From the NCBI RefSeq assembly GCF_012272835.1, contig NZ_JAAWWK010000002.1, positions 186,001 through 250,000 on the forward strand: DNA of 64,000 bases, in the 5' to 3' direction. How positions within the stretch are numbered: position 1 is the stretch's first letter; the number at the start of each line of letters is the position of its first letter. Below the pieces are notes generated by a model. The model was not told the DNA's origin, did no database searches, and saw only the letters and a program-made list of their open reading frames with translations. This document shows positions 1-64,000 of the stretch, piece by piece. The DNA comes from Spongiibacter thalassae (lineage in GTDB: Bacteria; Pseudomonadota; Gammaproteobacteria; Pseudomonadales; Spongiibacteraceae). The position numbers and the translations under genes were made by a program.

Positions 1-2
1 GT

Positions 3-137
3 GACGCCTCACTGGCGTTTCGCAAGCTGGCGGAAACCGTGGACAAGTGGCCGCTACCCAAGGGCCCCAGCGGCAATATCGAGTTCTTTGTCGATCGTAT
101 GCTGAAAAGCGATGAACAATCCGGGGCCACTGCGTGA
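3..137 (+). CDS. fleN: C-terminal end of FlhG/FleN (MinD-like flagellar number regulator), truncated by window edge
   Basis: The frame opens at the window edge and reads 44 codons to a TGA at 135-137, ending in an acidic tail (...MLKSDEQSGATA). No catalytic P-loop is visible in this fragment. The assignment rests on position: in gammaproteobacteria the MinD-type ATPase FlhG/FleN lies directly upstream of fliA, and the visible part (DASLAFRKLAETVDKWPLP) looks like the C-terminal helices of that family. The stop overlaps the GTG start of fliA (GTGA, 134-137), so the two are translationally coupled. FleN limits flagellar number by antagonising the master activator FleQ; that is family knowledge, not shown here. 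Confidence 0.65.
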   Translation, partial: DASLAFRKLAETVDKWPLPKGPSGNIEFFVDRMLKSDEQSGATA

Positions 138-859
138 ACGGACACAGCGCCTATCTCGATGTGCAATACGGCAGCCGCGACGAGCTGGTGTCGCGCCACG
201 CACCGTTGGTGAAACGTATTGCCTATCATTTGGTCAGTCGTTTGCCGGCGAGCGTCGATGTCGATGATTTGATCCAGGCAGGCATGATTGGCCTGCTTGA
301 GGCCGGTAGTAACTATCAAGCGGATAAGGGGGCAGGATTTGAAACCTATGCCAGTATTCGCATTCGCGGTGCAATGCTGGACCAGATTCGCCAGAACGGC
401 TGGGCGCCGCGGTCGGTAAGTCGCCAACTTCGGGAAATTGCCGGAGCGACGGCCAGGGTCGAAGCGCGCACTGGTTGCGAGGCCAGCGCCCAGGAAGTCG
501 CCGCTGAGCTGGGTATGTCGATCAACGACTACCACGACCTGTTGCGGGACACCTCGTCCGTGCGCTTATTCAGTCTGGAACAGTTTTCAGAGGGTGAGCA
601 GGATCTCCCCGAAGCGGCCACTGACAGCGACGATACGCCGCTGAATCACGTTATGGACAGCGGTTTTCAACGCTCGCTGGCACTGCAAATCGACGCCTTG
701 CCCGAGCGCGAGAAAATGGTAATGGCGTTGTATTACGACAAGGGCCTCAACCTCAAGGAAATCGGCGAGGTGCTTGAAGTGAGTGAATCCAGAGTATGTC
801 AGATTCACAGTCAGGCGATTATCCGCCTCAAGGCGCGCCTGCAGGACTGGACGGGGTGA
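134..859 (+). CDS. fliA: Flagellar sigma factor FliA (sigma-28)
   Basis: The 241-aa protein has the sigma-70 family regions in order. Region 2 is near residues 20-90 (LVKRIAYHLVSRLP, DVDDLIQAGMIGLLEA, FETYASIRIRGAMLDQIR), region 3 near 95-150, and region 4 near 180-238 (ALPEREKMVMALYYDKGLNLKEIGEVL followed by SESRVCQIHSQA, the -35-binding helix-turn-helix). Length and motifs match FliA, which directs RNA polymerase to late flagellar and chemotaxis promoters and is held in check by FlgM. The GTG start overlaps the stop of the upstream FleN frame. The next gene starts 6 bp downstream, so this is one operon. The cheYZAB/mot genes that often follow fliA in pseudomonads are absent here. Confidence 0.95.
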   Translation: MNGHSAYLDVQYGSRDELVSRHAPLVKRIAYHLVSRLPASVDVDDLIQAGMIGLLEAGSNYQADKGAGFETYASIRIRGAMLDQIRQNGWAPRSVSRQLREIAGATARVEARTGCEASAQEVAAELGMSINDYHDLLRDTSSVRLFSLEQFSEGEQDLPEAATDSDDTPLNHVMDSGFQRSLALQIDALPEREKMVMALYYDKGLNLKEIGEVLEVSESRVCQIHSQAIIRLKARLQDWTG

Positions 860-865
860 CGCGGT

Positions 866-1315
866 ATGACGGCGGTGAATGAATCGGTCGGGACATGGCC
901 CGAGGCAGTGGTCGCGTGGGTCAGCGGTTTGAGTGATGTCGCTGTAATGGGCGTGTTGCTCTGTGTGGCGGGACTGGCGTTATTGTTGTTTGCGTGGCGC
1001 AGCCGTCGCTCCCGTTTCGAGGCGATGGAGGACTTGCTGAACGAGCAAATTGAGCGACAGAATCGCAAAATCGACAGCCAGGCGAACGCCCTCGCGATTC
1101 TGGGTGAGCGGGTGCTGGCGCTGGAGGAATATCTGGAGCTGGTCGGGTCGCGACAACAGCAGCTGGAAGGTGACAAGCGCGATGTGCGCTACTACCAGCG
1201 CGCGGTAAAACTGGCCGGCGAGGGCGGCAAGGTGGCCGACCTCGTGGAGCGCTGCGGCATGAGTCGAGCTGAGGCCGAGCTGATAGTCAGCCTGGGTAGC
1301 AAGTCTGCGGTGTAA
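866..1315 (+). CDS. DUF2802 family membrane-anchored protein
   Basis: The 149-aa protein has one hydrophobic segment at about residues 24-44 (VAVMGVLLCVAGLALLLFAW), then a basic patch (RSRRSRF), a predicted coiled coil at about 50-105 (EDLLNEQIERQNRKIDSQAN...), and a C-terminal domain, YYQRAVKLAGEGGKVADLVERC through SRAEAELIVSL, which is the DUF2802 signature. That tail resembles a small helical DNA- or protein-binding fold, but its function is not established. DUF2802 genes are typically found at the ends of flagellar/chemotaxis operons, as here. It follows fliA by 6 bp and converges on the FhlB gene. Confidence 0.8.
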   Translation: MTAVNESVGTWPEAVVAWVSGLSDVAVMGVLLCVAGLALLLFAWRSRRSRFEAMEDLLNEQIERQNRKIDSQANALAILGERVLALEEYLELVGSRQQQLEGDKRDVRYYQRAVKLAGEGGKVADLVERCGMSRAEAELIVSLGSKSAV

Positions 1316-1334
1316 TCGATTTATTTGTATAAGT

Positions 1335-1763
1335 TTATTCTTCCTCCGGGCGTAGTGGGTCCTCCTCCGCCGATAGCACTTCTCCACTGACTTCTCGCAC
1401 GGGTTGATCCCGCATTGGCCTTTGCCGCAGAGGCTCTTCCGTCGATTCGTTCCCGTCGGCGTCGTCGACATCCTGATACGCGCCATAACCGGCATAGTTG
1501 TCTGGTACCCGATCCTTAAGGCGATAGGCAAAAGCGATGATTTCGGCCACGGCAATATACAGGGTAGGCGGAATTTCACTGTCCAGCTCAACTCGACTGA
1601 GAAGTTGCAACAGTTCAGCGTTTTGGTAAATGGGAATATCGTGCTCAGTGGCCAGCTCCAGGATACGGCGGGCAACGTCTCCCTCGCCCTTGGCGCTGAC
1701 TCTGGGGGCCTCGCTGCCATCGTAGTGCAGCGACACGGCGATAGTACCGCTTTCCGCTGTCAT
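1335..1763 (-). CDS. FhlB-like protein (FlhB/YscU C-terminal-domain homologue)
   Basis: The 142-aa protein matches the cytoplasmic substrate-specificity-switch domain of the FlhB/EscU family (SLHYDGSEAPRVSAKGEG, ARRILELATEHDIPIYQNAELLQLL, ELDSEIPPTLYIAVAEIIAFAYRLK) but has no membrane segments. The NPTH autocleavage motif of full-length FlhB is replaced by the region around HYDGSEAP, so it cannot be a complete export-gate protein. Such short FhlB proteins are common beside fliK and are thought to substitute for or bind the FlhB tail. The last 30 residues are acidic and low-complexity. Its ATG overlaps the stop of fliK (ATGA at 1760-1763), so the two are co-translated. Confidence 0.85.
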   Translation of the reverse strand: MTAESGTIAVSLHYDGSEAPRVSAKGEGDVARRILELATEHDIPIYQNAELLQLLSRVELDSEIPPTLYIAVAEIIAFAYRLKDRVPDNYAGYGAYQDVDDADGNESTEEPLRQRPMRDQPVREVSGEVLSAEEDPLRPEEE

Positions 1764-3079
1764 GCCTTATCGTCCAGCAGGGGTTGGTCGCCCAGCGAGG
1801 TACTATGCGGGCTGACTTTGGCGCAGTCGCAGTGTAAATCGAGATCGGTGATACCCTGGCTGTTGAGCCGGGCCGTCAGTTCGTGGCGGAAGTGCTCCAG
1901 CAGTGTCAATGTGCTGGCTTGTTCAGCGGTAAAGTGAATACTCACCGCTTCCTCCTGTTGGTGTACATGGGCTTTCATTGGCCCCAATCCCGGCAAATCA
2001 AAGTTCAATGTAATCGTCCAGCTCGGCGCCTGTTTTCGGGGAGACGAGGTGGGTGCGGCATCTTCGCGGTCGTGCTGATGCCGCGCCTGCTGGTGCAGGT
2101 GGAGTTGCCAAATATCGATGCCGTCCCTGTCGTGCACCGGTAACTCAATGAAATATTGCTGGCTGCCAGGTTCGCGGCTTTGCAGGTGCAAAAGCTGGTG
2201 GGCGTCCTGACGGGCGATGGCGCCGCGTACATTTTGCAATAGCTGTTTTAGCGCCGTGTCAGTATCAGTTGTTGGCGCCGCGGCAAGACGTGCCTGCGGG
2301 CCAAGCTGGCCAGGTAGCTCAGTGTTGGGACGCATCGACTGGTAAGCGCTTGCCGGTGAGCCAGCCGCTTTGGCAAGTGCCGCTGGGCTGTTTGCCGGGT
2401 CGGGAGTAGACGCTGCATCAGTCGGCTTTGCCAGTGTGGCCGGCGGGCCGTAACTCTGTGGCAGGGGTTTGCCCTGCGCCGCATTATTGGCGGTGGTTCC
2501 GGCCTGGGCGCGGGCCTGTTCAAGCTGAGTGGCCAGGCGCAGCAGGGCCGTTTTCAGGTCGCCGGAACTACTGTTGTTGGCCAATATTGAGGATTCGAGA
2601 AACTGGCCGCTATTCTGAATCACCCGCCGCAGCTGCTCAGGGTCGCCCAGTTGCTGGCGAGAGGGAGTCACGCCGATAAAGGACGCCAGTGCCGCCTGAA
2701 GGGCGGGTCTGGAGGGAAGGTTCTGGACAAGCTGCTCCAGACTGGCGGCCAATTGCGTCAGGGGCTGCTGCAGCGGAAGCGTATTTCGCAGCATCGGGGC
2801 AATATTTGCCCTGTTGTCCTGAGACAAAACCTGTAGCACGGGGCGTTGCTGGGCGTCCTGTCCGGTGACCTTTAGCTGCAGCTGCTCGCCGTTGCGCAAG
2901 GGCGTTTGGCTCTCTGCGGTCATGCGTAAATTGCCGGAGGCGAGTTCGTACAGGTGTTGAGCGCGCTGCCCCAGCACCACGGCATTCAATACGCGATCAA
3001 CCGCCAGCACCGGTGCCGGGCCGGAAGGCCTGACCAGTGATGCAGGATTGGTATTGACACTCGGGTTAATAATTACCAT
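1760..3079 (-). CDS. fliK: Flagellar hook-length control protein FliK
   Basis: FliK is the secreted molecular ruler that triggers the switch of export specificity when the hook reaches length. The protein has a long Ala/Gln/Pro-rich middle (about residues 60-290) and a conserved C-terminal domain (about 330-425), including LNFDLPGLGPMKAHVHQQEEAVSIHF and LRHELTARLNSQGITDLDLHC, which resembles the FliK C-terminal export-switch domain. I start it at ATG 3079 (439 aa), preceded by GGAG at a 7-bp spacing. The frame extends 14 codons further to a TTG at 3121 with no good ribosome site. The same strand continues with fhlB, overlapping by 4 bp. The two form a separate transcript convergent with the fliA operon. 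Confidence 0.88.
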   Translation of the reverse strand: MVIINPSVNTNPASLVRPSGPAPVLAVDRVLNAVVLGQRAQHLYELASGNLRMTAESQTPLRNGEQLQLKVTGQDAQQRPVLQVLSQDNRANIAPMLRNTLPLQQPLTQLAASLEQLVQNLPSRPALQAALASFIGVTPSRQQLGDPEQLRRVIQNSGQFLESSILANNSSSGDLKTALLRLATQLEQARAQAGTTANNAAQGKPLPQSYGPPATLAKPTDAASTPDPANSPAALAKAAGSPASAYQSMRPNTELPGQLGPQARLAAAPTTDTDTALKQLLQNVRGAIARQDAHQLLHLQSREPGSQQYFIELPVHDRDGIDIWQLHLHQQARHQHDREDAAPTSSPRKQAPSWTITLNFDLPGLGPMKAHVHQQEEAVSIHFTAEQASTLTLLEHFRHELTARLNSQGITDLDLHCDCAKVSPHSTSLGDQPLLDDKA

Positions 3080-3200
3080 AGCGCTACTCCGCCAATGAGC
3101 TATTCTGTCAAGTAGGAGCAACCAGTCATTGCTTTGGGGGTGGTGTTACCCATTATAACGGCGTCATTCCGATAGACTTGAATTTAAGTAATCGCAAATA

Positions 3201-3216
3201 ATATCGTGCACGATAT
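3201..3216. promoter_or_regulatory. Perfect 16-bp palindrome, probable OhrR/OspR-type operator
   Basis: ATATCGTGCACGATAT reads identically on both strands. It sits 79 bp upstream of the GPx start and just upstream of a TACAAT hexamer (3229-3234) that could be its -10 box. The neighbouring gene 3786-4238 encodes a cysteine-sensing MarR/OhrR-type repressor, the natural candidate to bind it. Placement at the promoter of the gpx-regulator pair implies autoregulation plus control of gpx by peroxide. The binding assignment is inference. Confidence 0.65.
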
Positions 3217-3294
3217 AAGCTTGTAAGATACAATAGCCGGGCTTTGATATTTTTACTTTGTATCAGTGCGCGAAAGCGCCATGGGAGAAAGACT

Positions 3295-3777
3295 GTGACA
3301 TCAATTTATAACTTTGAAATCAATAGCTTGCAGGGAAAGCCAATGAACCTCGCCGACTATCAGGGCAAGGTTGTATTGGTCGTGAATACCGCCAGTAAAT
3401 GCGGCCTGACCCCTCAATATGAGGGCTTGCAGGCTCTGTATGAGAAGTACCGCGATCAGGGTCTGGTGATTGTTGGCGCGCCCTGCAATCAATTTGCCGG
3501 CCAGGAGCCCGGAGACGCGAGCACGATTGAGGGCAGTTGCCTGGTGAATTACGGCGTGAGCTTTCCCATCACGGAAAAAATTGATGTGAATGGCAAGAAC
3601 GCCCATCCATTATTCGCTTTTTTGAAAAAAGAAGCGCCTGGTACTTTAAGCAATGCGGTAAAATGGAATTTCACAAAATTTCTGGTTGGCAAGGATGGGA
3701 AGCCAATCAAACGTTACGCACCGACTACCAAACCGGAAGACCTGGAGAAGGATGTAGTAGCAGCACTGTCTGCATGA
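3295..3777 (+). CDS. Glutathione/thioredoxin-type peroxidase (GPx family)
   Basis: The 160-aa protein has the full GPx core: NTASKCGLTPQYEGLQ with peroxidatic Cys36 (a cysteine, not selenocysteine), GAPCNQFAGQEPG with Gln70, and WNFTKFLV with the third catalytic-triad residue. A further cysteine at position 82 (EGSCLVNYGVSFP) lies where the resolving Cys of thioredoxin-dependent GPx enzymes is found, so thioredoxin rather than glutathione may be the reductant. It reduces organic and hydrogen peroxides in the cytoplasm. I chose GTG 3295 because GGGAG lies at 3283-3287. The open frame runs 17 codons further upstream, but that part (MIFLLCISARKRHGRKT) does not look like GPx. The regulator gene follows after 8 bp. 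Confidence 0.92.
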   Translation: MTSIYNFEINSLQGKPMNLADYQGKVVLVVNTASKCGLTPQYEGLQALYEKYRDQGLVIVGAPCNQFAGQEPGDASTIEGSCLVNYGVSFPITEKIDVNGKNAHPLFAFLKKEAPGTLSNAVKWNFTKFLVGKDGKPIKRYAPTTKPEDLEKDVVAALSA

Positions 3778-3785
3778 GGTATTAA

Positions 3786-4238
3786 ATGTCCAACGACACA
3801 CCGGAAGAGCTCCGCCTTGATAACCAGCTGTGCTTCCCTCTGTACGCCGCGTCGCGCCTGATTACGCGGCTGTACAAGGATCGCCTGGAGCCCCTGGGAA
3901 TCACTTACCCGCAATATGTGGTGATGATGATACTCTGGGAAGATGCGCCCTGCGCAGTCAAGGACGTGGGGCGCCGGGCTATTCTGAACACGAATACACT
4001 GACGCCCTTGCTCAAGCGCCTGGAAGAGCAGGGGTATATTCGCCGGCAGCGGGATGGCAGTGATGAGCGGGTGGTGAAGATCCACCTTACTGACGCGGGG
4101 TTGGCCTTGCGTGACCGCTGTGCCTGTGTGCCCTGGGAGTTGTTGCAATCCTGCGATGTGCCAATGGACAAGGTAGACGAGCTAAAAGCGCTTCTCGATG
4201 AACTGCTGCCGGTATTGAAGAACTCGCTCGACGACTAA
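3786..4238 (+). CDS. ohrR: MarR-family peroxide sensor, OhrR/OspR type
   Basis: The 150-aa winged-helix regulator starts with DNQLCFPLYAASRLITRLYKDRLEPLGITYPQYVVMMILWE, the OhrR signature, including the N-terminal sensing cysteine (Cys16). The wHTH spans about residues 45-100 (AILNTNTLTPLLKRLEEQGYIRRQRD). More cysteines near residues 114-130 (DRCACVPWELLQSCD) suggest a two-cysteine OhrR that forms a disulfide on oxidation. OhrR proteins repress peroxidase genes until organic peroxide oxidises them. In Pseudomonas aeruginosa the related OspR controls an adjacent GPx gene, the same arrangement as here. It is co-transcribed with gpx; the 16-bp palindrome at 3201-3216 is its likely operator. Confidence 0.85.
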   Translation: MSNDTPEELRLDNQLCFPLYAASRLITRLYKDRLEPLGITYPQYVVMMILWEDAPCAVKDVGRRAILNTNTLTPLLKRLEEQGYIRRQRDGSDERVVKIHLTDAGLALRDRCACVPWELLQSCDVPMDKVDELKALLDELLPVLKNSLDD

Positions 4239-4296
4239 CGGCGCGTCGTTGTCGCTGATCTTGTCCAATAGTGACAGTTGGGGAAATGTCGGATAT

Positions 4297-4332
4297 AAAA
4301 AAGGGGATGGCAGTGACTGCCATCCCCTTTTT
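4297..4332. terminator. Bidirectional intrinsic terminator
   Basis: A run of A, a stem GGGGATGGCAG (4303-4313), loop TGA, the matching CTGCCATCCCC (4317-4327), and a run of T. It lies between the convergent ohrR and pntB genes and has A- and T-tracts on both sides, so it can end transcription from either direction. Confidence 0.92.
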
Positions 4333-4349
4333 GTCGTGCCCTTGCGGTA

Positions 4350-5717
4350 TTAGCCGAAGGCCTTGATGATGTTGCCCAGCATTTCCTTGGCGTCGCCAAA
4401 CAGCATGCGGGTGTTGTCCTTGAAGAACAGGGGGTTGTCTATCCCGGCAAAACCTGAGGCCATGGAGCGCTTCATTACGAAGACGTTGCGTGCCATGTCC
4501 ACGTTGATGACCGGCATGCCGTAGATCGGGCTGCCTTCCATCTCGCGAGCGGCGGGGTTAACCACGTCGTTGGCGCCGATAACAATCGCCACGTCAAAGG
4601 TTTCCATGCGCGGGTTGACCGCGTCCATTTCCAGCAGCAGGTCGTATGAAACGTCGGCTTCAGCCAGCAGTACGTTCATGTGGCCAGGCATACGACCGGC
4701 AACCGGGTGAATGGCGTAAACCACTTCGGCGCCGTTCTTCTCCAGAATTTCCTGCAGCTCTTTTACCGCGTGCTGGGCCTGGGCAACGGCCATGCCGTAA
4801 CCGGGGACAATCACCACGCTGGAAGCGGCTTCCAGAACATAGTAGGCATCGTCCGCTGACATGGGCTTGGCTTCGCCTTCGATCTTGGCGGCAGCGCCAC
4901 CGGAGGCTACGGCACTGAAGCCACTGAACAGGACGTTGCTCAGAGAGCGGTTCATCGCCTTGCACATGATCTGCGTCAGGATGATACCGCTGGCACCAAC
5001 CAGTGCACCGGCAACAATCAGGATGATGTTGTTGATCGCCAGGCCCGCAGCACAGGCAGCCAGACCGGAGTAGCTGTTCAGCAGAGAGATGACCACTGGC
5101 ATATCGGCGCCGCCGATGGGGATAACCAGCATCACACCCAGCAACAGTGACAGGGCAACAACGATGTACAGGTAGGCGATGGTGTCGGGGTTAACAACAA
5201 ACAGTGTCGCGCTCACCACAATGCCAAGAATCAGCAAAATGTTGAAAATGCGCTGTCCGCCAAACACCAGGGGGCGACCCGGCATTCTCTCGCTGAGCTT
5301 GCCATAGGCAATTAATGAGCCGGTGAAGGTGACGCCGCCGATCAGAATGGACAGTACGATTGTGACCATCTGGAAGCTGTTGGGGTCGAAGCCGTACAGG
5401 GCGGCCCAGCCAACCAGCAAGCTGGCGATACCACCGGTGCCGTTGAACAGTGCCACCATTTCCGGCATGGAGGTCATGGCAACAGAGCGTGCAACCACTG
5501 CGCCTACAACGCCACCGAGCACGATGCCCAGACCGATCCATTTGTAGTCGATAATGCTTTGGTCGAGCAGGGTCACCACGACGGCGAGGAACATACCGAT
5601 GGCGGAAACCAGGTTTCCTTTACGTGCTGTGGCGGGTGAGCCCAGCATTTTCAGGCCAAAAATAAACAGTACGGCCGCTGCCACATAGGTCAGGTTGACC
5701 AGCAATTCAATACCCAT
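4350..5717 (-). CDS. pntB: NAD(P) transhydrogenase subunit beta (PntB)
   Basis: The 455-aa integral membrane protein has about nine hydrophobic helices in the first ~260 residues, followed by a soluble NADP(H)-binding domain III (ADDAYYVLEAASSVVIVPGYGMAVAQAQHAV, GRMPGHMNVLLAEADVSYD, GANDVVNPAAREMEGSPIYGMPV). With PntA it couples proton re-entry to hydride transfer from NADH to NADP+, supplying NADPH. It is the last gene of a tight operon: its ATG overlaps the TAA of the upstream subunit by one base (TAATG at 5715-5719). It is closed by the terminator at 4297-4332. Length and motifs are those of a normal PntB. Confidence 0.97.
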   Translation of the reverse strand: MGIELLVNLTYVAAAVLFIFGLKMLGSPATARKGNLVSAIGMFLAVVVTLLDQSIIDYKWIGLGIVLGGVVGAVVARSVAMTSMPEMVALFNGTGGIASLLVGWAALYGFDPNSFQMVTIVLSILIGGVTFTGSLIAYGKLSERMPGRPLVFGGQRIFNILLILGIVVSATLFVVNPDTIAYLYIVVALSLLLGVMLVIPIGGADMPVVISLLNSYSGLAACAAGLAINNIILIVAGALVGASGIILTQIMCKAMNRSLSNVLFSGFSAVASGGAAAKIEGEAKPMSADDAYYVLEAASSVVIVPGYGMAVAQAQHAVKELQEILEKNGAEVVYAIHPVAGRMPGHMNVLLAEADVSYDLLLEMDAVNPRMETFDVAIVIGANDVVNPAAREMEGSPIYGMPVINVDMARNVFVMKRSMASGFAGIDNPLFFKDNTRMLFGDAKEMLGNIIKAFG

Positions 5718-6010
5718 TACTTAGCGTCTCCCTGTTTTTTCTTGAACATGGCCAGCATGCGGTCGGTCACCATATAGCCACCAATAACGTTGATTGTGGC
5801 CATGGCAACAGCCAGGGTGCCCAGAATTGTAGCCAGTTGCGTGTGCTCTGCGCCCGCAGAGGTCAGAGCCCCGACAAGGGTGATACCCGAAATGGCGTTT
5901 GAACCTGACATCAGCGGCGTGTGCAGTGTGGCAGGGACTTTATTGATCAGCTCGAAGCCCAGGAATATCGACAGCATCAAGATGAAGGCGAGAAATACTA
6001 TTTCCATCAT
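5717..6010 (-). CDS. pntAB: NAD(P) transhydrogenase subunit alpha part 2 (PntAB, membrane domain)
   Basis: The 97-aa membrane protein has three hydrophobic segments (IVFLAFILMLSIFLGFELI, LMSGSNAISGITLVGALT, LATILGTLAVAMATINVIGGYMV). It is the membrane domain of the alpha subunit, encoded separately from the soluble domain. In enterobacteria both are fused in one PntA; the split three-gene form is usual in many alpha- and gammaproteobacteria. It overlaps pntB by one base and follows pntAA by 7 bp, so the three are translated together. Confidence 0.95.
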   Translation of the reverse strand: MMEIVFLAFILMLSIFLGFELINKVPATLHTPLMSGSNAISGITLVGALTSAGAEHTQLATILGTLAVAMATINVIGGYMVTDRMLAMFKKKQGDAK

Positions 6011-6017
6011 TGTCTCC

Positions 6018-7151
<1,134 letters not shown>

Positions 7152-7478
7152 CTTTAAAGATCCATTGTTGTATTTGAAGTTATATTGCTGTGCGTAAAAG
7201 CGCCGCATTGTATTACATTTGCAGAAAATATGCGATAAAAGCTGTAAGATGAAAAAGCGTGTAATCCCATAAATTTATTAATAAATTTGGGTAATGCCTA
7301 TATTTATTTAAACTATTTTCTTCGGTGAGTGTGTCGTTTTGGTGCGTAGGGTCTTAGGCGAAATTACCTACTTACCGTGGCTAAAAATGACGGCTAAACT
7401 CGTGTTTCATATCGTTTTATTGAGCGCAATTCGCTGCGCCAATGGCGGAAAACTCCGGTTTTCCTGACCGGGAGCCCC
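7152..7478. promoter_or_regulatory. Divergent AT-rich promoter region with an 18-bp AT-only palindrome
   Basis: This gap separates the divergent pnt operon and the histidine kinase gene. It is clearly more AT-rich than its surroundings. At 7271-7288 it contains AAATTTATTAATAAATTT, an exact palindrome. I see no convincing -35/-10 pair that I would defend on either strand, and no open frame with coding character. The palindrome could be an operator, a nucleoid-protein site or simply AT-rich promoter DNA. Confidence 0.5.
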
Positions 7479-9881
7479 ATGTCGCAACCCTCAGTAACAA
7501 CTTCAGACTTGAAAAAGTACCTGCTGATATTCATCGGTGTGGCGCTGGGTTATTACGTGGGTGGTCGTCTGGCACTGTTGCTGGCCGTCGCGCCGGGCTA
7601 CGCATCGGTCATATGGCCCTCTGCAGGTTTGGCCCTGGCGGCGCTGGTGTTGTGGGGTTACCGCTTCTGGCCCGCCATTCTGCTGGGCTCCTTTGCAACC
7701 AACTTTCATATGGCGGTGGACGCGGGTACGCAAATCACCCTGGCGTCGATGGTGTTGCCTTTGATAATCGGTTGTGGGGCGGCGCTGCAGGCCGTGGTGT
7801 CCAAGTGGCTGTTGACCCGCTTTATTTCCCTGCCGCTGCGCCTCGATACGGTGCCTGAGGTGCTTTGCTTTCTTTTCGTGGTCTGCGGTCTGGGGAGTAC
7901 GGTGAGCGCCTCGGTGGGAGTTGTTGCCCTCACCTGGTTCGGTTTGGTGGCGCCGAGCAATATTTTATTTAACTGGAGTACCTGGTGGGTCGGTGATGGT
8001 CTGGGTGCCCTGCTGGTCAGTACATTGATTTTTGTGTATCTGGCAGAGCCGCGGAAGCTCTGGGCGAGCCGCCGCCGAGTATTGCCGACGGTGATGATTG
8101 TGACCTCGGTGATTTTGATCGCCCTGTTTGTCGTGTCGAGCAACTGGGAGCAAAGCCGCCAGCGTTCTGTGTTCGATCGACAGGTGCGGCAAGTGCATCT
8201 GCGTACGCAAATCGTGTTGAGCAGCTATCTGGATAATCTGTACGCGGTGAAGGGGCTGTTTGAAAGCTCGGACGCGGTGGAACGCCAGGACTTTCAGGTT
8301 TTTACCCACAATATACTTCAGCGATATCAGGGTTTTCAGGGGATTGCCTGGAATCCCATGGTCAATCGCGATGGGCGTGAACCGCTGGAGTCGATCCTCT
8401 CCAGGGAGTTGGGTGAGAGCCGGGTGTTTACCGAGCTTGACCCCAATGGCACCCGGGTTGCGGCACAGCAGCGGGACAGTTATGTTGTGATCCGCTATAT
8501 CGAACCGCTGGCCAAGAATCGTTTGGCGGTGGGCTACAACATCGCTGCGAGTGAATTGCCCCGCGAAGCCCTGTTGCGCGCGGCGCGGACCGGAGAGCCA
8601 TCATCCACTTCGCCCATCAAGTTAATTCAGGAAGAGGGTACTCAGAAGGGGGTGGTAGTCTATTTCCCCGTGTATAGCGACGCCGGGGAGTTGGTCGGGT
8701 TTGCCTCGGGCGTGTTCCGCATGGGTAATCTTATGGAGACCTTGCTGTCTGCTGAGGATTTGTCGGGGCTTCATATGTCGCTGCGTTCGGGGGCGGCCGA
8801 GACTGCGGAAACCCTGTTTTCTCTGGGTGAAGCCTACCGCAGTGGTGTGGGACTGTTTACCGCAACGTTACCGGTAGCCTTTGCCGACCGTGAGTGGCAG
8901 TTGGATTTTCAGGCTGGTCAGCGATTTATCGTGGACAGTCGCTCGATGACCCCCTGGGGCATACTCGCCGTTGGCATGTTGTTTACCGGCTTGCTCAGTA
9001 TGTCGCTGCTGATTCTCACTGGCGCCAAGTTTCGCTCTGAGCAAACCAGTGAAGACTTGCAGCAAACGCTGAATCAACTGCGCAGTACTCAGGACCAGTT
9101 GATCGAAGCTGAGAAGCTCGCGTCACTGGGTGGCATGGTGGCGGGCTTTGCCCACGAGCTGAATACTCCTGTCGGCATTGCGGTGACGGCGGAATCCACC
9201 CTTCAGGAAGACCTTAAACAGTTGGAGGTCATGCTCGCTGATGGCCCCGCGCGCACAGAAAAACATCTGCGGCGAATGCGCGAGGCTTCGGCAATGGTGC
9301 TGAGCAGTTTGCAGCGGGCCGGCGCTCTGGTGCAGGCCTTCAAACAGGTTGCGGGGGATCAGGCATCGGGGGAGTGCAGGGAGTTCAATCTCTATGAATA
9401 TTTGCATGATGTGGTGATAAATATGGCGCCGGGATATCGGGCCCTCGGCCACGAAATTAGTTTCCGTTGCCCTAGGGACATCACCGTGGTGTCAATTCCC
9501 GGCAGCGTCGGGCAGGTGTTGATACAGCTGATTAACAACAGTCTCGTCCACGGCTTCCATGAGGAACAGGTGGGGGAAATCAGTGTAGATGCCCGCATCG
9601 ACGATGGCGAATTGGAATTGGTGGTGGCGGACAACGGCCTCGGCATCCCGGCAGATGTTCTGCCAAAAATCTTCGATCCGTTTTTCACCACCCGCCGGGG
9701 GCGGGGAGAGGGCAGTGCGGGCACCGGCCTCGGCTTGCACCTGGTGTACAACATTGTTAACCGGCAGTTGCACGGCAGCATTGCGGTGCAGTCCGAGCCG
9801 GGAGCAGGCAGTCGGTTTACCCTTCGGCTTCCCCTGGATGTGCGTCATTTTCAAAGCGCCGAGGAGGTGGTTGTCGTCTGA
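7479..9881 (+). CDS. MASE1-CHASE hybrid-input sensor histidine kinase
   Basis: The 800-aa membrane kinase begins with a MASE1 domain of about eight helices (roughly residues 10-215; IWPSAGLALAALVLWGYRFWP). A periplasmic CHASE domain follows (about 230-480; RQVHLRTQIVLSSYLDNLYA), then a closing membrane helix near 490-515. Then come the dimerisation helix with H559 (LGGMVAGFAHELNTPVGI) and a GHKL ATPase domain (N box QLINNSLVHGF, G1 VADNGLGIP, F box FDPFFTTRRG, G2 GTGLGLHLVYNIV). It has no receiver domain and no adjacent response regulator, so it is an orphan. CHASE domains sense small extracellular ligands. ATG 7479 has GGAG 5 bp upstream. Its 3' end overlaps the convergent tetR by 31 bp. Its catalytic core closely resembles the kinase at 49622-51208. 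Confidence 0.92.
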   Translation: MSQPSVTTSDLKKYLLIFIGVALGYYVGGRLALLLAVAPGYASVIWPSAGLALAALVLWGYRFWPAILLGSFATNFHMAVDAGTQITLASMVLPLIIGCGAALQAVVSKWLLTRFISLPLRLDTVPEVLCFLFVVCGLGSTVSASVGVVALTWFGLVAPSNILFNWSTWWVGDGLGALLVSTLIFVYLAEPRKLWASRRRVLPTVMIVTSVILIALFVVSSNWEQSRQRSVFDRQVRQVHLRTQIVLSSYLDNLYAVKGLFESSDAVERQDFQVFTHNILQRYQGFQGIAWNPMVNRDGREPLESILSRELGESRVFTELDPNGTRVAAQQRDSYVVIRYIEPLAKNRLAVGYNIAASELPREALLRAARTGEPSSTSPIKLIQEEGTQKGVVVYFPVYSDAGELVGFASGVFRMGNLMETLLSAEDLSGLHMSLRSGAAETAETLFSLGEAYRSGVGLFTATLPVAFADREWQLDFQAGQRFIVDSRSMTPWGILAVGMLFTGLLSMSLLILTGAKFRSEQTSEDLQQTLNQLRSTQDQLIEAEKLASLGGMVAGFAHELNTPVGIAVTAESTLQEDLKQLEVMLADGPARTEKHLRRMREASAMVLSSLQRAGALVQAFKQVAGDQASGECREFNLYEYLHDVVINMAPGYRALGHEISFRCPRDITVVSIPGSVGQVLIQLINNSLVHGFHEEQVGEISVDARIDDGELELVVADNGLGIPADVLPKIFDPFFTTRRGRGEGSAGTGLGLHLVYNIVNRQLHGSIAVQSEPGAGSRFTLRLPLDVRHFQSAEEVVVV

Positions 9882-10501
9882 TTCGGGGGGCGCAGGCCGG
9901 CGATCATCAGTTTGAACTGGGTGCGAATGGAGTCCATACCGCTGCCGAAGGCATTGCCCACCGCCAGTTGGTGGTGGAATACCCCCATAACATGGGAGCG
10001 CACATAAAGGGCCAGTTGCTCGGGGGGAATATCCTGGCGCACCTGGCCAAGTTGCTGTGCCAGATGCATCAGGCGGGTCATTCTTTGCAAGTTGTCTTCG
10101 CGATCCTGGTCGATGCGCTCGCTCAGTGCCTCAGACTCCCTGCACAGGGCGTAACGTACGGCGAAGCGAATCAGTTGTTCGGTGGCAGGGTTTTCGCTCA
10201 GCTGCTGGTGTGGGTGGATGAGTGCGGTAATCAGCTCTTCCAGGCAAAATTTGCCCTTGGCGGCGCGCTCGACCAACTCGCCCATGCTGGCATTCAGGGG
10301 GTCGCGAAGGCGCTCGAGAATGGCGTTGATCAACTCTTCCTTATTCTTGAAATGCCAGTAAATCGCGCCGCGGGTAACGCCCACCGCCGCGGCAACATCT
10401 TCCAGTCGAGTATTTTTAATGCCCTTTTCGGCAAGCAGTTGTTCCGCGGCACAGAGCAGGGCCTCTCGAGTGGCTTCGGCATCTTCTTTTGAACGTCTCA
10501 T
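9851..10501 (-). CDS. TetR-family repressor (AcrR/TtgR-like) of the adjacent RND pump
   Basis: The 216-aa protein has an N-terminal TetR helix-turn-helix (about residues 10-57): TREALLCAAEQLLAEKGIKNTRLEDVAAAVGVTRGAIYWHFKNKEEL. Its C-terminal region (DPLNASMGELVERAAKG..., EDNLQRMTRLMHLAQQLGQVR) resembles the AcrR/TtgR ligand-binding half. It is transcribed divergently from the RND operon, and the interval carries a perfect 12-bp inverted repeat (10601-10634), so it very probably represses the pump and itself. Its last 31 bp overlap the end of the kinase gene on the opposite strand. Confidence 0.93.
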   Translation of the reverse strand: MRRSKEDAEATREALLCAAEQLLAEKGIKNTRLEDVAAAVGVTRGAIYWHFKNKEELINAILERLRDPLNASMGELVERAAKGKFCLEELITALIHPHQQLSENPATEQLIRFAVRYALCRESEALSERIDQDREDNLQRMTRLMHLAQQLGQVRQDIPPEQLALYVRSHVMGVFHHQLAVGNAFGSGMDSIRTQFKLMIAGLRPPNQTTTTSSAL

Positions 10502-10600
10502 TACAGTTGTCTCCCCGGCGTAGTCGCTGCAGGGCCTCGTTGTTTTTTATTGAAATAAGTGTATAGCGTGCCAGTCCATTACGGCGCTGTCATCAAAACG

Positions 10601-10634
10601 TACTTTACATACGTGTATGCATGTATGTAAAGTA
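10601..10634. promoter_or_regulatory. TetR operator: 12-bp perfect inverted repeat
   Basis: TACTTTACATAC (10601-10612) and GTATGTAAAGTA (10623-10634) are exact reverse complements separated by 10 bp. The core TTTACATAC...GTATGTAAA is the type of site bound by AcrR/TtgR/MexZ-like repressors of RND pumps. It sits between the divergent tetR and the pump operon, where it would overlap the promoters. Confidence 0.88.
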
Positions 10635-10667
10635 AAGGCTCTTATATTATCTTCTGGTCCTTCCTCT

Positions 10668-11891
10668 ATGATCGTTGCGCGTCGCTTCGCTTTTCTCATT
10701 CTGTTCGGTTGCCTGTTCGCCGCCTGCTCGCCACCGTCACCTGAGGCGCGGGGCCAGGAAGAGCCTGCCTACAAGGTCAAGGTCGTTCATGTGGCGCCCA
10801 CGGCGGTGCCTGTAAGCGAAGTGTTTTCCGGTCGTGCCGAGGGTTCGAAGGAAGTTGAAGTGCGCGCTCGGGTTGAAGGCATTTTGTTGCGCAGGGCCTA
10901 CGCCGAGGGTGAGCAGGTGGAAGCGGGGCAACTGCTTTACGAGATTGATGCCGCGCCTTTTGAGGTGGCGCTGAGTCGCGCCCAGGCGCAGTTGGCTCAG
11001 GCGCAGGCGTCACTGGCCGCTGCCCAGCGTCGCTGGGACCGCTCTACCGAACTGATTCGTAAAAATGCGATTAGCCAACGGGATCGCGACGACGCCCAGT
11101 CTGAGCTGGAAATGGCCAAGGCAACGGTGCAGCTGGCCCAGTCAGAGGTGCGCGCTGCACAGATCAGTCTTGACTACTGCAAGGTGAGGGCGCCGATTTC
11201 GGGGATAACCTCCCGGGAGCGAGTATCGGAAGGCAGCCTGGTTGGCCCCAACAACAATGTATTAACCACGATCACCCAGATGGATCCTATATGGATCAAC
11301 ATGTCCTTACCCGACAAGATCGTAATTTTGCTGCGGCGAATGATCAAGGATGGTGAGCTGGCCTACGACGCGAGTCAAAAAAGTTTGAAAATAGAGACCG
11401 ATACGGGTGATTTTCACTCCTATCGTGGGCAGGTCAATTTCTCCGACAGCGCGATAGATCGTCGAACCGGCACGGTGCAGTATCGCGCGACGGTGCCCAA
11501 CCCGGATGGCGGCCTGATACCCGGGCAGTTTGTCCGTGTTCACTTTATGGGCTTGTACAGTGCTGACTCCATCGCGCTGCCCGAACGGGCGATTCTCCAA
11601 GGACCCTCCGGCAGCTTCGTCTATGTAGTAAACGCCGAGCAGCGGGCGGAGCCACGGCCGGTTGTGGTTGGCCTTGAGGTGGACGGCGGTCTTATCATCG
11701 ATTCGGGCCTGCAGGCCGGTGATCGCGTGGTGGTGGACGGCATGGTGCGCATTCGTCCTGGCAGCCTGCTGGACTGGGATGAAGTCCCCGGGTTGCAGTT
11801 TGCCCAGCACCCCAATTCGCTACCTGGCTACTCGCCGGGCGCCACTGACGCGCTGATGGCGACCACCCTTGTCGAGGGTAGCGCACGATGA
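10668..11891 (+). CDS. RND efflux periplasmic adaptor (AcrA/MexA-like lipoprotein)
   Basis: The 407-aa membrane fusion protein links an inner-membrane RND pump to an outer-membrane channel. The N-terminus is a lipoprotein signal (MIVARRFAFLILFGCLFAAC, lipidated Cys20). It is followed by the split lipoyl/barrel-sandwich halves (EVRARVEGILLRRAYAEGEQVEAGQLLYEID and KVRAPISGITSRERVSEGSLVG), an alpha-helical hairpin between them (about residues 110-170, AQLAQAQASLAAAQRRWDR), and a beta-barrel. I start at ATG 10668 because it begins the signal peptide; the frame is open to 10617, but that stretch lies inside the operator repeat. The stop overlaps the ATG of the pump gene (ATGA, 11888-11891). No outer-membrane channel gene is present nearby. 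Confidence 0.93.
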   Translation: MIVARRFAFLILFGCLFAACSPPSPEARGQEEPAYKVKVVHVAPTAVPVSEVFSGRAEGSKEVEVRARVEGILLRRAYAEGEQVEAGQLLYEIDAAPFEVALSRAQAQLAQAQASLAAAQRRWDRSTELIRKNAISQRDRDDAQSELEMAKATVQLAQSEVRAAQISLDYCKVRAPISGITSRERVSEGSLVGPNNNVLTTITQMDPIWINMSLPDKIVILLRRMIKDGELAYDASQKSLKIETDTGDFHSYRGQVNFSDSAIDRRTGTVQYRATVPNPDGGLIPGQFVRVHFMGLYSADSIALPERAILQGPSGSFVYVVNAEQRAEPRPVVVGLEVDGGLIIDSGLQAGDRVVVDGMVRIRPGSLLDWDEVPGLQFAQHPNSLPGYSPGATDALMATTLVEGSAR

Positions 11892-14800
11892 ACGCGCGGT
11901 TTTTTATCGACAGGCCGGTCCTGTCCATTGTGTTGTCGCTGTTACTGCTGATTGCCGGCGGCGCTGCGGTAGGCAAATTGCCGGTGGCGCTCTATCCTGG
12001 CCTGTTGCCGACGCAAATCGTGATTTCGGCAGCTTATCCCGGTGCTAACGCGGAAACCGTCGCCGAGTCGGTGGCGGCGCCCATTGAGCAGGAGCTCAAC
12101 GGCATCGACGGTATGCTGTATATGACGACTCAAGCCTCGTCAGCGGGGGTGGTTTCCATAACCGTAACCTTTGCCGCCGGGGTCGATCCAAACCAGGCGG
12201 CCATTGAAGTGAGCAATCGGGTGGCGGTGGCGGAAAACCGCCTTCCCGATGTGGTAAAACGCAACGGTGTAAAGGTGGAAAAGCGTTCCACCGACATGTT
12301 GATGGTCTACGCCCTGTCGTCGGATTTCCCTCAGTACGACTCCATTTTTCTCAGCAACTACGCCCTGCTGAATATTCTTGACGAGCTGCGCCGGGTGCCG
12401 GGGGTGGGCAATGCCCAGCTGTTTGGCGCGCGGGACTACTCCATGCGGGTGTGGCTGCGTCCCGACCGCCTCGCCGAACTGGGGCTGACCCCGGCAGACA
12501 TTGCCGCGGCGATTCGAGAGCAGAATTCCAATTTTGCCGCAGGGAGCTTTTCCGCCGAGCCGGTCTCTGGGGAGCAGGCTTTTACCTATTCGGTGACGAC
12601 CGAGGGCCGCCTCGCCTCTGTTGAGGAATTCGAGCGCATTATTATTCGTGCTGAATCAAGCTCTGCGGCGCTACACCTGGGTGATATCGCCAGGGTAGAG
12701 CTGGGGGCGAAGGACTACGCGTTTCTGGGCAGTTTCAATGGCCAGGCGGCGGTGCCCATCGGCCTGTTCCTGCGGCCCGGGGCCAATGCCCTGGAAACCG
12801 GTGATGCGGTGAAAAAGGTGATGGCCGAGGCCAGGGAAAAGCTCCCTAACGGTGTGGAAATGTCGATTGCCTTCGACACCAATATTTTCGTCAAGCACTC
12901 CATTGAAGAGGTGGTGGCGACCTTCTTTGAAGCACTGCTGCTGGTAGTGCTGGTAATGTTCCTGTTCCTGCAGAATGTGCGGGCCACCTTCATTCCGGTG
13001 TTGGCGATTCCCGTGTCAATTATCGGCAGTTTTGCCGGGCTATACCTGCTGGGTTACTCGGTTAATTTGCTGACCTTGTTTGGCCTGATTCTGGCAATAG
13101 GAATCGTCGTGGACGACGCCATCATCGTGATCGAAAATGTCGAGCGAATCATGAAAGAGCAGGGTCTGCCCGCGGTTGAGGCCGTGCGTCAGGCAATGGA
13201 CGAGGTCAGTGGGCCGCTGGTCGCCATTGTATTGGTGTTGTGCGCGGTCTTCCTGCCAGTGATATTTATCGACGGGATGACCGGGGAAATGTATCGGCAG
13301 TTTGCGGTGGCAATCACGGTGTCGGTAGTACTGTCCGGAATCGTTGCCCTGACCCTTACCCCCGCGCTGTGCGCGATGATTCTGTCTTCCGACCACAGCG
13401 CCGCGCAGCGCGGATTCCTGGCGTGGTTTAATCGCAGTTTTGACCGTCTGCGCGATGGCTATCTGACGGTCACCAGTCTGCTGCTACACCACCGTGTTGC
13501 TGCCGTGTTTCTGTTTCTGGCGCTGATCGGCTCGGCGCTGGTGTTGAATCGGTGGGTGCCTGCGGGCCTGGTGCCTGCCGAAGATCAGGGCTATGTGATT
13601 ATGGCCTATAACACTCCTCCGGCGGCCTCGCTAAGTCGCACCGGCGCGGTGACCGCGACAATGTCCGAGCGGGTTCTGGAGCATCCGGCGACCTCATCGG
13701 TGATGACCTTTACCGGGTATGATTTATTGGCTGGAGGCCTGAAAACCAATACCGGCGTGTCGTTTATTATGTTGAACGACTGGTCCGAGCGGGAGCAGCC
13801 GGGAATGGATTCCCAGTCGCTCGCCAATGCCTTGCCCCGCTTGGGGGATGATGTCCTCGATGCCGAAATGTTTGCCTTCAACCCACCACCGATCATCGGG
13901 TTGAGTACAACCGGAGGCTTTGAGGCTTTTCTGGAAAACCGTAGCGGTGGCGACTTACATGCGCTGTCCGATGCCCTCGACCGATTTATGGCGGCTGCCC
14001 GCCAACGCCCGGAGCTGGCGGATTTAAATACCACCTTTCAGCTCAATACACCCCAGTACCGTCTTCAGCTCGACCGTGAAAAGGCAATGAGTCTGGGCGT
14101 GCCCATCGCCGACGTGTACAGCACGATGCAAGCCACCTTTGGTGCGTTATACGTCAATGACTTTACGCTGTTCGGGCGCAGCTTTCAGGTCAATTTGCAG
14201 TCGGAGGAGGAATTCCGTCGATCGCCGGAGGACCTGAGCAAAGTCTATGTGCGGTCGAATTCCGGTGCCCTGGTGCCGTTGAGTTCTCTGCTCAATGTGA
14301 CGCGAACCGTAGGGCCGGACGCGGTGGCGCGGTTCAATGGCTTCACTGCGGCCAAAATTCTCGGCAGCGCTGCTGAGGGATACAGCTCTGGCGAGGCCAT
14401 CGCCGCCATCGAGGAGGTTGCAGCGGAAACACTGGGAGATCGGTTCACTGTCGGCTGGGTCGGCAGTGCGTTCCAGGAAAAGGCCTCCGGCAGCAGTGGC
14501 AGTCAGGCCTTTGTGCTGGCGATTGTGATGGTGTTTTTGATTCTGGCGGCCCAGTACGAGCGCTGGCTGATGCCCGTTGCCGTGGTTTTGGCGGTGCCCT
14601 TTGCACTGCTGGGCGCCCTGCTGGCGGCGTGGATGCGCGGTCTGGATAACGACATTTATTTTCAGATTGGTCTGGTGTGCCTGATCGGTCTGGCGAGTAA
14701 GAACGCCATTCTCATTGTCGAGTTTGCCATGCAGCAGCGCGACAAGGGCTTGAGCATCGTCGATGCCGCGCTCGCTGCGGTGAAACTGCGTTTTCGGCCG

Positions 14801-15007
14801 ATTGTGATGACCTCGCTGGCGTTCACCCTGGGTTGTCTGCCTCTGGCGCTGGCCAGTGGTGCAGGGGCGGCGAGCCGCATTGCGCTGGGCACCAGTGTCA
14901 TCGGCGGAATGATGCTGGCGACCTTTGTTGCCACCGTGTTCGTGCCGCTGTTCTATGTGCTGCTGGCAACCCTCGGCGAGCGACTGGCGCGCGCGCCGAA
15001 ATCTTAG
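11888..15007 (+). CDS. RND efflux transporter, inner-membrane pump (AcrB/HAE1 family)
   Basis: The 1039-aa proton-driven multidrug exporter has twelve membrane helices and two large periplasmic loops, the standard layout. The N-terminus RFFIDRPVLSIVLSLLL and the segment YPGANAETVAESVAAPIEQELNGIDGMLYM are family signatures. The helix-4 proton-relay pair is visible in GIVVDDAIIVIENVERIM. The second repeat has GLASKNAILIVEFAMQQRDKG. It is co-translated with the adaptor through a 4-bp overlap and presumably uses a TolC/OprM channel encoded elsewhere. Substrate range cannot be read from sequence. It ends 21 bp before the convergent RNA-binding-protein gene. Confidence 0.96.
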   Translation: MNARFFIDRPVLSIVLSLLLLIAGGAAVGKLPVALYPGLLPTQIVISAAYPGANAETVAESVAAPIEQELNGIDGMLYMTTQASSAGVVSITVTFAAGVDPNQAAIEVSNRVAVAENRLPDVVKRNGVKVEKRSTDMLMVYALSSDFPQYDSIFLSNYALLNILDELRRVPGVGNAQLFGARDYSMRVWLRPDRLAELGLTPADIAAAIREQNSNFAAGSFSAEPVSGEQAFTYSVTTEGRLASVEEFERIIIRAESSSAALHLGDIARVELGAKDYAFLGSFNGQAAVPIGLFLRPGANALETGDAVKKVMAEAREKLPNGVEMSIAFDTNIFVKHSIEEVVATFFEALLLVVLVMFLFLQNVRATFIPVLAIPVSIIGSFAGLYLLGYSVNLLTLFGLILAIGIVVDDAIIVIENVERIMKEQGLPAVEAVRQAMDEVSGPLVAIVLVLCAVFLPVIFIDGMTGEMYRQFAVAITVSVVLSGIVALTLTPALCAMILSSDHSAAQRGFLAWFNRSFDRLRDGYLTVTSLLLHHRVAAVFLFLALIGSALVLNRWVPAGLVPAEDQGYVIMAYNTPPAASLSRTGAVTATMSERVLEHPATSSVMTFTGYDLLAGGLKTNTGVSFIMLNDWSEREQPGMDSQSLANALPRLGDDVLDAEMFAFNPPPIIGLSTTGGFEAFLENRSGGDLHALSDALDRFMAAARQRPELADLNTTFQLNTPQYRLQLDREKAMSLGVPIADVYSTMQATFGALYVNDFTLFGRSFQVNLQSEEEFRRSPEDLSKVYVRSNSGALVPLSSLLNVTRTVGPDAVARFNGFTAAKILGSAAEGYSSGEAIAAIEEVAAETLGDRFTVGWVGSAFQEKASGSSGSQAFVLAIVMVFLILAAQYERWLMPVAVVLAVPFALLGALLAAWMRGLDNDIYFQIGLVCLIGLASKNAILIVEFAMQQRDKGLSIVDAALAAVKLRFRPIVMTSLAFTLGCLPLALASGAGAASRIALGTSVIGGMMLATFVATVFVPLFYVLLATLGERLARAPKS

Positions 15008-15028
15008 GGCGACGGCGCTGTCGTAGGG

Positions 15029-15859
15029 TTACTTGAGCAAGCGTATTCCGCGTTCCTCGATGTTGATGCGGCGCTCCTTATACAGCTTGCTCAGTCCTTG
15101 TTTGAAGGCCTTTTTACTGACTCCGAAAATCCGCTGAATTGCCTCGGGTGGGCTCTTGTCCCCCAGGGCGAGAAAGCCGTCATTTAATTCCAGTTGCTGA
15201 AGAATCGCAGCGGCAATATCCGGCGCGCGCTGGCGAGCCGGTGCATTCAGGCTCAAGTCCAGACGTTGGTCAGGGCGCACTCGGCGCACCCAGCCTTGCA
15301 AACGTTGACCACGGGTGAGCGGGCGCTTGAGTTCATTGTCGTACAGCAGGCCCCAGAAGCGGTGGTTGACTACACATTTGTAGCCCAGCTCGGTTTTGCC
15401 GCCTACCGTCAGCGTGACCTTGTCGCCGCTGCGCAGGCCCTCGGCGAGGTCGAGGATGTGTTTGTCGAGACGCATACTGGCGACCAGCCGACCGCGTACA
15501 TCCTGATAGACCACCACCAGTACTGAGCGCCCTTCGCTGACTGTGCCGACCTGTTCGCTAAAGGGTAACAGCAGCTCCTTGCTTAAACCCCAATCGAGAA
15601 AGGCGCCAACGTCGCTGGTCGCAGTAACCCGCAACGTGGCCACTTCGCCACAGAATACCTCTGGCATTTGGGTACTGGCGATCAGGCTGCCGTCGTTGTC
15701 GTGGAAAACAAACACCTCAAGGGTGTCGCCGGGGGCGCAGTTATCCGGTGCCTGTTTTGGCGGCAGAAAGATGTCGCCCAGAGGGCCGCCGTCAAGGTAG
15801 AACCCGGCGGTGCTGCTTCGGCTGACAGTGAGCAGGTTGCGGCGTCCGATTTCGGCCAT
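15029..15859 (-). CDS. CvfB-like S1-domain RNA-binding protein
   Basis: The 276-aa protein is built from several S1/OB-like repeats (TAGFYLDGGPLGDIFLPPKQAP, DVGAFLDWGLSKELLLPFSEQVG, LGYKCVVNHRFWGLLYDNEL) and ends in a small winged-helix (EAIQRIFGVSKKAFKQGLSKLYKERRINIEERGIRLL). This order of S1 repeats plus C-terminal wHTH is that of CvfB/YitL proteins, which bind RNA. Their exact role is poorly known; in Staphylococcus CvfB affects virulence-gene expression. I chose ATG 15859 so the protein begins MAEIGRRNLLTV. The frame extends 18 codons to a GTG at 15913, and that start is not excluded. Confidence 0.85.
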   Translation of the reverse strand: MAEIGRRNLLTVSRSSTAGFYLDGGPLGDIFLPPKQAPDNCAPGDTLEVFVFHDNDGSLIASTQMPEVFCGEVATLRVTATSDVGAFLDWGLSKELLLPFSEQVGTVSEGRSVLVVVYQDVRGRLVASMRLDKHILDLAEGLRSGDKVTLTVGGKTELGYKCVVNHRFWGLLYDNELKRPLTRGQRLQGWVRRVRPDQRLDLSLNAPARQRAPDIAAAILQQLELNDGFLALGDKSPPEAIQRIFGVSKKAFKQGLSKLYKERRINIEERGIRLLK

Positions 15860-15970
15860 GGTGTGTCCAAAGTGAAAATGAGTATGTCGGAGGGGGAGTA
15901 TGACGGCTGACACGCAGGGGCGCCAGCCGTGAGCGGGGCAACACTGTGCCCCACGAGTGGTGTGCGCGAA

Positions 15971-17149
15971 TCAGACCAGTTCGATCGCTACAGCCAGAGC
16001 TTCTCCGCCGCCGATGCACAGTGAGGCAACGCCGCGGGTCTTGCCGAGCTTCTTCAGTGCATAGATCAGGCTGATGATAATACGCGAGCCAGTGGAGCCT
16101 ACAGGGTGGCCCTGGGCGCAGGCGCCGCCGTGGATATTCACCTTGCTGTGGTCGAGGCCCAGATCACGGATCGCCATCATGGTAACCATCGCAAAGGCCT
16201 CGTTGATTTCCCACAGGTCAACGTCATCTTTACTCCAGCCCGCCTTGGCGAGCAGGGTGTTCATCGCGCCGACAGGGGCTGCGGTGAAGGTTTCAGGCTC
16301 CTGGGATTGGCGGCTGTGGGCGACAATGCGCGCCAGCGGCTTGGCACCGGATTCGTTCACCGCTTTCTCGCTCATCAACACCATGGCAGAGGCGCCGTCG
16401 GAAATGCTGCTGGAGTTGGCGGCGGTAATGGTGCCGTCTTTGGCAAAGGCCGGACGCAGGCTTGGGATCTTGTCCAGATTGGCCGTCAGCGGTTGCTCGT
16501 CGTTTTCAACCACGGTTTCGCCTTTGCGGGTTTTAACTACTACGGGTACGCTTTCGGCTTTCAGTGAACCGTCTTCTATCGCTGTTTTGGCGCGCTTGAG
16601 GGACTCAACCGCGTAGGCGTCCATTTCTTCACGGGTAAAGCCGCGCTCGTCGGCCATTGCCTGGGCAAAGCTACCCATCATGCGTCCGGTGTAGGCATCT
16701 TGCAGGCCATCGAAGAACATATGGTCTTCCAGACCCTTGCCACCGGTGCCAACGCCCTTGCGCGCGTTCATGACGATATGGGGAGCATTGGTCATGCTTT
16801 CCATGCCACCGGCTACGACGATGTCGCAGCTACCGGCTTTGATCTGGTCGTGGGCATAAATTGTCGTCTGCATGCCCGAGCCGCAGAGTTTGTTAACGGT
16901 GACGGCGCCGGTGCTTTTGGGAATGCCGGCCATGATGGCGGCTTGACGGGCGGGGCCCTGCTTCAAGCCGGCAGGAAGTACACAGCCCATAATAACGTCG
17001 TCGATTTTGCCAGCGTCAACACCGGCGCGTTTTACCGCTTCGGCGATGGCGGTGGTGCCGAGTTCTACCGCGGTAACATCGCTGAGACTGCCAAGCATTC
17101 CGCCCATTGGGGTACGGGCGCCGGAAACAATATATACAGAGTCGGACAT
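15971..17149 (-). CDS. Acetyl-CoA C-acyltransferase (thiolase)
   Basis: The 392-aa protein has all thiolase landmarks: the nucleophile motif NKLCGSGMQT, the general-base region NIHGGACAQGHPVGSTGSR, and the second active Cys in ASLCIGGGEALAVAIE. The N-terminus (SDSVYIVSGARTPMGGMLGSL) is typical of acetyl-CoA acetyltransferase. It catalyses acetoacetyl-CoA formation or cleavage; whether it serves ketolysis, PHA-type synthesis or beta-oxidation cannot be decided from sequence. ATG 17149 is preceded by AAGGAA. The frame extends 28 codons upstream to 17233 but is not family-like. The usual partner genes of a beta-oxidation operon are not adjacent. Confidence 0.93.
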   Translation of the reverse strand: MSDSVYIVSGARTPMGGMLGSLSDVTAVELGTTAIAEAVKRAGVDAGKIDDVIMGCVLPAGLKQGPARQAAIMAGIPKSTGAVTVNKLCGSGMQTTIYAHDQIKAGSCDIVVAGGMESMTNAPHIVMNARKGVGTGGKGLEDHMFFDGLQDAYTGRMMGSFAQAMADERGFTREEMDAYAVESLKRAKTAIEDGSLKAESVPVVVKTRKGETVVENDEQPLTANLDKIPSLRPAFAKDGTITAANSSSISDGASAMVLMSEKAVNESGAKPLARIVAHSRQSQEPETFTAAPVGAMNTLLAKAGWSKDDVDLWEINEAFAMVTMMAIRDLGLDHSKVNIHGGACAQGHPVGSTGSRIIISLIYALKKLGKTRGVASLCIGGGEALAVAIELV

Positions 17150-17289
17150 GGTCGGTTTCCTTGTGTGATGGGCGACAACGGGCACTCGTAAACCGCTTGG
17201 GTGCATCGATCGCGTGAAAAATAGACGCCGCATTTAGCCACGAGGTACCGGTATTATCAAGTTTACCCACTATTCAGCGGGTGAATGGC

Positions 17290-18318
17290 TCAGCTGTCTG
17301 TGCCGTCGATGGCAAACAGTTTGCGGCGCACACTGCGACGGTATTCACCCGGGGTGAGGGTGTAGCGCTGGCGAAACAGTTTGCACAGGTAGCTGGTGTC
17401 GGCGTAGCCGCAGAGCTGGCTGATATCGTCAAGGCTGAGGTTGCTATTCTGGAGCAGATCCCGCGCATTTTCCAGGCGCAGCATCTGCAAATACTGGAGG
17501 GGTGTTTGCCCACTCGCCTGGCGGAAGCGGCGCAGAAAACTGCGCTGGCTGAGACCACTTTTTTCGGCCAAGTCGGCAATGCTGATGCTGTCGCCAATAT
17601 GGCGGTGCATCCAGCTCTGGGCCAGCGCAATCACCTCGTCGCTGTGCAGATCCTGCTGGTCACTGCGGTAGGCGTGGCGAGAGAAGGGGCGACGGCTTTC
17701 CGGGGAAAACTGGCGGGTCGCGCCCTGGGCAACGATTGCGCCCCAATGGCGGTCGATCAGGTGAATAATCAGGTCGGCGGCACTGTTCACGCTGCCGGTG
17801 CAGAACAGGTTGTCGGCCTGGGTAATCAGGTGGTCGCGTTTCAGTTTTATGCTTGGGTAGCGTCGCTGAAAATCGTCGAAGTAGTGCCAGTGGGTCGTCG
17901 CGGCGCGATGGTCCAGTAGTCCCGCCTCGGCGAGAAAGTAACTGCCGTTACCCACCGCGCAAATTTCGCAGCCGGATTGATCCAGTGCCCTGAGCCACTC
18001 CTTCACCTGTGGGCGCATTGCGCCGCCGCGCAGGGGGTGACGCCAGCGGCTGGGGATCACCAGAATATCCAGCTGGGGCAGGGTGTCAGGGTTGCCGTCG
18101 AGCATAATATCGGTATGTACGGTGAGTGCGCCAGACATGGAAATAGGCGGTGGATCCAGTGCTATGACCTGAAGAGTGGCGACCGGACCCTGGCGTTGAT
18201 GCATGAACTGGTGGTTAACCGCGTTAAACAGTTCCATCGGCAGGCTGATACTGGTGGCCAGGGCGTTGTTAAAGGCGAGAAGGCCGATGGCTTTGTCGGC
18301 GGGGCGTGTTGAGAACAT
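17290..18318 (-). CDS. GlxA-type AraC-family transcriptional regulator (DJ-1/PfpI + AraC HTH)
   Basis: The 342-aa regulator has an N-terminal DJ-1/PfpI-like (class I amidotransferase) domain (about residues 10-190; ICAVGNGSYFLAEAGLLDHRAATTHWHYF) and a C-terminal AraC double helix-turn-helix (about 225-325; SISIADLAEKSGLSQRSFLRRFRQASGQTPLQYLQ and LSLDDISQLCGYADTSYLCKLFRQRYTLTPGEYR). The Cys expected at the DJ-1 nucleophile elbow is not obvious (AVGNGSYF), so this half is probably a sensor, not an enzyme. It is divergent from fabY. Two 15-bp direct repeats spaced 21 bp (18350-18385) in the shared promoter region look like an AraC-type operator. Confidence 0.9.
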   Translation of the reverse strand: MFSTRPADKAIGLLAFNNALATSISLPMELFNAVNHQFMHQRQGPVATLQVIALDPPPISMSGALTVHTDIMLDGNPDTLPQLDILVIPSRWRHPLRGGAMRPQVKEWLRALDQSGCEICAVGNGSYFLAEAGLLDHRAATTHWHYFDDFQRRYPSIKLKRDHLITQADNLFCTGSVNSAADLIIHLIDRHWGAIVAQGATRQFSPESRRPFSRHAYRSDQQDLHSDEVIALAQSWMHRHIGDSISIADLAEKSGLSQRSFLRRFRQASGQTPLQYLQMLRLENARDLLQNSNLSLDDISQLCGYADTSYLCKLFRQRYTLTPGEYRRSVRRKLFAIDGTDS

Positions 18319-18349
18319 GATCGCATCGCTATCCGGAATATCGTTGATG

Positions 18350-18385
18350 TGGCCAAAATAACATATAAATTGGCGAAAATGACAT
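18350..18385. promoter_or_regulatory. Two 15-bp direct repeats at 21-bp spacing, probable AraC-type operator
   Basis: TGGCCAAAATAACAT (18350-18364) and TGGCGAAAATGACAT (18371-18385) match at 13 of 15 positions. They are offset by exactly 21 bp, two helical turns, the typical arrangement for an AraC-family dimer. They lie 32 bp upstream of the GlxA-type regulator gene and about 75 bp upstream of fabY, so they could control both. Confidence 0.7.
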
Positions 18386-18459
18386 AATCAATCCCTGACA
18401 TAAGGCATAAACTAGCCTGACTAGATAACCCGTTTTCACCGTCAGTCAGAGGTTCAATT

Positions 18460-20325
18460 GTGAGTAGTTTGCCTGTAGTTGTAGGATTTGGTGGCATCAA
18501 CCCGGCCGGTCGAGCGTCCTTCCATCACGCCTATCGCCGCATGGTCTTTGACGCCCTGCCGGAATCCGCGCAGACCCGCACGCTGAAAAGCCTTGCGGCG
18601 CTGATGAACGTCAGCGGTGAAGTAAGCGATATCACCACCCGCGACTTTATCCTGGCCCATACACTGATCAGAAAGATCGAGGCCTCCGCCTTCGATGTCG
18701 AAAATGTCGCCTGGAACAAACGTATGTCGGTGTCCGGCGAAGGCGGCAAAATGGAGTTTGTCACCCGTAGTCGCCACCTGCCGGATGTGATTCCCCCCGG
18801 CTGGACGGTGCGTGAACTCGGCGCGGGACAGGTCGCGGTCACCGTTGAAGAATCGACCGACATTCTGGTGCCGACAACCCGTCGCTTTGAAGTCTCCAGT
18901 GCCGGGCAGTTGCCCAGCGGCTTTGACCCCTCCAGTTACTACGCGGCGCGGAGCCATCCCAAGGGGCTGCAGATGTCGGTGTTTGCCGCCTCTGATGCGA
19001 TTCACTCAATGGGAATTGACTGGGAAGTGGTGCGCAACCGCGTGCGCCCGGACCAGATCGGTGTGTATGCCAGCTCGGCGATGGCGCAGATGGATGATGC
19101 CGGTTACGGCGGTTTGCTCGGTGCTCGCGCTGGCGGCGGACGAGTCAGCTCAAAACAACTGCCTCTGGGACTGCCGGATATGCCAGCTGATTTTGTCAGC
19201 GCTTATGTGCTGGGCAATGTCGGCAGCATAGGCCCCTCCCTCGGCGCCTGTGCCACCTTCTTTTACAATATGCGCCACGCCGTACAGGAAATTCGTGAGG
19301 GCAGTGTGCGGGTGGCGATAGTCGGCGCCGCCGATGCCGCTGTTGATCCGCGGGTGATGGACGGTTACGCAACCATGGGCGCCCTGGCCACCGATGCCGA
19401 ACTGCTCAAACTCGATCAGGCACTGGGGCTGACCGAAGCCAATTATCGTCGAGCCAGTCGCCCGTTCAGCACGAATTGCGGGTTTACCATTTCCGAAAGC
19501 AGCCAGTTTATCGTGCTGTTTGATGACGCCCTGGCAATGGAGTTGGGCGCGCAGGTTCACGGCGCTGTGCCCGATGTCTTTGTCAGCGCCGACGGCTTTA
19601 AAAAATCCATTTCAGGACCGGGTATCGGCAACTACGTTACGGTGGCCAAGGCGTTGGCCTGCGCGGCGGCGATTGTCGGTGGCGACGCGGTGAAAACCCG
19701 CAGCTTTGTGCAGGCGCACGGCACCAGCACCCCGCAAAACAGGGTCACTGAATCCCATATTCTCAACGAAGTCGCCAAGTCATTTGGCATCGAAAAATGG
19801 CCTTTGGTGGCGGTGAAAACCTTCCTGGGTCACAGTATTGGCGCCGCCTCGGGTGACCAGATGACGGCAACACTGGGCGTATGGCATGACAATATTCTGC
19901 CGGGGATCACCACCGCCGATCACTTTGCCGACGATGTGGAGTCCAGTAATTTGGGCTTGTCTACCCGCCATGTGCAAGTGGAGGAAAACGCCCTTGATGT
20001 TGCCGTGCTGAATGCCAAGGGCTTTGGCGGTAACAATGCGTCGGCGACGGTATTGTCGCCGTCCATGAGTCAGCGGCTACTTCAGGGTCGCCACGGTGCG
20101 AAGGCGTGGGCAGAGTACCAGCGTCGCAACGAGCAGGTGGTGGCTGAGGCCCAGGCCTATGACGATGCCGCGGTCAACGGCGAGCTGGCGGTCAAATACC
20201 AGTTTGGTGAGGGCGTACTTGAGCCCGCTGACCTGGACTTGCAGCGTGACAGTATCGGCCTCAAGGGTTGGGACGAGAGAATAGCGCTGCCCGCGTCATC
20301 GCCCTATGCTGATTGGCTGAAGTAA
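18460..20325 (+). CDS. fabY: FabY-type beta-ketoacyl-ACP synthase
   Basis: The 621-aa ketoacyl synthase has an intact Cys-His-His triad: Cys264 (PSLGACATFFYN), His420 (QAHGTSTPQNRVTE) and His458 (KTFLGHSIGAASGDQM). The long N-terminal part (LPVVVGFGGINPAGRASFHHAYRRMVFDAL) and the overall length, about 200 residues more than FabB/FabF, match the FabY family. In Pseudomonas aeruginosa FabY starts fatty acid synthesis by condensing acetyl-CoA with malonyl-ACP in place of FabH. The start is GTG 18460 with AGAGG about 7 bp upstream. It is followed by a strong terminator, so it is a single-gene transcript. A polyketide or other KAS role is less likely, given the lack of neighbours. Confidence 0.82.
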   Translation: MSSLPVVVGFGGINPAGRASFHHAYRRMVFDALPESAQTRTLKSLAALMNVSGEVSDITTRDFILAHTLIRKIEASAFDVENVAWNKRMSVSGEGGKMEFVTRSRHLPDVIPPGWTVRELGAGQVAVTVEESTDILVPTTRRFEVSSAGQLPSGFDPSSYYAARSHPKGLQMSVFAASDAIHSMGIDWEVVRNRVRPDQIGVYASSAMAQMDDAGYGGLLGARAGGGRVSSKQLPLGLPDMPADFVSAYVLGNVGSIGPSLGACATFFYNMRHAVQEIREGSVRVAIVGAADAAVDPRVMDGYATMGALATDAELLKLDQALGLTEANYRRASRPFSTNCGFTISESSQFIVLFDDALAMELGAQVHGAVPDVFVSADGFKKSISGPGIGNYVTVAKALACAAAIVGGDAVKTRSFVQAHGTSTPQNRVTESHILNEVAKSFGIEKWPLVAVKTFLGHSIGAASGDQMTATLGVWHDNILPGITTADHFADDVESSNLGLSTRHVQVEENALDVAVLNAKGFGGNNASATVLSPSMSQRLLQGRHGAKAWAEYQRRNEQVVAEAQAYDDAAVNGELAVKYQFGEGVLEPADLDLQRDSIGLKGWDERIALPASSPYADWLK

Positions 20326-20347
20326 ATTCGCATCTGCTGACGGGAAG

Positions 20348-20373
20348 CCGCGCCTTGTTGCGCGGTTTTTTTT
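20348..20373 (+). terminator. Intrinsic terminator of fabY
   Basis: CCGCGC (20348-20353), loop CTTGTT, GCGCGG (20360-20365), then eight T (20366-20373), 22 bp after the fabY stop. Confidence 0.93.
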
Positions 20374-20547
20374 GCCCGTAACAAGCCCGTCGCAGGGTTG
20401 ATCCCGCCGTCTCCTTTCCGCCGTATCGTGGTTTATACCTAAACGGTTATTACGGATTTTCGCCGTCCCCCTGCTATGGCCAACTAGGGCAACGCTTAAT
20501 AAATGCTGATTTTCCAGCGCGCCGTGATCGGTTGTAGGGATGTGTCC

Positions 20548-20973
20548 ATGCGAGAATATTTGCGTCACCCAAGTAATATCCCCCTCGATGTGCGAGTAGT
20601 GGCACAACATATGGAAAGCCATGCACATACCAGGGATGTCAGCATGGCTGGCCTGTGCTGCGAAGTCGCGAGGGAGATTCGCTGTGGCAGTGAAGTTGAG
20701 TTCTGTGTGCCTCTGCTGTCCGAGGACTACGTCGGCAAGGGTGTTGTGGCCTGGTGTCGGCCCAGTAGCGAGGGCTATCAACTGGGGATTGAATTCAGCA
20801 ATGAAGGCGACGTGTTTCGCGTAAAAATGGTTGAGCAACTCTGCCAGATCGAAGCCTATCGCCGTGAAATTCAGGCCTGTGACGGTCGGGAATTGGACGG
20901 AGAACAGGCGGCGCGGGAGTGGATTCAGCGCTTCGCCGCGGATTTTAACCGGCGTTTTACTCTCTCTTCCTGA
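20548..20973 (+). CDS. PilZ-domain (cyclic-di-GMP-binding) protein
   Basis: The protein carries both PilZ motifs: the RxxxR motif at the very start (REYLRHPSNIPLDV) and DVSMAGLCCEV (D/NxSxxG). Between and after them is the beta-barrel sequence VEFCVPLLSEDYVGKGVVAWCRPSSEGYQLGIEF. A helical tail (about residues 95-141) follows. Such single-domain PilZ proteins are c-di-GMP receptors, often acting on motility or exopolysaccharide, but the target cannot be named. I start at ATG 20548 (141 aa), with AGGGA about 8 bp upstream. The frame is open to 20503. It stands alone between the fabY terminator and the SRPBCC operon. Confidence 0.88.
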   Translation: MREYLRHPSNIPLDVRVVAQHMESHAHTRDVSMAGLCCEVAREIRCGSEVEFCVPLLSEDYVGKGVVAWCRPSSEGYQLGIEFSNEGDVFRVKMVEQLCQIEAYRREIQACDGRELDGEQAAREWIQRFAADFNRRFTLSS

Positions 20974-21021
20974 TACCAACAACGTTCCCTTCTTCGAGAC
21001 AGCCGCCTCAATTCATGATTG

Positions 21022-21055
21022 AATACACTCCCGCTTGCGAGCGGTGAAGTGTATT
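21022..21055 (+). promoter_or_regulatory. Hairpin-forming inverted repeat just upstream of the SRPBCC operon
   Basis: AATACACT (21022-21029) pairs with AGTGTATT (21048-21055), and CCGC (21031-21034) pairs with GCGG (21041-21044) inside it. The element ends 14 bp before the ATG at 21070 and just upstream of the AGGAAT ribosome-binding region. It could be an operator or an RNA hairpin controlling translation; there is no T-run, so it is not a classical terminator. Confidence 0.55.
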
Positions 21056-21069
21056 GACAGGAATACCGA

Positions 21070-21588
21070 ATGAAACATGAAGCGACGGCGCGCTTGGTGA
21101 TAGATGTTCCCAAGGCGCGTGCATGGGAGCTGCTGCAGGATTTGTCGATTCCACACCATTATGTTCCAGGCCTGACCGGTAGCGAAATCACCAGTGAAAA
21201 GCGCAGCGGCGTCGGCGCGAGTCGCCGTGTCTATCGCAAATCCGGCGGCTATCTCGATGAAACTGTGAGCAGTTGGCAGGATGGCGTCGGGTTTGTGCTG
21301 CGTTTGCATCGTGGTGCCAAGGGGCCGGGAATACCGTTTTCAGAGGCTCAGTTTCGCTACCGCATAGAAGATGCCGGCAGCGGCACCACTGCCCTGACAG
21401 TGAGTTTGCTGTGTACCCTGCGCTGGGGTGCCTTGGGTCGTTTCCTATACAGCCGCCTGCTTTACCGAATCTTTCGCCACGTTGTTCACGATATTGCCCT
21501 GAGTGCCAAACGTTACTATGAAACCGGCGAACCGGTGTCGCAGGACGCGTTGCGACAATTGAAATTACACGCGAAGCGGGGGGCGTAA
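21070..21588 (+). CDS. SRPBCC-family (START/polyketide-cyclase-like) protein
   Basis: The 172-aa protein has an SRPBCC fold pattern: the N-terminal strand KHEATARLVIDVPKARAWELLQDLSIPHHYVPGL, then alternating strands (SRRVYRKSGGYLDETVSSWQDG, FRYRIEDAGSGTTALTVSLLC) and a long C-terminal helix (LYRIFRHVVHDIALSAKRYYE). Such proteins bind hydrophobic ligands in a central cavity; the substrate is unknown. The TAA overlaps the ATG of the nitroreductase by one base (TAATG, 21586-21590), and that gene overlaps the dienoyl-CoA isomerase gene. The three are therefore one translationally coupled operon, which points to metabolism of a lipid-like CoA compound. Confidence 0.8.
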   Translation: MKHEATARLVIDVPKARAWELLQDLSIPHHYVPGLTGSEITSEKRSGVGASRRVYRKSGGYLDETVSSWQDGVGFVLRLHRGAKGPGIPFSEAQFRYRIEDAGSGTTALTVSLLCTLRWGALGRFLYSRLLYRIFRHVVHDIALSAKRYYETGEPVSQDALRQLKLHAKRGA

Positions 21589-22151
21589 TGGACGCACTGG
21601 CACTACTACAACAGCGCAATTCGGCAAGTAAACTCTGCGAGCCGGCGCCGACAGCAGCGGAGCTTACTGAAATATTTACCGCGGCAAACCGGGCGCCTGA
21701 CCACGCGCGCTTGCGTCCCTGGCGCTTTCGAGTGGTCGAGGGGCAGGCGCGGGCCCGTCTGGGCGAGGTGTTTGTCCAGGCAGCGCTAAAGCGCAACAGC
21801 AACATCGGCGAGGCGGAATTGGATAAATATCGCCGCCAACCCCTGCGCGCGCCGATGTTGATGGTGGTGTCGGCGGTAATTCAGGAGCATCCCAAGGTGC
21901 CTGCGGTTGAGCAGCGGTTGTCAGCGGGGTGTGCGGCCTTTGCCGCCTTGCTGGCACTGGAAGCGATGGGTTACGCCGGTATCTGGCGTACTGGTGGTCA
22001 TGCCTTTGACCGAAATGTCATGGATGGCATAGGGCTTCTGGCAAATGAAGAAATTATCGGCTTTCTTTATATTGGCACGCGGGACGGTCTACCCAAGCCC
22101 CTCCCGGAAATTTCACCCGCCGAATTTGTCGAGACCTGGACCGGACTATGA
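21588..22151 (+). CDS. Nitroreductase-family flavoprotein (YdjA-like)
   Basis: The 187-aa protein belongs to the small nitroreductase/FMN family: LLQQRNSASKLCEPAPTAAELTEIFTAANRAPDHARLRPWRFRVVEG near the N-terminus (FMN-binding R/S region) and AALLALEAMGYAGIWRTGG further on, with EEIIGFLYIGT close to the end. This is the YdjA subgroup, shorter than NfsB. These enzymes reduce nitroaromatics, quinones or enones with NAD(P)H; the natural substrate is not known. It overlaps both neighbours (TAATG upstream, ATGA at 22148-22151 downstream), so it is tied to the SRPBCC and isomerase genes. Confidence 0.9.
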   Translation: MDALALLQQRNSASKLCEPAPTAAELTEIFTAANRAPDHARLRPWRFRVVEGQARARLGEVFVQAALKRNSNIGEAELDKYRRQPLRAPMLMVVSAVIQEHPKVPAVEQRLSAGCAAFAALLALEAMGYAGIWRTGGHAFDRNVMDGIGLLANEEIIGFLYIGTRDGLPKPLPEISPAEFVETWTGL

Positions 22152-22978
22152 ACACAATTGAACCCCCCGTATACACCACCCTGGCACTTCGCATGGAGCA
22201 GCACGTGCTGTGGGTGGCGCTAAACCGGCCGGACAAGGCCAACGCGATGAACGAACCGATGTGGGAAGAGCTGCAGGCATGCTTCGAGTGGGCGGATGGC
22301 GAGCCCTGTGTGCGTGTTGTCGTTCTGTGTGGAGAAGGTAAAAATTTCTGCGCCGGTATCGACCTGGGTATGTTCGCCGGATTGGCGACCCACATGGAAA
22401 GCATCCCTGAGGCGAGCCGTCGTATTGAGTGGTTCCGTCGGCGCATCAAACAATTGCAGGGTAATCTGACTGCGATCGAACAGTGCCGTAAACCGGTGAT
22501 TGCGGCGGTGCATGGCAATTGTATCGGCGGCGGAATAGATATGATCTCCGCCTGTGATATGCGCTTCAGTTCGGCGGCAGCGGTGTATTCCATCAAGGAA
22601 ATTGATATTGGTATTGTCGCCGATGTCGGCACCCTGCAACGGTTACCGAAATTAATGGCGCCGGGTATTGTGAGCGAGCTGGCTTTGTCAGGGCGTTATT
22701 TCGACGCCAGCGAGGCTGAACGTTTTGGCCTGGTCAACCGGCTGTACAACTCCTACGAAGAACTTATCGAAGGGGTGTCTGAGCTGGCCCAGATGATCGC
22801 GCGGAAGTCGCCATTGGCGGTGCGCGGTACCAAGGAAATGATCCGCTACAGCCGCGACCACAGTGTTGATGATGCATTGAATTACGTCGCCACCTGGAAT
22901 GCCGGAATGCTGAGCCAGGAAGACGCGCTATTGGCGATGTCTGCGGCGGCCGGTGAAGCGCCGGACTTCAAAGATTAA
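22148..22978 (+). CDS. Crotonase, delta(3,5)-delta(2,4)-dienoyl-CoA isomerase type
   Basis: The 276-aa enoyl-CoA hydratase/isomerase superfamily protein has the oxyanion-hole segments KNFCAGIDLGMF and HGNCIGGGIDMISACDMRFSS. The stretch IKEIDIGIVADVGTLQRLPK is the hallmark of dienoyl-CoA isomerases (mammalian ECH1). It carries the two acidic catalytic residues (Glu in KEIDIG, Asp in VADVGT) plus the Asp in ACDMRF. It moves double bonds in 3,5-dienoyl-CoA intermediates during beta-oxidation of unsaturated acyl chains. It is the last gene of the coupled SRPBCC-nitroreductase-isomerase operon. A plain enoyl-CoA hydratase is less likely because of the Asp/Glu pattern. Confidence 0.88.
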   Translation: MNTIEPPVYTTLALRMEQHVLWVALNRPDKANAMNEPMWEELQACFEWADGEPCVRVVVLCGEGKNFCAGIDLGMFAGLATHMESIPEASRRIEWFRRRIKQLQGNLTAIEQCRKPVIAAVHGNCIGGGIDMISACDMRFSSAAAVYSIKEIDIGIVADVGTLQRLPKLMAPGIVSELALSGRYFDASEAERFGLVNRLYNSYEELIEGVSELAQMIARKSPLAVRGTKEMIRYSRDHSVDDALNYVATWNAGMLSQEDALLAMSAAAGEAPDFKD

Positions 22979-23103
22979 AGGTTGTTAACAGGCCCTCGTC
23001 TGCTTAGGCGATGGTCTGTTTGGCAGGTCCGGGTAAGCTACCCCAATCCCATCGCGCTACCGGCTATGCCATAGCCGTGCCGCGACTTATTCGAATAAAT
23101 ACG

Positions 23104-23679
23104 ATGCAGAACAATACGATATTCCGAACGCCAGTTGTCGCGCCGCTGTTTCGCGCTGTGTTCAGAGCAATAATCTTTATCCTCGGGTGGAAAATCGTCG
23201 GTGACCGACCGAAGGAGAAGAAGTGCCTGTTGATCGCTGTGCCCCATACCAGCAACTGGGACTTTCCCGCGATGATGGCAGTGGCCTTTACGCTGCGCCT
23301 TCCGGTGAACTGGATGGGCAAGCACACTCTGTTTCCGGCGGGCCCACTGGGGGCAATCATGCGCTGGTTTGGCGGGATTTCTATAGATCGACGCAAAAGC
23401 CACAACACTGTTGAACAAATGGCGGAGGCCTATCAGCAGCGCGACGAGCTGATGCTCATCATTACGCCGGAGGGGACCCGCAGCGAGGTAGAACGTTGGA
23501 AGGGCGGGTTTTATCACATTGCCGTTGCGGCGGGGGTGCCCATCTACCTGGGCTTTGTTGATGTGGCAACCAAAACCGCTGGTGTGGGGCCCGCTTTTTA
23601 TCCCACCGGGGACTACGAGGCAGATTTGCGGGAAATGATGGCCTTTTACGAGGGCAAGCAGGGGTTTCGCCGGCGCTGA
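23104..23679 (+). CDS. 1-acyl-glycerol-3-phosphate acyltransferase-like protein (PlsC superfamily)
   Basis: The 191-aa protein contains the acyltransferase motifs HTSNWDF (HX4D), GGISIDRRK, ITPEGTRS (the EGT motif) and VAAGVPIYLGFVD. This is the small, single-domain PlsC-like group; it transfers acyl chains to a lysophospholipid-type acceptor at the inner membrane. An N-terminal hydrophobic stretch (LFRAVFRAIIFILGWKIVG) would anchor it. I start at ATG 23104 (MQNNTIF). The frame is open to 23011 but the extra 31 residues do not resemble the family, and neither start has a strong ribosome site. Confidence 0.85.
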   Translation: MQNNTIFRTPVVAPLFRAVFRAIIFILGWKIVGDRPKEKKCLLIAVPHTSNWDFPAMMAVAFTLRLPVNWMGKHTLFPAGPLGAIMRWFGGISIDRRKSHNTVEQMAEAYQQRDELMLIITPEGTRSEVERWKGGFYHIAVAAGVPIYLGFVDVATKTAGVGPAFYPTGDYEADLREMMAFYEGKQGFRRR

Positions 23680-23758
23680 TTGTCGTCGTTCCCCGGTGCG
23701 CGGTAATGCGCGGCTGATCGCAAACTAACAATAACGATATTGCACATTGGGGAGCACT

Positions 23759-25915
23759 ATGAAATCCATTTACAGGTGGGCGAAATTGCTATTGCTTGCC
23801 GCCTCGGCAGGCGCGGCATGGCCTGTGTGGTCGCTGTCGCCGACCGACGTCAACACCGACACCATCAAGGCCAATACGCCAGAGCATTGGCTGTCCTACG
23901 GCAAGGACTACAACGAGCAGCGCTATAGCGAATTGGCGCAGATTCACACCCACAACGTCGGCGATCTCGGCCTGGCCTGGGCCTTCGATACGGATTTTAA
24001 CCGCGGCCTTGAAGCGACCCCGATTGTGGTTGACGGGGTGATGTACCTCACCGGCAACTGGAGTGTGGTGTACGCACTGGAGGCGCGCAGCGGCAAACTC
24101 CTGTGGAAGTATGATCCTAAAGTGCCCAGAGAATGGGCAAAGATGGCCTGCTGCGACGTGGTCAACCGCGGAGTGGCGGTGTATGAAGGCAAGGTGATTG
24201 TCGGCACCCTGGATGCCAGACTGGTGGCGCTGGATGCCCGCGATGGCTCGCCGTTGTGGTCGGTACAGGCGGCCGATATTACTGAGTACCCCTATACCAT
24301 TACCGGTGCGCCGAGGGTGGCCAAGGGTCTGGTGTACATCGGCAATGGCGGCGCGGAGTACGGTGTGCGTGGTTCGGTCAGTGCCTTTGATGTCAACACC
24401 GGTGAGCTGCGCTGGCGCTTTTATACGGTTCCCGGCGATCCCGCAAAGGGTTTTGAAAACAACGCTATGGCCGCGGCCGCGACGACCTGGACGGGGGAGT
24501 GGTGGAAGTCGGGGGGCGGCGGTACCGTTTGGGACTCCATTGTCTACGACCCGGAACTTGACCAACTTTATATCGGCGTGGGTAATGGCTCCCCGTGGAA
24601 TCACAAAGTTCGCAGCCCTGAGGGCGGCGATAACCTTTATCTATCCTCAGTGGTTGCACTCGACCCGGATACCGGTGACTACCTGTGGCATTACCAGGAG
24701 ACGCCGGGGGAGAGTTGGGACTACACCGCGACCCAGCACATCATGCTGGCAACGATGGAGTTTGAAGGGCGTTCCCGAAAGGTCATCTGGCATGCCCCGA
24801 AAAACGGCTTCTTTTTTGTCATCGATCGGGAGTCCGGCGAACTGTTGTCTGCCGATCCGTACACCAAAGTGAATTGGGCAAGCCATTATGATATGGCGAC
24901 GGGGCGACCTGTTGAAACCGATAATGCCCGCTATGAGGACGGGTTGGCTTTGGTAAGACCGTCGTCGATGGGCGCCCACAACTGGCAGCCAATGGCTTAC
25001 AGCCCGCAGACCGGCTATGTTTACATTCCGGTGATTGATGCGCTGTTTGGCTACCAAGACGCTGCGGAATACGTTCACCAGTGGGGACAGTGGAACCTCG
25101 GTGTGCCACTGGAGCAGGAGGCCTTGCCAGACCCGATTCTTGCCCAGCTTATGGTCAGGAAGATGACCCGGGGAGCATTGCTTGCCTGGGACCCGAAATC
25201 CCGGCAGGCGGCGTGGCGACTGGAACATACCCTTACCTGGAACGGAGGCTTGCTGGCGACAGCCGGGGGGCTGGTCTTTCAGGGCACCGCCGACGGACAG
25301 GTGATCGCCGTTCGGGCCGACACCGGCAAATCATTGTGGTCCTTCGATGCCAAAACCGGTGTGATGGGCTCGCCGGTAACCTATGCGGTTGACGGCGAAC
25401 AATATGTCACCATTCTTGCCGGTTGGGGCGGGGCATTTGGCCTGATTGGCGGATTGGAGCGCACTGAGGCACCGCCGCCAAGTCGGGTACTCACCTTTAA
25501 ACTGGGTGCGGCAGGGACCTTGCCGGACAATCCCCCCAAGCAGATTCACGAGCCGCCCGCGCGGATAACCGAAGATGCTGAGGTCTTGACCCGAGGCCGC
25601 CAGCTCTATTTCAAATACTGCGCGGGATGCCACGGTAATGATGTTATCGCCAACGGCGCGATACCGGACTTGCGTCACCTGCCCCGGGCATTTCACGACA
25701 ACTTCAATGCCATTGTCCTCGATGGTGCCATGCGTAAATTGGGCATGGTCGGTTTTGGCGATGTGCTGAGCGAGAAAGATGCGCTGGCCGTGCATGCCTA
25801 CATCCTTGAGCAGGCCAATATCGACAGCGAATTGCGCGCTCAGCCCCACTGGTGGCGGCAGGTTAAACATTGGCTGTTCGGGCTGCTGGCCGAGGTGCTC
25901 AGCTGGTTTTTTTAA
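23759..25915 (+). CDS. PQQ-dependent quinohaemoprotein alcohol dehydrogenase
   Basis: The 718-aa periplasmic enzyme has a signal peptide (about residues 1-28, MKSIYRWAKLLLLAASAGA) and an eight-bladed PQQ propeller with tryptophan-docking repeats (WKYDPKVP, LRWRFYTVPGDP, YLWHYQETPGESWDYTATQHI, SLWSFDAKTGV). The adjacent-cysteine disulfide of PQQ alcohol dehydrogenases is present (KMACCDVVNRG). A C-terminal cytochrome c domain has CAGCH (about residue 620) and a Met further on (KLGMVGFG). It oxidises primary alcohols and passes electrons through haem c to the respiratory chain. It needs PQQ, Ca or lanthanide; no pqq genes are in the window. The start ATG 23759 has GGGGAG 5 bp upstream. Substrate range cannot be deduced. 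Confidence 0.95.
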   Translation: MKSIYRWAKLLLLAASAGAAWPVWSLSPTDVNTDTIKANTPEHWLSYGKDYNEQRYSELAQIHTHNVGDLGLAWAFDTDFNRGLEATPIVVDGVMYLTGNWSVVYALEARSGKLLWKYDPKVPREWAKMACCDVVNRGVAVYEGKVIVGTLDARLVALDARDGSPLWSVQAADITEYPYTITGAPRVAKGLVYIGNGGAEYGVRGSVSAFDVNTGELRWRFYTVPGDPAKGFENNAMAAAATTWTGEWWKSGGGGTVWDSIVYDPELDQLYIGVGNGSPWNHKVRSPEGGDNLYLSSVVALDPDTGDYLWHYQETPGESWDYTATQHIMLATMEFEGRSRKVIWHAPKNGFFFVIDRESGELLSADPYTKVNWASHYDMATGRPVETDNARYEDGLALVRPSSMGAHNWQPMAYSPQTGYVYIPVIDALFGYQDAAEYVHQWGQWNLGVPLEQEALPDPILAQLMVRKMTRGALLAWDPKSRQAAWRLEHTLTWNGGLLATAGGLVFQGTADGQVIAVRADTGKSLWSFDAKTGVMGSPVTYAVDGEQYVTILAGWGGAFGLIGGLERTEAPPPSRVLTFKLGAAGTLPDNPPKQIHEPPARITEDAEVLTRGRQLYFKYCAGCHGNDVIANGAIPDLRHLPRAFHDNFNAIVLDGAMRKLGMVGFGDVLSEKDALAVHAYILEQANIDSELRAQPHWWRQVKHWLFGLLAEVLSWFF

Positions 25916-25938
25916 GATTACAAAATAGGTGATCGTCA

Positions 25939-26958
25939 ATGTACAGACGCATTGTGCTCAAGAAATTTGGTGGTCCTGAACAGCTGGAGTTACGTGAAGA
26001 GCCGGTGTTGCCGGAGCCTTCTGTGGGACAGTTGAGGGTGAAGGTGTCGGCCGCAGGGGTGGGGTTCACCGACACCATTGTGCGGCAGGGCCAATATGTG
26101 GGCGTGAAGGACAAGCCGCCCTTTACACCGGGCTATGACTGGTACGGTGTTGTGGACGCGGTGGGGGACGGAGTAGAGGGATTTGCCATTGGCGACACCG
26201 TGGCTGATATGCCGGTTATTGGCTCGTACACGGAATATCTCTGTGTTGCCGCGGATCGAGTGGTAAAAACCCCGCCGGGCCTGGACCCGGCAGAGGCGGT
26301 AGCCATGATTCTTTCCTATACCACTGCCTATCAAATGCTTCATCGCGAAGTGTCGCTGACACCTGGGCAAAGTTGCTTGATTCACGCCGCCGGGGGCGCG
26401 GTGGGCACCGCAGTGCTTGAGTTGGGGCGGATGATGGGGCTGACCTTGTACGGCACAGGCTCGCCATCGAAGAAGGCTGTAATAGAGGGCTTTGGCGCCC
26501 ATCATATCGATTACACCCGCGGTGATGTGCAGGCTCAACTGATGGCGGCGACCGACGGCCAGGGCGTTGATCTGGTGCTGGATACCCTCGGAGCCCACAG
26601 CTGGACCGAGTCCTACCGCTGTTTAAAAAAAGGCGGTACCTTGCTGGGCTTTGGCGCGATGCACTTGACGACTGGGCAGGCGTCTACGGCGTCGGTAATC
26701 ATGGGTTTCGCCAAGCTGTTGGCGCTGTGGAAATGCCTTCCCGATGGCCGCCACACCGGGTTTTACAATATTCAGTCGCGGCGGGAGAAGCACCCCGAGG
26801 AATTTAAAGCGGATGTCGCTGAGTTGCTGGGCTGGCTGGCGCAGGGAAAGCTCAAGCCCGTGGTCTCTGCGCGCTGCACCATGGCTGATATTGGCGCCCT
26901 CCACCGACGGCTGGACAGTGGCGATGTGGTGGGCAAGGCGGCGTTGTTAATGGGCTAA
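25939..26958 (+). CDS. MDR-family NAD(P)H quinone/enone oxidoreductase
   Basis: The 339-aa medium-chain dehydrogenase/reductase has an N-terminal GroES-like domain (GPEQLELREEPVLPEPSVGQLRVKVSAAGVGFTDTIVRQGQYVG) and a Rossmann cofactor domain (GQSCLIHAAGGAVGTAVLELGRMMGL, then the strand VDLVLDTLGA). The cysteine/histidine set of zinc alcohol dehydrogenases is absent, so it is the zinc-free quinone-oxidoreductase/enoyl-reductase type using NAD(P)H. It lies 23 bp after the PQQ dehydrogenase on the same strand and may be co-transcribed, handling aldehyde or enone products; that link is inference. Confidence 0.9.
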   Translation: MYRRIVLKKFGGPEQLELREEPVLPEPSVGQLRVKVSAAGVGFTDTIVRQGQYVGVKDKPPFTPGYDWYGVVDAVGDGVEGFAIGDTVADMPVIGSYTEYLCVAADRVVKTPPGLDPAEAVAMILSYTTAYQMLHREVSLTPGQSCLIHAAGGAVGTAVLELGRMMGLTLYGTGSPSKKAVIEGFGAHHIDYTRGDVQAQLMAATDGQGVDLVLDTLGAHSWTESYRCLKKGGTLLGFGAMHLTTGQASTASVIMGFAKLLALWKCLPDGRHTGFYNIQSRREKHPEEFKADVAELLGWLAQGKLKPVVSARCTMADIGALHRRLDSGDVVGKAALLMG

Positions 26959-27089
26959 CGGCGGCTTGGTTAATTTGCTATGATCGTGCGGCTACCCCAA
27001 ACAAAGATACGCTTTTGCCTTGGGTGGGTGATAGGGTGTGGTGTTAAACACCGGCAGGCCGACTCATAAACGCGAGGAGCGAAGGGCGC

Positions 27090-28121
27090 ATGCGATCAGA
27101 GGACTCAAACGTGTCGATAGACGAAGGTCGGCGTATCGCGATGGAGCGCTTTGGTTTGAGTTCGGAAACCCGCGATTACAACATCTATCGCATTTTAAAA
27201 CTGGCCAGGCGGGCCTATGGTGCCGCCGCGGTGGGGTTTTCCATTCGGGTGCGGGGCGGTGAGTCTTTTATCGCCCTCGCGGGTGCCGATTTGCGGGAGC
27301 CGACCTTTGCTACTCCAATGTGTAAAACCAGCCTGGATCAGGGACAGTTTACCCTGCTGAGCGATATCTCGGAATGGGTGGGCGATTTGGACTGTCCCTC
27401 GCTGAATCAGCTGGATTTGCGCGCGTATATCGGCATGCCGGTGCTCAGCCCTGACAAGCGGGTGATCGGGGTGATGTCGCTGTTTTTTGATCGACCGATA
27501 GAAAACTTCAGTGAAGAGGATCGCCATTTTCTCAATGACTACGTGCGTTTGCTTGAGGACTCGCTGATTATGCGCGGGCTGAGTATACGCGACCCACTCA
27601 CACAGATGTTTAATCGCCGTTATATGGAGCAACAAGCCAGTATTGAGTGGCGTCGCGCTCTGCGCTTGCAAGTGCCAATTTCGGTGGCGATGATCGATGT
27701 TGATTACTTCAAACAATATAACGACAGCGCGGGTCACAGCAGTGGTGACACCACGCTGATTCACTTGGCCGAATGCATTGAAAAGCATTGCCAGCGAGCG
27801 GGGGACGCGGCGTGCCGCTATGGCGGCGAGGAATTTGCGGTGATTCTGCCATTAACCTCAGCCGATCAGGCAAAAAATCTTTGCGAGCGCATTCGCCGCG
27901 AGTTCGAGCTGCTGGCGATTCCCCATCCCGCCAGGGGGAATGAGCCGGTCACGATTTCCTGTGGAGTGACCACCAAGGAGTCGGCCAGCGAAATGGAGGG
28001 CAGCTCCATCGAGAAGAGCTTCCAGGAAGCGGACGAGGCTCTATACGGTGCCAAAGACCGGGGCCGCAATCGGGTCATGCATTTTACGGAATTCAACGAT
28101 TACGCCCTTGACGACCGCTGA
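27090..28121 (+). CDS. GAF-GGDEF diguanylate cyclase
   Basis: The 343-aa cytoplasmic protein has a GAF domain (about residues 20-165; GAAAVGFSIRVRGGESFIALAG, YIGMPVLSPDKRVIGVMSLFF) and a C-terminal GGDEF domain (about 170-340). The active-site loop is GGEEF (from residue 245), and an RxxD inhibitory site (RAGD) lies five residues before it, so the enzyme should make c-di-GMP from two GTP and be product-inhibited. The GAF ligand is unknown. The start ATG 27090 has GAGGAG about 10 bp upstream. It stands alone. Confidence 0.95.
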   Translation: MRSEDSNVSIDEGRRIAMERFGLSSETRDYNIYRILKLARRAYGAAAVGFSIRVRGGESFIALAGADLREPTFATPMCKTSLDQGQFTLLSDISEWVGDLDCPSLNQLDLRAYIGMPVLSPDKRVIGVMSLFFDRPIENFSEEDRHFLNDYVRLLEDSLIMRGLSIRDPLTQMFNRRYMEQQASIEWRRALRLQVPISVAMIDVDYFKQYNDSAGHSSGDTTLIHLAECIEKHCQRAGDAACRYGGEEFAVILPLTSADQAKNLCERIRREFELLAIPHPARGNEPVTISCGVTTKESASEMEGSSIEKSFQEADEALYGAKDRGRNRVMHFTEFNDYALDDR

Positions 28122-28601
28122 TTTCAGCGGATTCCCTCCGGCCACCTTTCATTTTTCAATCGCGCCGCGAAGGCTTTGATACGCCTTTATTAGTATTTTT
28201 ACGTATACCGCCCCGCCTTAGACGAAAAAAATCAAAAAAAAAACACTGCTAGCGATAGCGGCCAAAGCTGATCCTATGGTAACCGAAGGAATCATATTGT
28301 TAGGCTTGGGGTTTTCCACATATTCTGTGGATAACTTGGTGGGTAAGTTGTCAATTTGTGCCTCAAGCCGCGTGTTCATCGGCACTGTAACAAATTGTTC
28401 AAAAAGTGATCATTATCATAAAGTCTATAAAATACATGTGGTTACGCATATTTTGTGATGTTGGCGGTAATATTTACAGGCTAACTTCGCTTAATTCCCG
28501 GTGCGGTCTATATCTGTGAATAAGTGTTACGTCAATAGGTTGTTGGCGTAACGTGTTACCTTTTTACCCCGCCTTCACTCAGCTCGCCAAAATGGTGCGA
28601 A
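28122..28601. other. AT-rich intergenic region with DnaA-box-like sites
   Basis: There is no convincing gene in this 480-bp gap; one 60-codon frame (28276-28458) lacks any family resemblance. The region is clearly AT-rich. Two DnaA-box matches (TGTGGATAA at 28326-28334, TGTGAATAA at 28515-28523, each reverse complements of TTATNCACA) and a TTTTCCACA at 28312-28320 are present. The first two lie as an inverted pair five bases apart. This could be a DnaA-titration or regulatory site; no origin genes are near. Confidence 0.5.
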
Positions 28602-28967
28602 TTATTCCGCTACCGGACCACTATAGCTGCACCCGCTGGTGCAGGTTTCACGCATTTCGATGCGCTTTAATGGTGCGAGTGCCGGTTTTAGCTGATCCCA
28701 TATCCATATGGCGATATTTTCGCTGGTGGGGTTTTCCAGTCCGGGAATATCGTTAAGGTAATAGTGGTCGAGCTGGTCGATGATGGGCTTAACGGCTGCT
28801 TTAATATCGCCGAAGTCCATTATCCAGCCGCTGTGAGCCCCGGGCTCGCCACCGACGACAACACGCAGCAGAAAACTGTGGCCGTGCAGACGCGCGCATT
28901 TGTGCCCCTCGGGCACATTGGGCAGTCGGTGTGCGGCTTCAAAACTGAATTCTTTAAAAATTTCCAC
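28602..28967 (-). CDS. queD: 6-carboxy-tetrahydropterin synthase QueD
   Basis: The 121-aa protein converts 7,8-dihydroneopterin triphosphate to 6-carboxy-5,6,7,8-tetrahydropterin in queuosine (preQ0) synthesis. It has the zinc-binding histidines (AAHRL, LHGHSF), the catalytic Cys ([10 protein letters not shown]), the family's MDFGDIK and LDHYYLNDI motifs, and [11 protein letters not shown] and ETCTSGCSY near the end. I chose GTG 28967 because AAGGAAG lies upstream at the right spacing and the protein then starts [15 protein letters not shown]. The frame extends 19 codons further, which are not family-like. Confidence 0.93.
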
Positions 28968-29196
28968 GGTCTGCTTCCTTGGTGTAGTAGCGTCGCCGCT
29001 CGTGTCGAGAGCTGGCGGCGCCAACGAAAAGGGCTATGGTATCAGCCCATCACACCTTATACCTAGACGCCTTAGTGCGGTGGTTTGTGGGAAGTGAAAA
29101 GGCGGCGTGAGTATTCCCGGAAAGTGTGCAAAAAATGAGCAAAATCAGGCGGATAGAGTTTTTTTCATAAAATCTTAAAAAAACTTCCCCGAAGGT

Positions 29197-29224
29197 TTGA
29201 CAAGCAAAGTCATTCCTGTAGAAT
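29197..29224 (+). promoter_or_regulatory. tRNA-operon sigma-70 promoter
   Basis: TTGACA (29197-29202), 16-bp spacer, TAGAAT (29219-29224), followed by a GC-rich start region (GCGCCTC) typical of stringently controlled stable-RNA promoters. It lies about 20 bp upstream of the tRNA-Val gene. Confidence 0.85.
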
Positions 29225-29245
29225 GCGCCTCACTCGAACGACACG

Positions 29246-29321
29246 GGGTGATTAGCTCAGCTGGGAGAGCATCTGCCTTACAAGCAGAGGGTCGGCGGTT
29301 CGATCCCGTCATCACCCACCA
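29246..29321 (+). tRNA. tRNA-Val (anticodon TAC)
   Basis: The 76-nt cloverleaf has the acceptor GGGTGAT/ATCACCC, a D-loop (AGCTCAGCTGGGAGAGC), the anticodon stem TCTGC/GCAGA with loop CTTACAA (anticodon TAC), and a TTCGATC T-loop. The CCA end is encoded in the genome (29319-29321). Confidence 0.97.
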
Positions 29322-29348
29322 AGTCGAGTTTGAGTGTTAAAAGTATGC

Positions 29349-29425
29349 GGACCGGTAGTTCAGTTGGTTAGAATGCCGGCCTGTCACGCCGGAGGTCGCG
29401 GGTTCGAGTCCCGTCCGGTCCGCCA
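29349..29425 (+). tRNA. tRNA-Asp (anticodon GTC)
   Basis: The 77-nt cloverleaf has the acceptor GGACCGG/CCGGTCC, a D-loop with AGTTCAGTTGGTTAGA, the anticodon loop CTGTCAC (anticodon GTC), and a TTCGAGT T-loop. CCA is encoded at 29423-29425. It is 27 bp downstream of tRNA-Val and co-transcribed with it. Confidence 0.97.
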
Positions 29426-29764
29426 ACTTTTACTCTGAGAGCGATCACGCTCAACGAGGTTTTGAGAGACCTTCCTTATAGCCCTGTTTCCGGGCAGAAA
29501 AATCATTCTACTGAATTTATTTGCACGCTTGCCTTGCGACCGATTTTTGTCCTATCGCGTCTGTCTGTCACTCTGAAAAACGGTAAACCTGCATTCGGCG
29601 GGAATCCACATCACCGTGGCACCCCCGGCGCGGGGTCTGTCCCCATTTCGAAGAAGGGCCAAAGGCCTCCGGTATTGCTTTTCCCCGCACTGTTCACATC
29701 GGCTTTATTGCCGCATTCTGTAGAATAGCGTCCTCTGCTCAAGGGGAGCATCAGGGGAGGTGCG
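29426..29764. other. Intergenic region after the tRNAs, carrying a REP-like GGGGTCTGTCCCC palindrome
   Basis: This gap between tRNA-Asp and mtgA holds no supported gene. An 88-codon frame (29462-29728) exists but is low-complexity and runs through the repeat. At 29632-29644 there is GGGGTCTGTCCCC, the same word that occurs as an inverted pair just after mtgA. Nothing else stands out. Confidence 0.55.
29632..29644 (+). repeat. REP-like palindromic unit upstream of mtgA
   Basis: GGGGTCTGTCCCC is an imperfect palindrome (GGGG...CCCC with a TCTGT centre). The identical word recurs at 30467-30479, and its exact reverse complement at 30487-30499. Words of this kind are typical of REP/BIME elements associated with RAYT transposases; no such transposase is visible in this window. 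Confidence 0.65.
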
Positions 29765-30460
29765 ATGGCCACAGGAAAAGGAATCAGCCGATTTGTCTGG
29801 CGTACTGTGCTGGTACTGCTGTTACTCAGTGTTGCGGTGGTGTTGCCGTTTCGCTGGATCGATCCACCGGCCAGTATGGTGATGCTGGAGCGCAAGTGGC
29901 AGCAGCGGGATAAGCCTTATACCATCACGCAGCAGTGGCTGAATTGGCGCGACGTACCCCGCCATGCGGCGTTAGCGGTGGTGGTCTCTGAGGATCAGAA
30001 CTTTCCCCATCATTATGGCTTTGATATCGAGGCCATAAGAAAGGCAATAGCGGAGCGAGAGCGCCGCGGTCATCTGCGGGGTGCCAGTACCATCAGCCAA
30101 CAGGTGGCCCGCAATATGTATCTGTGGACGAGTCGAAGTTGGCTGCGCAAGGGGCTTGAGGTGTGGTTCACTGCGCTGATTGAGCTCTGCTGGCACAAGC
30201 AGCGTATCCTGGAAGTGTATTTGAATATCGCCGAGTGGGGTGATGGCGTATTTGGTCTGGAGGCGGCCAGCCGCTATCACTTTGGCATTCCCGCGACGCA
30301 GTTGTCAGCGTGGCAGTCTGCCCTGTTGGCCTCAAGTCTGCCGAGTCCACTAAATTACGACCCCGCTGCACCGGCGCCCCATTTGCTCCGGCGCGCCAGA
30401 TGGAACCTGGGCCAGCAACAGCGCCTGGGGTCGAAGTGGCTGGTGAGCCTTGAGAAATAA
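29765..30460 (+). CDS. mtgA: Monofunctional biosynthetic peptidoglycan transglycosylase MtgA
   Basis: The 231-aa protein has an N-terminal membrane anchor (about residues 10-34, FVWRTVLVLLLLSVAVVLPF) and a GT51 glycosyltransferase domain. The catalytic EDQNFPHHYGFD motif, STISQQVARNMYLW, the segment KQRILEVYLNIAEWGDGVFGLEAASRYHF and the C-terminal AALLASSLPSPLNYDP-like stretch are all present. It polymerises lipid II into glycan strands in the periplasm, without a transpeptidase domain. ATG 29765 follows a GGGGAGG-type site. REP-like palindromes flank the gene. Confidence 0.95.
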   Translation: MATGKGISRFVWRTVLVLLLLSVAVVLPFRWIDPPASMVMLERKWQQRDKPYTITQQWLNWRDVPRHAALAVVVSEDQNFPHHYGFDIEAIRKAIAERERRGHLRGASTISQQVARNMYLWTSRSWLRKGLEVWFTALIELCWHKQRILEVYLNIAEWGDGVFGLEAASRYHFGIPATQLSAWQSALLASSLPSPLNYDPAAPAPHLLRRARWNLGQQQRLGSKWLVSLEK

Positions 30461-30466
30461 GGTTTC

Positions 30467-30499
30467 GGGGTCTGTCCCCGCTTTTTGGGGACAGACCCC
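30467..30499. repeat. REP-like inverted pair (GGGGTCTGTCCCC / GGGGACAGACCCC) after mtgA
   Basis: GGGGTCTGTCCCC (30467-30479) and its exact reverse complement (30487-30499) are separated by GCTTTTT. The 13-bp arms form a very stable hairpin, and each arm is itself palindromic. It lies 6 bp after the mtgA stop. A T-run is in the loop rather than after the stem, so it is better read as a REP/BIME element than as a simple terminator, though it may also block transcription. Confidence 0.75.
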
Positions 30500-30623
30500 A
30501 TGGTGGAGTCATTCCATTGGCGTCGTTCGACACAGAGTGTCACCACACTGCTATTACCGATCATGATCCTGGACGTACTCTTGTTATCGGATTAATTCGA
30601 TAATAATTCAGTCGGAGTCAAGG

Positions 30624-33600
30624 ATGCCTGTTTCTACAAGCTGCGTGCGTGGCGCGTTTGCCGCCCTCCTGTTTGGCGTCACGCTGGGAGGATGTGGCGG
30701 TGGTTCCTCGTCATCATCTCCCAGCAGTAGTAATGATCTCGCCGTGCCAGGTTCCGGTGCGGCAGATTTTACTACGGGGGCCTTCCTTGATGGCCCCGTT
30801 GGTGGTTTGCGTTATCGCCTTAATGGCAGCGACAGTACCTTCGAGACGAATGCCAAGGGGCAATTCCGCTACCAGCCGGGTGACCAGGTCACTTTTATGA
30901 TCGGTGGCGTAACCCTGGGGCCTGTCGCTCCGGCCACAGTGGTGACCCCTGCAATGATTGCGAATGGTCTGCCGGGCAGCCTCAGCGAGCGCGAACAGGC
31001 GGGGATAAATATCGCTCGTGTGATGATGACCCTGGACTTCGACGGCGATCCGGAAAACGGCATTACCTTGTGGCCGGCCTTGCACCGACTGGCCGCCGAC
31101 CTCACTTTGGCGCCCGCTGACTGGGGTTCGGAAGATTTTGACGCTATGGCTTTAGCGGGCTTTGCCCGCCAGATCAGTGTCGAAAGAGGGCGCGGCGCTA
31201 GTCTGGTTAGCGATGACGTGGCGCGGCGCCATTTGGCAACGGTGGCCAGGGATTTGCGCGATGGTCGCTTTGATGGCGATGGCGGGGCAGATGGTGACCG
31301 CGATGGTGTGAATGATGTCGCGGACCGCTGCCCACTGGTCGGCGGTATGATGGCGTTTGAGGGTTGCCCCGATCAGCAATCGCTAAATGATGATAGTGAC
31401 GGTGATGGTGTCGTCAACGTAGACGACAACTGCCCGGCGGTTACCAACGCCGAGCAGGGCGATCTCGACGGCGATGGTGTGGGCGATGTATGCGATCGCG
31501 ACATTGATGGTGACGGCCTCTCTAATGACGCTGAAACCCGGCTCGGGCTCGATCCGCGCAATGTCGATTCCGACCGCGACACCGTTGCGGACGGTGACGA
31601 CGCCTTTCCCCTGAGTAATCAGTACAGCAAAGACAGCGATATTGATGGTATCGCCGACGATCTGGATTTATGCCCATTGCATGACACCGGTGAGTCGGCG
31701 GATCAGCAGGCCGATGTCGATGGTGATCGTCTGGGTGATGCCTGTGACAACGAAGACAATCGCGACAGCGACGGGGACGGTATTCAGAACCATGCCGATG
31801 ACTGTCCGTCCACGCAGAATAGCGATGGCCTGGATGCCAAAGGCTGTGCGGATTCCGATCGCGCCGCCAATGACCTGGATGGCGATGGCGTCGATAATGA
31901 CGCCGATGTGTGTCCTGCCACCTCCCGTGACAGTGTCGCCGACGTTGATGGCCAAGGTTGTGCACCGGAGCAGCGTGACAGTGATGAGGATGGCATTGAC
32001 GACCGCGCCGATGGGTGTCCGGGCAGTGCCAGCGGCGAGCCTGTCGACAGCGCAGGGTGTGATGCCAGCCAAAAAGACAGCGATGGTGACGGTGTTGCAG
32101 ACAGCGACGATGACTTTCCGAGCGACCCCAATGAAAGCGGCGACAGCGATGGCGACGGCATTGGTGACGCCACTGATAATTGCCCCGACACCCGTAATGC
32201 AGGGCAACAGGACTCCGATGGCGACCTGATCGGAGATGCCTGTGACACCCAGGACAATGCGGACACCGATGGCGATGGGGTTGAAAACCACCTCGATAAT
32301 TGTCCTCTGGTGGCGAATGCCGAGCAGGCCGATCAGGATGGCAACAATGTGGGGGATGCCTGTGAGGCAGATCCGCTGTTTGATTTTTTCGAGGCCAATG
32401 TGCACAGCAGTCTGACCATCTGCCGGGCCTGTCATGTACCTGAAGGCGTTGCCGATACTGACGATGGGCGCACTTTTCAGATGGCAAAGCAGGTGTCGGT
32501 GCGCGCTGATTTTGATCAGTTGTACCGCGACTGGACCGCCTTGGGCGGGGGTGTTCTCAGCAATCCGATATTGTTCAAAGCGAGCAATAGTCGGGCAACG
32601 GATCCCCACTCCGGCGGCAGGCAGTGGGACGTCGATAGCGCGCCGTATAACAATATGGCCCAACTGCTGAGCTGCTGGGAGGACCCGACCCAGTGCGACC
32701 TGATCGAACAAGCGCAGGAAGAACCGTTGCCCCTTTTGGGCAGTGCCCGGGGCGGCCATATCTGGTTTGATTACTGCGAGGGTGTGGTGGATGAAACTGG
32801 CCGACGCGTGTTGGGTCAGGATGGGCGCGCCATAACCCAACAGCAGGCAGCGGCTCGCAGCGACGATGCAATGTTGCCGCCGGATCCACGCGCTTTGGTG
32901 CTGCCGGGGGTGAACCAGGGCGACATCTTTGTTCCGGGTGATGAGAATGCGGTGGCGTTTAATGCCTTCTGGAAAAATTGCCATATTGATGAAGATGGCG
33001 ATGGTGTTCCGGAAAATCTGCAGGCCACAGCGGAGGGTGTTATCACCGAAAAGGCCCACCCGAAAACCTGTGGTGATCTGCGCCTGAGTATTGCGCGGGG
33101 CAAAGTGGTGATGGGGGTGACTCAACTGCCTCCGCCGGAAATGTTGCCGGATTGCTCCCTGCCGGAAAATATTGCGTCGAGTCCCTACTGTAATACCCTT
33201 GGTGAACTGATTCGGCCGGGTTCTACCTTTGCGGCTTATGATCACGACAATGCCGGAGCGATTGCTGCCGATGCCTACAACCTGCTTTACAAGGTTTGGA
33301 ATTCGGGCGCAGAGAGTCGCCCGGAGAATTTTGATCGCATTGCCGCAGAGCGTTATGGCATGGGCTGGGATAGCAAGGTGGATAATCCCTATCCACTGCC
33401 CGGTGAGAACCCCAATGATCCCTCGACTTACCAGGACGGATCTACGCGCCTAGACAAAGGCGGCTCCGGTCAGCTCCCGGTTGGCCTGATCCAGTTGCGC
33501 GATGAGGTAGGTAACTACAGTGGCAATATCGGTATCAACTGCCAGGCCTGTCACGGTATTACCATCGGCGATGACTTTATCTGGGGCGGCGGGGGCGCGA

Positions 33601-35495
33601 TGCTCGACCTCGGCACCTTTGGTGCCGACCTGGAAGCGGTGAATGCCTACTATTATGAGTACCTGGGCGATTTTGATCCCAATACCGACAGGCCTGTGGG
33701 TGTCGGTTTCGGCCTCGATCGCGTTGGTGTTGCCGGGCGTACCCGCGGTACCAACAATGCCCAATTTTCCAATGTGACTGCGGCGGTGGGCGCGGTTTCT
33801 TCCGATGATGGTGGCAGTCTGCTGTTTACCGAGGGCGATGCGTCCGGTGTTGTCGACGTGCTAACCAGTGGTTCTACCGCCACCGGTGATACGCCAGCCT
33901 GGTGGAACGTGGGGCGGCGCACAGTGAAATTTGTCGATGCGATGGCGCCCGCCGATGCTGTGCGTGTCGATATGGCACTGTTCTTTCCCCTGTTTGAGGT
34001 CACGCCTTCGGTGCCAGCGGGCTGTGAGCCGAGTTCGCCCGACACCTGGGCGGAGCATTGCTTTTCGGGCGGTGGAGACCAGTTTGCCGGCTTGCTCGGA
34101 TTCGATACCGGTCCCTGTGACGCCTCGGCCTTCGATTTTGCCAACAATGATGCTCGCGCCGACTGTTTTCTGCACGGCTGGCGGGAGTTCAGTGAGCGCG
34201 TTGGTGTGGACTACTCGCCGAGTGAGGAGTGTGAGGCGTACCTTTATCAGCCGTTGAACCCCCAGGCGTGGATGGCCTGTGGCTTCCGCCAGAGCCCCTT
34301 CGGTGAGGGGATGGAAGAAAGCGACTGGTATCGCTTCTTTAATGCCATATTCGGCGTGTCTTCGGGAGGTGCAGAGCCCGGTCAGCCGTCATTCCCCAAT
34401 TTCAGCGAGCAGGAGCGTCAAAACCAGTTTGAAGCTGCGGTGCGCTGGGTCGGTGAAAATGCGCAATACGCCGACCACTGGTTAATGACACTGAAATCCC
34501 CGGCCTATCCCGAAGCGTTGATCGACACCGGATTGGCGGAAGTGGGTGCCATTCTGTTTCACGAGAAAGACCTGTGGGCCGGGCGCGAAAACGCCGCTGA
34601 CCTCGTTGAAATGAAGACAAAAGGCTACGCGGGAAATGGCTCCTGTGCCAGTTGTCACGGGGCGTACTCACCCCGTTATGTCAACGATGAGCGCTACCTG
34701 GATGACCCGATGCTGGAAGGCCTCGCCAGCTACGTCACTCCTATTAACGCCATCGGCACAGATCGTGTGCGTTTTGATACCTATATGGCGTCCAGCTACG
34801 ATTTCGAGTCGGCGCAGGCCAGCGGAGAAATCGGTGGTATTTCCGAGGGCAGTCACCAGTCGGGGGTCAATAAGGCGAATTCGGAAGAGTATATTTTTTA
34901 CGCCGAGACCGAGGGCCTGAACCCCGATGGCGGGAACTTTGCCGAAGGGGATTGCCGGGCGCAGAACGTGACGGCTCAGCAACGTGATCACCTGGGCAGA
35001 GAGCGGCCACTGGGTTATACCGCTCCGCCGCTCTACGGCGTCTGGGCGACGGCGCCGTATCTGCATAATGGCTCGGTACCGACCATAGAGACGCTGTTAA
35101 ACTCTGCGGCTCGCCCGAAGGTATGGCGTCGCAAGTCAAAGCCGAACACCCTCGGTGAGGAGTACGTGATGGGCTACGATTCAGCGCTATCGGCCTACGA
35201 TCACCAAGCGATGGGCTGGCAGTTTGAGGTGCTGGATTGCAGTAGTAATGTGACCACCTGCAGTGTGAACGATATGTTGATGTCCGCGGCAAAACCGGTG
35301 GTGACGGAGGTGTACGGCAATGTGCTGCTGAGCTGGAACGTGACGACGCCGCCGGTACTGAGCAATGACGATGTGGAGAAGCGCAAGATCTACAACACGA
35401 CACTGCATAGCCAGAGTAATAGTGGTCATGCTTTTACCGACGTGCTCACCAAAACGGAGCGCCAGGCCATCATTGAATACCTGAAAACCCTGTGA
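30624..35495 (+). CDS. Giant lipoprotein: thrombospondin type 3 repeats fused to a multihaem MauG/RoxA-like cytochrome
   Basis: The 1623-aa protein opens with a lipoprotein signal (GVTLGGCGGGSSSSS, lipidated Cys about residue 24). A short beta domain follows (about 45-215; DGPVGGLRYRLNGSDSTFETNAKGQFRY), then a long run of calcium-binding thrombospondin type 3 repeats (about 217-583; many DxDGDGxxDxxDxCP units). A cytochrome region follows with three CxxCH haem sites at C600 (CRACH), C973 (CQACH) and C1341 (CASCH). The C-terminus (APPLYGVWATAPYLHNGSVPTIETLL) is the MauG/RoxA/di-haem-peroxidase signature. It is therefore probably a surface-anchored redox enzyme with a Ca-stiffened stalk. RoxA-like enzymes cleave polyisoprene; substrate here is unknown. 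Spacing between the last two haems is longer than in RoxA as I remember it. Nothing nearby suggests a partner. Confidence 0.8.
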   Translation: MPVSTSCVRGAFAALLFGVTLGGCGGGSSSSSPSSSNDLAVPGSGAADFTTGAFLDGPVGGLRYRLNGSDSTFETNAKGQFRYQPGDQVTFMIGGVTLGPVAPATVVTPAMIANGLPGSLSEREQAGINIARVMMTLDFDGDPENGITLWPALHRLAADLTLAPADWGSEDFDAMALAGFARQISVERGRGASLVSDDVARRHLATVARDLRDGRFDGDGGADGDRDGVNDVADRCPLVGGMMAFEGCPDQQSLNDDSDGDGVVNVDDNCPAVTNAEQGDLDGDGVGDVCDRDIDGDGLSNDAETRLGLDPRNVDSDRDTVADGDDAFPLSNQYSKDSDIDGIADDLDLCPLHDTGESADQQADVDGDRLGDACDNEDNRDSDGDGIQNHADDCPSTQNSDGLDAKGCADSDRAANDLDGDGVDNDADVCPATSRDSVADVDGQGCAPEQRDSDEDGIDDRADGCPGSASGEPVDSAGCDASQKDSDGDGVADSDDDFPSDPNESGDSDGDGIGDATDNCPDTRNAGQQDSDGDLIGDACDTQDNADTDGDGVENHLDNCPLVANAEQADQDGNNVGDACEADPLFDFFEANVHSSLTICRACHVPEGVADTDDGRTFQMAKQVSVRADFDQLYRDWTALGGGVLSNPILFKASNSRATDPHSGGRQWDVDSAPYNNMAQLLSCWEDPTQCDLIEQAQEEPLPLLGSARGGHIWFDYCEGVVDETGRRVLGQDGRAITQQQAAARSDDAMLPPDPRALVLPGVNQGDIFVPGDENAVAFNAFWKNCHIDEDGDGVPENLQATAEGVITEKAHPKTCGDLRLSIARGKVVMGVTQLPPPEMLPDCSLPENIASSPYCNTLGELIRPGSTFAAYDHDNAGAIAADAYNLLYKVWNSGAESRPENFDRIAAERYGMGWDSKVDNPYPLPGENPNDPSTYQDGSTRLDKGGSGQLPVGLIQLRDEVGNYSGNIGINCQACHGITIGDDFIWGGGGAMLDLGTFGADLEAVNAYYYEYLGDFDPNTDRPVGVGFGLDRVGVAGRTRGTNNAQFSNVTAAVGAVSSDDGGSLLFTEGDASGVVDVLTSGSTATGDTPAWWNVGRRTVKFVDAMAPADAVRVDMALFFPLFEVTPSVPAGCEPSSPDTWAEHCFSGGGDQFAGLLGFDTGPCDASAFDFANNDARADCFLHGWREFSERVGVDYSPSEECEAYLYQPLNPQAWMACGFRQSPFGEGMEESDWYRFFNAIFGVSSGGAEPGQPSFPNFSEQERQNQFEAAVRWVGENAQYADHWLMTLKSPAYPEALIDTGLAEVGAILFHEKDLWAGRENAADLVEMKTKGYAGNGSCASCHGAYSPRYVNDERYLDDPMLEGLASYVTPINAIGTDRVRFDTYMASSYDFESAQASGEIGGISEGSHQSGVNKANSEEYIFYAETEGLNPDGGNFAEGDCRAQNVTAQQRDHLGRERPLGYTAPPLYGVWATAPYLHNGSVPTIETLLNSAARPKVWRRKSKPNTLGEEYVMGYDSALSAYDHQAMGWQFEVLDCSSNVTTCSVNDMLMSAAKPVVTEVYGNVLLSWNVTTPPVLSNDDVEKRKIYNTTLHSQSNSGHAFTDVLTKTERQAIIEYLKTL

Positions 35496-35500
35496 CGGTA

Positions 35501-35530
35501 TCGCCCGCGCCGCAATTCGCGGGTGATTTA
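35501..35530 (+). terminator. Possible terminator after the giant lipoprotein
   Basis: TCGCCCGCG (35501-35509) can pair with CGCGGGTGA (35518-35526) with one G-T wobble, followed by TTTA. The T-run is short, so this is only a likely terminator. Confidence 0.4.
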
Positions 35531-35612
35531 CTATTAATGTGAATGGCGGTCATGCACGACCTCCGTTTCACGTTATAGTATTCAGAGTTGCCGCGATAAT
35601 TGAGGGTTGATT

Positions 35613-36977
35613 TTGGGTGCTGTCACAGAAGCCATCGTATTTTTCGATGACGATGTTGTTGTCAAGGAAATGTACTTCGCCGAGTTCGAGGCGGTACTTG
35701 ACGATGTTGTCGGTATCAGTGATTTTGCCGGGCGCGATGTGCAGGCGGTTTTCGTTCAGATCAGCAGTTCCCTCAAGCTCCTCGGCGCGGTGTTTTTTGC
35801 TATCAGCTTTGACAGCCGCGGACGTATTGCCGGGCACTGGAATCTACCACTGCGCCACTTGCTGGATCACGCCGGGTTAGGACCAGACCTCGGTGCTGGG
35901 CCCATCAAAGTGGCCTGCCGCAGTGCCTGTCCGGTGTCCTGGTACCGCAGCCATCTCTGGGATCCGGAGATGAACGACAACCACAGTTTTGATCAGTTAT
36001 GCGCCGCCATTGCGCGCAACCGCCTTGGCATTATCAGCGATATGCCAGTCGGCTCTGTTGCGGGGAATGTCTCACCGTTTTTCAGTGTTCCGCCGTCGCC
36101 GGCTCCCGCGATGGGGAGACAACATTCCCCTACCGCCAATGACCCGGGCGCGGCCGCGAAACCCTCTCCCGGGCCGGTCTTTCATCGTCGTTACCGAGCG
36201 CGGTTGACGGCGATTCGCCACGCCGAGAAACTGCGTCTGGCCACGGTCAACGAAGCTCACCTCAATCAGATTTCAGTGCAAGAAGATCGCCATAACCGCA
36301 AGTTGGCCGAGCGCGACGAGCAGATTACGCAGCTCAAAGCCGAGTTGGCCCGGTCGAGCAAGGAAGTGAGAGCGCTGAAATTAAGGGTTACACAGCAACA
36401 TGAACAATTGGCCGAAGCCAAACGCGAGCTGGAGGCGCGCATTGAAAAAGGCGGCCAGGATTATCGGGCGCAGCTTGAACAGTTCAAGCTGCGCTATGAA
36501 CATGAGTTGGCTGACCGCCTCGCGGAAGAGCGGCGGCTGGCCGAGGAGCAGATTCGTCGGCGGGACGAGCAGCTCTATCAGCGCTCGACAGAGATTGTTG
36601 ACCTGCGCGCGGAACTGTCACGGGTGCGCGACCAGAATGAAGAATTACTGTTAAGCGACGACGGCAAATTGCTGCGGGAAATGAGCGAAAAAGGGGTGGT
36701 GTATGTGGCTTACCACCCTGGAATAGAGCATTTGCTCATCGCCCCGGAGGAAATGCCGGTGTATTTGCGCAACCCCGTCGCTTTCGCCGCCCAGCGTTGT
36801 GGGGTGGATACTAAACACTACCAGCGTTGGTTGAGCCATTATCGTTTGCCGATCTGTCAGGCTCTGGGAGCCGATGGCGAGGTGTGTGGGGTGCCTGTCC
36901 GCAAGATTATGCGCCCCCATTTATATACCTTTGGGGAAAGTGACCGCTGTGAGGAGCATGGCAGTGCCGCAAAATGA
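35613..36977 (+). CDS. Hypothetical coiled-coil protein with a C-terminal Cys/His cluster
   Basis: I do not recognise the family by name. The 454-aa protein has an alpha/beta N-terminal region (about residues 1-110; AIVFFDDDVVVKEMYFAEFEAVLDDVVGI), a Pro-rich linker (about 155-195), a long coiled coil (about 205-340; HNRKLAERDEQITQLKAELAR...), and a C-terminal domain with spaced cysteines and histidines (AQRCGVDTKHYQRWLSHYRLPICQALG, then EVCGVPV and ESDRCEEH) that could bind zinc. I chose TTG 35613 because GAGGG lies 6 bp upstream; the frame opens at TTG 35607 but then has no spacing. Its last 20 bp overlap the start of the next gene, so the two are coupled. An architectural or scaffold role is possible but unproven. 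Confidence 0.7.
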   Translation: MGAVTEAIVFFDDDVVVKEMYFAEFEAVLDDVVGISDFAGRDVQAVFVQISSSLKLLGAVFFAISFDSRGRIAGHWNLPLRHLLDHAGLGPDLGAGPIKVACRSACPVSWYRSHLWDPEMNDNHSFDQLCAAIARNRLGIISDMPVGSVAGNVSPFFSVPPSPAPAMGRQHSPTANDPGAAAKPSPGPVFHRRYRARLTAIRHAEKLRLATVNEAHLNQISVQEDRHNRKLAERDEQITQLKAELARSSKEVRALKLRVTQQHEQLAEAKRELEARIEKGGQDYRAQLEQFKLRYEHELADRLAEERRLAEEQIRRRDEQLYQRSTEIVDLRAELSRVRDQNEELLLSDDGKLLREMSEKGVVYVAYHPGIEHLLIAPEEMPVYLRNPVAFAAQRCGVDTKHYQRWLSHYRLPICQALGADGEVCGVPVRKIMRPHLYTFGESDRCEEHGSAAK

Positions 36978-37866
36978 GCAGAACGAGGGATTGATTCAGG
37001 CATTGTCGATGCCAAAGGGGCCGCAGCTGGATCTGTTGCGGCTGGATCGATTGCATGCGCTCGCCCCGGGCAATAAATGGTTCAAACTGCAGCCGAACCT
37101 GGCCAAGGCGAGGCAAATGAATGCCGGGGTGCTGGTCAGTTTTGGCGGCGCCTTTTCCAACCATTTGCACGCGCTGGCAGCGCTGGGGCACAGCGAAGGG
37201 TTTAAAACCGCGGCCTGGTTGAGAGCGACAGAGGGGACGGCGGATACGCCGACAATGCGCGATCTGCGGGACTGGGGAATGACCCTGCGTTTTTTGAGTC
37301 GCGGAGATTACCGTCGCCGTCGTGATCCGGCATTTGTGAAGTCCTTGCTGGAGGGCTTGGATCGGCCCTACCTGATTCCCGAGGGTGGGGCAAATGTGTC
37401 GGGGGCGCGAGGCTGCGCGGGGATTGTTGAGCATATTCCCGACTGTGGCGCAGACTACGACCTGATAATGCTGGCCTGTGGCACCGGTAGCACCCTGGCG
37501 GGGGTGGCCAGTGCCGTCGCCGACGGAGTCAAAGTGCTGGGGGTTCCCGCATTAAAAGCCGAACACTTCCTGGAAAAGGATATTGCGGCGATGTTGGCCA
37601 AGCTGGGTGGCGATCGCGGCAACTGGTCGCTGGATCATCGCTACTATGGCAAGGGCTTCGGGCAGATGAGTTCGGCACTGGCCTTTTTTATGCGCAGTTT
37701 TGAAGCGGAGCATGGGGTCGAGCTGGATCCGGTGTACACCGGCAAGTTGTTTCAGGCGGCGGCCGATATGCACCAGCGCGGCGAACTCGACGACTATAAG
37801 CGGGTGCTGGTGGTTCACAGCGGCGGCTTGCAGGGGCGTCGGGGCTACCCGGAACTGTTTAGCTGA
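36958..37866 (+). CDS. PLP-dependent 1-aminocyclopropane-1-carboxylate deaminase / D-cysteine desulfhydrase family enzyme
   Basis: The 302-aa protein matches the short ACC-deaminase/DcyD branch of fold-type II PLP enzymes. GNKWFKLQPNLAKA carries the PLP lysine (NKWFK). VSFGGAFSNHLHALAALG is the phosphate/substrate loop. YDLIMLACGTGSTLAGVA is the glycine loop binding the PLP phosphate, and LVVHSGGLQGRRGYPEL ends the protein. Which reaction it catalyses (ACC deamination or D-cysteine desulfuration) cannot be told. I start at ATG 36958, which has GAGGAG immediately upstream; the frame opens at 36874 inside the previous gene. It overlaps that gene by 20 bp and converges on DUF1853 with a 22-bp overlap. 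Confidence 0.85.
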   Translation: MAVPQNEQNEGLIQALSMPKGPQLDLLRLDRLHALAPGNKWFKLQPNLAKARQMNAGVLVSFGGAFSNHLHALAALGHSEGFKTAAWLRATEGTADTPTMRDLRDWGMTLRFLSRGDYRRRRDPAFVKSLLEGLDRPYLIPEGGANVSGARGCAGIVEHIPDCGADYDLIMLACGTGSTLAGVASAVADGVKVLGVPALKAEHFLEKDIAAMLAKLGGDRGNWSLDHRYYGKGFGQMSSALAFFMRSFEAEHGVELDPVYTGKLFQAAADMHQRGELDDYKRVLVVHSGGLQGRRGYPELFS

Positions 37867-38675
37867 TACGCCGTGTGCACCCCATCGGGCCAGTTGTCGG
37901 GCACCACAAAACAGCGCTCAAGCGCCGGATTAATCAGCATTATTGGCCGTTCTTGTGCACGCCGCCAGTGGCTGTCCGTAATCGGTACAGCGCGCTCATA
38001 GTCGGCGGTTAGCCAGAGCGGTTTTTCCAGTACCCGCCAGTGGGCGCGGTTGTCGAATTCTGCCCGACGAAGCCAGTGCCCCCGCTCGTGCTCTGGGTGG
38101 AGGTCGCGGCCACTGCAGGCGGTGTCGCTGGGGTAAAACAATAATCCGGCAAGACGCAAGTGGGTGTGGCAGTGGTCTACGCCCAGCTCGCGCAGCGCAT
38201 CGCGCCCGCCGTCGGTTTGGGCAAGGCGCAGTTGGTGCTCATTCAGCCGGGCGATTTTTCGGTCCAGTCTGTCGGCCCTGTTTGGCCCCAGCCAATGTTG
38301 ATAGTCAATGTCGCCGCCCTGGCGGGCAAGGAAGAACTTTACCGCCAGTTCCAGGTGGACGTGTACGCCCTGTTTGCGGTCGGCCAGAATCACATCAAAC
38401 TCGCCCAGGGTGCGGCCCTGCTGCCGCACCGGGAGATTGTTGGCCAATAATTCAAAGTCGGGGTCCTGGTGCAGAAAGAAATGCCACAGGGACTCGAAAA
38501 CCAGGCCCAGTCGCGGGCTGTTGCAGTGCCGTGCCAGATAGTCGGTGAGGGGGCGGTCGTCGGCATCGAGTCGCGCCAACCAGGCCTGCCGTTCGGGGGT
38601 AAGAGTAAAATCGCAGCAGTGGTCACCGTCGGCAATCAAAGGGGCAGAAAAACAGCTCCAGGCCAGCGCGCGCAC
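37845..38675 (-). CDS. DUF1853 family protein
   Basis: The 276-aa protein has the DUF1853 pattern (SPRLGLVFESLWHFFLHQDPDFELLANNLPVRQQGRTLGEFDVI, then HVHLELAVKFFL, and HRRE-like C-terminal tryptophans). The pair FDVI and LELAVKFF is reminiscent of a PD-(D/E)xK nuclease core, but this is only a visual likeness. The family's function is unknown. The start is uncertain: the only standard start in frame is GTG 38675, yet the codons before it (TTIRYPNLHDYSSPTVRALAW) look like the conserved N-terminus, and no ATG, GTG or TTG precedes them before the stop. The 3' end overlaps the deaminase-like gene by 22 bp. Confidence 0.8.
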   Translation of the reverse strand: MRALAWSCFSAPLIADGDHCCDFTLTPERQAWLARLDADDRPLTDYLARHCNSPRLGLVFESLWHFFLHQDPDFELLANNLPVRQQGRTLGEFDVILADRKQGVHVHLELAVKFFLARQGGDIDYQHWLGPNRADRLDRKIARLNEHQLRLAQTDGGRDALRELGVDHCHTHLRLAGLLFYPSDTACSGRDLHPEHERGHWLRRAEFDNRAHWRVLEKPLWLTADYERAVPITDSHWRRAQERPIMLINPALERCFVVPDNWPDGVHTAYQLNSSG

Positions 38676-38773
38676 TGTGGGTGAACTATAGTCGTGCAGG
38701 TTGGGGTAGCGAATAGTGGTGTCCTGATGGAAATGTATCGGCGCGGGTTTGCATTCTGTTCCCGCTGACTGGT

Positions 38774-38779
38774 TATAAT
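38774..38779 (+). promoter_or_regulatory. Probable -10 box of nadK
   Basis: TATAAT at 38774-38779, 27 bp upstream of the nadK ATG. The best -35 candidate, TTGCAT (38749-38754), is 19 bp away, slightly long. The site lies inside the apparent N-terminal coding extension of the divergent DUF1853 gene. Confidence 0.5.
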
Positions 38780-38806
38780 GAGCGCCCGCAAATGGCAGTG
38801 GTCAAT

Positions 38807-39700
38807 ATGGAACAATTTCGCAATATAGGGGTGATCGGCCGCGAAGGCAACGGTGTCGCCGAAACCCTGAGCAGCCTGCTTGGTTTTTTACAGCAGCGTG
38901 GCCTGACTGCGGTGCTGGACGAACAGGTGGCAAGCCTGGCTGTCGATCACGACCTCAGAATATGCAGCCGCCGCATGATCGGGGAGATTTGCGACCTGAT
39001 TATTGTGGTGGGCGGCGACGGCAGTCTATTGGGCGCGGCACGCACCCTGGCGCGTCACAATGCGCCGGTATTAGGGGTTAATCGCGGTCGTCTCGGCTTT
39101 CTTACCGATATTTCGCCCGACGAAATCGAAGCCCAGGTGGGCGCGGTGCTGGACGGCCACTATTCCATTGAAAAGCGGTTTCTGCTGGACGTGGAATTGA
39201 TTCGCGACGGCGAGCGGGTTGGCAAGGGCGACGCCCTCAACGACGTGGTGCTGAACTCCGGCACCTCAGGCCACATGATGGAATTCGAGCTGTTTGTCGA
39301 TGGCGAATTTGTGTACCGGCAGCGTTCTGACGGGGTGATTATTTCGACTCCCACCGGCTCGACGGCCTATTCCCTTTCCGCCGGTGGGCCGATTATGCAC
39401 CCACGGCTGGACGCCATCGTTATTGTGCCTATGTTTCCCCACACCCTGAGCAGCCGACCGATTGTGATCGATGGCAAGGCCGAGATCACTATGGTGGTGT
39501 GCGACAACAATACTGCACAGCCGCCGGTAACCTGCGATGGTCAGCTAAAAATGACCACGCAGCCCGGCGATATTATTCGCGTGCGCAAAAAGCCCCACAA
39601 GCTGAAGTTGATTCACCCCAGTGAGCACAGTTTTTACGCCAGTTGTCGTGACAAGCTCGGTTGGGGGGCGCATCTGCCGGCGGGGGACCTCGATGACTAG
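38807..39700 (+). CDS. nadK: NAD kinase
   Basis: The 297-aa protein phosphorylates NAD+ to NADP+. It has the GGDGS motif (IIVVGGDGSLLGAARTLARHNAPVLGVNRGRLGFLTD), the NDVVLNSG segment, and SPTGSTAYSLSAGGPI, all typical of bacterial NAD kinase. I prefer ATG 38807 (MEQFRNIGVIGREGN), which aligns with the usual N-terminus; an ATG at 38792 is also in frame. It is followed by the rhomboid gene with an 8-bp overlap. The unrelated DUF1853 gene diverges from it. Confidence 0.95.
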   Translation: MEQFRNIGVIGREGNGVAETLSSLLGFLQQRGLTAVLDEQVASLAVDHDLRICSRRMIGEICDLIIVVGGDGSLLGAARTLARHNAPVLGVNRGRLGFLTDISPDEIEAQVGAVLDGHYSIEKRFLLDVELIRDGERVGKGDALNDVVLNSGTSGHMMEFELFVDGEFVYRQRSDGVIISTPTGSTAYSLSAGGPIMHPRLDAIVIVPMFPHTLSSRPIVIDGKAEITMVVCDNNTAQPPVTCDGQLKMTTQPGDIIRVRKKPHKLKLIHPSEHSFYASCRDKLGWGAHLPAGDLDD

Positions 39701-40535
39701 AATGGTCGCGCTGCGGGTGCCGTTGGGCGAAGACCTTGCCGCACTATCCGGTCTGTTGCGCGAGTATGGTGTCGCGCATCAGGTGACCGAGGAAAAAGGC
39801 GAGCAGGTGGTGTGGGTGCTCAGTGCCGAGCACGGCCAACAGGTTGCTGAGCTTTATAGCCGGTTACAGAGTGGTGAATTGAATATTGTCATGGCGCCGG
39901 GGCAGCCGCCGCGTCGGGTGTCTCGCTGGGAGCAGCTGCGGGAACGGCCGATGGTGGTCGTTTTGCTGCTGCTGAGCTTGGCGGGAACCCTGCTGGTGGG
40001 GGCTGATCGGCAGTTCAGTGTGGTACAGCACCTGAGTTTCTATGCGCTGGATATTCGCGCGGGGCTGGTGGTGCCGGAGTGGCCCACCGGTCAGTTCTGG
40101 CGGCTGCTGACGCCGATGTTTTTGCATTTCGGCATTTTGCACTTTGTCTTTAACGGCCTGTGGTTGTGGGAACTGGGCGGTATGATCGAAGCCCGCCAGG
40201 GCAGTGCGCGGCTACTTGGCGTAGTCCTGCTGATCGGTGCTGGTTCCAATATGGCCCAGGCGATGGCGGGGGTGTCGGTTTTCGGCGGTATGTCCGGGGT
40301 GATCTATGGTTTGCTGGGTTATATTCTGGCCTGGAACCGCCTGTGCCCTGAATACCCCTTTCCCCTGGTCAAGGGCGTGGCGGTAGTGCTGTTGGTGTGG
40401 TTGCTGATTTGCGCCGCTGGAATTACCAGCCTGCTTGGGTTGGGTCAAATAGCCAATACCGCTCATATCAGCGGCTTGCTGCTGGGGCTTGTATTGGGCG
40501 CGGCGGCCGCGCTGATTGCGCGCCGCGCTAATTGA
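39693..40535 (+). CDS. Rhomboid intramembrane serine protease (GlpG-like)
   Basis: The 280-aa protein has an N-terminal soluble domain (about residues 1-75, like the cytosolic domain of GlpG) and about six membrane helices. The rhomboid catalytic dyad is visible as Ser201 in GGMSGVIYG and His258 in NTAHISGLLLG, and the family's HFGILHFVFNGLWLWELGGMIE is present. It cleaves substrates within the membrane. I start at ATG 39693, which has a GGGGGA site and overlaps the nadK stop by 8 bp; the frame opens earlier (39621). Confidence 0.93.
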   Translation: MTRMVALRVPLGEDLAALSGLLREYGVAHQVTEEKGEQVVWVLSAEHGQQVAELYSRLQSGELNIVMAPGQPPRRVSRWEQLRERPMVVVLLLLSLAGTLLVGADRQFSVVQHLSFYALDIRAGLVVPEWPTGQFWRLLTPMFLHFGILHFVFNGLWLWELGGMIEARQGSARLLGVVLLIGAGSNMAQAMAGVSVFGGMSGVIYGLLGYILAWNRLCPEYPFPLVKGVAVVLLVWLLICAAGITSLLGLGQIANTAHISGLLLGLVLGAAAALIARRAN

Positions 40536-40607
40536 GGCCGCGACAACGCTCTCTGTTATACTGTTTCGCTTTGCTGTAACGGCCCGTGGCGGGCCCCGGA
40601 AGACGCT

Positions 40608-40886
40608 ATGGACTTCGATAAACTCATCGATAATCTCGACCCCACAATATACGAATCGCTGAAACGGGCGGTGGAGATCGGCAAGTGGCCCGATGGCCGC
40701 CGCCTTACTGCTCAGCAGCGGGAGCGTTGCATGGAGGCGGTGATCGCCTACGACTTTCGCCGCAAGCCGGAAACCGAGCGCGTGGGCTATGTGGATATGG
40801 GTAGCAAGGCCCAGGGCGATGTCTGTGGCGACCACGAGCACGACAAAGACAGTGATGGTGAAAAACCTCTGAAGTGGTTGGAGTAA
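40608..40886 (+). CDS. DUF1315 family protein (YeaC-like)
   Basis: The 92-aa protein matches the small YeaC/DUF1315 family: MDFDKLIDNLDPTIYESLKRAVEIGKWPDGRRLTAQQRERCMEAVIAYD with RKPETERVGYVDMG. Function is unknown. The C-terminus is acidic/charged. It is followed at 6 bp by the DUF2797 gene, a pairing often seen in gammaproteobacteria. Confidence 0.88.
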   Translation: MDFDKLIDNLDPTIYESLKRAVEIGKWPDGRRLTAQQRERCMEAVIAYDFRRKPETERVGYVDMGSKAQGDVCGDHEHDKDSDGEKPLKWLE

Positions 40887-40892
40887 AGATTG

Positions 40893-41735
40893 ATGGCGCA
40901 GATGGGTATCGCCGGAATGGCGGCCAAAATGGCGACTCGGCTGGAGGGCGAAACTCCTCAGTACACCCTTACGCTGGGTGAGCGGTCGGTGGCAATGAAC
41001 GCCCTGATTGGTCATTCGGTTAAACTTGAATACATTCAGCAGATCAACTGTACCCACTGTGGCCGCAAGACCAATAAAAGCTTTAGTCAGGGCTATTGCT
41101 ACCCCTGCTTTCAGCGTCTGGCCCAGTGTGATACCTGTATTATGAGCCCCGAGCGGTGCCACTATGCCGAGGGCACCTGCCGCGAGCCGGAGTGGGGTGA
41201 AACCCACTGTATGATCGACCATGTGGTGTATTTGGCGAATTCTTCGGGCTTGAAGGTCGGTATTACCCGGGGCACACAGGTGCCTACGCGGTGGATCGAC
41301 CAGGGCGCCGTCGCGGCACTGCCAATTTACCGGGTCAGTACAAGGTTGCAATCCGGGTTGGTGGAAACGATATACAAGGCCCATGTGGCGGACAAGACCA
41401 GCTGGCAGGCCCTGCTGAAAGGGGAGCCGCCGGCGCTGGATCTCGAGGCGCGACGGGATGAGTTGGCTGACTTGTGTGCGCCGGAAATCGCGCTGTTACA
41501 GCAGCGATTCGGCGTACAGGCGATTCAGCCATTGACGGCGGCACCGCTGCAGACGATACAGTATCCCGTCAATGAATATCCCGCAAAGGTGAAGTCCTTT
41601 AATCTGGATAAAAACCCTGTCGCCGAGGGCACCCTTATGGGCATCAAGGGTCAGTATCTGATCTTTGATACCGGTGTTATCAACATCCGCAAATACGGCG
41701 GTTACCATCTGGAAATAAGCAGCCCCGCGCTCTGA
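40893..41735 (+). CDS. DUF2797 family zinc-finger-like protein
   Basis: The 280-aa protein has a cysteine-rich region (CTHCGRKTNKSFSQGYCYPCFQRLAQCDTC, then CHYAEGTCREPEWGETHC) that should bind zinc, and a following segment (VYLANSSGLKVGITRGTQVPTRWIDQGAVAAL) that resembles the GIY-YIG fold start. The family has no defined role. The start ATG 40893 has GGAG 9 bp upstream; a TTG at 40890 lies just before it. The upstream neighbour is DUF1315 and the downstream neighbour is pepN. Confidence 0.85.
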   Translation: MAQMGIAGMAAKMATRLEGETPQYTLTLGERSVAMNALIGHSVKLEYIQQINCTHCGRKTNKSFSQGYCYPCFQRLAQCDTCIMSPERCHYAEGTCREPEWGETHCMIDHVVYLANSSGLKVGITRGTQVPTRWIDQGAVAALPIYRVSTRLQSGLVETIYKAHVADKTSWQALLKGEPPALDLEARRDELADLCAPEIALLQQRFGVQAIQPLTAAPLQTIQYPVNEYPAKVKSFNLDKNPVAEGTLMGIKGQYLIFDTGVINIRKYGGYHLEISSPAL

Positions 41736-41760
41736 GCGCGGTGGTGAGGAGAGCAGCAGT

Positions 41761-44430
41761 ATGCGCGACGCGCAGCCGACAACCATTTATCTCAGCGATT
41801 ACCGGGTTCCTGACTTTCTGATCGACAAGACCGAACTGAGCTTCGAACTCGAAGAGGCCCACACTACGGTAAATTCCCGCCTGTATTTACGTCGCAACCC
41901 CGAGGCGCTGGATCAGAGCGCGCCGCTGGAATTACACGGTGCTGATCTCTCCCTGGAATCGATTGCCCTGGACGGACGCGAGCTGGCTGCCGATGAATGG
42001 GTGGAAGAGGGCGAGCTGTTGCGCATCGCCAGCGTGCCAGATAACTTTACGCTGCACTGTGTGACGCGAATTTATCCGCAGTCAAACACCTCGCTGGAAG
42101 GCTTGTATAAATCGAGCGGCATGTTTTGTACCCAGTGTGAAGCAGAGGGTTTTCGCAAGATTACCTATTATCTGGATCGGCCCGACGTAATGGCCGAATT
42201 TTACGTCGATATCATTGCTGACAAGTCTCTGTATCCGGTGTTGTTGTCCAACGGCAACTGCGTGCTGGAGGAGGACCTCGAGTTTGGCCGCCATCGCACT
42301 CGGTGGCATGACCCCTTTCCCAAACCCGCCTATTTGTTTGCCCTGGTCGCTGGCCGCCTGTCCCGAGTGAGTGACCGCTTCCGTACTCGCAGTGGCCGTG
42401 AAGTCGACCTGCATATTTATGTTGAGGACAAGGACCTCGACAAATGTGAGCACGCGATGACCTCGCTGAAAAACGCGATGCGTTGGGACGAGGACGTCTA
42501 CGGTCGGGAATACGATCTGGATATTTTCAATATCGTCGCGGTTGACGATTTCAATATGGGGGCGATGGAAAACAAAAGCCTCAATATTTTTAACACCTCC
42601 TGTGTGCTTGCCAAGCCGGAAACCACTACCGATGCCGGCTTCCAGCGGGTCGAGGGTGTTGTCGCCCACGAATATTTCCACAACTGGTCGGGTAACCGTG
42701 TCACCTGTCGAGACTGGTTCCAGCTGAGCCTGAAAGAGGGCTTTACCGTATTCCGCGATGCGGAATTTTCGGCGGATATGGGTTCGCCCACCGTCAAACG
42801 GGTAGAGGATGTCACCCTGCTGCGCACCGCCCAGTTTGCCGAGGATGCCGGGCCGATGGCCCATCCGGTGCGGCCGGATTCCTTTATAGAAATCTCCAAC
42901 TTCTACACCGTGACCATCTACGAGAAGGGCGCGGAAGTGGTGCGGATGATCCACACCCTGCTGGGAGCGGAGGGTTTTCGCCGGGGCAGCGACCTGTACT
43001 TCGAGCGTCACGACGGCCAGGCGGTGACCTGCGAAGATTTCGTGCGGGCGATGGAAGAGGCCAATGGTGTAGACCTGCAGCAATTCCGTCGCTGGTACTC
43101 CCAGGCAGGTACGCCGCGGCTGGCGGTGTCCGGTGAGTACGACGAGGCGGCGCAAACCTATACGCTGACAGTCAAGCAAAGTTGCCCCGCTACCCCCGGG
43201 CAGGCGGAAAAATTGCCATTCCATATTCCCTTGAAGGTGGCTCTACTGGGCGAGGCGGGACAGCTGCGCCTGAATTTGCAGGGCCACAAGGCCGATCCGG
43301 ACGCTGCCGATAATACCGAAAGGGTGCTTGCGGTCACCGAGGACACTCAGGCGTTTGTCTTTACCGATATACCCGAGCGCCCCGTGCCCAGTTTGCTGCG
43401 TGGATTTTCGGCGCCGGTGCGCCTGCATTTTGACTACCGCCGCGATGAGCTGTTGACCCTGATGGCGAAAGACAGCGATGGATTCTGTCGCTGGGACGCC
43501 AGTCAGCAATTGGGGCTGGCAGAAATTCTGAGTGCTATCTCAGCGCAGGAGTCCGGCCAGGCCGCTGTGGTGGCCGAAGATTTTGTCGCAGCCTGTCGCA
43601 GCCTGTTGCTGGATGAGTCGCTGGATCCGGCGATGGTCGCACTGATGCTGCAGTTGCCCTCGGAGGCCTATCTCGCGGAACTGATTTCTCCGGTGGATGT
43701 TCAGGCAATCTATCGCGCCCGTGAAGCGGTGCGCAAAGGATTGGCCCACGCCCTGCGTTCGGAGCTGGAGGCCTGCTACGGTCGATGCGATGTTGAAGAA
43801 GAATATGCGGCCAACGCTGAGCAAATCGCCCGTCGCAGTTTGAAAAATACTGCCCTGGCCTATCTGATGCTGTGTGAAGACGGCGAGGTCTACGCGCTGG
43901 CGCGACGCCAGTTTGAGCGCAGTGGCAATATGACCGACCGGCTCGCGGCATTGGTAGCCATTGTCAACGCGGCTGAACCCTATAAAGGCGAGGCCCTGCA
44001 GCGGTTTTATCAGGATTGGCAGCACGAGCCGCTGGTGATAAACCAGTGGTTTCAGGTGCAGGCGACCTGTCGCTTGCCGGGTACCCTGGGGCGGGTGAAG
44101 GAGCTGATGTCTCATCCGGCCTTTGATATTGGCAACCCCAACAAGGTGCGTGCGCTGATCGGGGCATTCTGTGGGCAAAATGCGGTGAATTTCCACGCTG
44201 AGGATGGCTCCGGCTACGCCTATCTGGCTGACCAGGTCATCGAGTTAAATCGACGCAATCCCCAGATCGCCTCACGCCTGTTAACCCCGCTGACCAAGTG
44301 GCAGAAATATCTGCCCGCCGCGCAAACCGCAATGAAGGCGGAGCTGCGGCGTATTCTGGCCGAGCCGGAGTTGTCCAGTGATGTCTACGAAGTAGTGTCG
44401 AAAAGTCTCCAGGGGGCTGAGGGGAATTAA
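41761..44430 (+). CDS. pepN: Aminopeptidase N (M1 family)
   Basis: The 889-aa zinc peptidase has the GAMEN motif (NMGAMENKSLNIF) and the zinc site HEYFH at His303-Glu304-His307, with Glu326 (KEGF) as third ligand. The C-terminal alpha-helical ARM-like domain (about residues 560-889) is the gammaproteobacterial PepN type. It removes N-terminal amino acids in the cytoplasm. Length and motifs are normal. It follows the DUF2797 gene by 25 bp. Confidence 0.97.
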   Translation: MRDAQPTTIYLSDYRVPDFLIDKTELSFELEEAHTTVNSRLYLRRNPEALDQSAPLELHGADLSLESIALDGRELAADEWVEEGELLRIASVPDNFTLHCVTRIYPQSNTSLEGLYKSSGMFCTQCEAEGFRKITYYLDRPDVMAEFYVDIIADKSLYPVLLSNGNCVLEEDLEFGRHRTRWHDPFPKPAYLFALVAGRLSRVSDRFRTRSGREVDLHIYVEDKDLDKCEHAMTSLKNAMRWDEDVYGREYDLDIFNIVAVDDFNMGAMENKSLNIFNTSCVLAKPETTTDAGFQRVEGVVAHEYFHNWSGNRVTCRDWFQLSLKEGFTVFRDAEFSADMGSPTVKRVEDVTLLRTAQFAEDAGPMAHPVRPDSFIEISNFYTVTIYEKGAEVVRMIHTLLGAEGFRRGSDLYFERHDGQAVTCEDFVRAMEEANGVDLQQFRRWYSQAGTPRLAVSGEYDEAAQTYTLTVKQSCPATPGQAEKLPFHIPLKVALLGEAGQLRLNLQGHKADPDAADNTERVLAVTEDTQAFVFTDIPERPVPSLLRGFSAPVRLHFDYRRDELLTLMAKDSDGFCRWDASQQLGLAEILSAISAQESGQAAVVAEDFVAACRSLLLDESLDPAMVALMLQLPSEAYLAELISPVDVQAIYRAREAVRKGLAHALRSELEACYGRCDVEEEYAANAEQIARRSLKNTALAYLMLCEDGEVYALARRQFERSGNMTDRLAALVAIVNAAEPYKGEALQRFYQDWQHEPLVINQWFQVQATCRLPGTLGRVKELMSHPAFDIGNPNKVRALIGAFCGQNAVNFHAEDGSGYAYLADQVIELNRRNPQIASRLLTPLTKWQKYLPAAQTAMKAELRRILAEPELSSDVYEVVSKSLQGAEGN

Positions 44431-44437
44431 AATTCAT

Positions 44438-44471
44438 TTTGTTATAACTATAGATGGCTTTGTTATAACTA
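44438..44471. promoter_or_regulatory. Two TTTGTTATAACTA direct repeats, 21 bp apart, upstream of cysH
   Basis: The 13-bp word occurs at 44438-44450 and 44459-44471, exactly 21 bp apart. Each contains the 8-bp palindrome GTTATAAC. They lie between pepN and cysH, about 80 bp before the cysH start. The helical spacing argues for a protein-binding site; CysB, the LysR-type activator of sulfur genes, is the obvious candidate but unproven. Confidence 0.7.
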
Positions 44472-44551
44472 GCTGATTTTAATGGATTTTTATTGTTTTT
44501 ATGGGCGGGTGTGCTAAAGTTGCCGCCCTCAACTGCAATTTGAAGCACATC

Positions 44552-45181
44552 ATGGAACTGGATCTGGACGCATTAAACGCCGAGCTGCGCGACAAGTCGG
44601 CGGAAGACATTATTCGCTGGGCGGTGTCGCTGGGCGAGCCGGCAATGGCATCGACCAGCTTTTCCCAGAATGCGGCGGTGATGCTCAAGCTGGTGACGGA
44701 TTGTGCGCCGGAATTGCCTATTGTGTGGGCCGATAGTGGCTACAACGTGCCGGACACCTATCGGGTGGCAGAGAAATTAATCAAACTGCTTAAGCCCAAC
44801 CTCAAGGTGTATATTCCCGAGATGACCGCAGAGCGGCGCAACGCCCTGATGGGGGGAATACCTCACCCCGACGACAATGCAGAGCTGCATGCGGAGTTTA
44901 CTCGCCAGGTGAAACTGGAACCCTTCAACCGCGCCATTGCCGACATCAAGCCCAAAATCTGGATCAGCGGCATTCGCAAGGAAGAGACCGCATTTCGGCA
45001 AAGCCTTGATGTACTGTCCTGGGACGGTCGTGGCATTTTGAAGGTCGCGCCGATTTTTTATTGGTCAGAGGCAGATGTGCAGCGGTATATGGATCAGCAT
45101 GAGCTGCCCACCTGTAAGCACTACTTTGACCCAACCAAGGTCGCTGAAAATCGCGAGTGTGGCCTGCACACCTCGGCGTAA
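44552..45181 (+). CDS. cysH: Phosphoadenylyl-sulfate (PAPS) reductase CysH
   Basis: The 209-aa protein reduces PAPS to sulfite in assimilatory sulfate reduction. It has STSFSQNAAVMLKLV, PIVWADSGYNVPDTYR, WISGIRKEETAFR and the C-terminal ECGLHTSA, whose Cys203 is the catalytic cysteine. The paired cysteines that hold a [4Fe-4S] cluster in APS reductases are absent, so it is the PAPS-specific, thioredoxin-dependent type. The start ATG 44552 (MELDLDALNAEL) is preceded by a weak GAAG site; the frame opens at 44501. Upstream lie the two 21-bp-spaced repeats. Confidence 0.93.
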   Translation: MELDLDALNAELRDKSAEDIIRWAVSLGEPAMASTSFSQNAAVMLKLVTDCAPELPIVWADSGYNVPDTYRVAEKLIKLLKPNLKVYIPEMTAERRNALMGGIPHPDDNAELHAEFTRQVKLEPFNRAIADIKPKIWISGIRKEETAFRQSLDVLSWDGRGILKVAPIFYWSEADVQRYMDQHELPTCKHYFDPTKVAENRECGLHTSA

Positions 45182-45212
45182 ACGCTGTGGCCAGCCGCTG
45201 ATGCGCAGTGTT

Positions 45213-45241
45213 TTGGCCGGGTGGGCTGTCCCCGCTATAAT
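45213..45241 (+). promoter_or_regulatory. Candidate promoter of pyrD
   Basis: TTGGCC (45213-45218), 17-bp spacer, TATAAT (45236-45241) in the cysH-pyrD gap, 95 bp upstream of the pyrD start. The -10 is perfect; the -35 is weak. Confidence 0.45.
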
Positions 45242-45335
45242 TGTTCTATTCTAAGCCTGCCTGGCCGAGCCGGCGGGCTTTAGTCCCGTTCAGGTATTCG
45301 TTATCCTGTCCTCCAATCCCATAGAAGTTGACATC

Positions 45336-46364
45336 ATGTATTCACTACTACGTCCTCTGTTGTTCTGCCTGTCAGCGGAGCGCGCCCACACATTTTCACT
45401 GCGCGCCCTGAGTGCGGCTCAGCGTCTTGGTTTGGTGGGGCTGTTCGCTGCGCGGCCAGCCCGCGACCCGCGTACAGTGATGGGCATTGAATTTCCCAAT
45501 CCGGTGGGACTGGCCGCGGGGTTGGACAAGAACGCCAGCCATATCGATGCCCTGGCCGCTCTGGGGTTTGGCTTTATAGAGGTCGGTACGGTTACGCCAC
45601 GGGCCCAGCCCGGCAACCCATTGCCGAGGTTGTTCCGTCTTCCGGAAGCGGGCGCAATTATTAATCGTATGGGTTTTAACAACGACGGCGTAGACGCCCT
45701 GGTCAGCGCGGTTGAGGCAAGCACCTTTAGCGGTGTGCTGGGGATCAATATTGGCAAAAACAAGGACACCCCGGCGGAACAGGCGGTGGACGACTACCTG
45801 CACTGCCTGCGCAAAGTCTACGGCATCGCCAGTTATGTCACGGTGAATCTGTCGTCGCCGAATACACCGGGGCTGCGCGACCTGCAATTCGGTGAGCCGT
45901 TACGGGAGCTGCTCAAGGCATTGAAAGCCGAACAGGGAAGTCTGGCAGAACAGCATGGTCGCTATATTCCGTTGGCGGTAAAAATTGCCCCGGATATGGC
46001 AGAAGACGATATCAGAGATGTTGCGAGGGCGCTGGTTGAAGCGGGCATTGATGGCGTCATTGCCACGAACACAACCATTGCCCGGGACGCGGTCAAGCAC
46101 CTGCCCCACGGTGATGAAATGGGTGGATTGAGTGGACGCCCGGTGCGTGAGTCGTCAACCCGGGTCATCGCGATTTTGAAGGATGAACTGGCGGGGGCGC
46201 TGCCGATTATTGGTGTGGGCGGAATCGACAGTGGCGAGGTCGCCGCAGAAAAAATCGCCGCGGGGGCCGACCTGGTGCAGGTATACACCGGGTTTATTTA
46301 TCGTGGGCCGGCGCTGATTGCCGAAGCGGCGCGGGCGATTGCTGCCATCAGCCGCGGAGCTTGA
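45336..46364 (+). CDS. pyrD: Dihydroorotate dehydrogenase, quinone-dependent (class 2)
   Basis: The 342-aa inner-membrane-associated flavoenzyme oxidises dihydroorotate to orotate in pyrimidine synthesis, giving electrons to quinone. It has the class 2 N-terminal helix ([22 protein letters not shown]), [32 protein letters not shown], the catalytic-Ser region [15 protein letters not shown], and [27 protein letters not shown] for the FMN phosphate. It is followed by the MarC-like gene after 1 bp. Confidence 0.97.
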
Positions 46365-46365
46365 A

Positions 46366-47040
46366 ATGGCTGACTCTGCCCTGCTGGAGGCATTCAGTGT
46401 TGCCTTGACGACGTTTTTTGCGACGATCGGGCCAATCGACGTCGCGGCGATGTTCGCCATTCTCAGTGGTGATTTAACCGACCGCGAGCGGCGCAATACC
46501 GCCCTTCGAGGGGTGATGGCTGCGGGGATCATCCTGTTGTTGTTTGCCCTGCTGGGCGACTGGATTCTGACTCTGTTGGGTATTTCCCTGGCGGCGCTGC
46601 GCGCTGCGGGCGGGGTGTTGCTCCTGTTGATTGGTATTGAAATGGTGTCTGCCAAGAGCGGGGGCGCAACCTCCACCACCAGGGAGGAAAATCGCGAGGC
46701 GGTGGAGCGCGCGGATATTGCCGTGTTTCCCCTGGCTACGCCACTTATTGCAGGGCCGGGGGCCATCGGTGCGGTGATCCTGCTTATGGCCCATGCCGAA
46801 GGCAATATACTTGAGCAGGGCGCGGTGATTGTCAGTTTGCTGTTGGTGCTGGCTCTGACTCTGGTGTCGCTGTTATTGGCGAGCCGCTTGCAGAGCGCCT
46901 TGGGGGTAACGGGTATGCACATGATCAGCCGGGTGTTTGGCGTGCTGCTTTGTGCCCTCGCGATGCAGTTTTTGTTCGACGGTATCGCGCAAAGCGGTAT
47001 GTTGAGTGCGCTGACCGATATTCCCTCCATGCCGGGTTGA
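46366..47040 (+). CDS. MarC-family integral membrane protein
   Basis: The 224-aa protein has six hydrophobic segments and the MarC/YhgN signature (FATIGPIDVAAMFAILSGDLTDRERR and RADIAVFPLATPLIAGPGAIGAVIL). The biochemical role of the family is unknown; it was once misnamed after multiple antibiotic resistance. Start ATG 46366 lies one base after the pyrD stop, so the two are co-transcribed. It converges on the acetoacetate-decarboxylase-like gene 17 bp away. Confidence 0.92.
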   Translation: MADSALLEAFSVALTTFFATIGPIDVAAMFAILSGDLTDRERRNTALRGVMAAGIILLLFALLGDWILTLLGISLAALRAAGGVLLLLIGIEMVSAKSGGATSTTREENREAVERADIAVFPLATPLIAGPGAIGAVILLMAHAEGNILEQGAVIVSLLLVLALTLVSLLLASRLQSALGVTGMHMISRVFGVLLCALAMQFLFDGIAQSGMLSALTDIPSMPG

Positions 47041-47057
47041 GACTGATCGGCAGGGGC

Positions 47058-47891
47058 TTATTGGCTAAAGGCACTGCCTATGGGCACCGACTCAGGGCCT
47101 TCAAAGGACATTCGCGCCTGACGGATGGCAATGGTGCACAGGGGTTTTTTGGGCAAGCCTAATGCACGCAGTGCCAGCGCCAGTGGGTGGCTGTCGCCAA
47201 TGACCGGAGCTTTGCCCCCCAGCCTGAAGGTCAGACCTTCGCCCTCGGTGGTGCCTACCGTTTTCCATGCCCGTTGGTTTCTGATAGCCAGTGACGGGGC
47301 TTGCTGGGCCTTGGCGCTGGCCTTGCCCCCGCAGCGGGCGTGAAGTTCGAATACCGTCATGTTTTCGTCGCTGAAGCGGGCGGTGGCGTCAGCCTTGCCA
47401 AATTGCACGTCCACGTCGCACTGCCATTTCGGGAAGCCCCAGATATAGCGGCCGGCATGGGTGGTGAAACCCTGGTTCACGGGCATGCGGTAGACGTAGT
47501 TGCCGAGCTGTCCGCGCAGGATTCGCGGCAGTGCTCCCACCAAGGGGAGGGGGGAGCGCTCCCCCGGGGTGGTCGCCGGAAAAACAATGGCGGCTTCGTT
47601 GTAATCCCCCAGATCGTTTTGCCGGTAATCCACCGCCAGCAATTGCAGCAGGGCCTTGCCCGGCCACAGTTCCACAACCTTGAAACCGGTGTCGGCAATC
47701 AACGCCTGGGCGGCCTTGCTATCGACGGTGAACAAATTCATCAGCATGGCGGCATCGCCCACGGTTACCGGCAAGGTAATATCCTGGCCATTAATGCGGT
47801 AGTGGCGGTCGTCGATTTTCCGGCACACCGTGTCGGTTGCTTGGTTGCCATCGACAGGGGCTTCAGGGGCGTGTATCCGGGTATCCAGCAT
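47058..47891 (-). CDS. Acetoacetate decarboxylase superfamily protein
   Basis: The 277-aa protein carries the ADC-fold pattern (YNEAAIVFPATTPGERSPLPLV, MPVNQGFTTHAGRYIWGFPKWQCDVDVQFG, RNQRAWKTVGTTEGEGLTFRLGG). The lysine in GFPKWQ may correspond to the Schiff-base lysine region of ADC, but the adjacent-lysine pair of true acetoacetate decarboxylase is not evident. Members of this superfamily often have other substrates. The gene is single and divergent from the ABC1 kinase gene. Confidence 0.82.
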   Translation of the reverse strand: MLDTRIHAPEAPVDGNQATDTVCRKIDDRHYRINGQDITLPVTVGDAAMLMNLFTVDSKAAQALIADTGFKVVELWPGKALLQLLAVDYRQNDLGDYNEAAIVFPATTPGERSPLPLVGALPRILRGQLGNYVYRMPVNQGFTTHAGRYIWGFPKWQCDVDVQFGKADATARFSDENMTVFELHARCGGKASAKAQQAPSLAIRNQRAWKTVGTTEGEGLTFRLGGKAPVIGDSHPLALALRALGLPKKPLCTIAIRQARMSFEGPESVPIGSAFSQ

Positions 47892-47964
47892 GGCTGTTCT
47901 CGAATCGTGGAATTTAGGTTATTGAACTGTAACTATTGGGTCGGTGCAAGGCTTGGGTGTTGGT

Positions 47965-47978
47965 TTACAGAAATGTAA
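47965..47978. promoter_or_regulatory. TTACA-N4-TGTAA inverted repeat between the ADC-like and ABC1 kinase genes
   Basis: TTACA (47965-47969) and TGTAA (47974-47978) are exact reverse complements with a GAAA centre, in the divergent gap. It could be an operator for either gene. The regulator is not known. Confidence 0.35.
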
Positions 47979-48091
47979 TGCGAGCTCGCGCTGAATCGTT
48001 GTATAAGTCCTGCTGATTCGCGGGTAGCGCTGGTCGCTGCCCGTGGGATCAAGGATAATGCTGGGTATCGGTTGTATGCCAAGGAGTTTTC

Positions 48092-49411
48092 ATGCCAGTC
48101 ATCGGTAGAAAGGGTTTGGGTCAGGATTTATCGGCCGGGAGAAACGTTAGCCTGGCTGAACTGGGTGTGCGCGGCTCACTGAGAATGGCGCAAACCATCG
48201 CGGCGGTTAGTCCCCGGGCGCTGAAATGCCTGCTGAAAATGCGACAACCCACGCCGGCGGAAGTGCGTGAGCTGTTTGAAGCACTCGGCGCCACCTATAT
48301 CAAGTTCGGTCAGTTTATTGCCAGTTCGCCGTCGATTTTCCCCAAGGAATATGTCGATGAATTCCAGGCCTGTCTCGATCAGACGCCGGCGTTGCCGTTC
48401 GGCAAAATTCGCGCCATTATCGAGGAAGACCTTGGTCGTCCCCTGGGAGAGGTGTTTGCGTCGGTTGATGAAAAGGCGCTGGCATCGGCGTCGATCGCAC
48501 AGGTGCATTCGGCGCGCCTGCTGACCGGCGAAGACGTGGTGATAAAAGTACAAAAACCCGGCGTGCGGGCGATTTTGACGACTGACCTGAACGCCGTCTA
48601 TCTGCTGACCCGCGTGCTTGAGCTGATTATGCCCAACACTGACCGCGACGCTGTTGCGGGTCTGGTCGCCGAAATGTATCAGTCGATGATCGATGAATGT
48701 GATTTTCGCAAAGAGGCGCAAAATCTCACTGATTTCCGTCAATTTCTGGCCAACTCGGGCAATGACAAGGTATTGGCGCCCAAACCTTACCCCAAGGCCT
48801 CCGGGGACCGAGTGTTGACCATGGAGCGATTTTACGGGCGGGCACTCACAGATACCGCTATGACGGCAAATTCGGCGCAAAACGCGACCGATAGCCTGTT
48901 TAATGCGCTGAACACCTGGTTTGCCAGTTTGACCCAGTGCGCGTTTTTCCATGCGGACCTGCACAGTGGCAACTTGATGCTGCTCGACGACGGCCGCGTA
49001 GGGTTTATTGACTTTGGCATGGTGGGGCGCATTCAGCCCGAGGCCTGGCAGGCGATGTTCGGCTTGTTCAGCGCAGTGAGCAGTCAGGATTATCGGCAAA
49101 TGGCCGAATCGATGGTGGCGGTGGGAATTACCCGCGACAAGGTCGATGTCAATGCGTTGAGTAACGATATCCGCCGACTATTTGACAGCATGAATGCCAT
49201 GGATCCTGCGCGGGTGCTGGCGAATAATAACGGCGACGGCATTAACGATATGCTCAGTGACCTCGGCGGTATTGCGCGAAACTACGGGATTCGTTTTCCC
49301 CGGTCATTTACCATGCTACTCAAGCAGTTTTTGTATTTCGACCGCTATGTAGAATTGCTGGCACCGGGTGCCGATATCTTCCGTGATGACCGCGTCGACT
49401 TATTCGGCTGA
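48092..49411 (+). CDS. ABC1/UbiB-family atypical protein kinase-like
   Basis: The 439-aa protein has the ABC1 signatures: KxGQ (TYIKFGQFIASSPSIFPKEYVDEFQ), the alanine-rich nucleotide loop ALASASIAQVHSARLL, VVIKVQKPGV, FFHADLHSGNLMLLDDGRVGFIDFGMVGRI (the DFG/HxD-like metal site). In bacteria UbiB supports ubiquinone synthesis. This one lacks the typical C-terminal membrane helices of UbiB and may be a paralogue with another lipid-related role. It follows a promoter region with a TTACA-N4-TGTAA palindrome (47965-47978). Confidence 0.88.
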   Translation: MPVIGRKGLGQDLSAGRNVSLAELGVRGSLRMAQTIAAVSPRALKCLLKMRQPTPAEVRELFEALGATYIKFGQFIASSPSIFPKEYVDEFQACLDQTPALPFGKIRAIIEEDLGRPLGEVFASVDEKALASASIAQVHSARLLTGEDVVIKVQKPGVRAILTTDLNAVYLLTRVLELIMPNTDRDAVAGLVAEMYQSMIDECDFRKEAQNLTDFRQFLANSGNDKVLAPKPYPKASGDRVLTMERFYGRALTDTAMTANSAQNATDSLFNALNTWFASLTQCAFFHADLHSGNLMLLDDGRVGFIDFGMVGRIQPEAWQAMFGLFSAVSSQDYRQMAESMVAVGITRDKVDVNALSNDIRRLFDSMNAMDPARVLANNNGDGINDMLSDLGGIARNYGIRFPRSFTMLLKQFLYFDRYVELLAPGADIFRDDRVDLFG

Positions 49412-49581
49412 GGGGCGATCGCCGGACTTGATGGGAGGCCGGATAATCCATATCCATCGTGTTACGATCCGTTGGGTATGGCTTTGGTAAGTAGATGACA
49501 CAATAACCGGCGAGACGCAGCGTCGATATGCTCTATATTGATGCCTAAGAACTACATACGTGTCGATAAAGGTGATTCGCA

Positions 49582-49641
49582 ATGGGTGAGCACACACAAA
49601 CAGGGATAGATTCGGCAGCCGGTGGTGTTTTCTTTGCCTGA
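49582..49641 (+). CDS. Short upstream ORF overlapping the start of the histidine kinase
   Basis: An ATG at 49582 with a good Shine-Dalgarno site (AAAGGTGA, 6-7 bp upstream) opens a 19-codon frame (MGEHTQTGIDSAAGGVFFA) that stops at 49641, inside the kinase gene's first codons. The kinase's own GTG starts (49622, 49625) have no obvious ribosome site. This arrangement would couple kinase translation to the leader. The peptide has no resemblance to anything known. It may be an artefact. Confidence 0.4.
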   Translation: MGEHTQTGIDSAAGGVFFA

Positions 49642-51208
49642 TACCCTTTCTTTTCGCGCCGATTTACGCCGGTTTGTGATACTGGCTGGCCTAATGCTGC
49701 TGCTCGTGCTCGGTGGCGTGCTGTGGTGGCAACTCAACGGTATCGAGGAACGCCACCGGGAGCGCGCCCAGTCGATAGGTCTGCCCTTGGTCACCGCTGA
49801 AATTGCACAGCATTTGATCGCCAGCCCCTCTCAAATCAATGGCTTGCTGGAGTCCTTGTGGCGGATGCCAGCCTACGACGCGGTCTGCCTGTATGTCACC
49901 GCCGGTGGACGTGGCGAGCGACAATTGATACATCGCGGGCCTTGGTCACGTGAGTGCCCGACGAATTCAGCCGTCGCGGTGATGAATGGCGAGAATCAAT
50001 TTATCAGCCGAGCATTTTCCTACGGTGAGTCGGGTCAGGGGGTGCTGGCGATCAAGCTGGTTGGTGAAATAGGCCGCCTGTTCGAGTCGGGTAATATTTT
50101 TATTCTCCTGGCTGCGACCTGTCTTTCTATCGGGTTTCTGGTGTGGGCTTCCGCTCGACTGGCGAGCCGCCTTATTACCCCTCTTCAACGGGTTCAGGAT
50201 GTGCTGCGGGAAATACAGCGCAGTGGGGACTATCAGTTGCACGTGCCCGCGGTGGGCTACCGGGAGTTGAACGAGCTGTCAGATGATTTGAACAGTATGA
50301 TAGAAACCGTTGCCAACCGGGAAAAGGAATTGATTTCCGCTCAGCGCGAGCTGGAATTGCGGGTGCGGGAAGTTGATATCAGTAATGCTGAATTAAGTAC
50401 GGCGTTATGGCGGCTGAACGCCGCTAAAGACCGATTGATCGTTACCGAGAAAATGGCCTCATTGGGTGGTCTGGTGGCGGGCGTCGCCCACGAAATTAAC
50501 ACGCCAGTGGGGGTCGGGGTGACGGCGGCCTCGTCGATGCTGGGTCAGGCCCGGGATGTGCTGGAAAAATACAATTCGGGCCAGCTGACAAATTCAGGGC
50601 TGAAATCCTACCTTGAAACCACCATGGAAACCGCGGAACTGGTGCTGGGTAACTTGGCGCGGGCGGCGGAGTTGGTGCGCAGTTTCAAGCGCGTGGCTGT
50701 CGACCAGGAGCAGGGCGATGTTCGGCGCTTTAGTCTGAAGGGGCATTGCGAGGAAGTGCTGCGCAGCTTGTATCCCCAGTTGAAACACACCAATATCAAG
50801 TGCGTCTTTGACTGTGAAGACGGTCTGATGGTAAATACTTACCCTGGGGCCTTGTCGCAGATTATCACCAATTTCGTTATGAATTCTGTGAATCACGGCT
50901 TTGATGTTGGTGCCCATGGCGAGCTGCATTTGAGCCTGAGAAGCATCGGCGACAGCGTGGAAATGGTTTACCGGGACAACGGTTGCGGGATTCCGCCGGA
51001 GAATCTTGACAAGGTGTTTGATCCCTTCTTTACGACAGGTCGCGCCCAGGGGGGCAGCGGTCTGGGGATGCATATTGTCTATAATCTGGTCACTCAGCAA
51101 TTGGCGGGTGAAATCGAGCTGTCGAGTCAGCCCGGCGACGGCGTGGAAATTATTGTGAGATTCCCGAAAGACTTGGGAGAAGAGGAGGAGTATGTCGGAG
51201 CCAGATAA
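49622..51208 (+). CDS. HAMP sensor histidine kinase of a four-gene signalling operon
   Basis: The 528-aa membrane kinase has TM1 (about residues 18-42), a periplasmic loop, TM2 (about 152-176), a HAMP domain (about 177-235) and a coiled linker. The dimerisation helix carries His290 (EKMASLGGLVAGVAHEINTPVGVGVT), and the ATPase domain has N box FVMNSVNHGFD, G1 YRDNGCGIP and G2 GGSGLGMHIVYNLV. It closely resembles the catalytic core of the MASE1 kinase at 7479-9881. The start is GTG 49622 or 49625, poorly supported by a ribosome site. It overlaps the downstream REC-DUF3369 gene by 17 bp. It probably phosphorylates the REC domains encoded next. Confidence 0.92.
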   Translation: MVFSLPDTLSFRADLRRFVILAGLMLLLVLGGVLWWQLNGIEERHRERAQSIGLPLVTAEIAQHLIASPSQINGLLESLWRMPAYDAVCLYVTAGGRGERQLIHRGPWSRECPTNSAVAVMNGENQFISRAFSYGESGQGVLAIKLVGEIGRLFESGNIFILLAATCLSIGFLVWASARLASRLITPLQRVQDVLREIQRSGDYQLHVPAVGYRELNELSDDLNSMIETVANREKELISAQRELELRVREVDISNAELSTALWRLNAAKDRLIVTEKMASLGGLVAGVAHEINTPVGVGVTAASSMLGQARDVLEKYNSGQLTNSGLKSYLETTMETAELVLGNLARAAELVRSFKRVAVDQEQGDVRRFSLKGHCEEVLRSLYPQLKHTNIKCVFDCEDGLMVNTYPGALSQIITNFVMNSVNHGFDVGAHGELHLSLRSIGDSVEMVYRDNGCGIPPENLDKVFDPFFTTGRAQGGSGLGMHIVYNLVTQQLAGEIELSSQPGDGVEIIVRFPKDLGEEEEYVGAR

Positions 51209-52172
51209 TACACAGAGCGACCAGTTGATGCTGGCCGACGATGTTGCCCAGAAACGGAGTTCTGGCCTGGCGCCATGGAAGCTCCTTGTTGTTGATGACG
51301 AAAAAGTCGTGCACGCCGTTACCAGTCTGGCTCTTGATGATTTTGAACTGGCGGGTCGTGGCCTGATGATTATCAGCGCCTACTCTGCGGCGGAGGCGCG
51401 CCGGGTTCTCGAGCAGCACCCTGATGTTGCCATGATTTTACTTGATGTGGTGATGGAGTCTGACAGTGCTGGCCTGGATTTGGCTAAATATATTCGTGAG
51501 GAACTGGGTAACAAGCTGGTTCGCATCGTATTGCGTACAGGACAGGCGGGGCAGGCCCCCGAGCACGAGGTTATAACCCGTTACGATATCAATGACTATA
51601 AGGAAAAGACCGAACTGACACGGCAGAAATTATTTTCTACCGTGTACACTGGGCTGAAGTCCTACCGGGACCTGATAGCGCTGGATGAGAACCGGAAAGG
51701 CCTGTTGCGAGTGATCAACGCGTCGGCGGAAATATTTGAGCGGAGAAGCCTGGAAGCATTTTGTAGCGGTGTGCTCGATCAGCTTATAGCATTGCTATAC
51801 CTCAATAACGATGCGATGCTGGTGCAGGCGTCAGGGTTTGTTGCGGATAGTAAGGATTCTCGTTTGAGAGTGCTTGCGGCGACGGGGGTTTTTAGACGGC
51901 TAGGGCAGCAACAAGCACTGACATTAGCCGAAATTGAAGAAGATGACGCCCGTGAGCGGCTCGCAGAAGCCATGGCAGGCAAAAACAGCGTATACGGCCC
52001 GAACTACTGGGCCAGTTATTACCGTACGGCGTCGGGTAACGAGCAGGTACTGTACGTCACGGCCCGAGACAATTTCTCGGTGCCAGACACCGAGATGATT
52101 GAGCTGTTTGTTAAAAACGTCGCCATTGCTCATGAAAACGCCAAGCTTATGGATAAGCTGCAAATGGGGTAA
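51192..52172 (+). CDS. Response regulator with REC and DUF3369 domains
   Basis: The 326-aa protein has a REC domain (about residues 27-160) with phosphoacceptor Asp85 (ILLDVVMESDSAG) and the acidic pocket VVDDEK. A helical linker (YRDLIALDENRKGLLRVINAS) leads into a DUF3369 sensor-like domain (about 170-320; ASAEIFERRSLEAFCSGVLDQLIALL). No DNA-binding or enzymatic output is visible, so it may act by protein contact. DUF3369 often precedes HD-GYP or other output domains; here it ends the protein. It starts 17 bp before the kinase gene ends. Its REC is a close duplicate of the one in the next gene. Confidence 0.9.
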   Translation: MSEPDNTQSDQLMLADDVAQKRSSGLAPWKLLVVDDEKVVHAVTSLALDDFELAGRGLMIISAYSAAEARRVLEQHPDVAMILLDVVMESDSAGLDLAKYIREELGNKLVRIVLRTGQAGQAPEHEVITRYDINDYKEKTELTRQKLFSTVYTGLKSYRDLIALDENRKGLLRVINASAEIFERRSLEAFCSGVLDQLIALLYLNNDAMLVQASGFVADSKDSRLRVLAATGVFRRLGQQQALTLAEIEEDDARERLAEAMAGKNSVYGPNYWASYYRTASGNEQVLYVTARDNFSVPDTEMIELFVKNVAIAHENAKLMDKLQMG

Positions 52173-52180
52173 ACCCGATA

Positions 52181-53383
52181 ATGCAGGATAATTATGTGTC
52201 TAGAGATGATCGCCTGATGTTGGCAAGTGAAAATACATTGCCTGGTGGCCATACCGCGTCAGTGTCAAAGAAGGCATGGAAAGTATTAATCGTTGACGAC
52301 GAGGAGGAAATCCACGTTGTTACTCGCCTGGCGTTGCACGATTTCAGCTTCGGTGGTCGTCACCTGGAATTTCTGAGTGCTTATTCGGGGGCTGAGGCGC
52401 GAACCATGATTCGCGAAAACCCCGATATTGCGATCATTCTTCTTGATGTTGTAATGGAGACCGACAGCGCGGGGCTTGAGGTGGCGCAGTTTATCCGTCA
52501 GGAGCTGGGCAATCATTTCGTGCGTATTGTTTTGCGCACCGGTCAGCCTGGGCTTGCACCCGAGCGGCGTGTGTTGAAAGTTTACGATATCAACGACTAC
52601 CGTGCGAAAACGGAATTGACTCAAGACCGGCTATTCTCGGTGATATATACCGCGCTGGCCTCCTATCGCGACTTGATCGCGCTGGCCCGCAGCCGCCATC
52701 AATTGATTGGCTTGGTGAACGAAATTGAGCAGCTGTCCCATTTGTCAGCGCGGGATCTGCAAGTTCCGCTGAATGACGCGGCAGCGCTGATACGAAAGAT
52801 CAGTAAATCTGGCGCTGACTTGCCGCGCGAGGTTGCAGAAGATGTGGGGGAGCTGCGGACGAATATTGACGCCATGCAATCGGCGTTGAACAAATTGGTG
52901 GCATTGACCTCGGCGGGGCGGTTCAACGAAAGCCGTGAAAATGTCGACTGCAACACCGTTATCAATGACGTATTGGCCAATCTCGATGCTGAGTTCCAGA
53001 GCAGTCATGCCAATCTTCACTGCGAAACCTTGCCAACGGTTTTTGCCTGCCGCCGCCAGCTGGTGCAGTTATTTCAGAACCTTATTCTCAACGCTATCCG
53101 CTTTACCGAAGGTCATGCGCCAGAGATATATATCAATGCGATCACCCACGAGCGCAACTGGTTGTTTTCAGTGACGGATACCGGGGTGGGTATTTGCCCG
53201 GAGCAGCACAGCGGTTTGTTCAACCTGTTCCACCGAGAACGCTCAGAAGGCGTTTCCCAGGAGTCGGGGGTTGGTCTGGCGATTTGCGAAAAAATCGTCC
53301 GTTGGCACGGCGGTAAAATCTGGCTGGAGTCAGAGTTGGGTCGCGGTTCGACCTTTTATTTCACTATTCCATTGAGCGAATAG
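52181..53383 (+). CDS. REC-GHKL protein resembling a histidine kinase with the phosphoacceptor His replaced
   Basis: The 400-aa protein has an N-terminal REC domain (about residues 28-160, Asp89 in ILLDVVMETDSAG) and a kinase-like part (about 170-400). Where phytochrome-type kinases have SHDLQEPL, this protein has SARDLQVPL, with Arg191 in place of the His. The ATP-binding boxes are intact (QLFQNLILNAIRF, VTDTGVGIC, ESGVGLAI). It therefore looks like a receiver-controlled ATPase that cannot autophosphorylate on the usual residue, though another His could serve. It may bind, titrate or dephosphorylate other regulators of the operon. It lies 8 bp after the DUF3369 regulator and 22 bp before the GGDEF-EAL gene. 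Its REC closely matches the REC upstream. Confidence 0.85.
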   Translation: MQDNYVSRDDRLMLASENTLPGGHTASVSKKAWKVLIVDDEEEIHVVTRLALHDFSFGGRHLEFLSAYSGAEARTMIRENPDIAIILLDVVMETDSAGLEVAQFIRQELGNHFVRIVLRTGQPGLAPERRVLKVYDINDYRAKTELTQDRLFSVIYTALASYRDLIALARSRHQLIGLVNEIEQLSHLSARDLQVPLNDAAALIRKISKSGADLPREVAEDVGELRTNIDAMQSALNKLVALTSAGRFNESRENVDCNTVINDVLANLDAEFQSSHANLHCETLPTVFACRRQLVQLFQNLILNAIRFTEGHAPEIYINAITHERNWLFSVTDTGVGICPEQHSGLFNLFHRERSEGVSQESGVGLAICEKIVRWHGGKIWLESELGRGSTFYFTIPLSE

Positions 53384-53405
53384 CCCAACGGCTGCGGAGT
53401 ATTGC

Positions 53406-55067
53406 ATGCGCGCTGAATGGGTTCTGGGTAGTATCCAACAGATTATACTGGGCGTTGACAATGACTGGCGCCTCTCGTACCTCAACCCGCTAGCGGAACG
53501 CGTTCTCGGGTCCAGCCACCAACTTCTCGACCTGCCGCTGTTATCGGCTATTCCACTGCGGACTAGCAGTGGCGGTGCACTCAGCCTGTCGACATTGAAA
53601 GAACTGGCCGACAACGGCGAAGTCACAGCGATCTCCCTTGCGGTGGCCGACGATAAAGATACCTCTCGCTCACTTGCGGTTCAGCATGTGCACGACGAGT
53701 CGGGGGCCCATATGGGCTATTCCGTATTTGTGATGGCACCGGAACTGAGCCCGCCGGTGGCGGTTGAAAGCCATCTGGATCACTTGACGGACCTGATGGG
53801 GCGGCGAGAGTTTGAGCGCCGCGTGGATAATTTGGTTGACGACGCGGCGACCAGTTCGCGTACCCACGCGTTATTGTATATCGACATTGACCAGTTCAAG
53901 TTGATTAACGACACCAGCGGTCATGGCGCGGGCGACAATTTGATCAAGATGGTTGCCGAACGGCTGAACAACGAGCTGTTTACCGGTGACATGCTATGTC
54001 GTCTGGGCGGTGACGAGTTTGGCGTGCTGCTGAGTAATGTCGATACCTTTGAGGCGAGATCGACCGCGACGCGGCTGGTCAAAGCCGTCAAACGGATGAA
54101 TTTTATCTGGAGTGGTATTTCTCACCGGGTGTCGATCAGCATCGGGGTAGTGCAAATTGATCAGCACACCCTGGAGCGGCAGACGGTGATGAGTCAGGCC
54201 GACGTGGCGATGTATTCGGCCAAGGAGAATGGCCGTGGCCGGGTTCATGTCTACGACACCCAGGATAAAAAACTCAGTCGTTTGCACAATGAAATGGACT
54301 GGGTACATCGGATCAATCAGGCCCTGTCCAATGACGATTTTGTGCTGGTTCGCGAGCGTATTTGCGTCTTACACGATACGGAAGGCAAGGCGCCCAGTGC
54401 GTTCTATGAAATTCTGGTACGTATGCGTTACATGGGTGAGCTGCTGCGCCCGGGCCAGTTTATGCCCGCGGCTGAACGTTTCGGCTTGATGCCGCAAATT
54501 GACCGCTGGGTGATCAAGGCGTTTTTCGAATTCCTGCAGTCAAATCCCCATTTAAAAGATGAGAACGTTCTATTTTCATTGAATATCTCCGGTCAGTCGC
54601 TCTGTCAGGATTCATTTCTGGAATTTGTCTACCGCCAATTGCGTCGCAGCTACGTGAACCCGAATACCATCTGTTTCGAAATTACTGAAACGGTGGCGGT
54701 CACCAATTTCGAGCCGATGACACGTTTCATCTCCAGAGTTCACGAACTTGGCGGACGCTTCGCCCTCGATGACTTTGGCACAGGTATGTCCTCCTTCGGT
54801 TACTTGCAGGAACTGCCGGTCGATTTTGTAAAAATCGACGGCTTGTTTGTGCACGATATGGACAAAAACCCGGTTCACGAGGCCATGGTGCGTTCTATCA
54901 ACGATATCAGCCATGTGCTGGGCAAGAAGACCATCGCCGAATTCGTTGAGCGTGAGGCCGTCGTTGAGCGTCTCAAGGATGTCGGCGTCGATTTTTCCCA
55001 GGGCTATCTCTATGGTCGCCCGGAGCCCTTGAGTGAAGTGCTTGTCGATCGGCATTCTGCCGAATAA
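53406..55067 (+). CDS. PAS-GGDEF-EAL protein (c-di-GMP turnover)
   Basis: The 553-aa protein has a PAS-like N-terminal domain (about residues 1-110), a GGDEF domain with an intact GGDEF loop (residues 201-205), and an EAL domain (about 300-550). The EAL signature is EILVR (Glu335). The metal and catalytic residues look preserved (NISGQSL, CFEITET, DDFGTGMSSF, VKIDG, AEFVER), but the usual QPI stretch before the signature is replaced by RERICVL. So phosphodiesterase activity is likely but not certain, and cyclase activity is plausible. It is the last gene of the kinase operon, suggesting that the regulators act on c-di-GMP level. Confidence 0.93.
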   Translation: MRAEWVLGSIQQIILGVDNDWRLSYLNPLAERVLGSSHQLLDLPLLSAIPLRTSSGGALSLSTLKELADNGEVTAISLAVADDKDTSRSLAVQHVHDESGAHMGYSVFVMAPELSPPVAVESHLDHLTDLMGRREFERRVDNLVDDAATSSRTHALLYIDIDQFKLINDTSGHGAGDNLIKMVAERLNNELFTGDMLCRLGGDEFGVLLSNVDTFEARSTATRLVKAVKRMNFIWSGISHRVSISIGVVQIDQHTLERQTVMSQADVAMYSAKENGRGRVHVYDTQDKKLSRLHNEMDWVHRINQALSNDDFVLVRERICVLHDTEGKAPSAFYEILVRMRYMGELLRPGQFMPAAERFGLMPQIDRWVIKAFFEFLQSNPHLKDENVLFSLNISGQSLCQDSFLEFVYRQLRRSYVNPNTICFEITETVAVTNFEPMTRFISRVHELGGRFALDDFGTGMSSFGYLQELPVDFVKIDGLFVHDMDKNPVHEAMVRSINDISHVLGKKTIAEFVEREAVVERLKDVGVDFSQGYLYGRPEPLSEVLVDRHSAE

Positions 55068-55219
55068 CTCCCGCTATCGTCGCTGATTTTGCCCTGATTT
55101 TCCGCTGTGCACGCGGGTTGTCGCTTGCACTATGGTGCCGTGGTTGTGCGCGTGTTATAAAAGGTTAATACCCTGTAGCTATCTGGTGCTGCGGGCTGGC
55201 CTGTGGGGAACTGCTTAAC

Positions 55220-56554
55220 GTGTTGAAGTTTGGACAAAAAATAATCAATCGCGGCTTGATGCGTGCGCCGGATCTACGTTTTGCCGGTGCCGCTAGTCTG
55301 AGGGTCGGGGAAGGTGAAGTCGCTCCACCCTCTGGACTGGATCGCAGCGATGTCGAGGAAATCTGGGCAAAGGCAGCGGGTATGCACGATAGCGGTATGC
55401 ACCCAATGGTCAGTATGTGCATGCGCTATAAGGGCGATATTGTGCTCCATCGCAGTATCGGGCAAGCCCGGGGCACAGAGGGTGCCGGGCCGGTGATGGC
55501 CGAGTTGGATACCCCGGTTTGCCTGTTTTCCGCGTCCAAGGTGGTCATTGCCGTGCTGGTGCACAAAATGGCCGAAGATGGTCTGATCGACCTGTTGAAC
55601 CCGGTCAGCTACTACATTCCGGCTTTCGCACAGAATGGCAAGGCGAACCTGTCGGTATATCAACTACTGAGTCACCGAGCCGGTGTGCCCGGAGTACCTG
55701 AGGGCACGCCAACGGCGACGGTGTTCGACCATGATGCCACGGTGCAGCTGATTTGCCGTCAGGCCTCGCTGGATAACGACGGCCGAATTGTCGCCTATCA
55801 CGCCCTGACCGGCGGCGCGATTATGGCCGAGCTGATTCGGGTGTGTACCGGTTTGGGGGTCAATGAATACCTTGATCAGGTGATACGCCAGCCCATGGGG
55901 ATGCGCTATTTTCGCTACGGTCTGGCGGCGGAGGATCAGCCCCAGGTGGCGCAGAACTTCACCACCGGGCTGCCGAATTACTCGCTGCTGGGACGGCATT
56001 TGCGCAAGGTGCTGGGCAGCGATGTTGAGAATGTGGTGCGCGTTTCAAATTCCCCGCAGTTCCTCGATGCTGAAATTCCTTCCGCCAACCTGTATGCGAC
56101 GGCTGAGGAAGCTGGGCGCTTTTTTCAGATGTTATTGCAGCAGGGGCAGTGGCAGGGTAAGCAAATATTGTCGCCACTCACGGTCTTTCATTTGGCTCAG
56201 GAGGCGACGCCGCCCCAGTTGGACAAGAGTCTTATGTTACCCATGCGCTACAGTGCGGGCACAATGCTGGGGGGGCGACGCGTCGGTTTGTATGGCTTGA
56301 ACACGCCCTATGCCTTTGGCCATCTGGGTTTTTCCAATATTTTGTGCTGGGCGGATCCTCAGCGCGACCTGTCGGTGGCGGTGCTCAATAACGGTAAACC
56401 GGTCATTGGCAGCCACTTGAAAAGCCTGTTGGGCTTGTTGTATACCCTTGGTAAGGCGTGCCCGCAGCGCCGCGATATGACCTTCTGGAACGAGAACATG
56501 GGACATTTTTCCCAGCGAAAGATGAAAGAAGCCGCGATGCAGGCCATTAAATAG
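55220..56554 (+). CDS. Serine hydrolase, beta-lactamase/EstB family
   Basis: The 444-aa protein has the SxxK motif (FSASKVVIAVLVHKM) and VAYHALTGGAIMAELI at the place of the YxN motif, typical of class C beta-lactamase-like esterases (EstB group) rather than antibiotic-resistance enzymes. Substrate is unknown; the family includes esterases and carboxypeptidases. No signal peptide is evident, so it is probably cytoplasmic. The start GTG 55220 has GGGGA about 10 bp upstream. It precedes the patatin gene by 90 bp, so both could be lipid-related, but that is inference. Confidence 0.88.
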   Translation: MLKFGQKIINRGLMRAPDLRFAGAASLRVGEGEVAPPSGLDRSDVEEIWAKAAGMHDSGMHPMVSMCMRYKGDIVLHRSIGQARGTEGAGPVMAELDTPVCLFSASKVVIAVLVHKMAEDGLIDLLNPVSYYIPAFAQNGKANLSVYQLLSHRAGVPGVPEGTPTATVFDHDATVQLICRQASLDNDGRIVAYHALTGGAIMAELIRVCTGLGVNEYLDQVIRQPMGMRYFRYGLAAEDQPQVAQNFTTGLPNYSLLGRHLRKVLGSDVENVVRVSNSPQFLDAEIPSANLYATAEEAGRFFQMLLQQGQWQGKQILSPLTVFHLAQEATPPQLDKSLMLPMRYSAGTMLGGRRVGLYGLNTPYAFGHLGFSNILCWADPQRDLSVAVLNNGKPVIGSHLKSLLGLLYTLGKACPQRRDMTFWNENMGHFSQRKMKEAAMQAIK

Positions 56555-56644
56555 CGGTCGTGTATAAACACCTATGGCTGTTTGCGCAACGACTTGCTAC
56601 GGTGTTTGCAGAAGTCGAACAACTAGGGCGACGTAAGGATGATC

Positions 56645-58144
56645 ATGTCTTCAACTTTGAAAAAACTCGAAAAGCAGATGTCAGAGGCGCAAAGCTACCA
56701 GCAATGGGCCGAGCTGGCGCGGGATCATGACCGCTGTTCGGGGCGAGAACACTGGAAAAAGATCGATAAAACCAGCCTATACGACTACGCTTCGATTCGC
56801 TCACGGCTCGAGCGTTTGCGTTATTTTCGCGAGAACAACGACAATATCGGCCTGCTGTTTACCCTTAACGAGGGTATACACGGCAATATGGGGGGCATGG
56901 GGCAGCCAGTGCTGTATACCCGCTCGAAGTTCGGCACCAAGCAGCTGATAGAAGATTATATCGACGCCATTGTCGATGCGCTGGACCATCTTGCGCGGCT
57001 GGACTGCGACACCCCGGGGTTTGTCGAGCGGCTGGATTTTTTCCGCCGTGCCAACAAGTGCTACGGCAAGTCGGCATTGATGCTCAGTGGCGGAGCGGTG
57101 CTGGGTAACTTCCACGTCGGTGTGGTACGCACCTTGATCGCGGAAGGTGTGTTGCCCGATGTCATTTCCGGGGCGAGCGCCGGTTCGCTGATTGCCGCGG
57201 TGCTGGGCACTCGCACCGACGAAGAGCTGGGGTATTTCCTTGATCCGGAAAATTTGATCAAGGAGTTGGGCATGGAGGTGGATCTGGTCAACAACGGGCT
57301 GTCCGAGACGACGCCGCGGATCAACCACCGCTTGCTCAAGGAAAAGATCGCCCAGCTTGTGCCCGATATGACCTTCCAGGAAGCTTTTGAAAAAACCGGT
57401 CGTCATATCAATATTTCAGTGTCACCCTCGGATGTACACCAGACCTCGCGGCTACTCAATGCGGTGGCCTCACCCAATGTTTACATTCGCAAGGCAGTAC
57501 TGGCTTCCTGTGCCGTGCCTGGGATATTTCCGCCAGTCATGCTCGAAGCCAAAAACGTACACGGCCACCCTCAGCCTTATCTGGCGACCCGTCGGTGGAT
57601 TGACGGTTCGGTCAGCGATGATCTTCCTGCCAAGCGCCTGGCACGCCTCTACGGTGTTAACCACTTTATCGTCAGCCAGACCAATCCGTTGGTGCTGTGG
57701 TTGTTGCAGGACAACAAGGCCGTGCAATTCGGTGTGGCCAAATCCCTGCAGGGAGTGGTTATGCGCGGGATGAAGGACTGGATCGATGCCAGTAACACGC
57801 TGATCCAGCGCTATTTCAAGAATTCACCGCGGATTCGCCGCATGGCCAATCTGACCAATGCAATTACACGGCAAAAATACACCGGCGACGTGAATATCAT
57901 TCCCCGCTACCGGTTTTTTGATCCACGAAAGCTGCTGACAGAGCTCAATGAAAAAGAGCTGCTCAACTTGATCCATGAAGGGGAGCTGGCGACCTGGCCG
58001 AAGGTTGAAATGATCCGTCGCAGTACCAAGATCAGCCGTAAACTCGCAGAGATACTGGAGGCGTACGAGGCTGAGGAAATGCAGCGTCTGGGCAAGGCTC
58101 ACCATCACCTGGGGGCAGAGATGCCGCGCAGCCGCCGCGCCTGA
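56645..58144 (+). CDS. Patatin-like phospholipase with DUF3336 domain
   Basis: The 499-aa protein joins an N-terminal DUF3336 region (about residues 1-130; QMSEAQSYQQWAELARDHDRCSGREHWKK) to a patatin domain (about 140-400). The catalytic dyad is visible as Ser in SGASAGSLIAA (GxSxG) and Asp in RRWIDGSVSDDLP. The GGAVLGNFHVGVV segment is the oxyanion hole. This domain pair occurs in TGL-type triacylglycerol lipases. I prefer the second ATG (56645), because AAGGA ends just at the first ATG and leaves proper spacing to the second. A terminator follows at 58180-58212. Confidence 0.92.
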   Translation: MSSTLKKLEKQMSEAQSYQQWAELARDHDRCSGREHWKKIDKTSLYDYASIRSRLERLRYFRENNDNIGLLFTLNEGIHGNMGGMGQPVLYTRSKFGTKQLIEDYIDAIVDALDHLARLDCDTPGFVERLDFFRRANKCYGKSALMLSGGAVLGNFHVGVVRTLIAEGVLPDVISGASAGSLIAAVLGTRTDEELGYFLDPENLIKELGMEVDLVNNGLSETTPRINHRLLKEKIAQLVPDMTFQEAFEKTGRHINISVSPSDVHQTSRLLNAVASPNVYIRKAVLASCAVPGIFPPVMLEAKNVHGHPQPYLATRRWIDGSVSDDLPAKRLARLYGVNHFIVSQTNPLVLWLLQDNKAVQFGVAKSLQGVVMRGMKDWIDASNTLIQRYFKNSPRIRRMANLTNAITRQKYTGDVNIIPRYRFFDPRKLLTELNEKELLNLIHEGELATWPKVEMIRRSTKISRKLAEILEAYEAEEMQRLGKAHHHLGAEMPRSRRA

Positions 58145-58179
58145 CGGCTCTTCCGGTATATCTTGGTTGCATCACTCCA

Positions 58180-58212
58180 ACTCTGCCCGCTGTCGCGGGC
58201 AGAGTCGTTTTT
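58180..58212 (+). terminator. Intrinsic terminator after the patatin gene
   Basis: ACTCTGCCCGC (58180-58190), loop TGTC, GCGGGCAGAGT (58195-58205), then CG and TTTTT. An 11-bp perfect stem. Confidence 0.93.
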
Positions 58213-58288
58213 GAACCCCCGAAAGGTGGATTGCGCTTATGTCTCGTATGCATAATACTGCGCCGGCAAGATATAAGGAGAGCGTATT

Positions 58289-58723
58289 ATGGCTACTGAA
58301 TTTACTCCCGTGCTATCGACCCTGGGGGGTCTGCTTATTGGTGCCTCGGCACTATTGTTGATGTGGTCAATGGGCCGCATTGCGGGGATATCCGGTATCG
58401 TTTCCGGTGCCGCTATGGAGGCCTCAAGCGAGCGCAATTGGCGCCTGGTTTTCCTGCTTGGCTTGATGTTGGGTGGCGGGCTCGCCGCTCTTCTGTTTGG
58501 CTCTCTCGACGGTGTGCAACCGGTTACGTCAACCGGCTTGCTGGTGGTCGCGGGTCTGGTGGTTGGTGTGGGCACGGCGATGGGCTCAGGCTGCACCTCG
58601 GGGCATGGTGTGTGCGGTATTTCTCGGTTTTCTCCGCGCTCGATTGTGGCAACGCTGATATTTATGAGTAGTGGGATCGTTACCGTATTTGTGCTGAGAC
58701 ATCTGCTGGGGGAAACACTGTGA
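58289..58723 (+). CDS. YeeE/YedE (DUF395) transporter half, PmpA-like
   Basis: The 144-aa membrane protein has four hydrophobic segments and the cysteine motif GSGCTSGHGVCGISRF, typical of the first half of YeeE/YedE sulfur-compound transporters. Together with the next gene it makes up a full-length equivalent split in two, as in the PmpA-PmpB pair of Serratia. It likely moves thiosulfate or another sulfur species through the inner membrane. ATG 58289 is preceded by AAGGAG. Its stop overlaps the next start (GTGA, 58720-58723). Confidence 0.9.
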   Translation: MATEFTPVLSTLGGLLIGASALLLMWSMGRIAGISGIVSGAAMEASSERNWRLVFLLGLMLGGGLAALLFGSLDGVQPVTSTGLLVVAGLVVGVGTAMGSGCTSGHGVCGISRFSPRSIVATLIFMSSGIVTVFVLRHLLGETL

Positions 58724-59184
58724 AGTATTTCTATGTATTGCTGTCCGGTATTTTATTCGGCCTGGGTATCGCGGTGTCGGGAATGGCCAATCCCGCAAAG
58801 GTGCAGAATTTTCTCGATATTTTCGGCACCTGGGACCCGAGCCTGGCGCTGGTAATGGGTGCGGCGTTGTTGGTGGTGACGCCGGGTTACCGGCTGATAT
58901 TCAGCGCGCAAAAGCCGCGCTTCGCCGAGACATTTTCACTGCCGCAGAAGTCCGATATCGATCGCAAACTGGTTGGCGGCGCGGTGTTGTTTGGTGTGGG
59001 TTGGGGGATTAGTGGCCTGTGCCCGGCGCCGGCTCTGGTCGCGATGCTGACCGGCATTGGGCAATTTGTCATTTTTGCCCTGGCGATGCTGACTGGCATG
59101 GTGTTGTACAAGCAGTTTGTGCTGCTGCAGGGCTCGGTAAATACGGCTACAGTGAATACAGAGACAAATAACGATAAGCGCTAG
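58720..59184 (+). CDS. YeeE/YedE (DUF395) transporter half, PmpB-like
   Basis: The 154-aa membrane protein is the second half of the split transporter, with the motifs LFGLGIAVSGMANPAKVQNFLDIFG and GVGWGISGLCPAPALVAML (conserved GLCPAP cysteine). Three to four hydrophobic segments are visible. The GTG start overlaps the upstream stop by 4 bp, so the halves are made together. The DUF2505 gene follows after 18 bp. I cannot assign the substrate. Confidence 0.9.
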   Translation: MKYFYVLLSGILFGLGIAVSGMANPAKVQNFLDIFGTWDPSLALVMGAALLVVTPGYRLIFSAQKPRFAETFSLPQKSDIDRKLVGGAVLFGVGWGISGLCPAPALVAMLTGIGQFVIFALAMLTGMVLYKQFVLLQGSVNTATVNTETNNDKR

Positions 59185-59202
59185 CGCGCATAAGGAGCAG
59201 AT

Positions 59203-59679
59203 ATGGCGGTCACTCGGAAATTTAATCAACCCCTGGCCACAGTGTGGGCTTTGATGTGCGACCCGGACTTTAGGGTAGAGCGGTGTCTGGCCCTGGGGGA
59301 GCACAGCGCAGAGTGTGATGTCACCGAGGACGAGGGCGTCGCCACCGTGGTGATGAACCGCGTTGTGTCGCGGGATCCGCCATCGGTGCTGAAGAAAATA
59401 TTTAACCCCAAGCAATCGCTGATGTTCACCGAAAACTGGAAGGAAACTGCCGACGGCTGGGTGGGGAGAATGCAGATCGATATCAAAGGCCAGCCGGTGA
59501 CCATTACCGCGGAGATGTCGCTGACCGGGGACGACTCAGCTTGTGTCTACACGGTAGACCACCGCTGCAAAGCCAAAATTCCACTGGTCGGCGGCAAGGT
59601 GGAAAAGTTCGTGCTCTCCCAAACCGATGATGGGGCCGCGGACGAGTTGAATTATCTCGAAAAGAAACTCGACGCCTGA
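59203..59679 (+). CDS. DUF2505 family (SRPBCC-like) protein
   Basis: The 158-aa protein matches the DUF2505 family, an SRPBCC-fold group (AVTRKFNQPLATVWALMCDPDFRVERCLALG, then FTENWKETADGWVGRMQIDIKGQPVTITAEMSL and CVYTVDHRCKAKIPLVGGKVEKFV). It likely binds a hydrophobic ligand; function unknown. The ATG is preceded by AAGGAG (59190s). It follows the YeeE pair and converges on dusC with a 7-bp gap. Confidence 0.85.
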   Translation: MAVTRKFNQPLATVWALMCDPDFRVERCLALGEHSAECDVTEDEGVATVVMNRVVSRDPPSVLKKIFNPKQSLMFTENWKETADGWVGRMQIDIKGQPVTITAEMSLTGDDSACVYTVDHRCKAKIPLVGGKVEKFVLSQTDDGAADELNYLEKKLDA

Positions 59680-59686
59680 ATCGAAG

Positions 59687-60646
59687 CTAGGCCGCCAGTG
59701 GCAGGTGCTGATTGAAGGCCGCTTGCAAGTCTTCGGGCTGTTTTAGTCGTTTGACCCGTTCAAACAGCTGCTGTGCCTCGGGGTAGTAAGTGCGAAGATA
59801 GCCTAACCACTGCTTGCTGGGGCCGCCGACATGGCGCGGCGCGCAGCTGATGAGACTGTCTTCAAACAAGCTGAGTAGCAGAGGGAAAATTTCTGCCCAG
59901 GGCTTGGCGGTATAAGCCTGCTGGCGTTGCAGGTGTTTGATATGCAATGCCAGGTCGGGCCGTGTCAGCAGGCCGCGGCCGATCATTACATCCTCGCAGT
60001 GACTGTCCTCCCGACACCGCCAATAATCCTCCGGGCTCCAGACCTCGCCATTGGCGATAATCGGAATGGCAAACTGTGCTCTTGCTGGCGCGATTTGATC
60101 CCAGAATGCCGGCGGGGTGTAGCCGTCGTCGCGGGTGCGGGCATGCACGGTGAGCTCACTGGCGCGGGCGGCGTCTACCGCACTGACCACATTGAGGAAG
60201 TTCAATCTGTCGCGGTAGCCCAGACGAATTTTTGCCGTCACGGGAATCTCGCCGGGGCAGGCGGCGCGTATGGCGCTGACAATATCGTAAATCAAGTCAG
60301 CTTCGTCCAGTAACACCGAGCCGCCGCGGTGGCGATTGACGCACTTTGCCGGGCAGCCAAAGTTGATGTCGATGCCGGGAGCGCCCAGTTCACAGGCGCG
60401 GGCGGCATTGTCGGCCATCACTTGGGGTTCGCTACCGAGCAACTGCACATACACTGGCACGCCGGTATCGGTCATGCCGCCGTTGTGCAGCTCCGGGCAA
60501 AGGCGATAAAACGATTTCTCCGGCAGTAGCTGGCTGGTGACGCGAACGAATTCGGTCACGCAGCGGTCTATCCCCCCAAGAGAGGTAAGCAGCTTGCGCA
60601 TGCGGGCATTGACAACCCCTTCCATCGGGGCGAGGTGAATCTTCAT
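59687..60646 (-). CDS. dusC: tRNA-dihydrouridine(16) synthase DusC
   Basis: The 319-aa flavoprotein reduces a uridine in the D-loop of tRNA. It has KIHLAPMEGVVNARMRKLLTSLG, the FMN-binding SxQ-like region VYVQLLGSEPQ, the active-site GIDINFGCPAKCVNRHRGGSVLL (Cys in GCPAK), and HARTRDDGY. The DusC subgroup is suggested by the N-terminus and overall length; DusA/B are alternatives. I start at ATG 60646; the frame is open to 60775 but that extension is not family-like. It diverges from the GspC-like gene. Confidence 0.9.
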   Translation of the reverse strand: MKIHLAPMEGVVNARMRKLLTSLGGIDRCVTEFVRVTSQLLPEKSFYRLCPELHNGGMTDTGVPVYVQLLGSEPQVMADNAARACELGAPGIDINFGCPAKCVNRHRGGSVLLDEADLIYDIVSAIRAACPGEIPVTAKIRLGYRDRLNFLNVVSAVDAARASELTVHARTRDDGYTPPAFWDQIAPARAQFAIPIIANGEVWSPEDYWRCREDSHCEDVMIGRGLLTRPDLALHIKHLQRQQAYTAKPWAEIFPLLLSLFEDSLISCAPRHVGGPSKQWLGYLRTYYPEAQQLFERVKRLKQPEDLQAAFNQHLPLAA

Positions 60647-60825
60647 AGTGGGCAATTCGGTGAAATAAGCGCTTTGGCGACGGGCTGATTTGCGCGGCAT
60701 TGGTTGCCGAGCATTCGGTTGCAGGGCAATAGTGATAGAATTCGGCGCCAATATGGCGGGATTGTACCGTGTCATTGGTTCAATAGGCAGTATTCATCGT
60801 GGGTTTCGGTAACAGGTCAGTGTAG

Positions 60826-61620
60826 ATGTCAAATAATAGCGCCCCTGTCGTTAAGCGGGCAGTGGTTAAATGGGGGGTTATAGCGGCTGTACTGGTCGGC
60901 TTGATCGTTGCGGCGTTTGTTTGCCTCGGGCCGTCGACGGAGGTGAAAAAAGAAGAAGCTGAAATCTTCGCCACCGATGATGCGCAGTGGTTTGGCGCCG
61001 ACCCGGTTCGGGGCAGGGCTATTACCTTTTACGGCATTCGCGAGCAGGACGGTCGGCACGAGGCAGTACTTGAGGTCGACGGTCGGCGGGTGGTGGCCGT
61101 CGAGGGCGACACCCTGATTCCTCCCTGTGTGTCGCTGTATAAAATGTATTCGGCGGCAGTATTGCTGGATATCTGCGGGGCCTTTGGCCTGCTGTCGCCC
61201 TATGGTGAAGGCGGCGTCCTGGACAGCGCTGTAGTCAAGGAGCTCAGCCTGGGTCGGGGTGAGGGTGTACCGGTAGTGGGGGTTCAGGATCTACGCGGTG
61301 ATCCGGCGGTGACCCGGCTGGTGCGGGAATATCATCAGCGCTTGTTCGACGCGCCGCTGTCATTGCGCGGCCAGGTTGAGATAAAAATGAACAAACAGAG
61401 CAGTGGCGAGCGGCGTTATTTTATCTTTCCCGGAGACGATCCGCGGGTTTTCGATACCTTGCCCCTGCACCACGGCGACCGAATTCACGCGGTGAACGGG
61501 GTGGCGCTGTCCGAAGCCGAAGCGCTCAGCGATCTTTACACCCGGCTTGGCGAAACCCGTCAGCTCGCTGTTACGCTGGAAAAAGACGGCCGCTATCGGG
61601 TTGTGCTGATGTCCCTATAA
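60826..61620 (+). CDS. GspC-like protein (membrane anchor, HR-like and PDZ domains), paralogue of type II secretion GspC
   Basis: The 264-aa protein has a single N-terminal membrane helix (about residues 14-34, WGVIAAVLVGLIVAAFVCLG). An HR-like region follows (about 50-125; TDDAQWFGADPVRGRAITFYGIREQDGRHEAVLEVDGRRVVAVEGD), then a C-terminal PDZ-like domain (about 190-262; YFIFPGDDPRVFDTLPLHHGDRIHAVNGVALSEAEAL). Order and spacing match GspC, and the PDZ region parallels that of the real gspC at 62490 (GRDPRLFEVMELTAGDVILSVNGQSLAEM). It lacks the rest of a Gsp operon, so it may be an orphan partner of the secretion system. A general PDZ protein is the alternative. It is followed by rubredoxin on the same strand. 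Confidence 0.7.
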   Translation: MSNNSAPVVKRAVVKWGVIAAVLVGLIVAAFVCLGPSTEVKKEEAEIFATDDAQWFGADPVRGRAITFYGIREQDGRHEAVLEVDGRRVVAVEGDTLIPPCVSLYKMYSAAVLLDICGAFGLLSPYGEGGVLDSAVVKELSLGRGEGVPVVGVQDLRGDPAVTRLVREYHQRLFDAPLSLRGQVEIKMNKQSSGERRYFIFPGDDPRVFDTLPLHHGDRIHAVNGVALSEAEALSDLYTRLGETRQLAVTLEKDGRYRVVLMSL

Positions 61621-61745
61621 GGCAGCTTCCGGCGGCGTTGCTCCCCCACTTGGGTGAGAGACAGGGGCCTGGTCAGAGGGCACAGTGACATTTCGGGCGA
61701 CACCAGCGGTGGCGAAAGGACCAGAATACGGAGGTACAGCGACAA

Positions 61746-61919
61746 ATGAGTGACTACAAGCGTTGGGAGTGTGTAATTTGCGGCTTTATTTATGATGAGG
61801 CCGAGGGCTTGCCCGATGAGGGTATTGCGGCGGGGACACGCTGGGAGGATGTGCCCGAAGACTGGGAATGCCCGGACTGCGGTATCAGTAAGTTTGATTT
61901 CGATATGATTGAGGCCTGA
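61746..61919 (+). CDS. Rubredoxin
   Basis: This 57-aa gene lies between the GspC-like gene and a small lipoprotein gene. The protein has the two iron-binding CxxC motifs, [13 protein letters not shown] and [12 protein letters not shown], with the typical spacing, so it binds one iron by four cysteines. Rubredoxins carry single electrons, for example to alkane hydroxylase or peroxide-scavenging enzymes; no such partner is adjacent. The ATG at 61746 is preceded by GGAGG (61730-61734). Confidence 0.95.
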
Positions 61920-62092
61920 ATCCCTTCTTCCCGCCTTCGTCCCCTCAGCCGCGCGGCTGAGGCCGCAAGCGCTATTGGTCGCCAACGCCGGGCTTGCGCC
62001 AACTTTGCGTATTGACACCGCACCAAATTCACTGTGCCTCTGTTACACTAGGCCTCTTTCGATCAGAGTCTATGGGTATAGCTGAGGACCTT

Positions 62093-62260
62093 ATGAACAA
62101 AATCAAAGGCTTATTACTGCTGACGGCTATTCTGGTTACGGCTGCCTGCGCGCCGGAAGTGGGCAGCGAAGCGTGGTGTAAAGCAATGAGTGAAAAGCCC
62201 AAAGGCGACTGGACGGCGAACGAACTGTCTGACTACACCAAAAGCTGCGTGTTTAAATAA
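62093..62260 (+). CDS. Small DUF3012-family lipoprotein
   Basis: The 55-aa protein has a lipoprotein-like signal (MNKIKGLLLLTAILVTAAC) with Cys19, then a short mature part containing GSEAWCKAMSEKPKGDWTANE and YTKSC, the DUF3012 pattern. Two further cysteines may form a disulfide. Its role is unknown. ATG 62093 is preceded by GAGGA. The frame opens upstream at 61994, but that part is not signal-like. A 229-bp gap separates it from gspC. Confidence 0.85.
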   Translation: MNKIKGLLLLTAILVTAACAPEVGSEAWCKAMSEKPKGDWTANELSDYTKSCVFK

Positions 62261-62489
62261 CATCTGAACGCCATGCACTGCTTGCCGTGGGCAGGCCGTG
62301 CAGCGAGCTTTAAGCGCCACGCTGTCCGCGACTTTCGCAGGGCAATAAATCAGGCTTGGCCAGAATGTTTAACCAAAGCGTTACAGCAAGACGTTAAATT
62401 GTCACACGGAAGTTTTTTGGTAAGAAAAATGTCATATATTTTCTCTACTATGCGGCGCTCAAAGGGGCTGATAGGGGTTTTACAACCAG

Positions 62490-63380
62490 GTGGATAGATC
62501 AGCACTTCTCAAACACGCCCTGAGTCCGCGCTCTGTTAAAGTGGTCTCTGCACTTCTGCTGCTTCTCGCGCTTTATCTGCTTTCCGGTTTGTTCTGGAAC
62601 GTCGCTGCGCTGTGGCGTGGACCGCAGCTGGCGTCGGTTTCAAATCCGGCGGGCGCGGCGACGCCTACCGCAAGCGGGCCGTCCTACAATGTGCAGTCAC
62701 TGCTGGCGGTGCCACTGTTCGGCGTGCCACCCAAGGTGGTGGGGCCGGATGTGGCCATCCAGCAGGATGTGCGCCGCAGCACACTTAAAATCAAGGTGCT
62801 TGGGCTGATCGCTGGCACCGGCGACAGCGGGGTGGCCGTGCTCCGTCATGGCAGTACCACCAAGGCCTATGGCATTGGCGAAAAGATCGAGGTCCCCGGC
62901 GCGGTGAAGCTGTTGGCGGTGCTGGACGATCACATCATTATTGAAAACAATCGCAAGCAGGAAAAAATTGAGCTGGATGAGCGCCGTGTCAGCGCAGGGC
63001 TGACCGCCACCGGCACTGCCTCGAATGTTGAACGGGGTGACGACGACGTAATTCGCCTGGATCGGCCGGAAATTACCGAGCTGATCGGTGACCCTCGGGA
63101 AGCCGTACAGAACAGCCCACTCCGATTGGCGCGATTTTTCGCGGTTAGCCCGGTGACTGAGGGCAGTACGGTGATTGGCTACGCCATCAGACCCGGGCGC
63201 GATCCCCGCCTGTTTGAGGTCATGGAATTGACCGCCGGCGATGTCATTCTGTCGGTAAACGGTCAATCATTGGCGGAAATGGCGCCAACTGAACTGATGA
63301 AAATGCTGGAAGACACCAATTCCTTCGAGTTGCTGGTGCAACGCAATGGCACGATTCTGAGTAAAAGACTGGATATATGA
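62490..63380 (+). CDS. gspC: Type II secretion system protein GspC
   Basis: The 296-aa protein has a membrane anchor (about residues 19-39, VVSALLLLLALYLLSGLFW), an HR domain (about 70-165; LAVPLFGVPPKV, LKIKVLGLIAGTGDSGVAVLRHGSTTKAYGIGEKI) and a C-terminal PDZ domain (about 215-295; GYAIRPGRDPRLFEVMELTAGDVILSVNG). GspC connects the inner-membrane platform with the secretin GspD, which is encoded next with a 4-bp overlap (ATGA, 63377-63380). The start is GTG 62490. The gene begins the type II secretion operon. Confidence 0.93.
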   Translation: MDRSALLKHALSPRSVKVVSALLLLLALYLLSGLFWNVAALWRGPQLASVSNPAGAATPTASGPSYNVQSLLAVPLFGVPPKVVGPDVAIQQDVRRSTLKIKVLGLIAGTGDSGVAVLRHGSTTKAYGIGEKIEVPGAVKLLAVLDDHIIIENNRKQEKIELDERRVSAGLTATGTASNVERGDDDVIRLDRPEITELIGDPREAVQNSPLRLARFFAVSPVTEGSTVIGYAIRPGRDPRLFEVMELTAGDVILSVNGQSLAEMAPTELMKMLEDTNSFELLVQRNGTILSKRLDI

Positions 63381-64000
63381 AGACAATACTCCCAAGGTTC
63401 GTTCTGCTCCTGACACTGTGTATGGGGGCATCGACAATCGCCCTGGCCGAGCGTTTTGCGCTGGATATGCAAAATGTAGACATTGGCGAATTTATCGACA
63501 CTGTCGCCAAGCTGACCGGCAAGACCATCGTGGTTGACAGTCGGGTGAAGGGCAAGGTGAGTGTGCAGAGCCACCGCAAGCTCGACGCCGACGAGCTGTA
63601 TCAGATATTTCTGCTGCAACTGGGGGTTGAGGGTTACTCCGCGGTCGAGGTCGGTGATGGGCTGTTAAAGGTTATTCCCAATCAGGCGGCCAAAATTGAA
63701 GGTATTGAAGTGCAGGGCAGTCGCTCCTCGCTGGGGCGCAGCGAATCGATTATCACGCGGATCGCCCAGGTCGAAAATGCCGATGCCGACGAACTGGTGA
63801 AATCCCTGCGGCCACTGGTCGATAACAAGGTCGGCGTGATAACCAGCTATGCCGATGCCAACATCGTACTGATTACCGACCGGGAGTCCAACGTTCGCCG
63901 TTTAATGGCGATTATCGACTCGGTCAATTCAGTAGACTCTCAGCTAATGGAAACCGTGGTGCTGCGCAACTCCTCCGCCGAGGAGGTTGAGCGGGTGCTG
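63377..64000 (+). CDS. gspD: Type II secretion secretin GspD, N-terminal part
   Basis: The first 208 codons of the outer-membrane secretin run off the window. The signal peptide (about residues 1-24, MKTILPRFVLLLTLCMGAS) is followed by the N0 domain (FALDMQNVDIGEFIDTVAKLTGKTIVVDSRVKGKVSV) and the N1 domain (ITRIAQVENADADELVKSLRPLVDNKVGVITSYADANIVLITDRESNVRRLMAII). N2 starts near the end. Its ATG overlaps the gspC stop. The pore-forming part lies beyond the window. Confidence 0.95.
   Translation, partial: MKTILPRFVLLLTLCMGASTIALAERFALDMQNVDIGEFIDTVAKLTGKTIVVDSRVKGKVSVQSHRKLDADELYQIFLLQLGVEGYSAVEVGDGLLKVIPNQAAKIEGIEVQGSRSSLGRSESIITRIAQVENADADELVKSLRPLVDNKVGVITSYADANIVLITDRESNVRRLMAIIDSVNSVDSQLMETVVLRNSSAEEVERVL

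Follow-up and report, generated by a model that had tools for sequence, protein, structure and literature searches.

A RoxC-type three-haem lipoprotein on a thrombospondin type 3 stalk in Spongiibacter, and the gene linkage of its relatives to a DUF3570 flavin module

The 64,000-nucleotide stretch of Spongiibacter thalassae DNA analysed here (the window) encodes a 1623-residue protein in which a lipoprotein signal, a long run of thrombospondin type 3 (TSP3) repeats and three haem motifs precede or lie within a RoxA-like C-terminal part. This locus raises the questions of which family such a protein belongs to, what its core may do and what the third haem is for. The original prediction had described this anatomy, and the analysis bears it out (Table 1). 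The open reading frame and its lipobox cysteine were recovered, the latter by pattern; the repeat stretch of predicted Ca-binding type, put at about 365 residues, measures 368; and the three CxxCH motifs (C600, C973 and C1341) lie where they had been placed.

These motifs are not chance occurrences: more than one CxxCH appeared in 0 of 2000 shuffles of the protein, and its 13 DxDxDG copies compare with a shuffled mean of 0.33 and a maximum of 3 (500 shuffles). Pfam TSP_3 matched in 9 stretches (E 1.2e-34; 118.1 bits, above the gathering score of 25). RoxA-like_Cyt-c (PF21419) matched residues 1464-1502 (E 5.9e-22), in agreement with the predicted RoxA-like C-terminus, and residues 1-219 had no Pfam match at E <= 0.1. 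The computed pI is 4.09 for the mature protein and 4.47 for the core. The gene is flanked by a transglycosylase gene on one side and an open reading frame without a Pfam match on the other. Elsewhere in the window (23747-25915), a PQQ dehydrogenase-type protein with a C-terminal cytochrome c domain (Pfam) is encoded behind enoyl-CoA hydratase and acyltransferase genes.

Table 1. Features of the gene and its protein, in window coordinates
Feature	Position	Strand	Basis
Whole gene, TSP3-stalked three-haem RoxC-type lipoprotein, 1623 aa from ATG	30624..35495	+	ORF call, Pfam/NCBIfam
Signal peptide and lipobox LGGC24	30624..30695	+	pattern only
N-terminal domain, about 165 aa (aa 40-205), alignable in the S. 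pelagi orthologue	30741..31238	+	alignment
TSP3 repeat stretch, aa 216-583, pI 4.05	31269..32372	+	Pfam, motif count
N-terminal ("third") haem domain, aa 585-700	32376..32723	+	alignment, predicted structure
Haem motif CRACH, C600-H604	32421..32435	+	CxxCH pattern
RoxA-fold core, aa 701-1623	32724..35492	+	alignment, fold prediction, fold search
Core haem 1 motif CQACH, C973-H977, in the place of RoxA's O2-binding haem	33540..33554	+	alignment to RoxA
V1104, position equivalent to RoxA W302	33933..33935	+	alignment to RoxA
L1119, position equivalent to RoxA F317	33978..33980	+	alignment to RoxA
Cys-containing insertion of about 150 aa, aa 1123-1273, close behind the F317 position	33990..34442	+	alignment
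Core haem 2 motif CASCH, C1341-H1345	34644..34658	+	alignment to RoxA
PF21419 RoxA-like_Cyt-c segment, containing PYLHNGSVP	35013..35129	+	Pfam
H1602, aligned with RoxA H641 (second axial ligand of haem 2)	35427..35429	+	alignment to RoxA

The C-terminal 1039 residues (585-1623; structure prediction had been suggested for 590-1620) were predicted to adopt the RoxA fold (pTM 0.84, mean pLDDT 77.8). In a fold search of the core, the sole PDB match at E <= 0.001 was RoxA (4b2n, E 4.9e-29, 23% identity). The protein thus resembles RoxA and RoxB in its fold, in both core haems and in the H641 equivalent. Across a 60-row alignment, C973, C1341 and their histidines are kept in 60/60 rows, and the H1602 position is His in 59, with a gap in the remaining one. 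The C600 haem belongs to an optional domain, with at least three CxxCH motifs present in 39/60 rows. Within alignment A1 (10 rows), the core insertion is found only in the window protein and its Spongiibacter pelagi orthologue.

NCBIfam scores were below cut-off for all three Rox families: 632.1 bits for RoxC (NF051462, cut-off 900), 560 for RoxB (cut-off 900) and 349 for RoxA (cut-off 1000). The S. pelagi orthologue scored 656.4 bits against NF051462, and a paralogue from the window's own genome (L003) scored 877 against RoxB, cut-off 900. According to a 2024 review, most RoxCs are lipoproteins and many carry a third haem at the N-terminus; they lack some of the residues that active enzymes conserve, e.g. 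F317 or W302, and have no known function. With 243 sequences they form the largest Rox cluster, versus 117 and 98 for the others (PMC10837239). The window protein has the lipobox (by pattern), an extra N-terminal haem that aligns to those of RoxCs, the loss of W302 and F317 and the acidic pI. It is a RoxC variant, a known fold in an extraordinary architecture. The original prediction had taken its novelty from the background that RoxA and MauG enzymes are di-haem and soluble; this basis fell away, since the review already reports three haems on a lipoprotein for many RoxCs (PMC10837239), and that combination is not new. The C-terminal part does fall in an established family, as the prediction had allowed, but not in one with an established function.

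The closest comparison is with Fontimonas thermophila RoxC: both have a lipobox, an extra haem at the N-terminus, a core of RoxA fold and an acidic pI, and both lack F317. The window protein differs in having L rather than A at the F317 position and V rather than F at W302, and it adds the 368-residue TSP3 stretch and the 150-residue core insertion. The mapping used here assigns F at W302 and A at F317 to the Fontimonas protein, reproducing the table of the review (PMC10837239). RoxA35Y and RoxB35Y are described there as Sec-secreted two-haem enzymes of 70-72 kDa without the extra haem (PMC10837239), whereas the window protein has a lipobox and a third haem. Relative to RoxA, V1104 stands for W302 and L1119 for F317, leaving the F317 equivalent absent; RoxB likewise has V at W302. 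Loss of F317 was rejected as a marker of the extra haem, as F is kept in 17/39 three-haem and 14/21 two-haem rows of the 60-row alignment.

The long TSP3 stalk on a Rox protein is new. In a profile recount, it was present in 3 of 134 distinct Rox ORFs of at least 600 residues (the window gene counted whole, though the recount had a cut piece of it), all in two genomes of one genus: the window gene, the paralogue L003 (1127 aa) and the orthologue in S. pelagi KMU-158 (1808 aa). Of the architecture that the prediction had proposed searching for, the joining of TSP3 to a Rox core therefore stands as a distinctive feature, and the three haems on a lipoprotein do not. By title, no paper on a TSP3-cytochrome fusion was found in the open-licence PMC literature. 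Among the relatives kept (the best 80 of 153), the S. pelagi orthologue is 54.6% identical to the window protein over 1472 aligned columns; it has four CxxCH motifs in the order TSP3, haem domain, TSP3, haem domain, Rox core. A Rox protein of Zhongshania antarctica (L023, identical to L046; 880 aa) has two TSP3-type motifs between its lipobox and the extra-haem domain (Pfam TSP_3 21.2 bits, below the cut-off of 25) and is perhaps an intermediate. Among ten further regions, chosen for long frames or, in one case (G007), for the Z. antarctica gene, the Rox ORFs of eight had no more than one TSP3-type motif each.

The three-haem Rox proteins show other arrangements as well. The TSP3-bearing paralogue matches "choice-of-anchor U" ahead of its TSP3 stretch (L003:700-966; NF041766, 77.9 bits against 32). 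In two three-haem Rox ORFs of another genome (L128 and L129, G690), the core is separated from the extra-haem domain by long linkers rich in Ser and Gly, a different type of spacer. In the open-licence PMC literature a single paper was found on RoxC and rubber, and PMC10731047 reportedly mentions rubber oxygenase, Zhongshania and Spongiibacter.

The idea that the extra haem may wire the protein to the cell is supported by the gene neighbourhoods of relatives, and because of them it is stronger than could be known when it was put forward. Upstream of the S. pelagi orthologue, on the same strand, lie redoxin, DUF4266, DUF3570 and ApbE genes; the Rox gene starts 235 bp after ApbE, and its distance from DUF3570 is under 10 kb. 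No DUF3570 lies as close to the window gene, which is on contig C6. The sole DUF3570 match of its genome (E <= 1e-20, among the matches listed) is on contig C11, where redoxin-DUF4266-DUF3570 and an ApbE stand among RoxC paralogues. A ParDE-type toxin-antitoxin-like ORF pair lies, by eye, between DUF3570 and ApbE in this genome (L034:18763-19400).

To place these neighbourhoods in context, genomes of the window's order were scored, with up to three candidates per genome. A RoxC match covering the N-terminal haem domain (a family match starting at position 30 or earlier, the CxxCH not being checked in each) was present in 13/293 genomes, and DUF3570 lies within 10 kb of it in 13/13 and within 5 kb in 11/13, as against 1/6 genomes with two-haem matches only. 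DUF3570 itself occurs in 109/293 genomes (among the matches listed). Random placement, with each genome taken as one uncut molecule, gave a mean of 0.21 genomes with linkage and a maximum of 4 in 20,000 simulations, versus 13 observed. Counted by gene, 17/23 extra-haem and 2/18 two-haem matches have DUF3570 within 10 kb. That extra-haem RoxC genes are linked to this module is new, and no paper in the open-licence PMC literature was found to treat rubber oxygenase and flavinylation together. We read the linkage as functional; shared ancestry accounts for some of it, since the 13 genomes belong to two families.

A class-wide sample had matches in 3/369 genomes, the window's own included, and led to a second order. 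Here DUF3570 lies within 10 kb in 14/26 extra-haem genomes (two of the 26 being genomes with a separate extra-haem gene) and within 25 kb in 18/26, leaving 12/26 without it inside 10 kb. DUF3570 is found anywhere in 25/26 of these genomes versus 45/85 overall; genome G678 has no match anywhere. By gene the linkage is much weaker (21/71 extra-haem versus 7/32 two-haem matches within 10 kb), because these genomes hold many scattered copies. One genome, G724, counts as two-haem because its match begins at the edge of a contig.

Named full-length loci provide a further count. DUF3570 is present in 13/29 three-haem loci (absent from the flanks of the other 16/29) and in 1/29 two-haem loci (Fisher p 4e-4); several loci share a genome, and the test left out 14/72 named loci shorter than 21 kb (one three-haem with DUF3570, one three-haem without, and 12 two-haem or partial without). 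Locus and genome counts are not independent, since the sets overlap (G015/L045, G729/L116, G723/L070 and G007/L046). In the sole two-haem locus with DUF3570 (L116, on the same contig as L118), the extra-haem domain is present as a separate ORF. Gene order varies, with Rox before redoxin in L119 and L120, and after DUF3570 or ApbE in L045, L080 and L121.

In two genomes (G324 and G729), the extra-haem domain forms its own lipoprotein gene with a second CxxCH, adjoining DUF3570 and near a two-haem Rox gene; in G324 it overlaps the DUF4266 gene. This separate lipoprotein gene beside the flavin module is also new. A profile of the domain matched in 28/85 second-order genomes, and 80/90 of its matches there lie in open frames of at least 759 residues, the size of a Rox gene, the frames not being checked one by one. 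In another genome, G690, a 441-residue lipoprotein has three tandem extra-haem domains (L132:6118-7443, contig C245), and the DUF3570 matches of that genome lie on other contigs. In a tree of the 60 rows, built by a quick method, the window protein and the S. pelagi orthologue pair with full support within a clade of three-haem proteins. Starred branches force 9 of the 10 changes of the extra-haem label that the tree needs, and a one-time gain or loss of the domain was rejected. A tandem double-RoxC fusion suggested by a 1703-residue open frame (G014) was likewise rejected, the ORF list giving two separate ORFs.

The linked module has been seen before, and a single paper covers both DUF3570 and DUF4266 in the open-licence PMC literature. 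DUF3570 is flavinylated at two sites by its cognate ApbE on co-expression in E. coli, with an uncertain role (PMC8238504). The genes found here match that DUF3570-ApbE-DUF4266-thioredoxin module in gene families and flavinylation motifs (PMC8238504), and differ in being linked to RoxC genes and in a fold that suggests an outer-membrane barrel; the words "rubber", "RoxA" and "barrel" have 0 occurrences in the main text of PMC8238504. Both [ST]GA[ST] motifs are kept in 13/13 linked DUF3570s of alignment A3. The predicted DUF3570 fold (pLDDT 82.1, pTM 0.80) has both motifs inside strands, and its fold search returned outer-membrane barrels, OpdK being the best (E 1.8e-10), with query TM-scores of 0.35-0.53 in the listed rows. 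At rank 35 stood 6r2q_B, a chain of the Mtr complex, which we take to be MtrB. DUF3570 is therefore a predicted outer-membrane barrel whose class is clear and whose detail is not.

We propose that the window protein is a surface lipoprotein Rox haem oxygenase that is fed electrons by the flavinylated DUF3570 module through its N-terminal haem, and give this reading a probability of about 0.46. Anchored in the outer surface by its lipidated Cys24, this member of the RoxC-like branch of the Rox di-haem oxygenases would be held off the membrane by the predicted Ca-binding TSP3 spacer; its RoxA-fold catalytic core would oxidise a hydrophobic substrate, and O2 would probably bind at haem 1. In contrast to RoxA and RoxB, the protein would draw electrons from outside, from the redoxin, DUF4266, DUF3570 barrel and ApbE module, which the window copy may reach although it is encoded elsewhere, and these would pass from the N-terminal haem to haem 2 and on to haem 1. 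RoxA F317L is mainly oxidised at rest and without stable O2, and initial reduction is presumably needed for its reactivation, according to the authors (PMC6797691). This behaviour, together with DUF3570 flavinylation, its motifs and the barrel fold, is what leads to the proposal of a reductant-dependent surface oxygenase. Of the surface oxidase or peroxidase on a stalk that had originally been envisaged, the lipidated protein, the RoxA-fold core and the Ca-binding-type spacer persist, whereas rubber is an unlikely substrate (W302V, F317L).

Several observations count against the proposal. RoxA is equally active in its fully oxidised and as-isolated states (PMC6797691), which means that a Rox core does not necessarily rely on an external reductant. 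The window gene is not near the module, and the unlinked second-order genomes (12/26) and three-haem loci (16/29) were given above. The linked ApbEs have no signal peptide by eye, which is awkward for flavinylation outside the cytosol; two RoxC-linked ApbEs (L035:599-1543 and L037:2798-3694) share MASPCEL near their start and, by eye, have no signal peptide, which an extracytosolic ApbE would need. The linked DUF3570 of G667 (L121) has a single [ST]GA[ST] motif. The extra haem does not track F317 loss, since many three-haem rows keep F, and of two expressed inactive RoxCs only the Fontimonas one has it (PMC10837239). Finally, the 368-residue spacer cannot itself conduct electrons.

A wider version of the proposal, which we hold to be somewhat unlikely, takes the extra-haem Rox lipoproteins as the surface end of a flavin-based outer-membrane electron conduit. 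A DUF3570 barrel with two covalent FMNs, in its wall or lumen, would play with flavins the part that MtrAB plays with haems, feeding a surface oxygenase by way of the modular N-terminal haem domain; in this lineage its reach would be extended by TSP3 stalks and by repetition of the haem domain, as with the four CxxCH motifs of S. pelagi. The gene linkage ties together two questions, that of a RoxC without known activity and that of a DUF3570 of uncertain purpose. The proposal predicts why a purified extra-haem RoxC looked inactive, its electron donor being missing. If true, insoluble substrates could be oxidised at the cell surface by a new route, and electron transfer across the outer membrane would gain a flavin-based mechanism. 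The proteins with TSP3 stalks and three or four haems are the extreme examples.

The same electron delivery could serve a surface peroxidase, with flavin-module electrons entering at the N-terminal haem and H2O2 or lipid hydroperoxides being reduced at the core. E. coli YhjA and the Aggregatibacter quinol peroxidase are three-haem bacterial peroxidases in which a di-haem core likewise follows an additional N-terminal haem; they differ in core family and in their inner-membrane location. An extra N-terminal haem with an electron-delivery module suits a reductase, and the core is related to di-haem cytochrome c peroxidases (NF040606, 119 bits, below the cut-off of 150); but RoxA is the only fold match at E <= 0.001, and RoxA lacks distal acid-base residues and has its haem destroyed by H2O2 (PMC6797691). 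The peroxidase reading is held to be unlikely.

If the protein were instead a rubber or isoprenoid dioxygenase that uses O2 as RoxA and RoxB do, self-sufficient and with accessory roles for the extra haem and the stalk, it would need no donor, and oxidised RoxA is active without added reductant (PMC6797691). The RoxA fold and haem ligands are kept, and the RoxB scores of the window protein and, closer to the cut-off, of L003 point the same way. Rubber cleavage is nonetheless unlikely because V1104 and L1119 replace W302 and F317; RoxA F317L and F317A have poor or no activity (PMC6797691), and the two expressed RoxCs showed no rubber oxygenase activity, stated as unpublished results in the review (PMC10837239). 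We consider this reading quite improbable.

Hints of substrates other than rubber come from the paralogues. Pfam places genes for a TonB receptor, an AraC regulator, a P450 and an alcohol dehydrogenase near them, and acyl-CoA dehydrogenase and AMP-ligase genes were recognised there by eye; these suit hydrophobic carbon sources and name none. They agree with an enzyme that oxygenates fatty acids or forms oxylipins, working on lipids of the outer membrane or the environment, like P. aeruginosa PA2077 and PA2078, RoxA-related di-haem enzymes whose substrates are unsaturated fatty acids (PMC4496055); the review suggests substrates of this kind for RoxCs (PMC10837239). Taken by itself this reading is very unlikely, and it is compatible with the flavin-fed oxygenase rather than excluding it. 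A MauG/MbnH-type enzyme oxidising Trp or Tyr of a partner protein is highly improbable: the NCBIfam matches are weak (TIGR03981 14.9 bits, TIGR04039 13.4 bits) and far under the cut-offs of 340 and 362.85, and DUF4266 is the sole small recurrent gene noticed in the loci listed with the module.

Returning to the oxygenase family as a whole, the window's own genome has four other Rox genes and one short remnant. In L007:1392-1641 (match G000:C6:351488-351625), a lipoprotein signal region is accompanied, in another frame, by the last approximately 46 Rox residues; this looks like a deleted Rox gene. In S. pelagi, an island of about 60 kb (L037-L040; G015:C23:301-359 kb) holds nine Rox genes by place, with TonB-receptor-like, AraC-like, P450-like and flavin-monooxygenase-like ORFs by eye. 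Nine Rox genes are likewise present in G014, split over two places. A Rox gene also occurs on a contig labelled Pedobacter (L087, a Bacteroidota MAG), by transfer or mis-binning.
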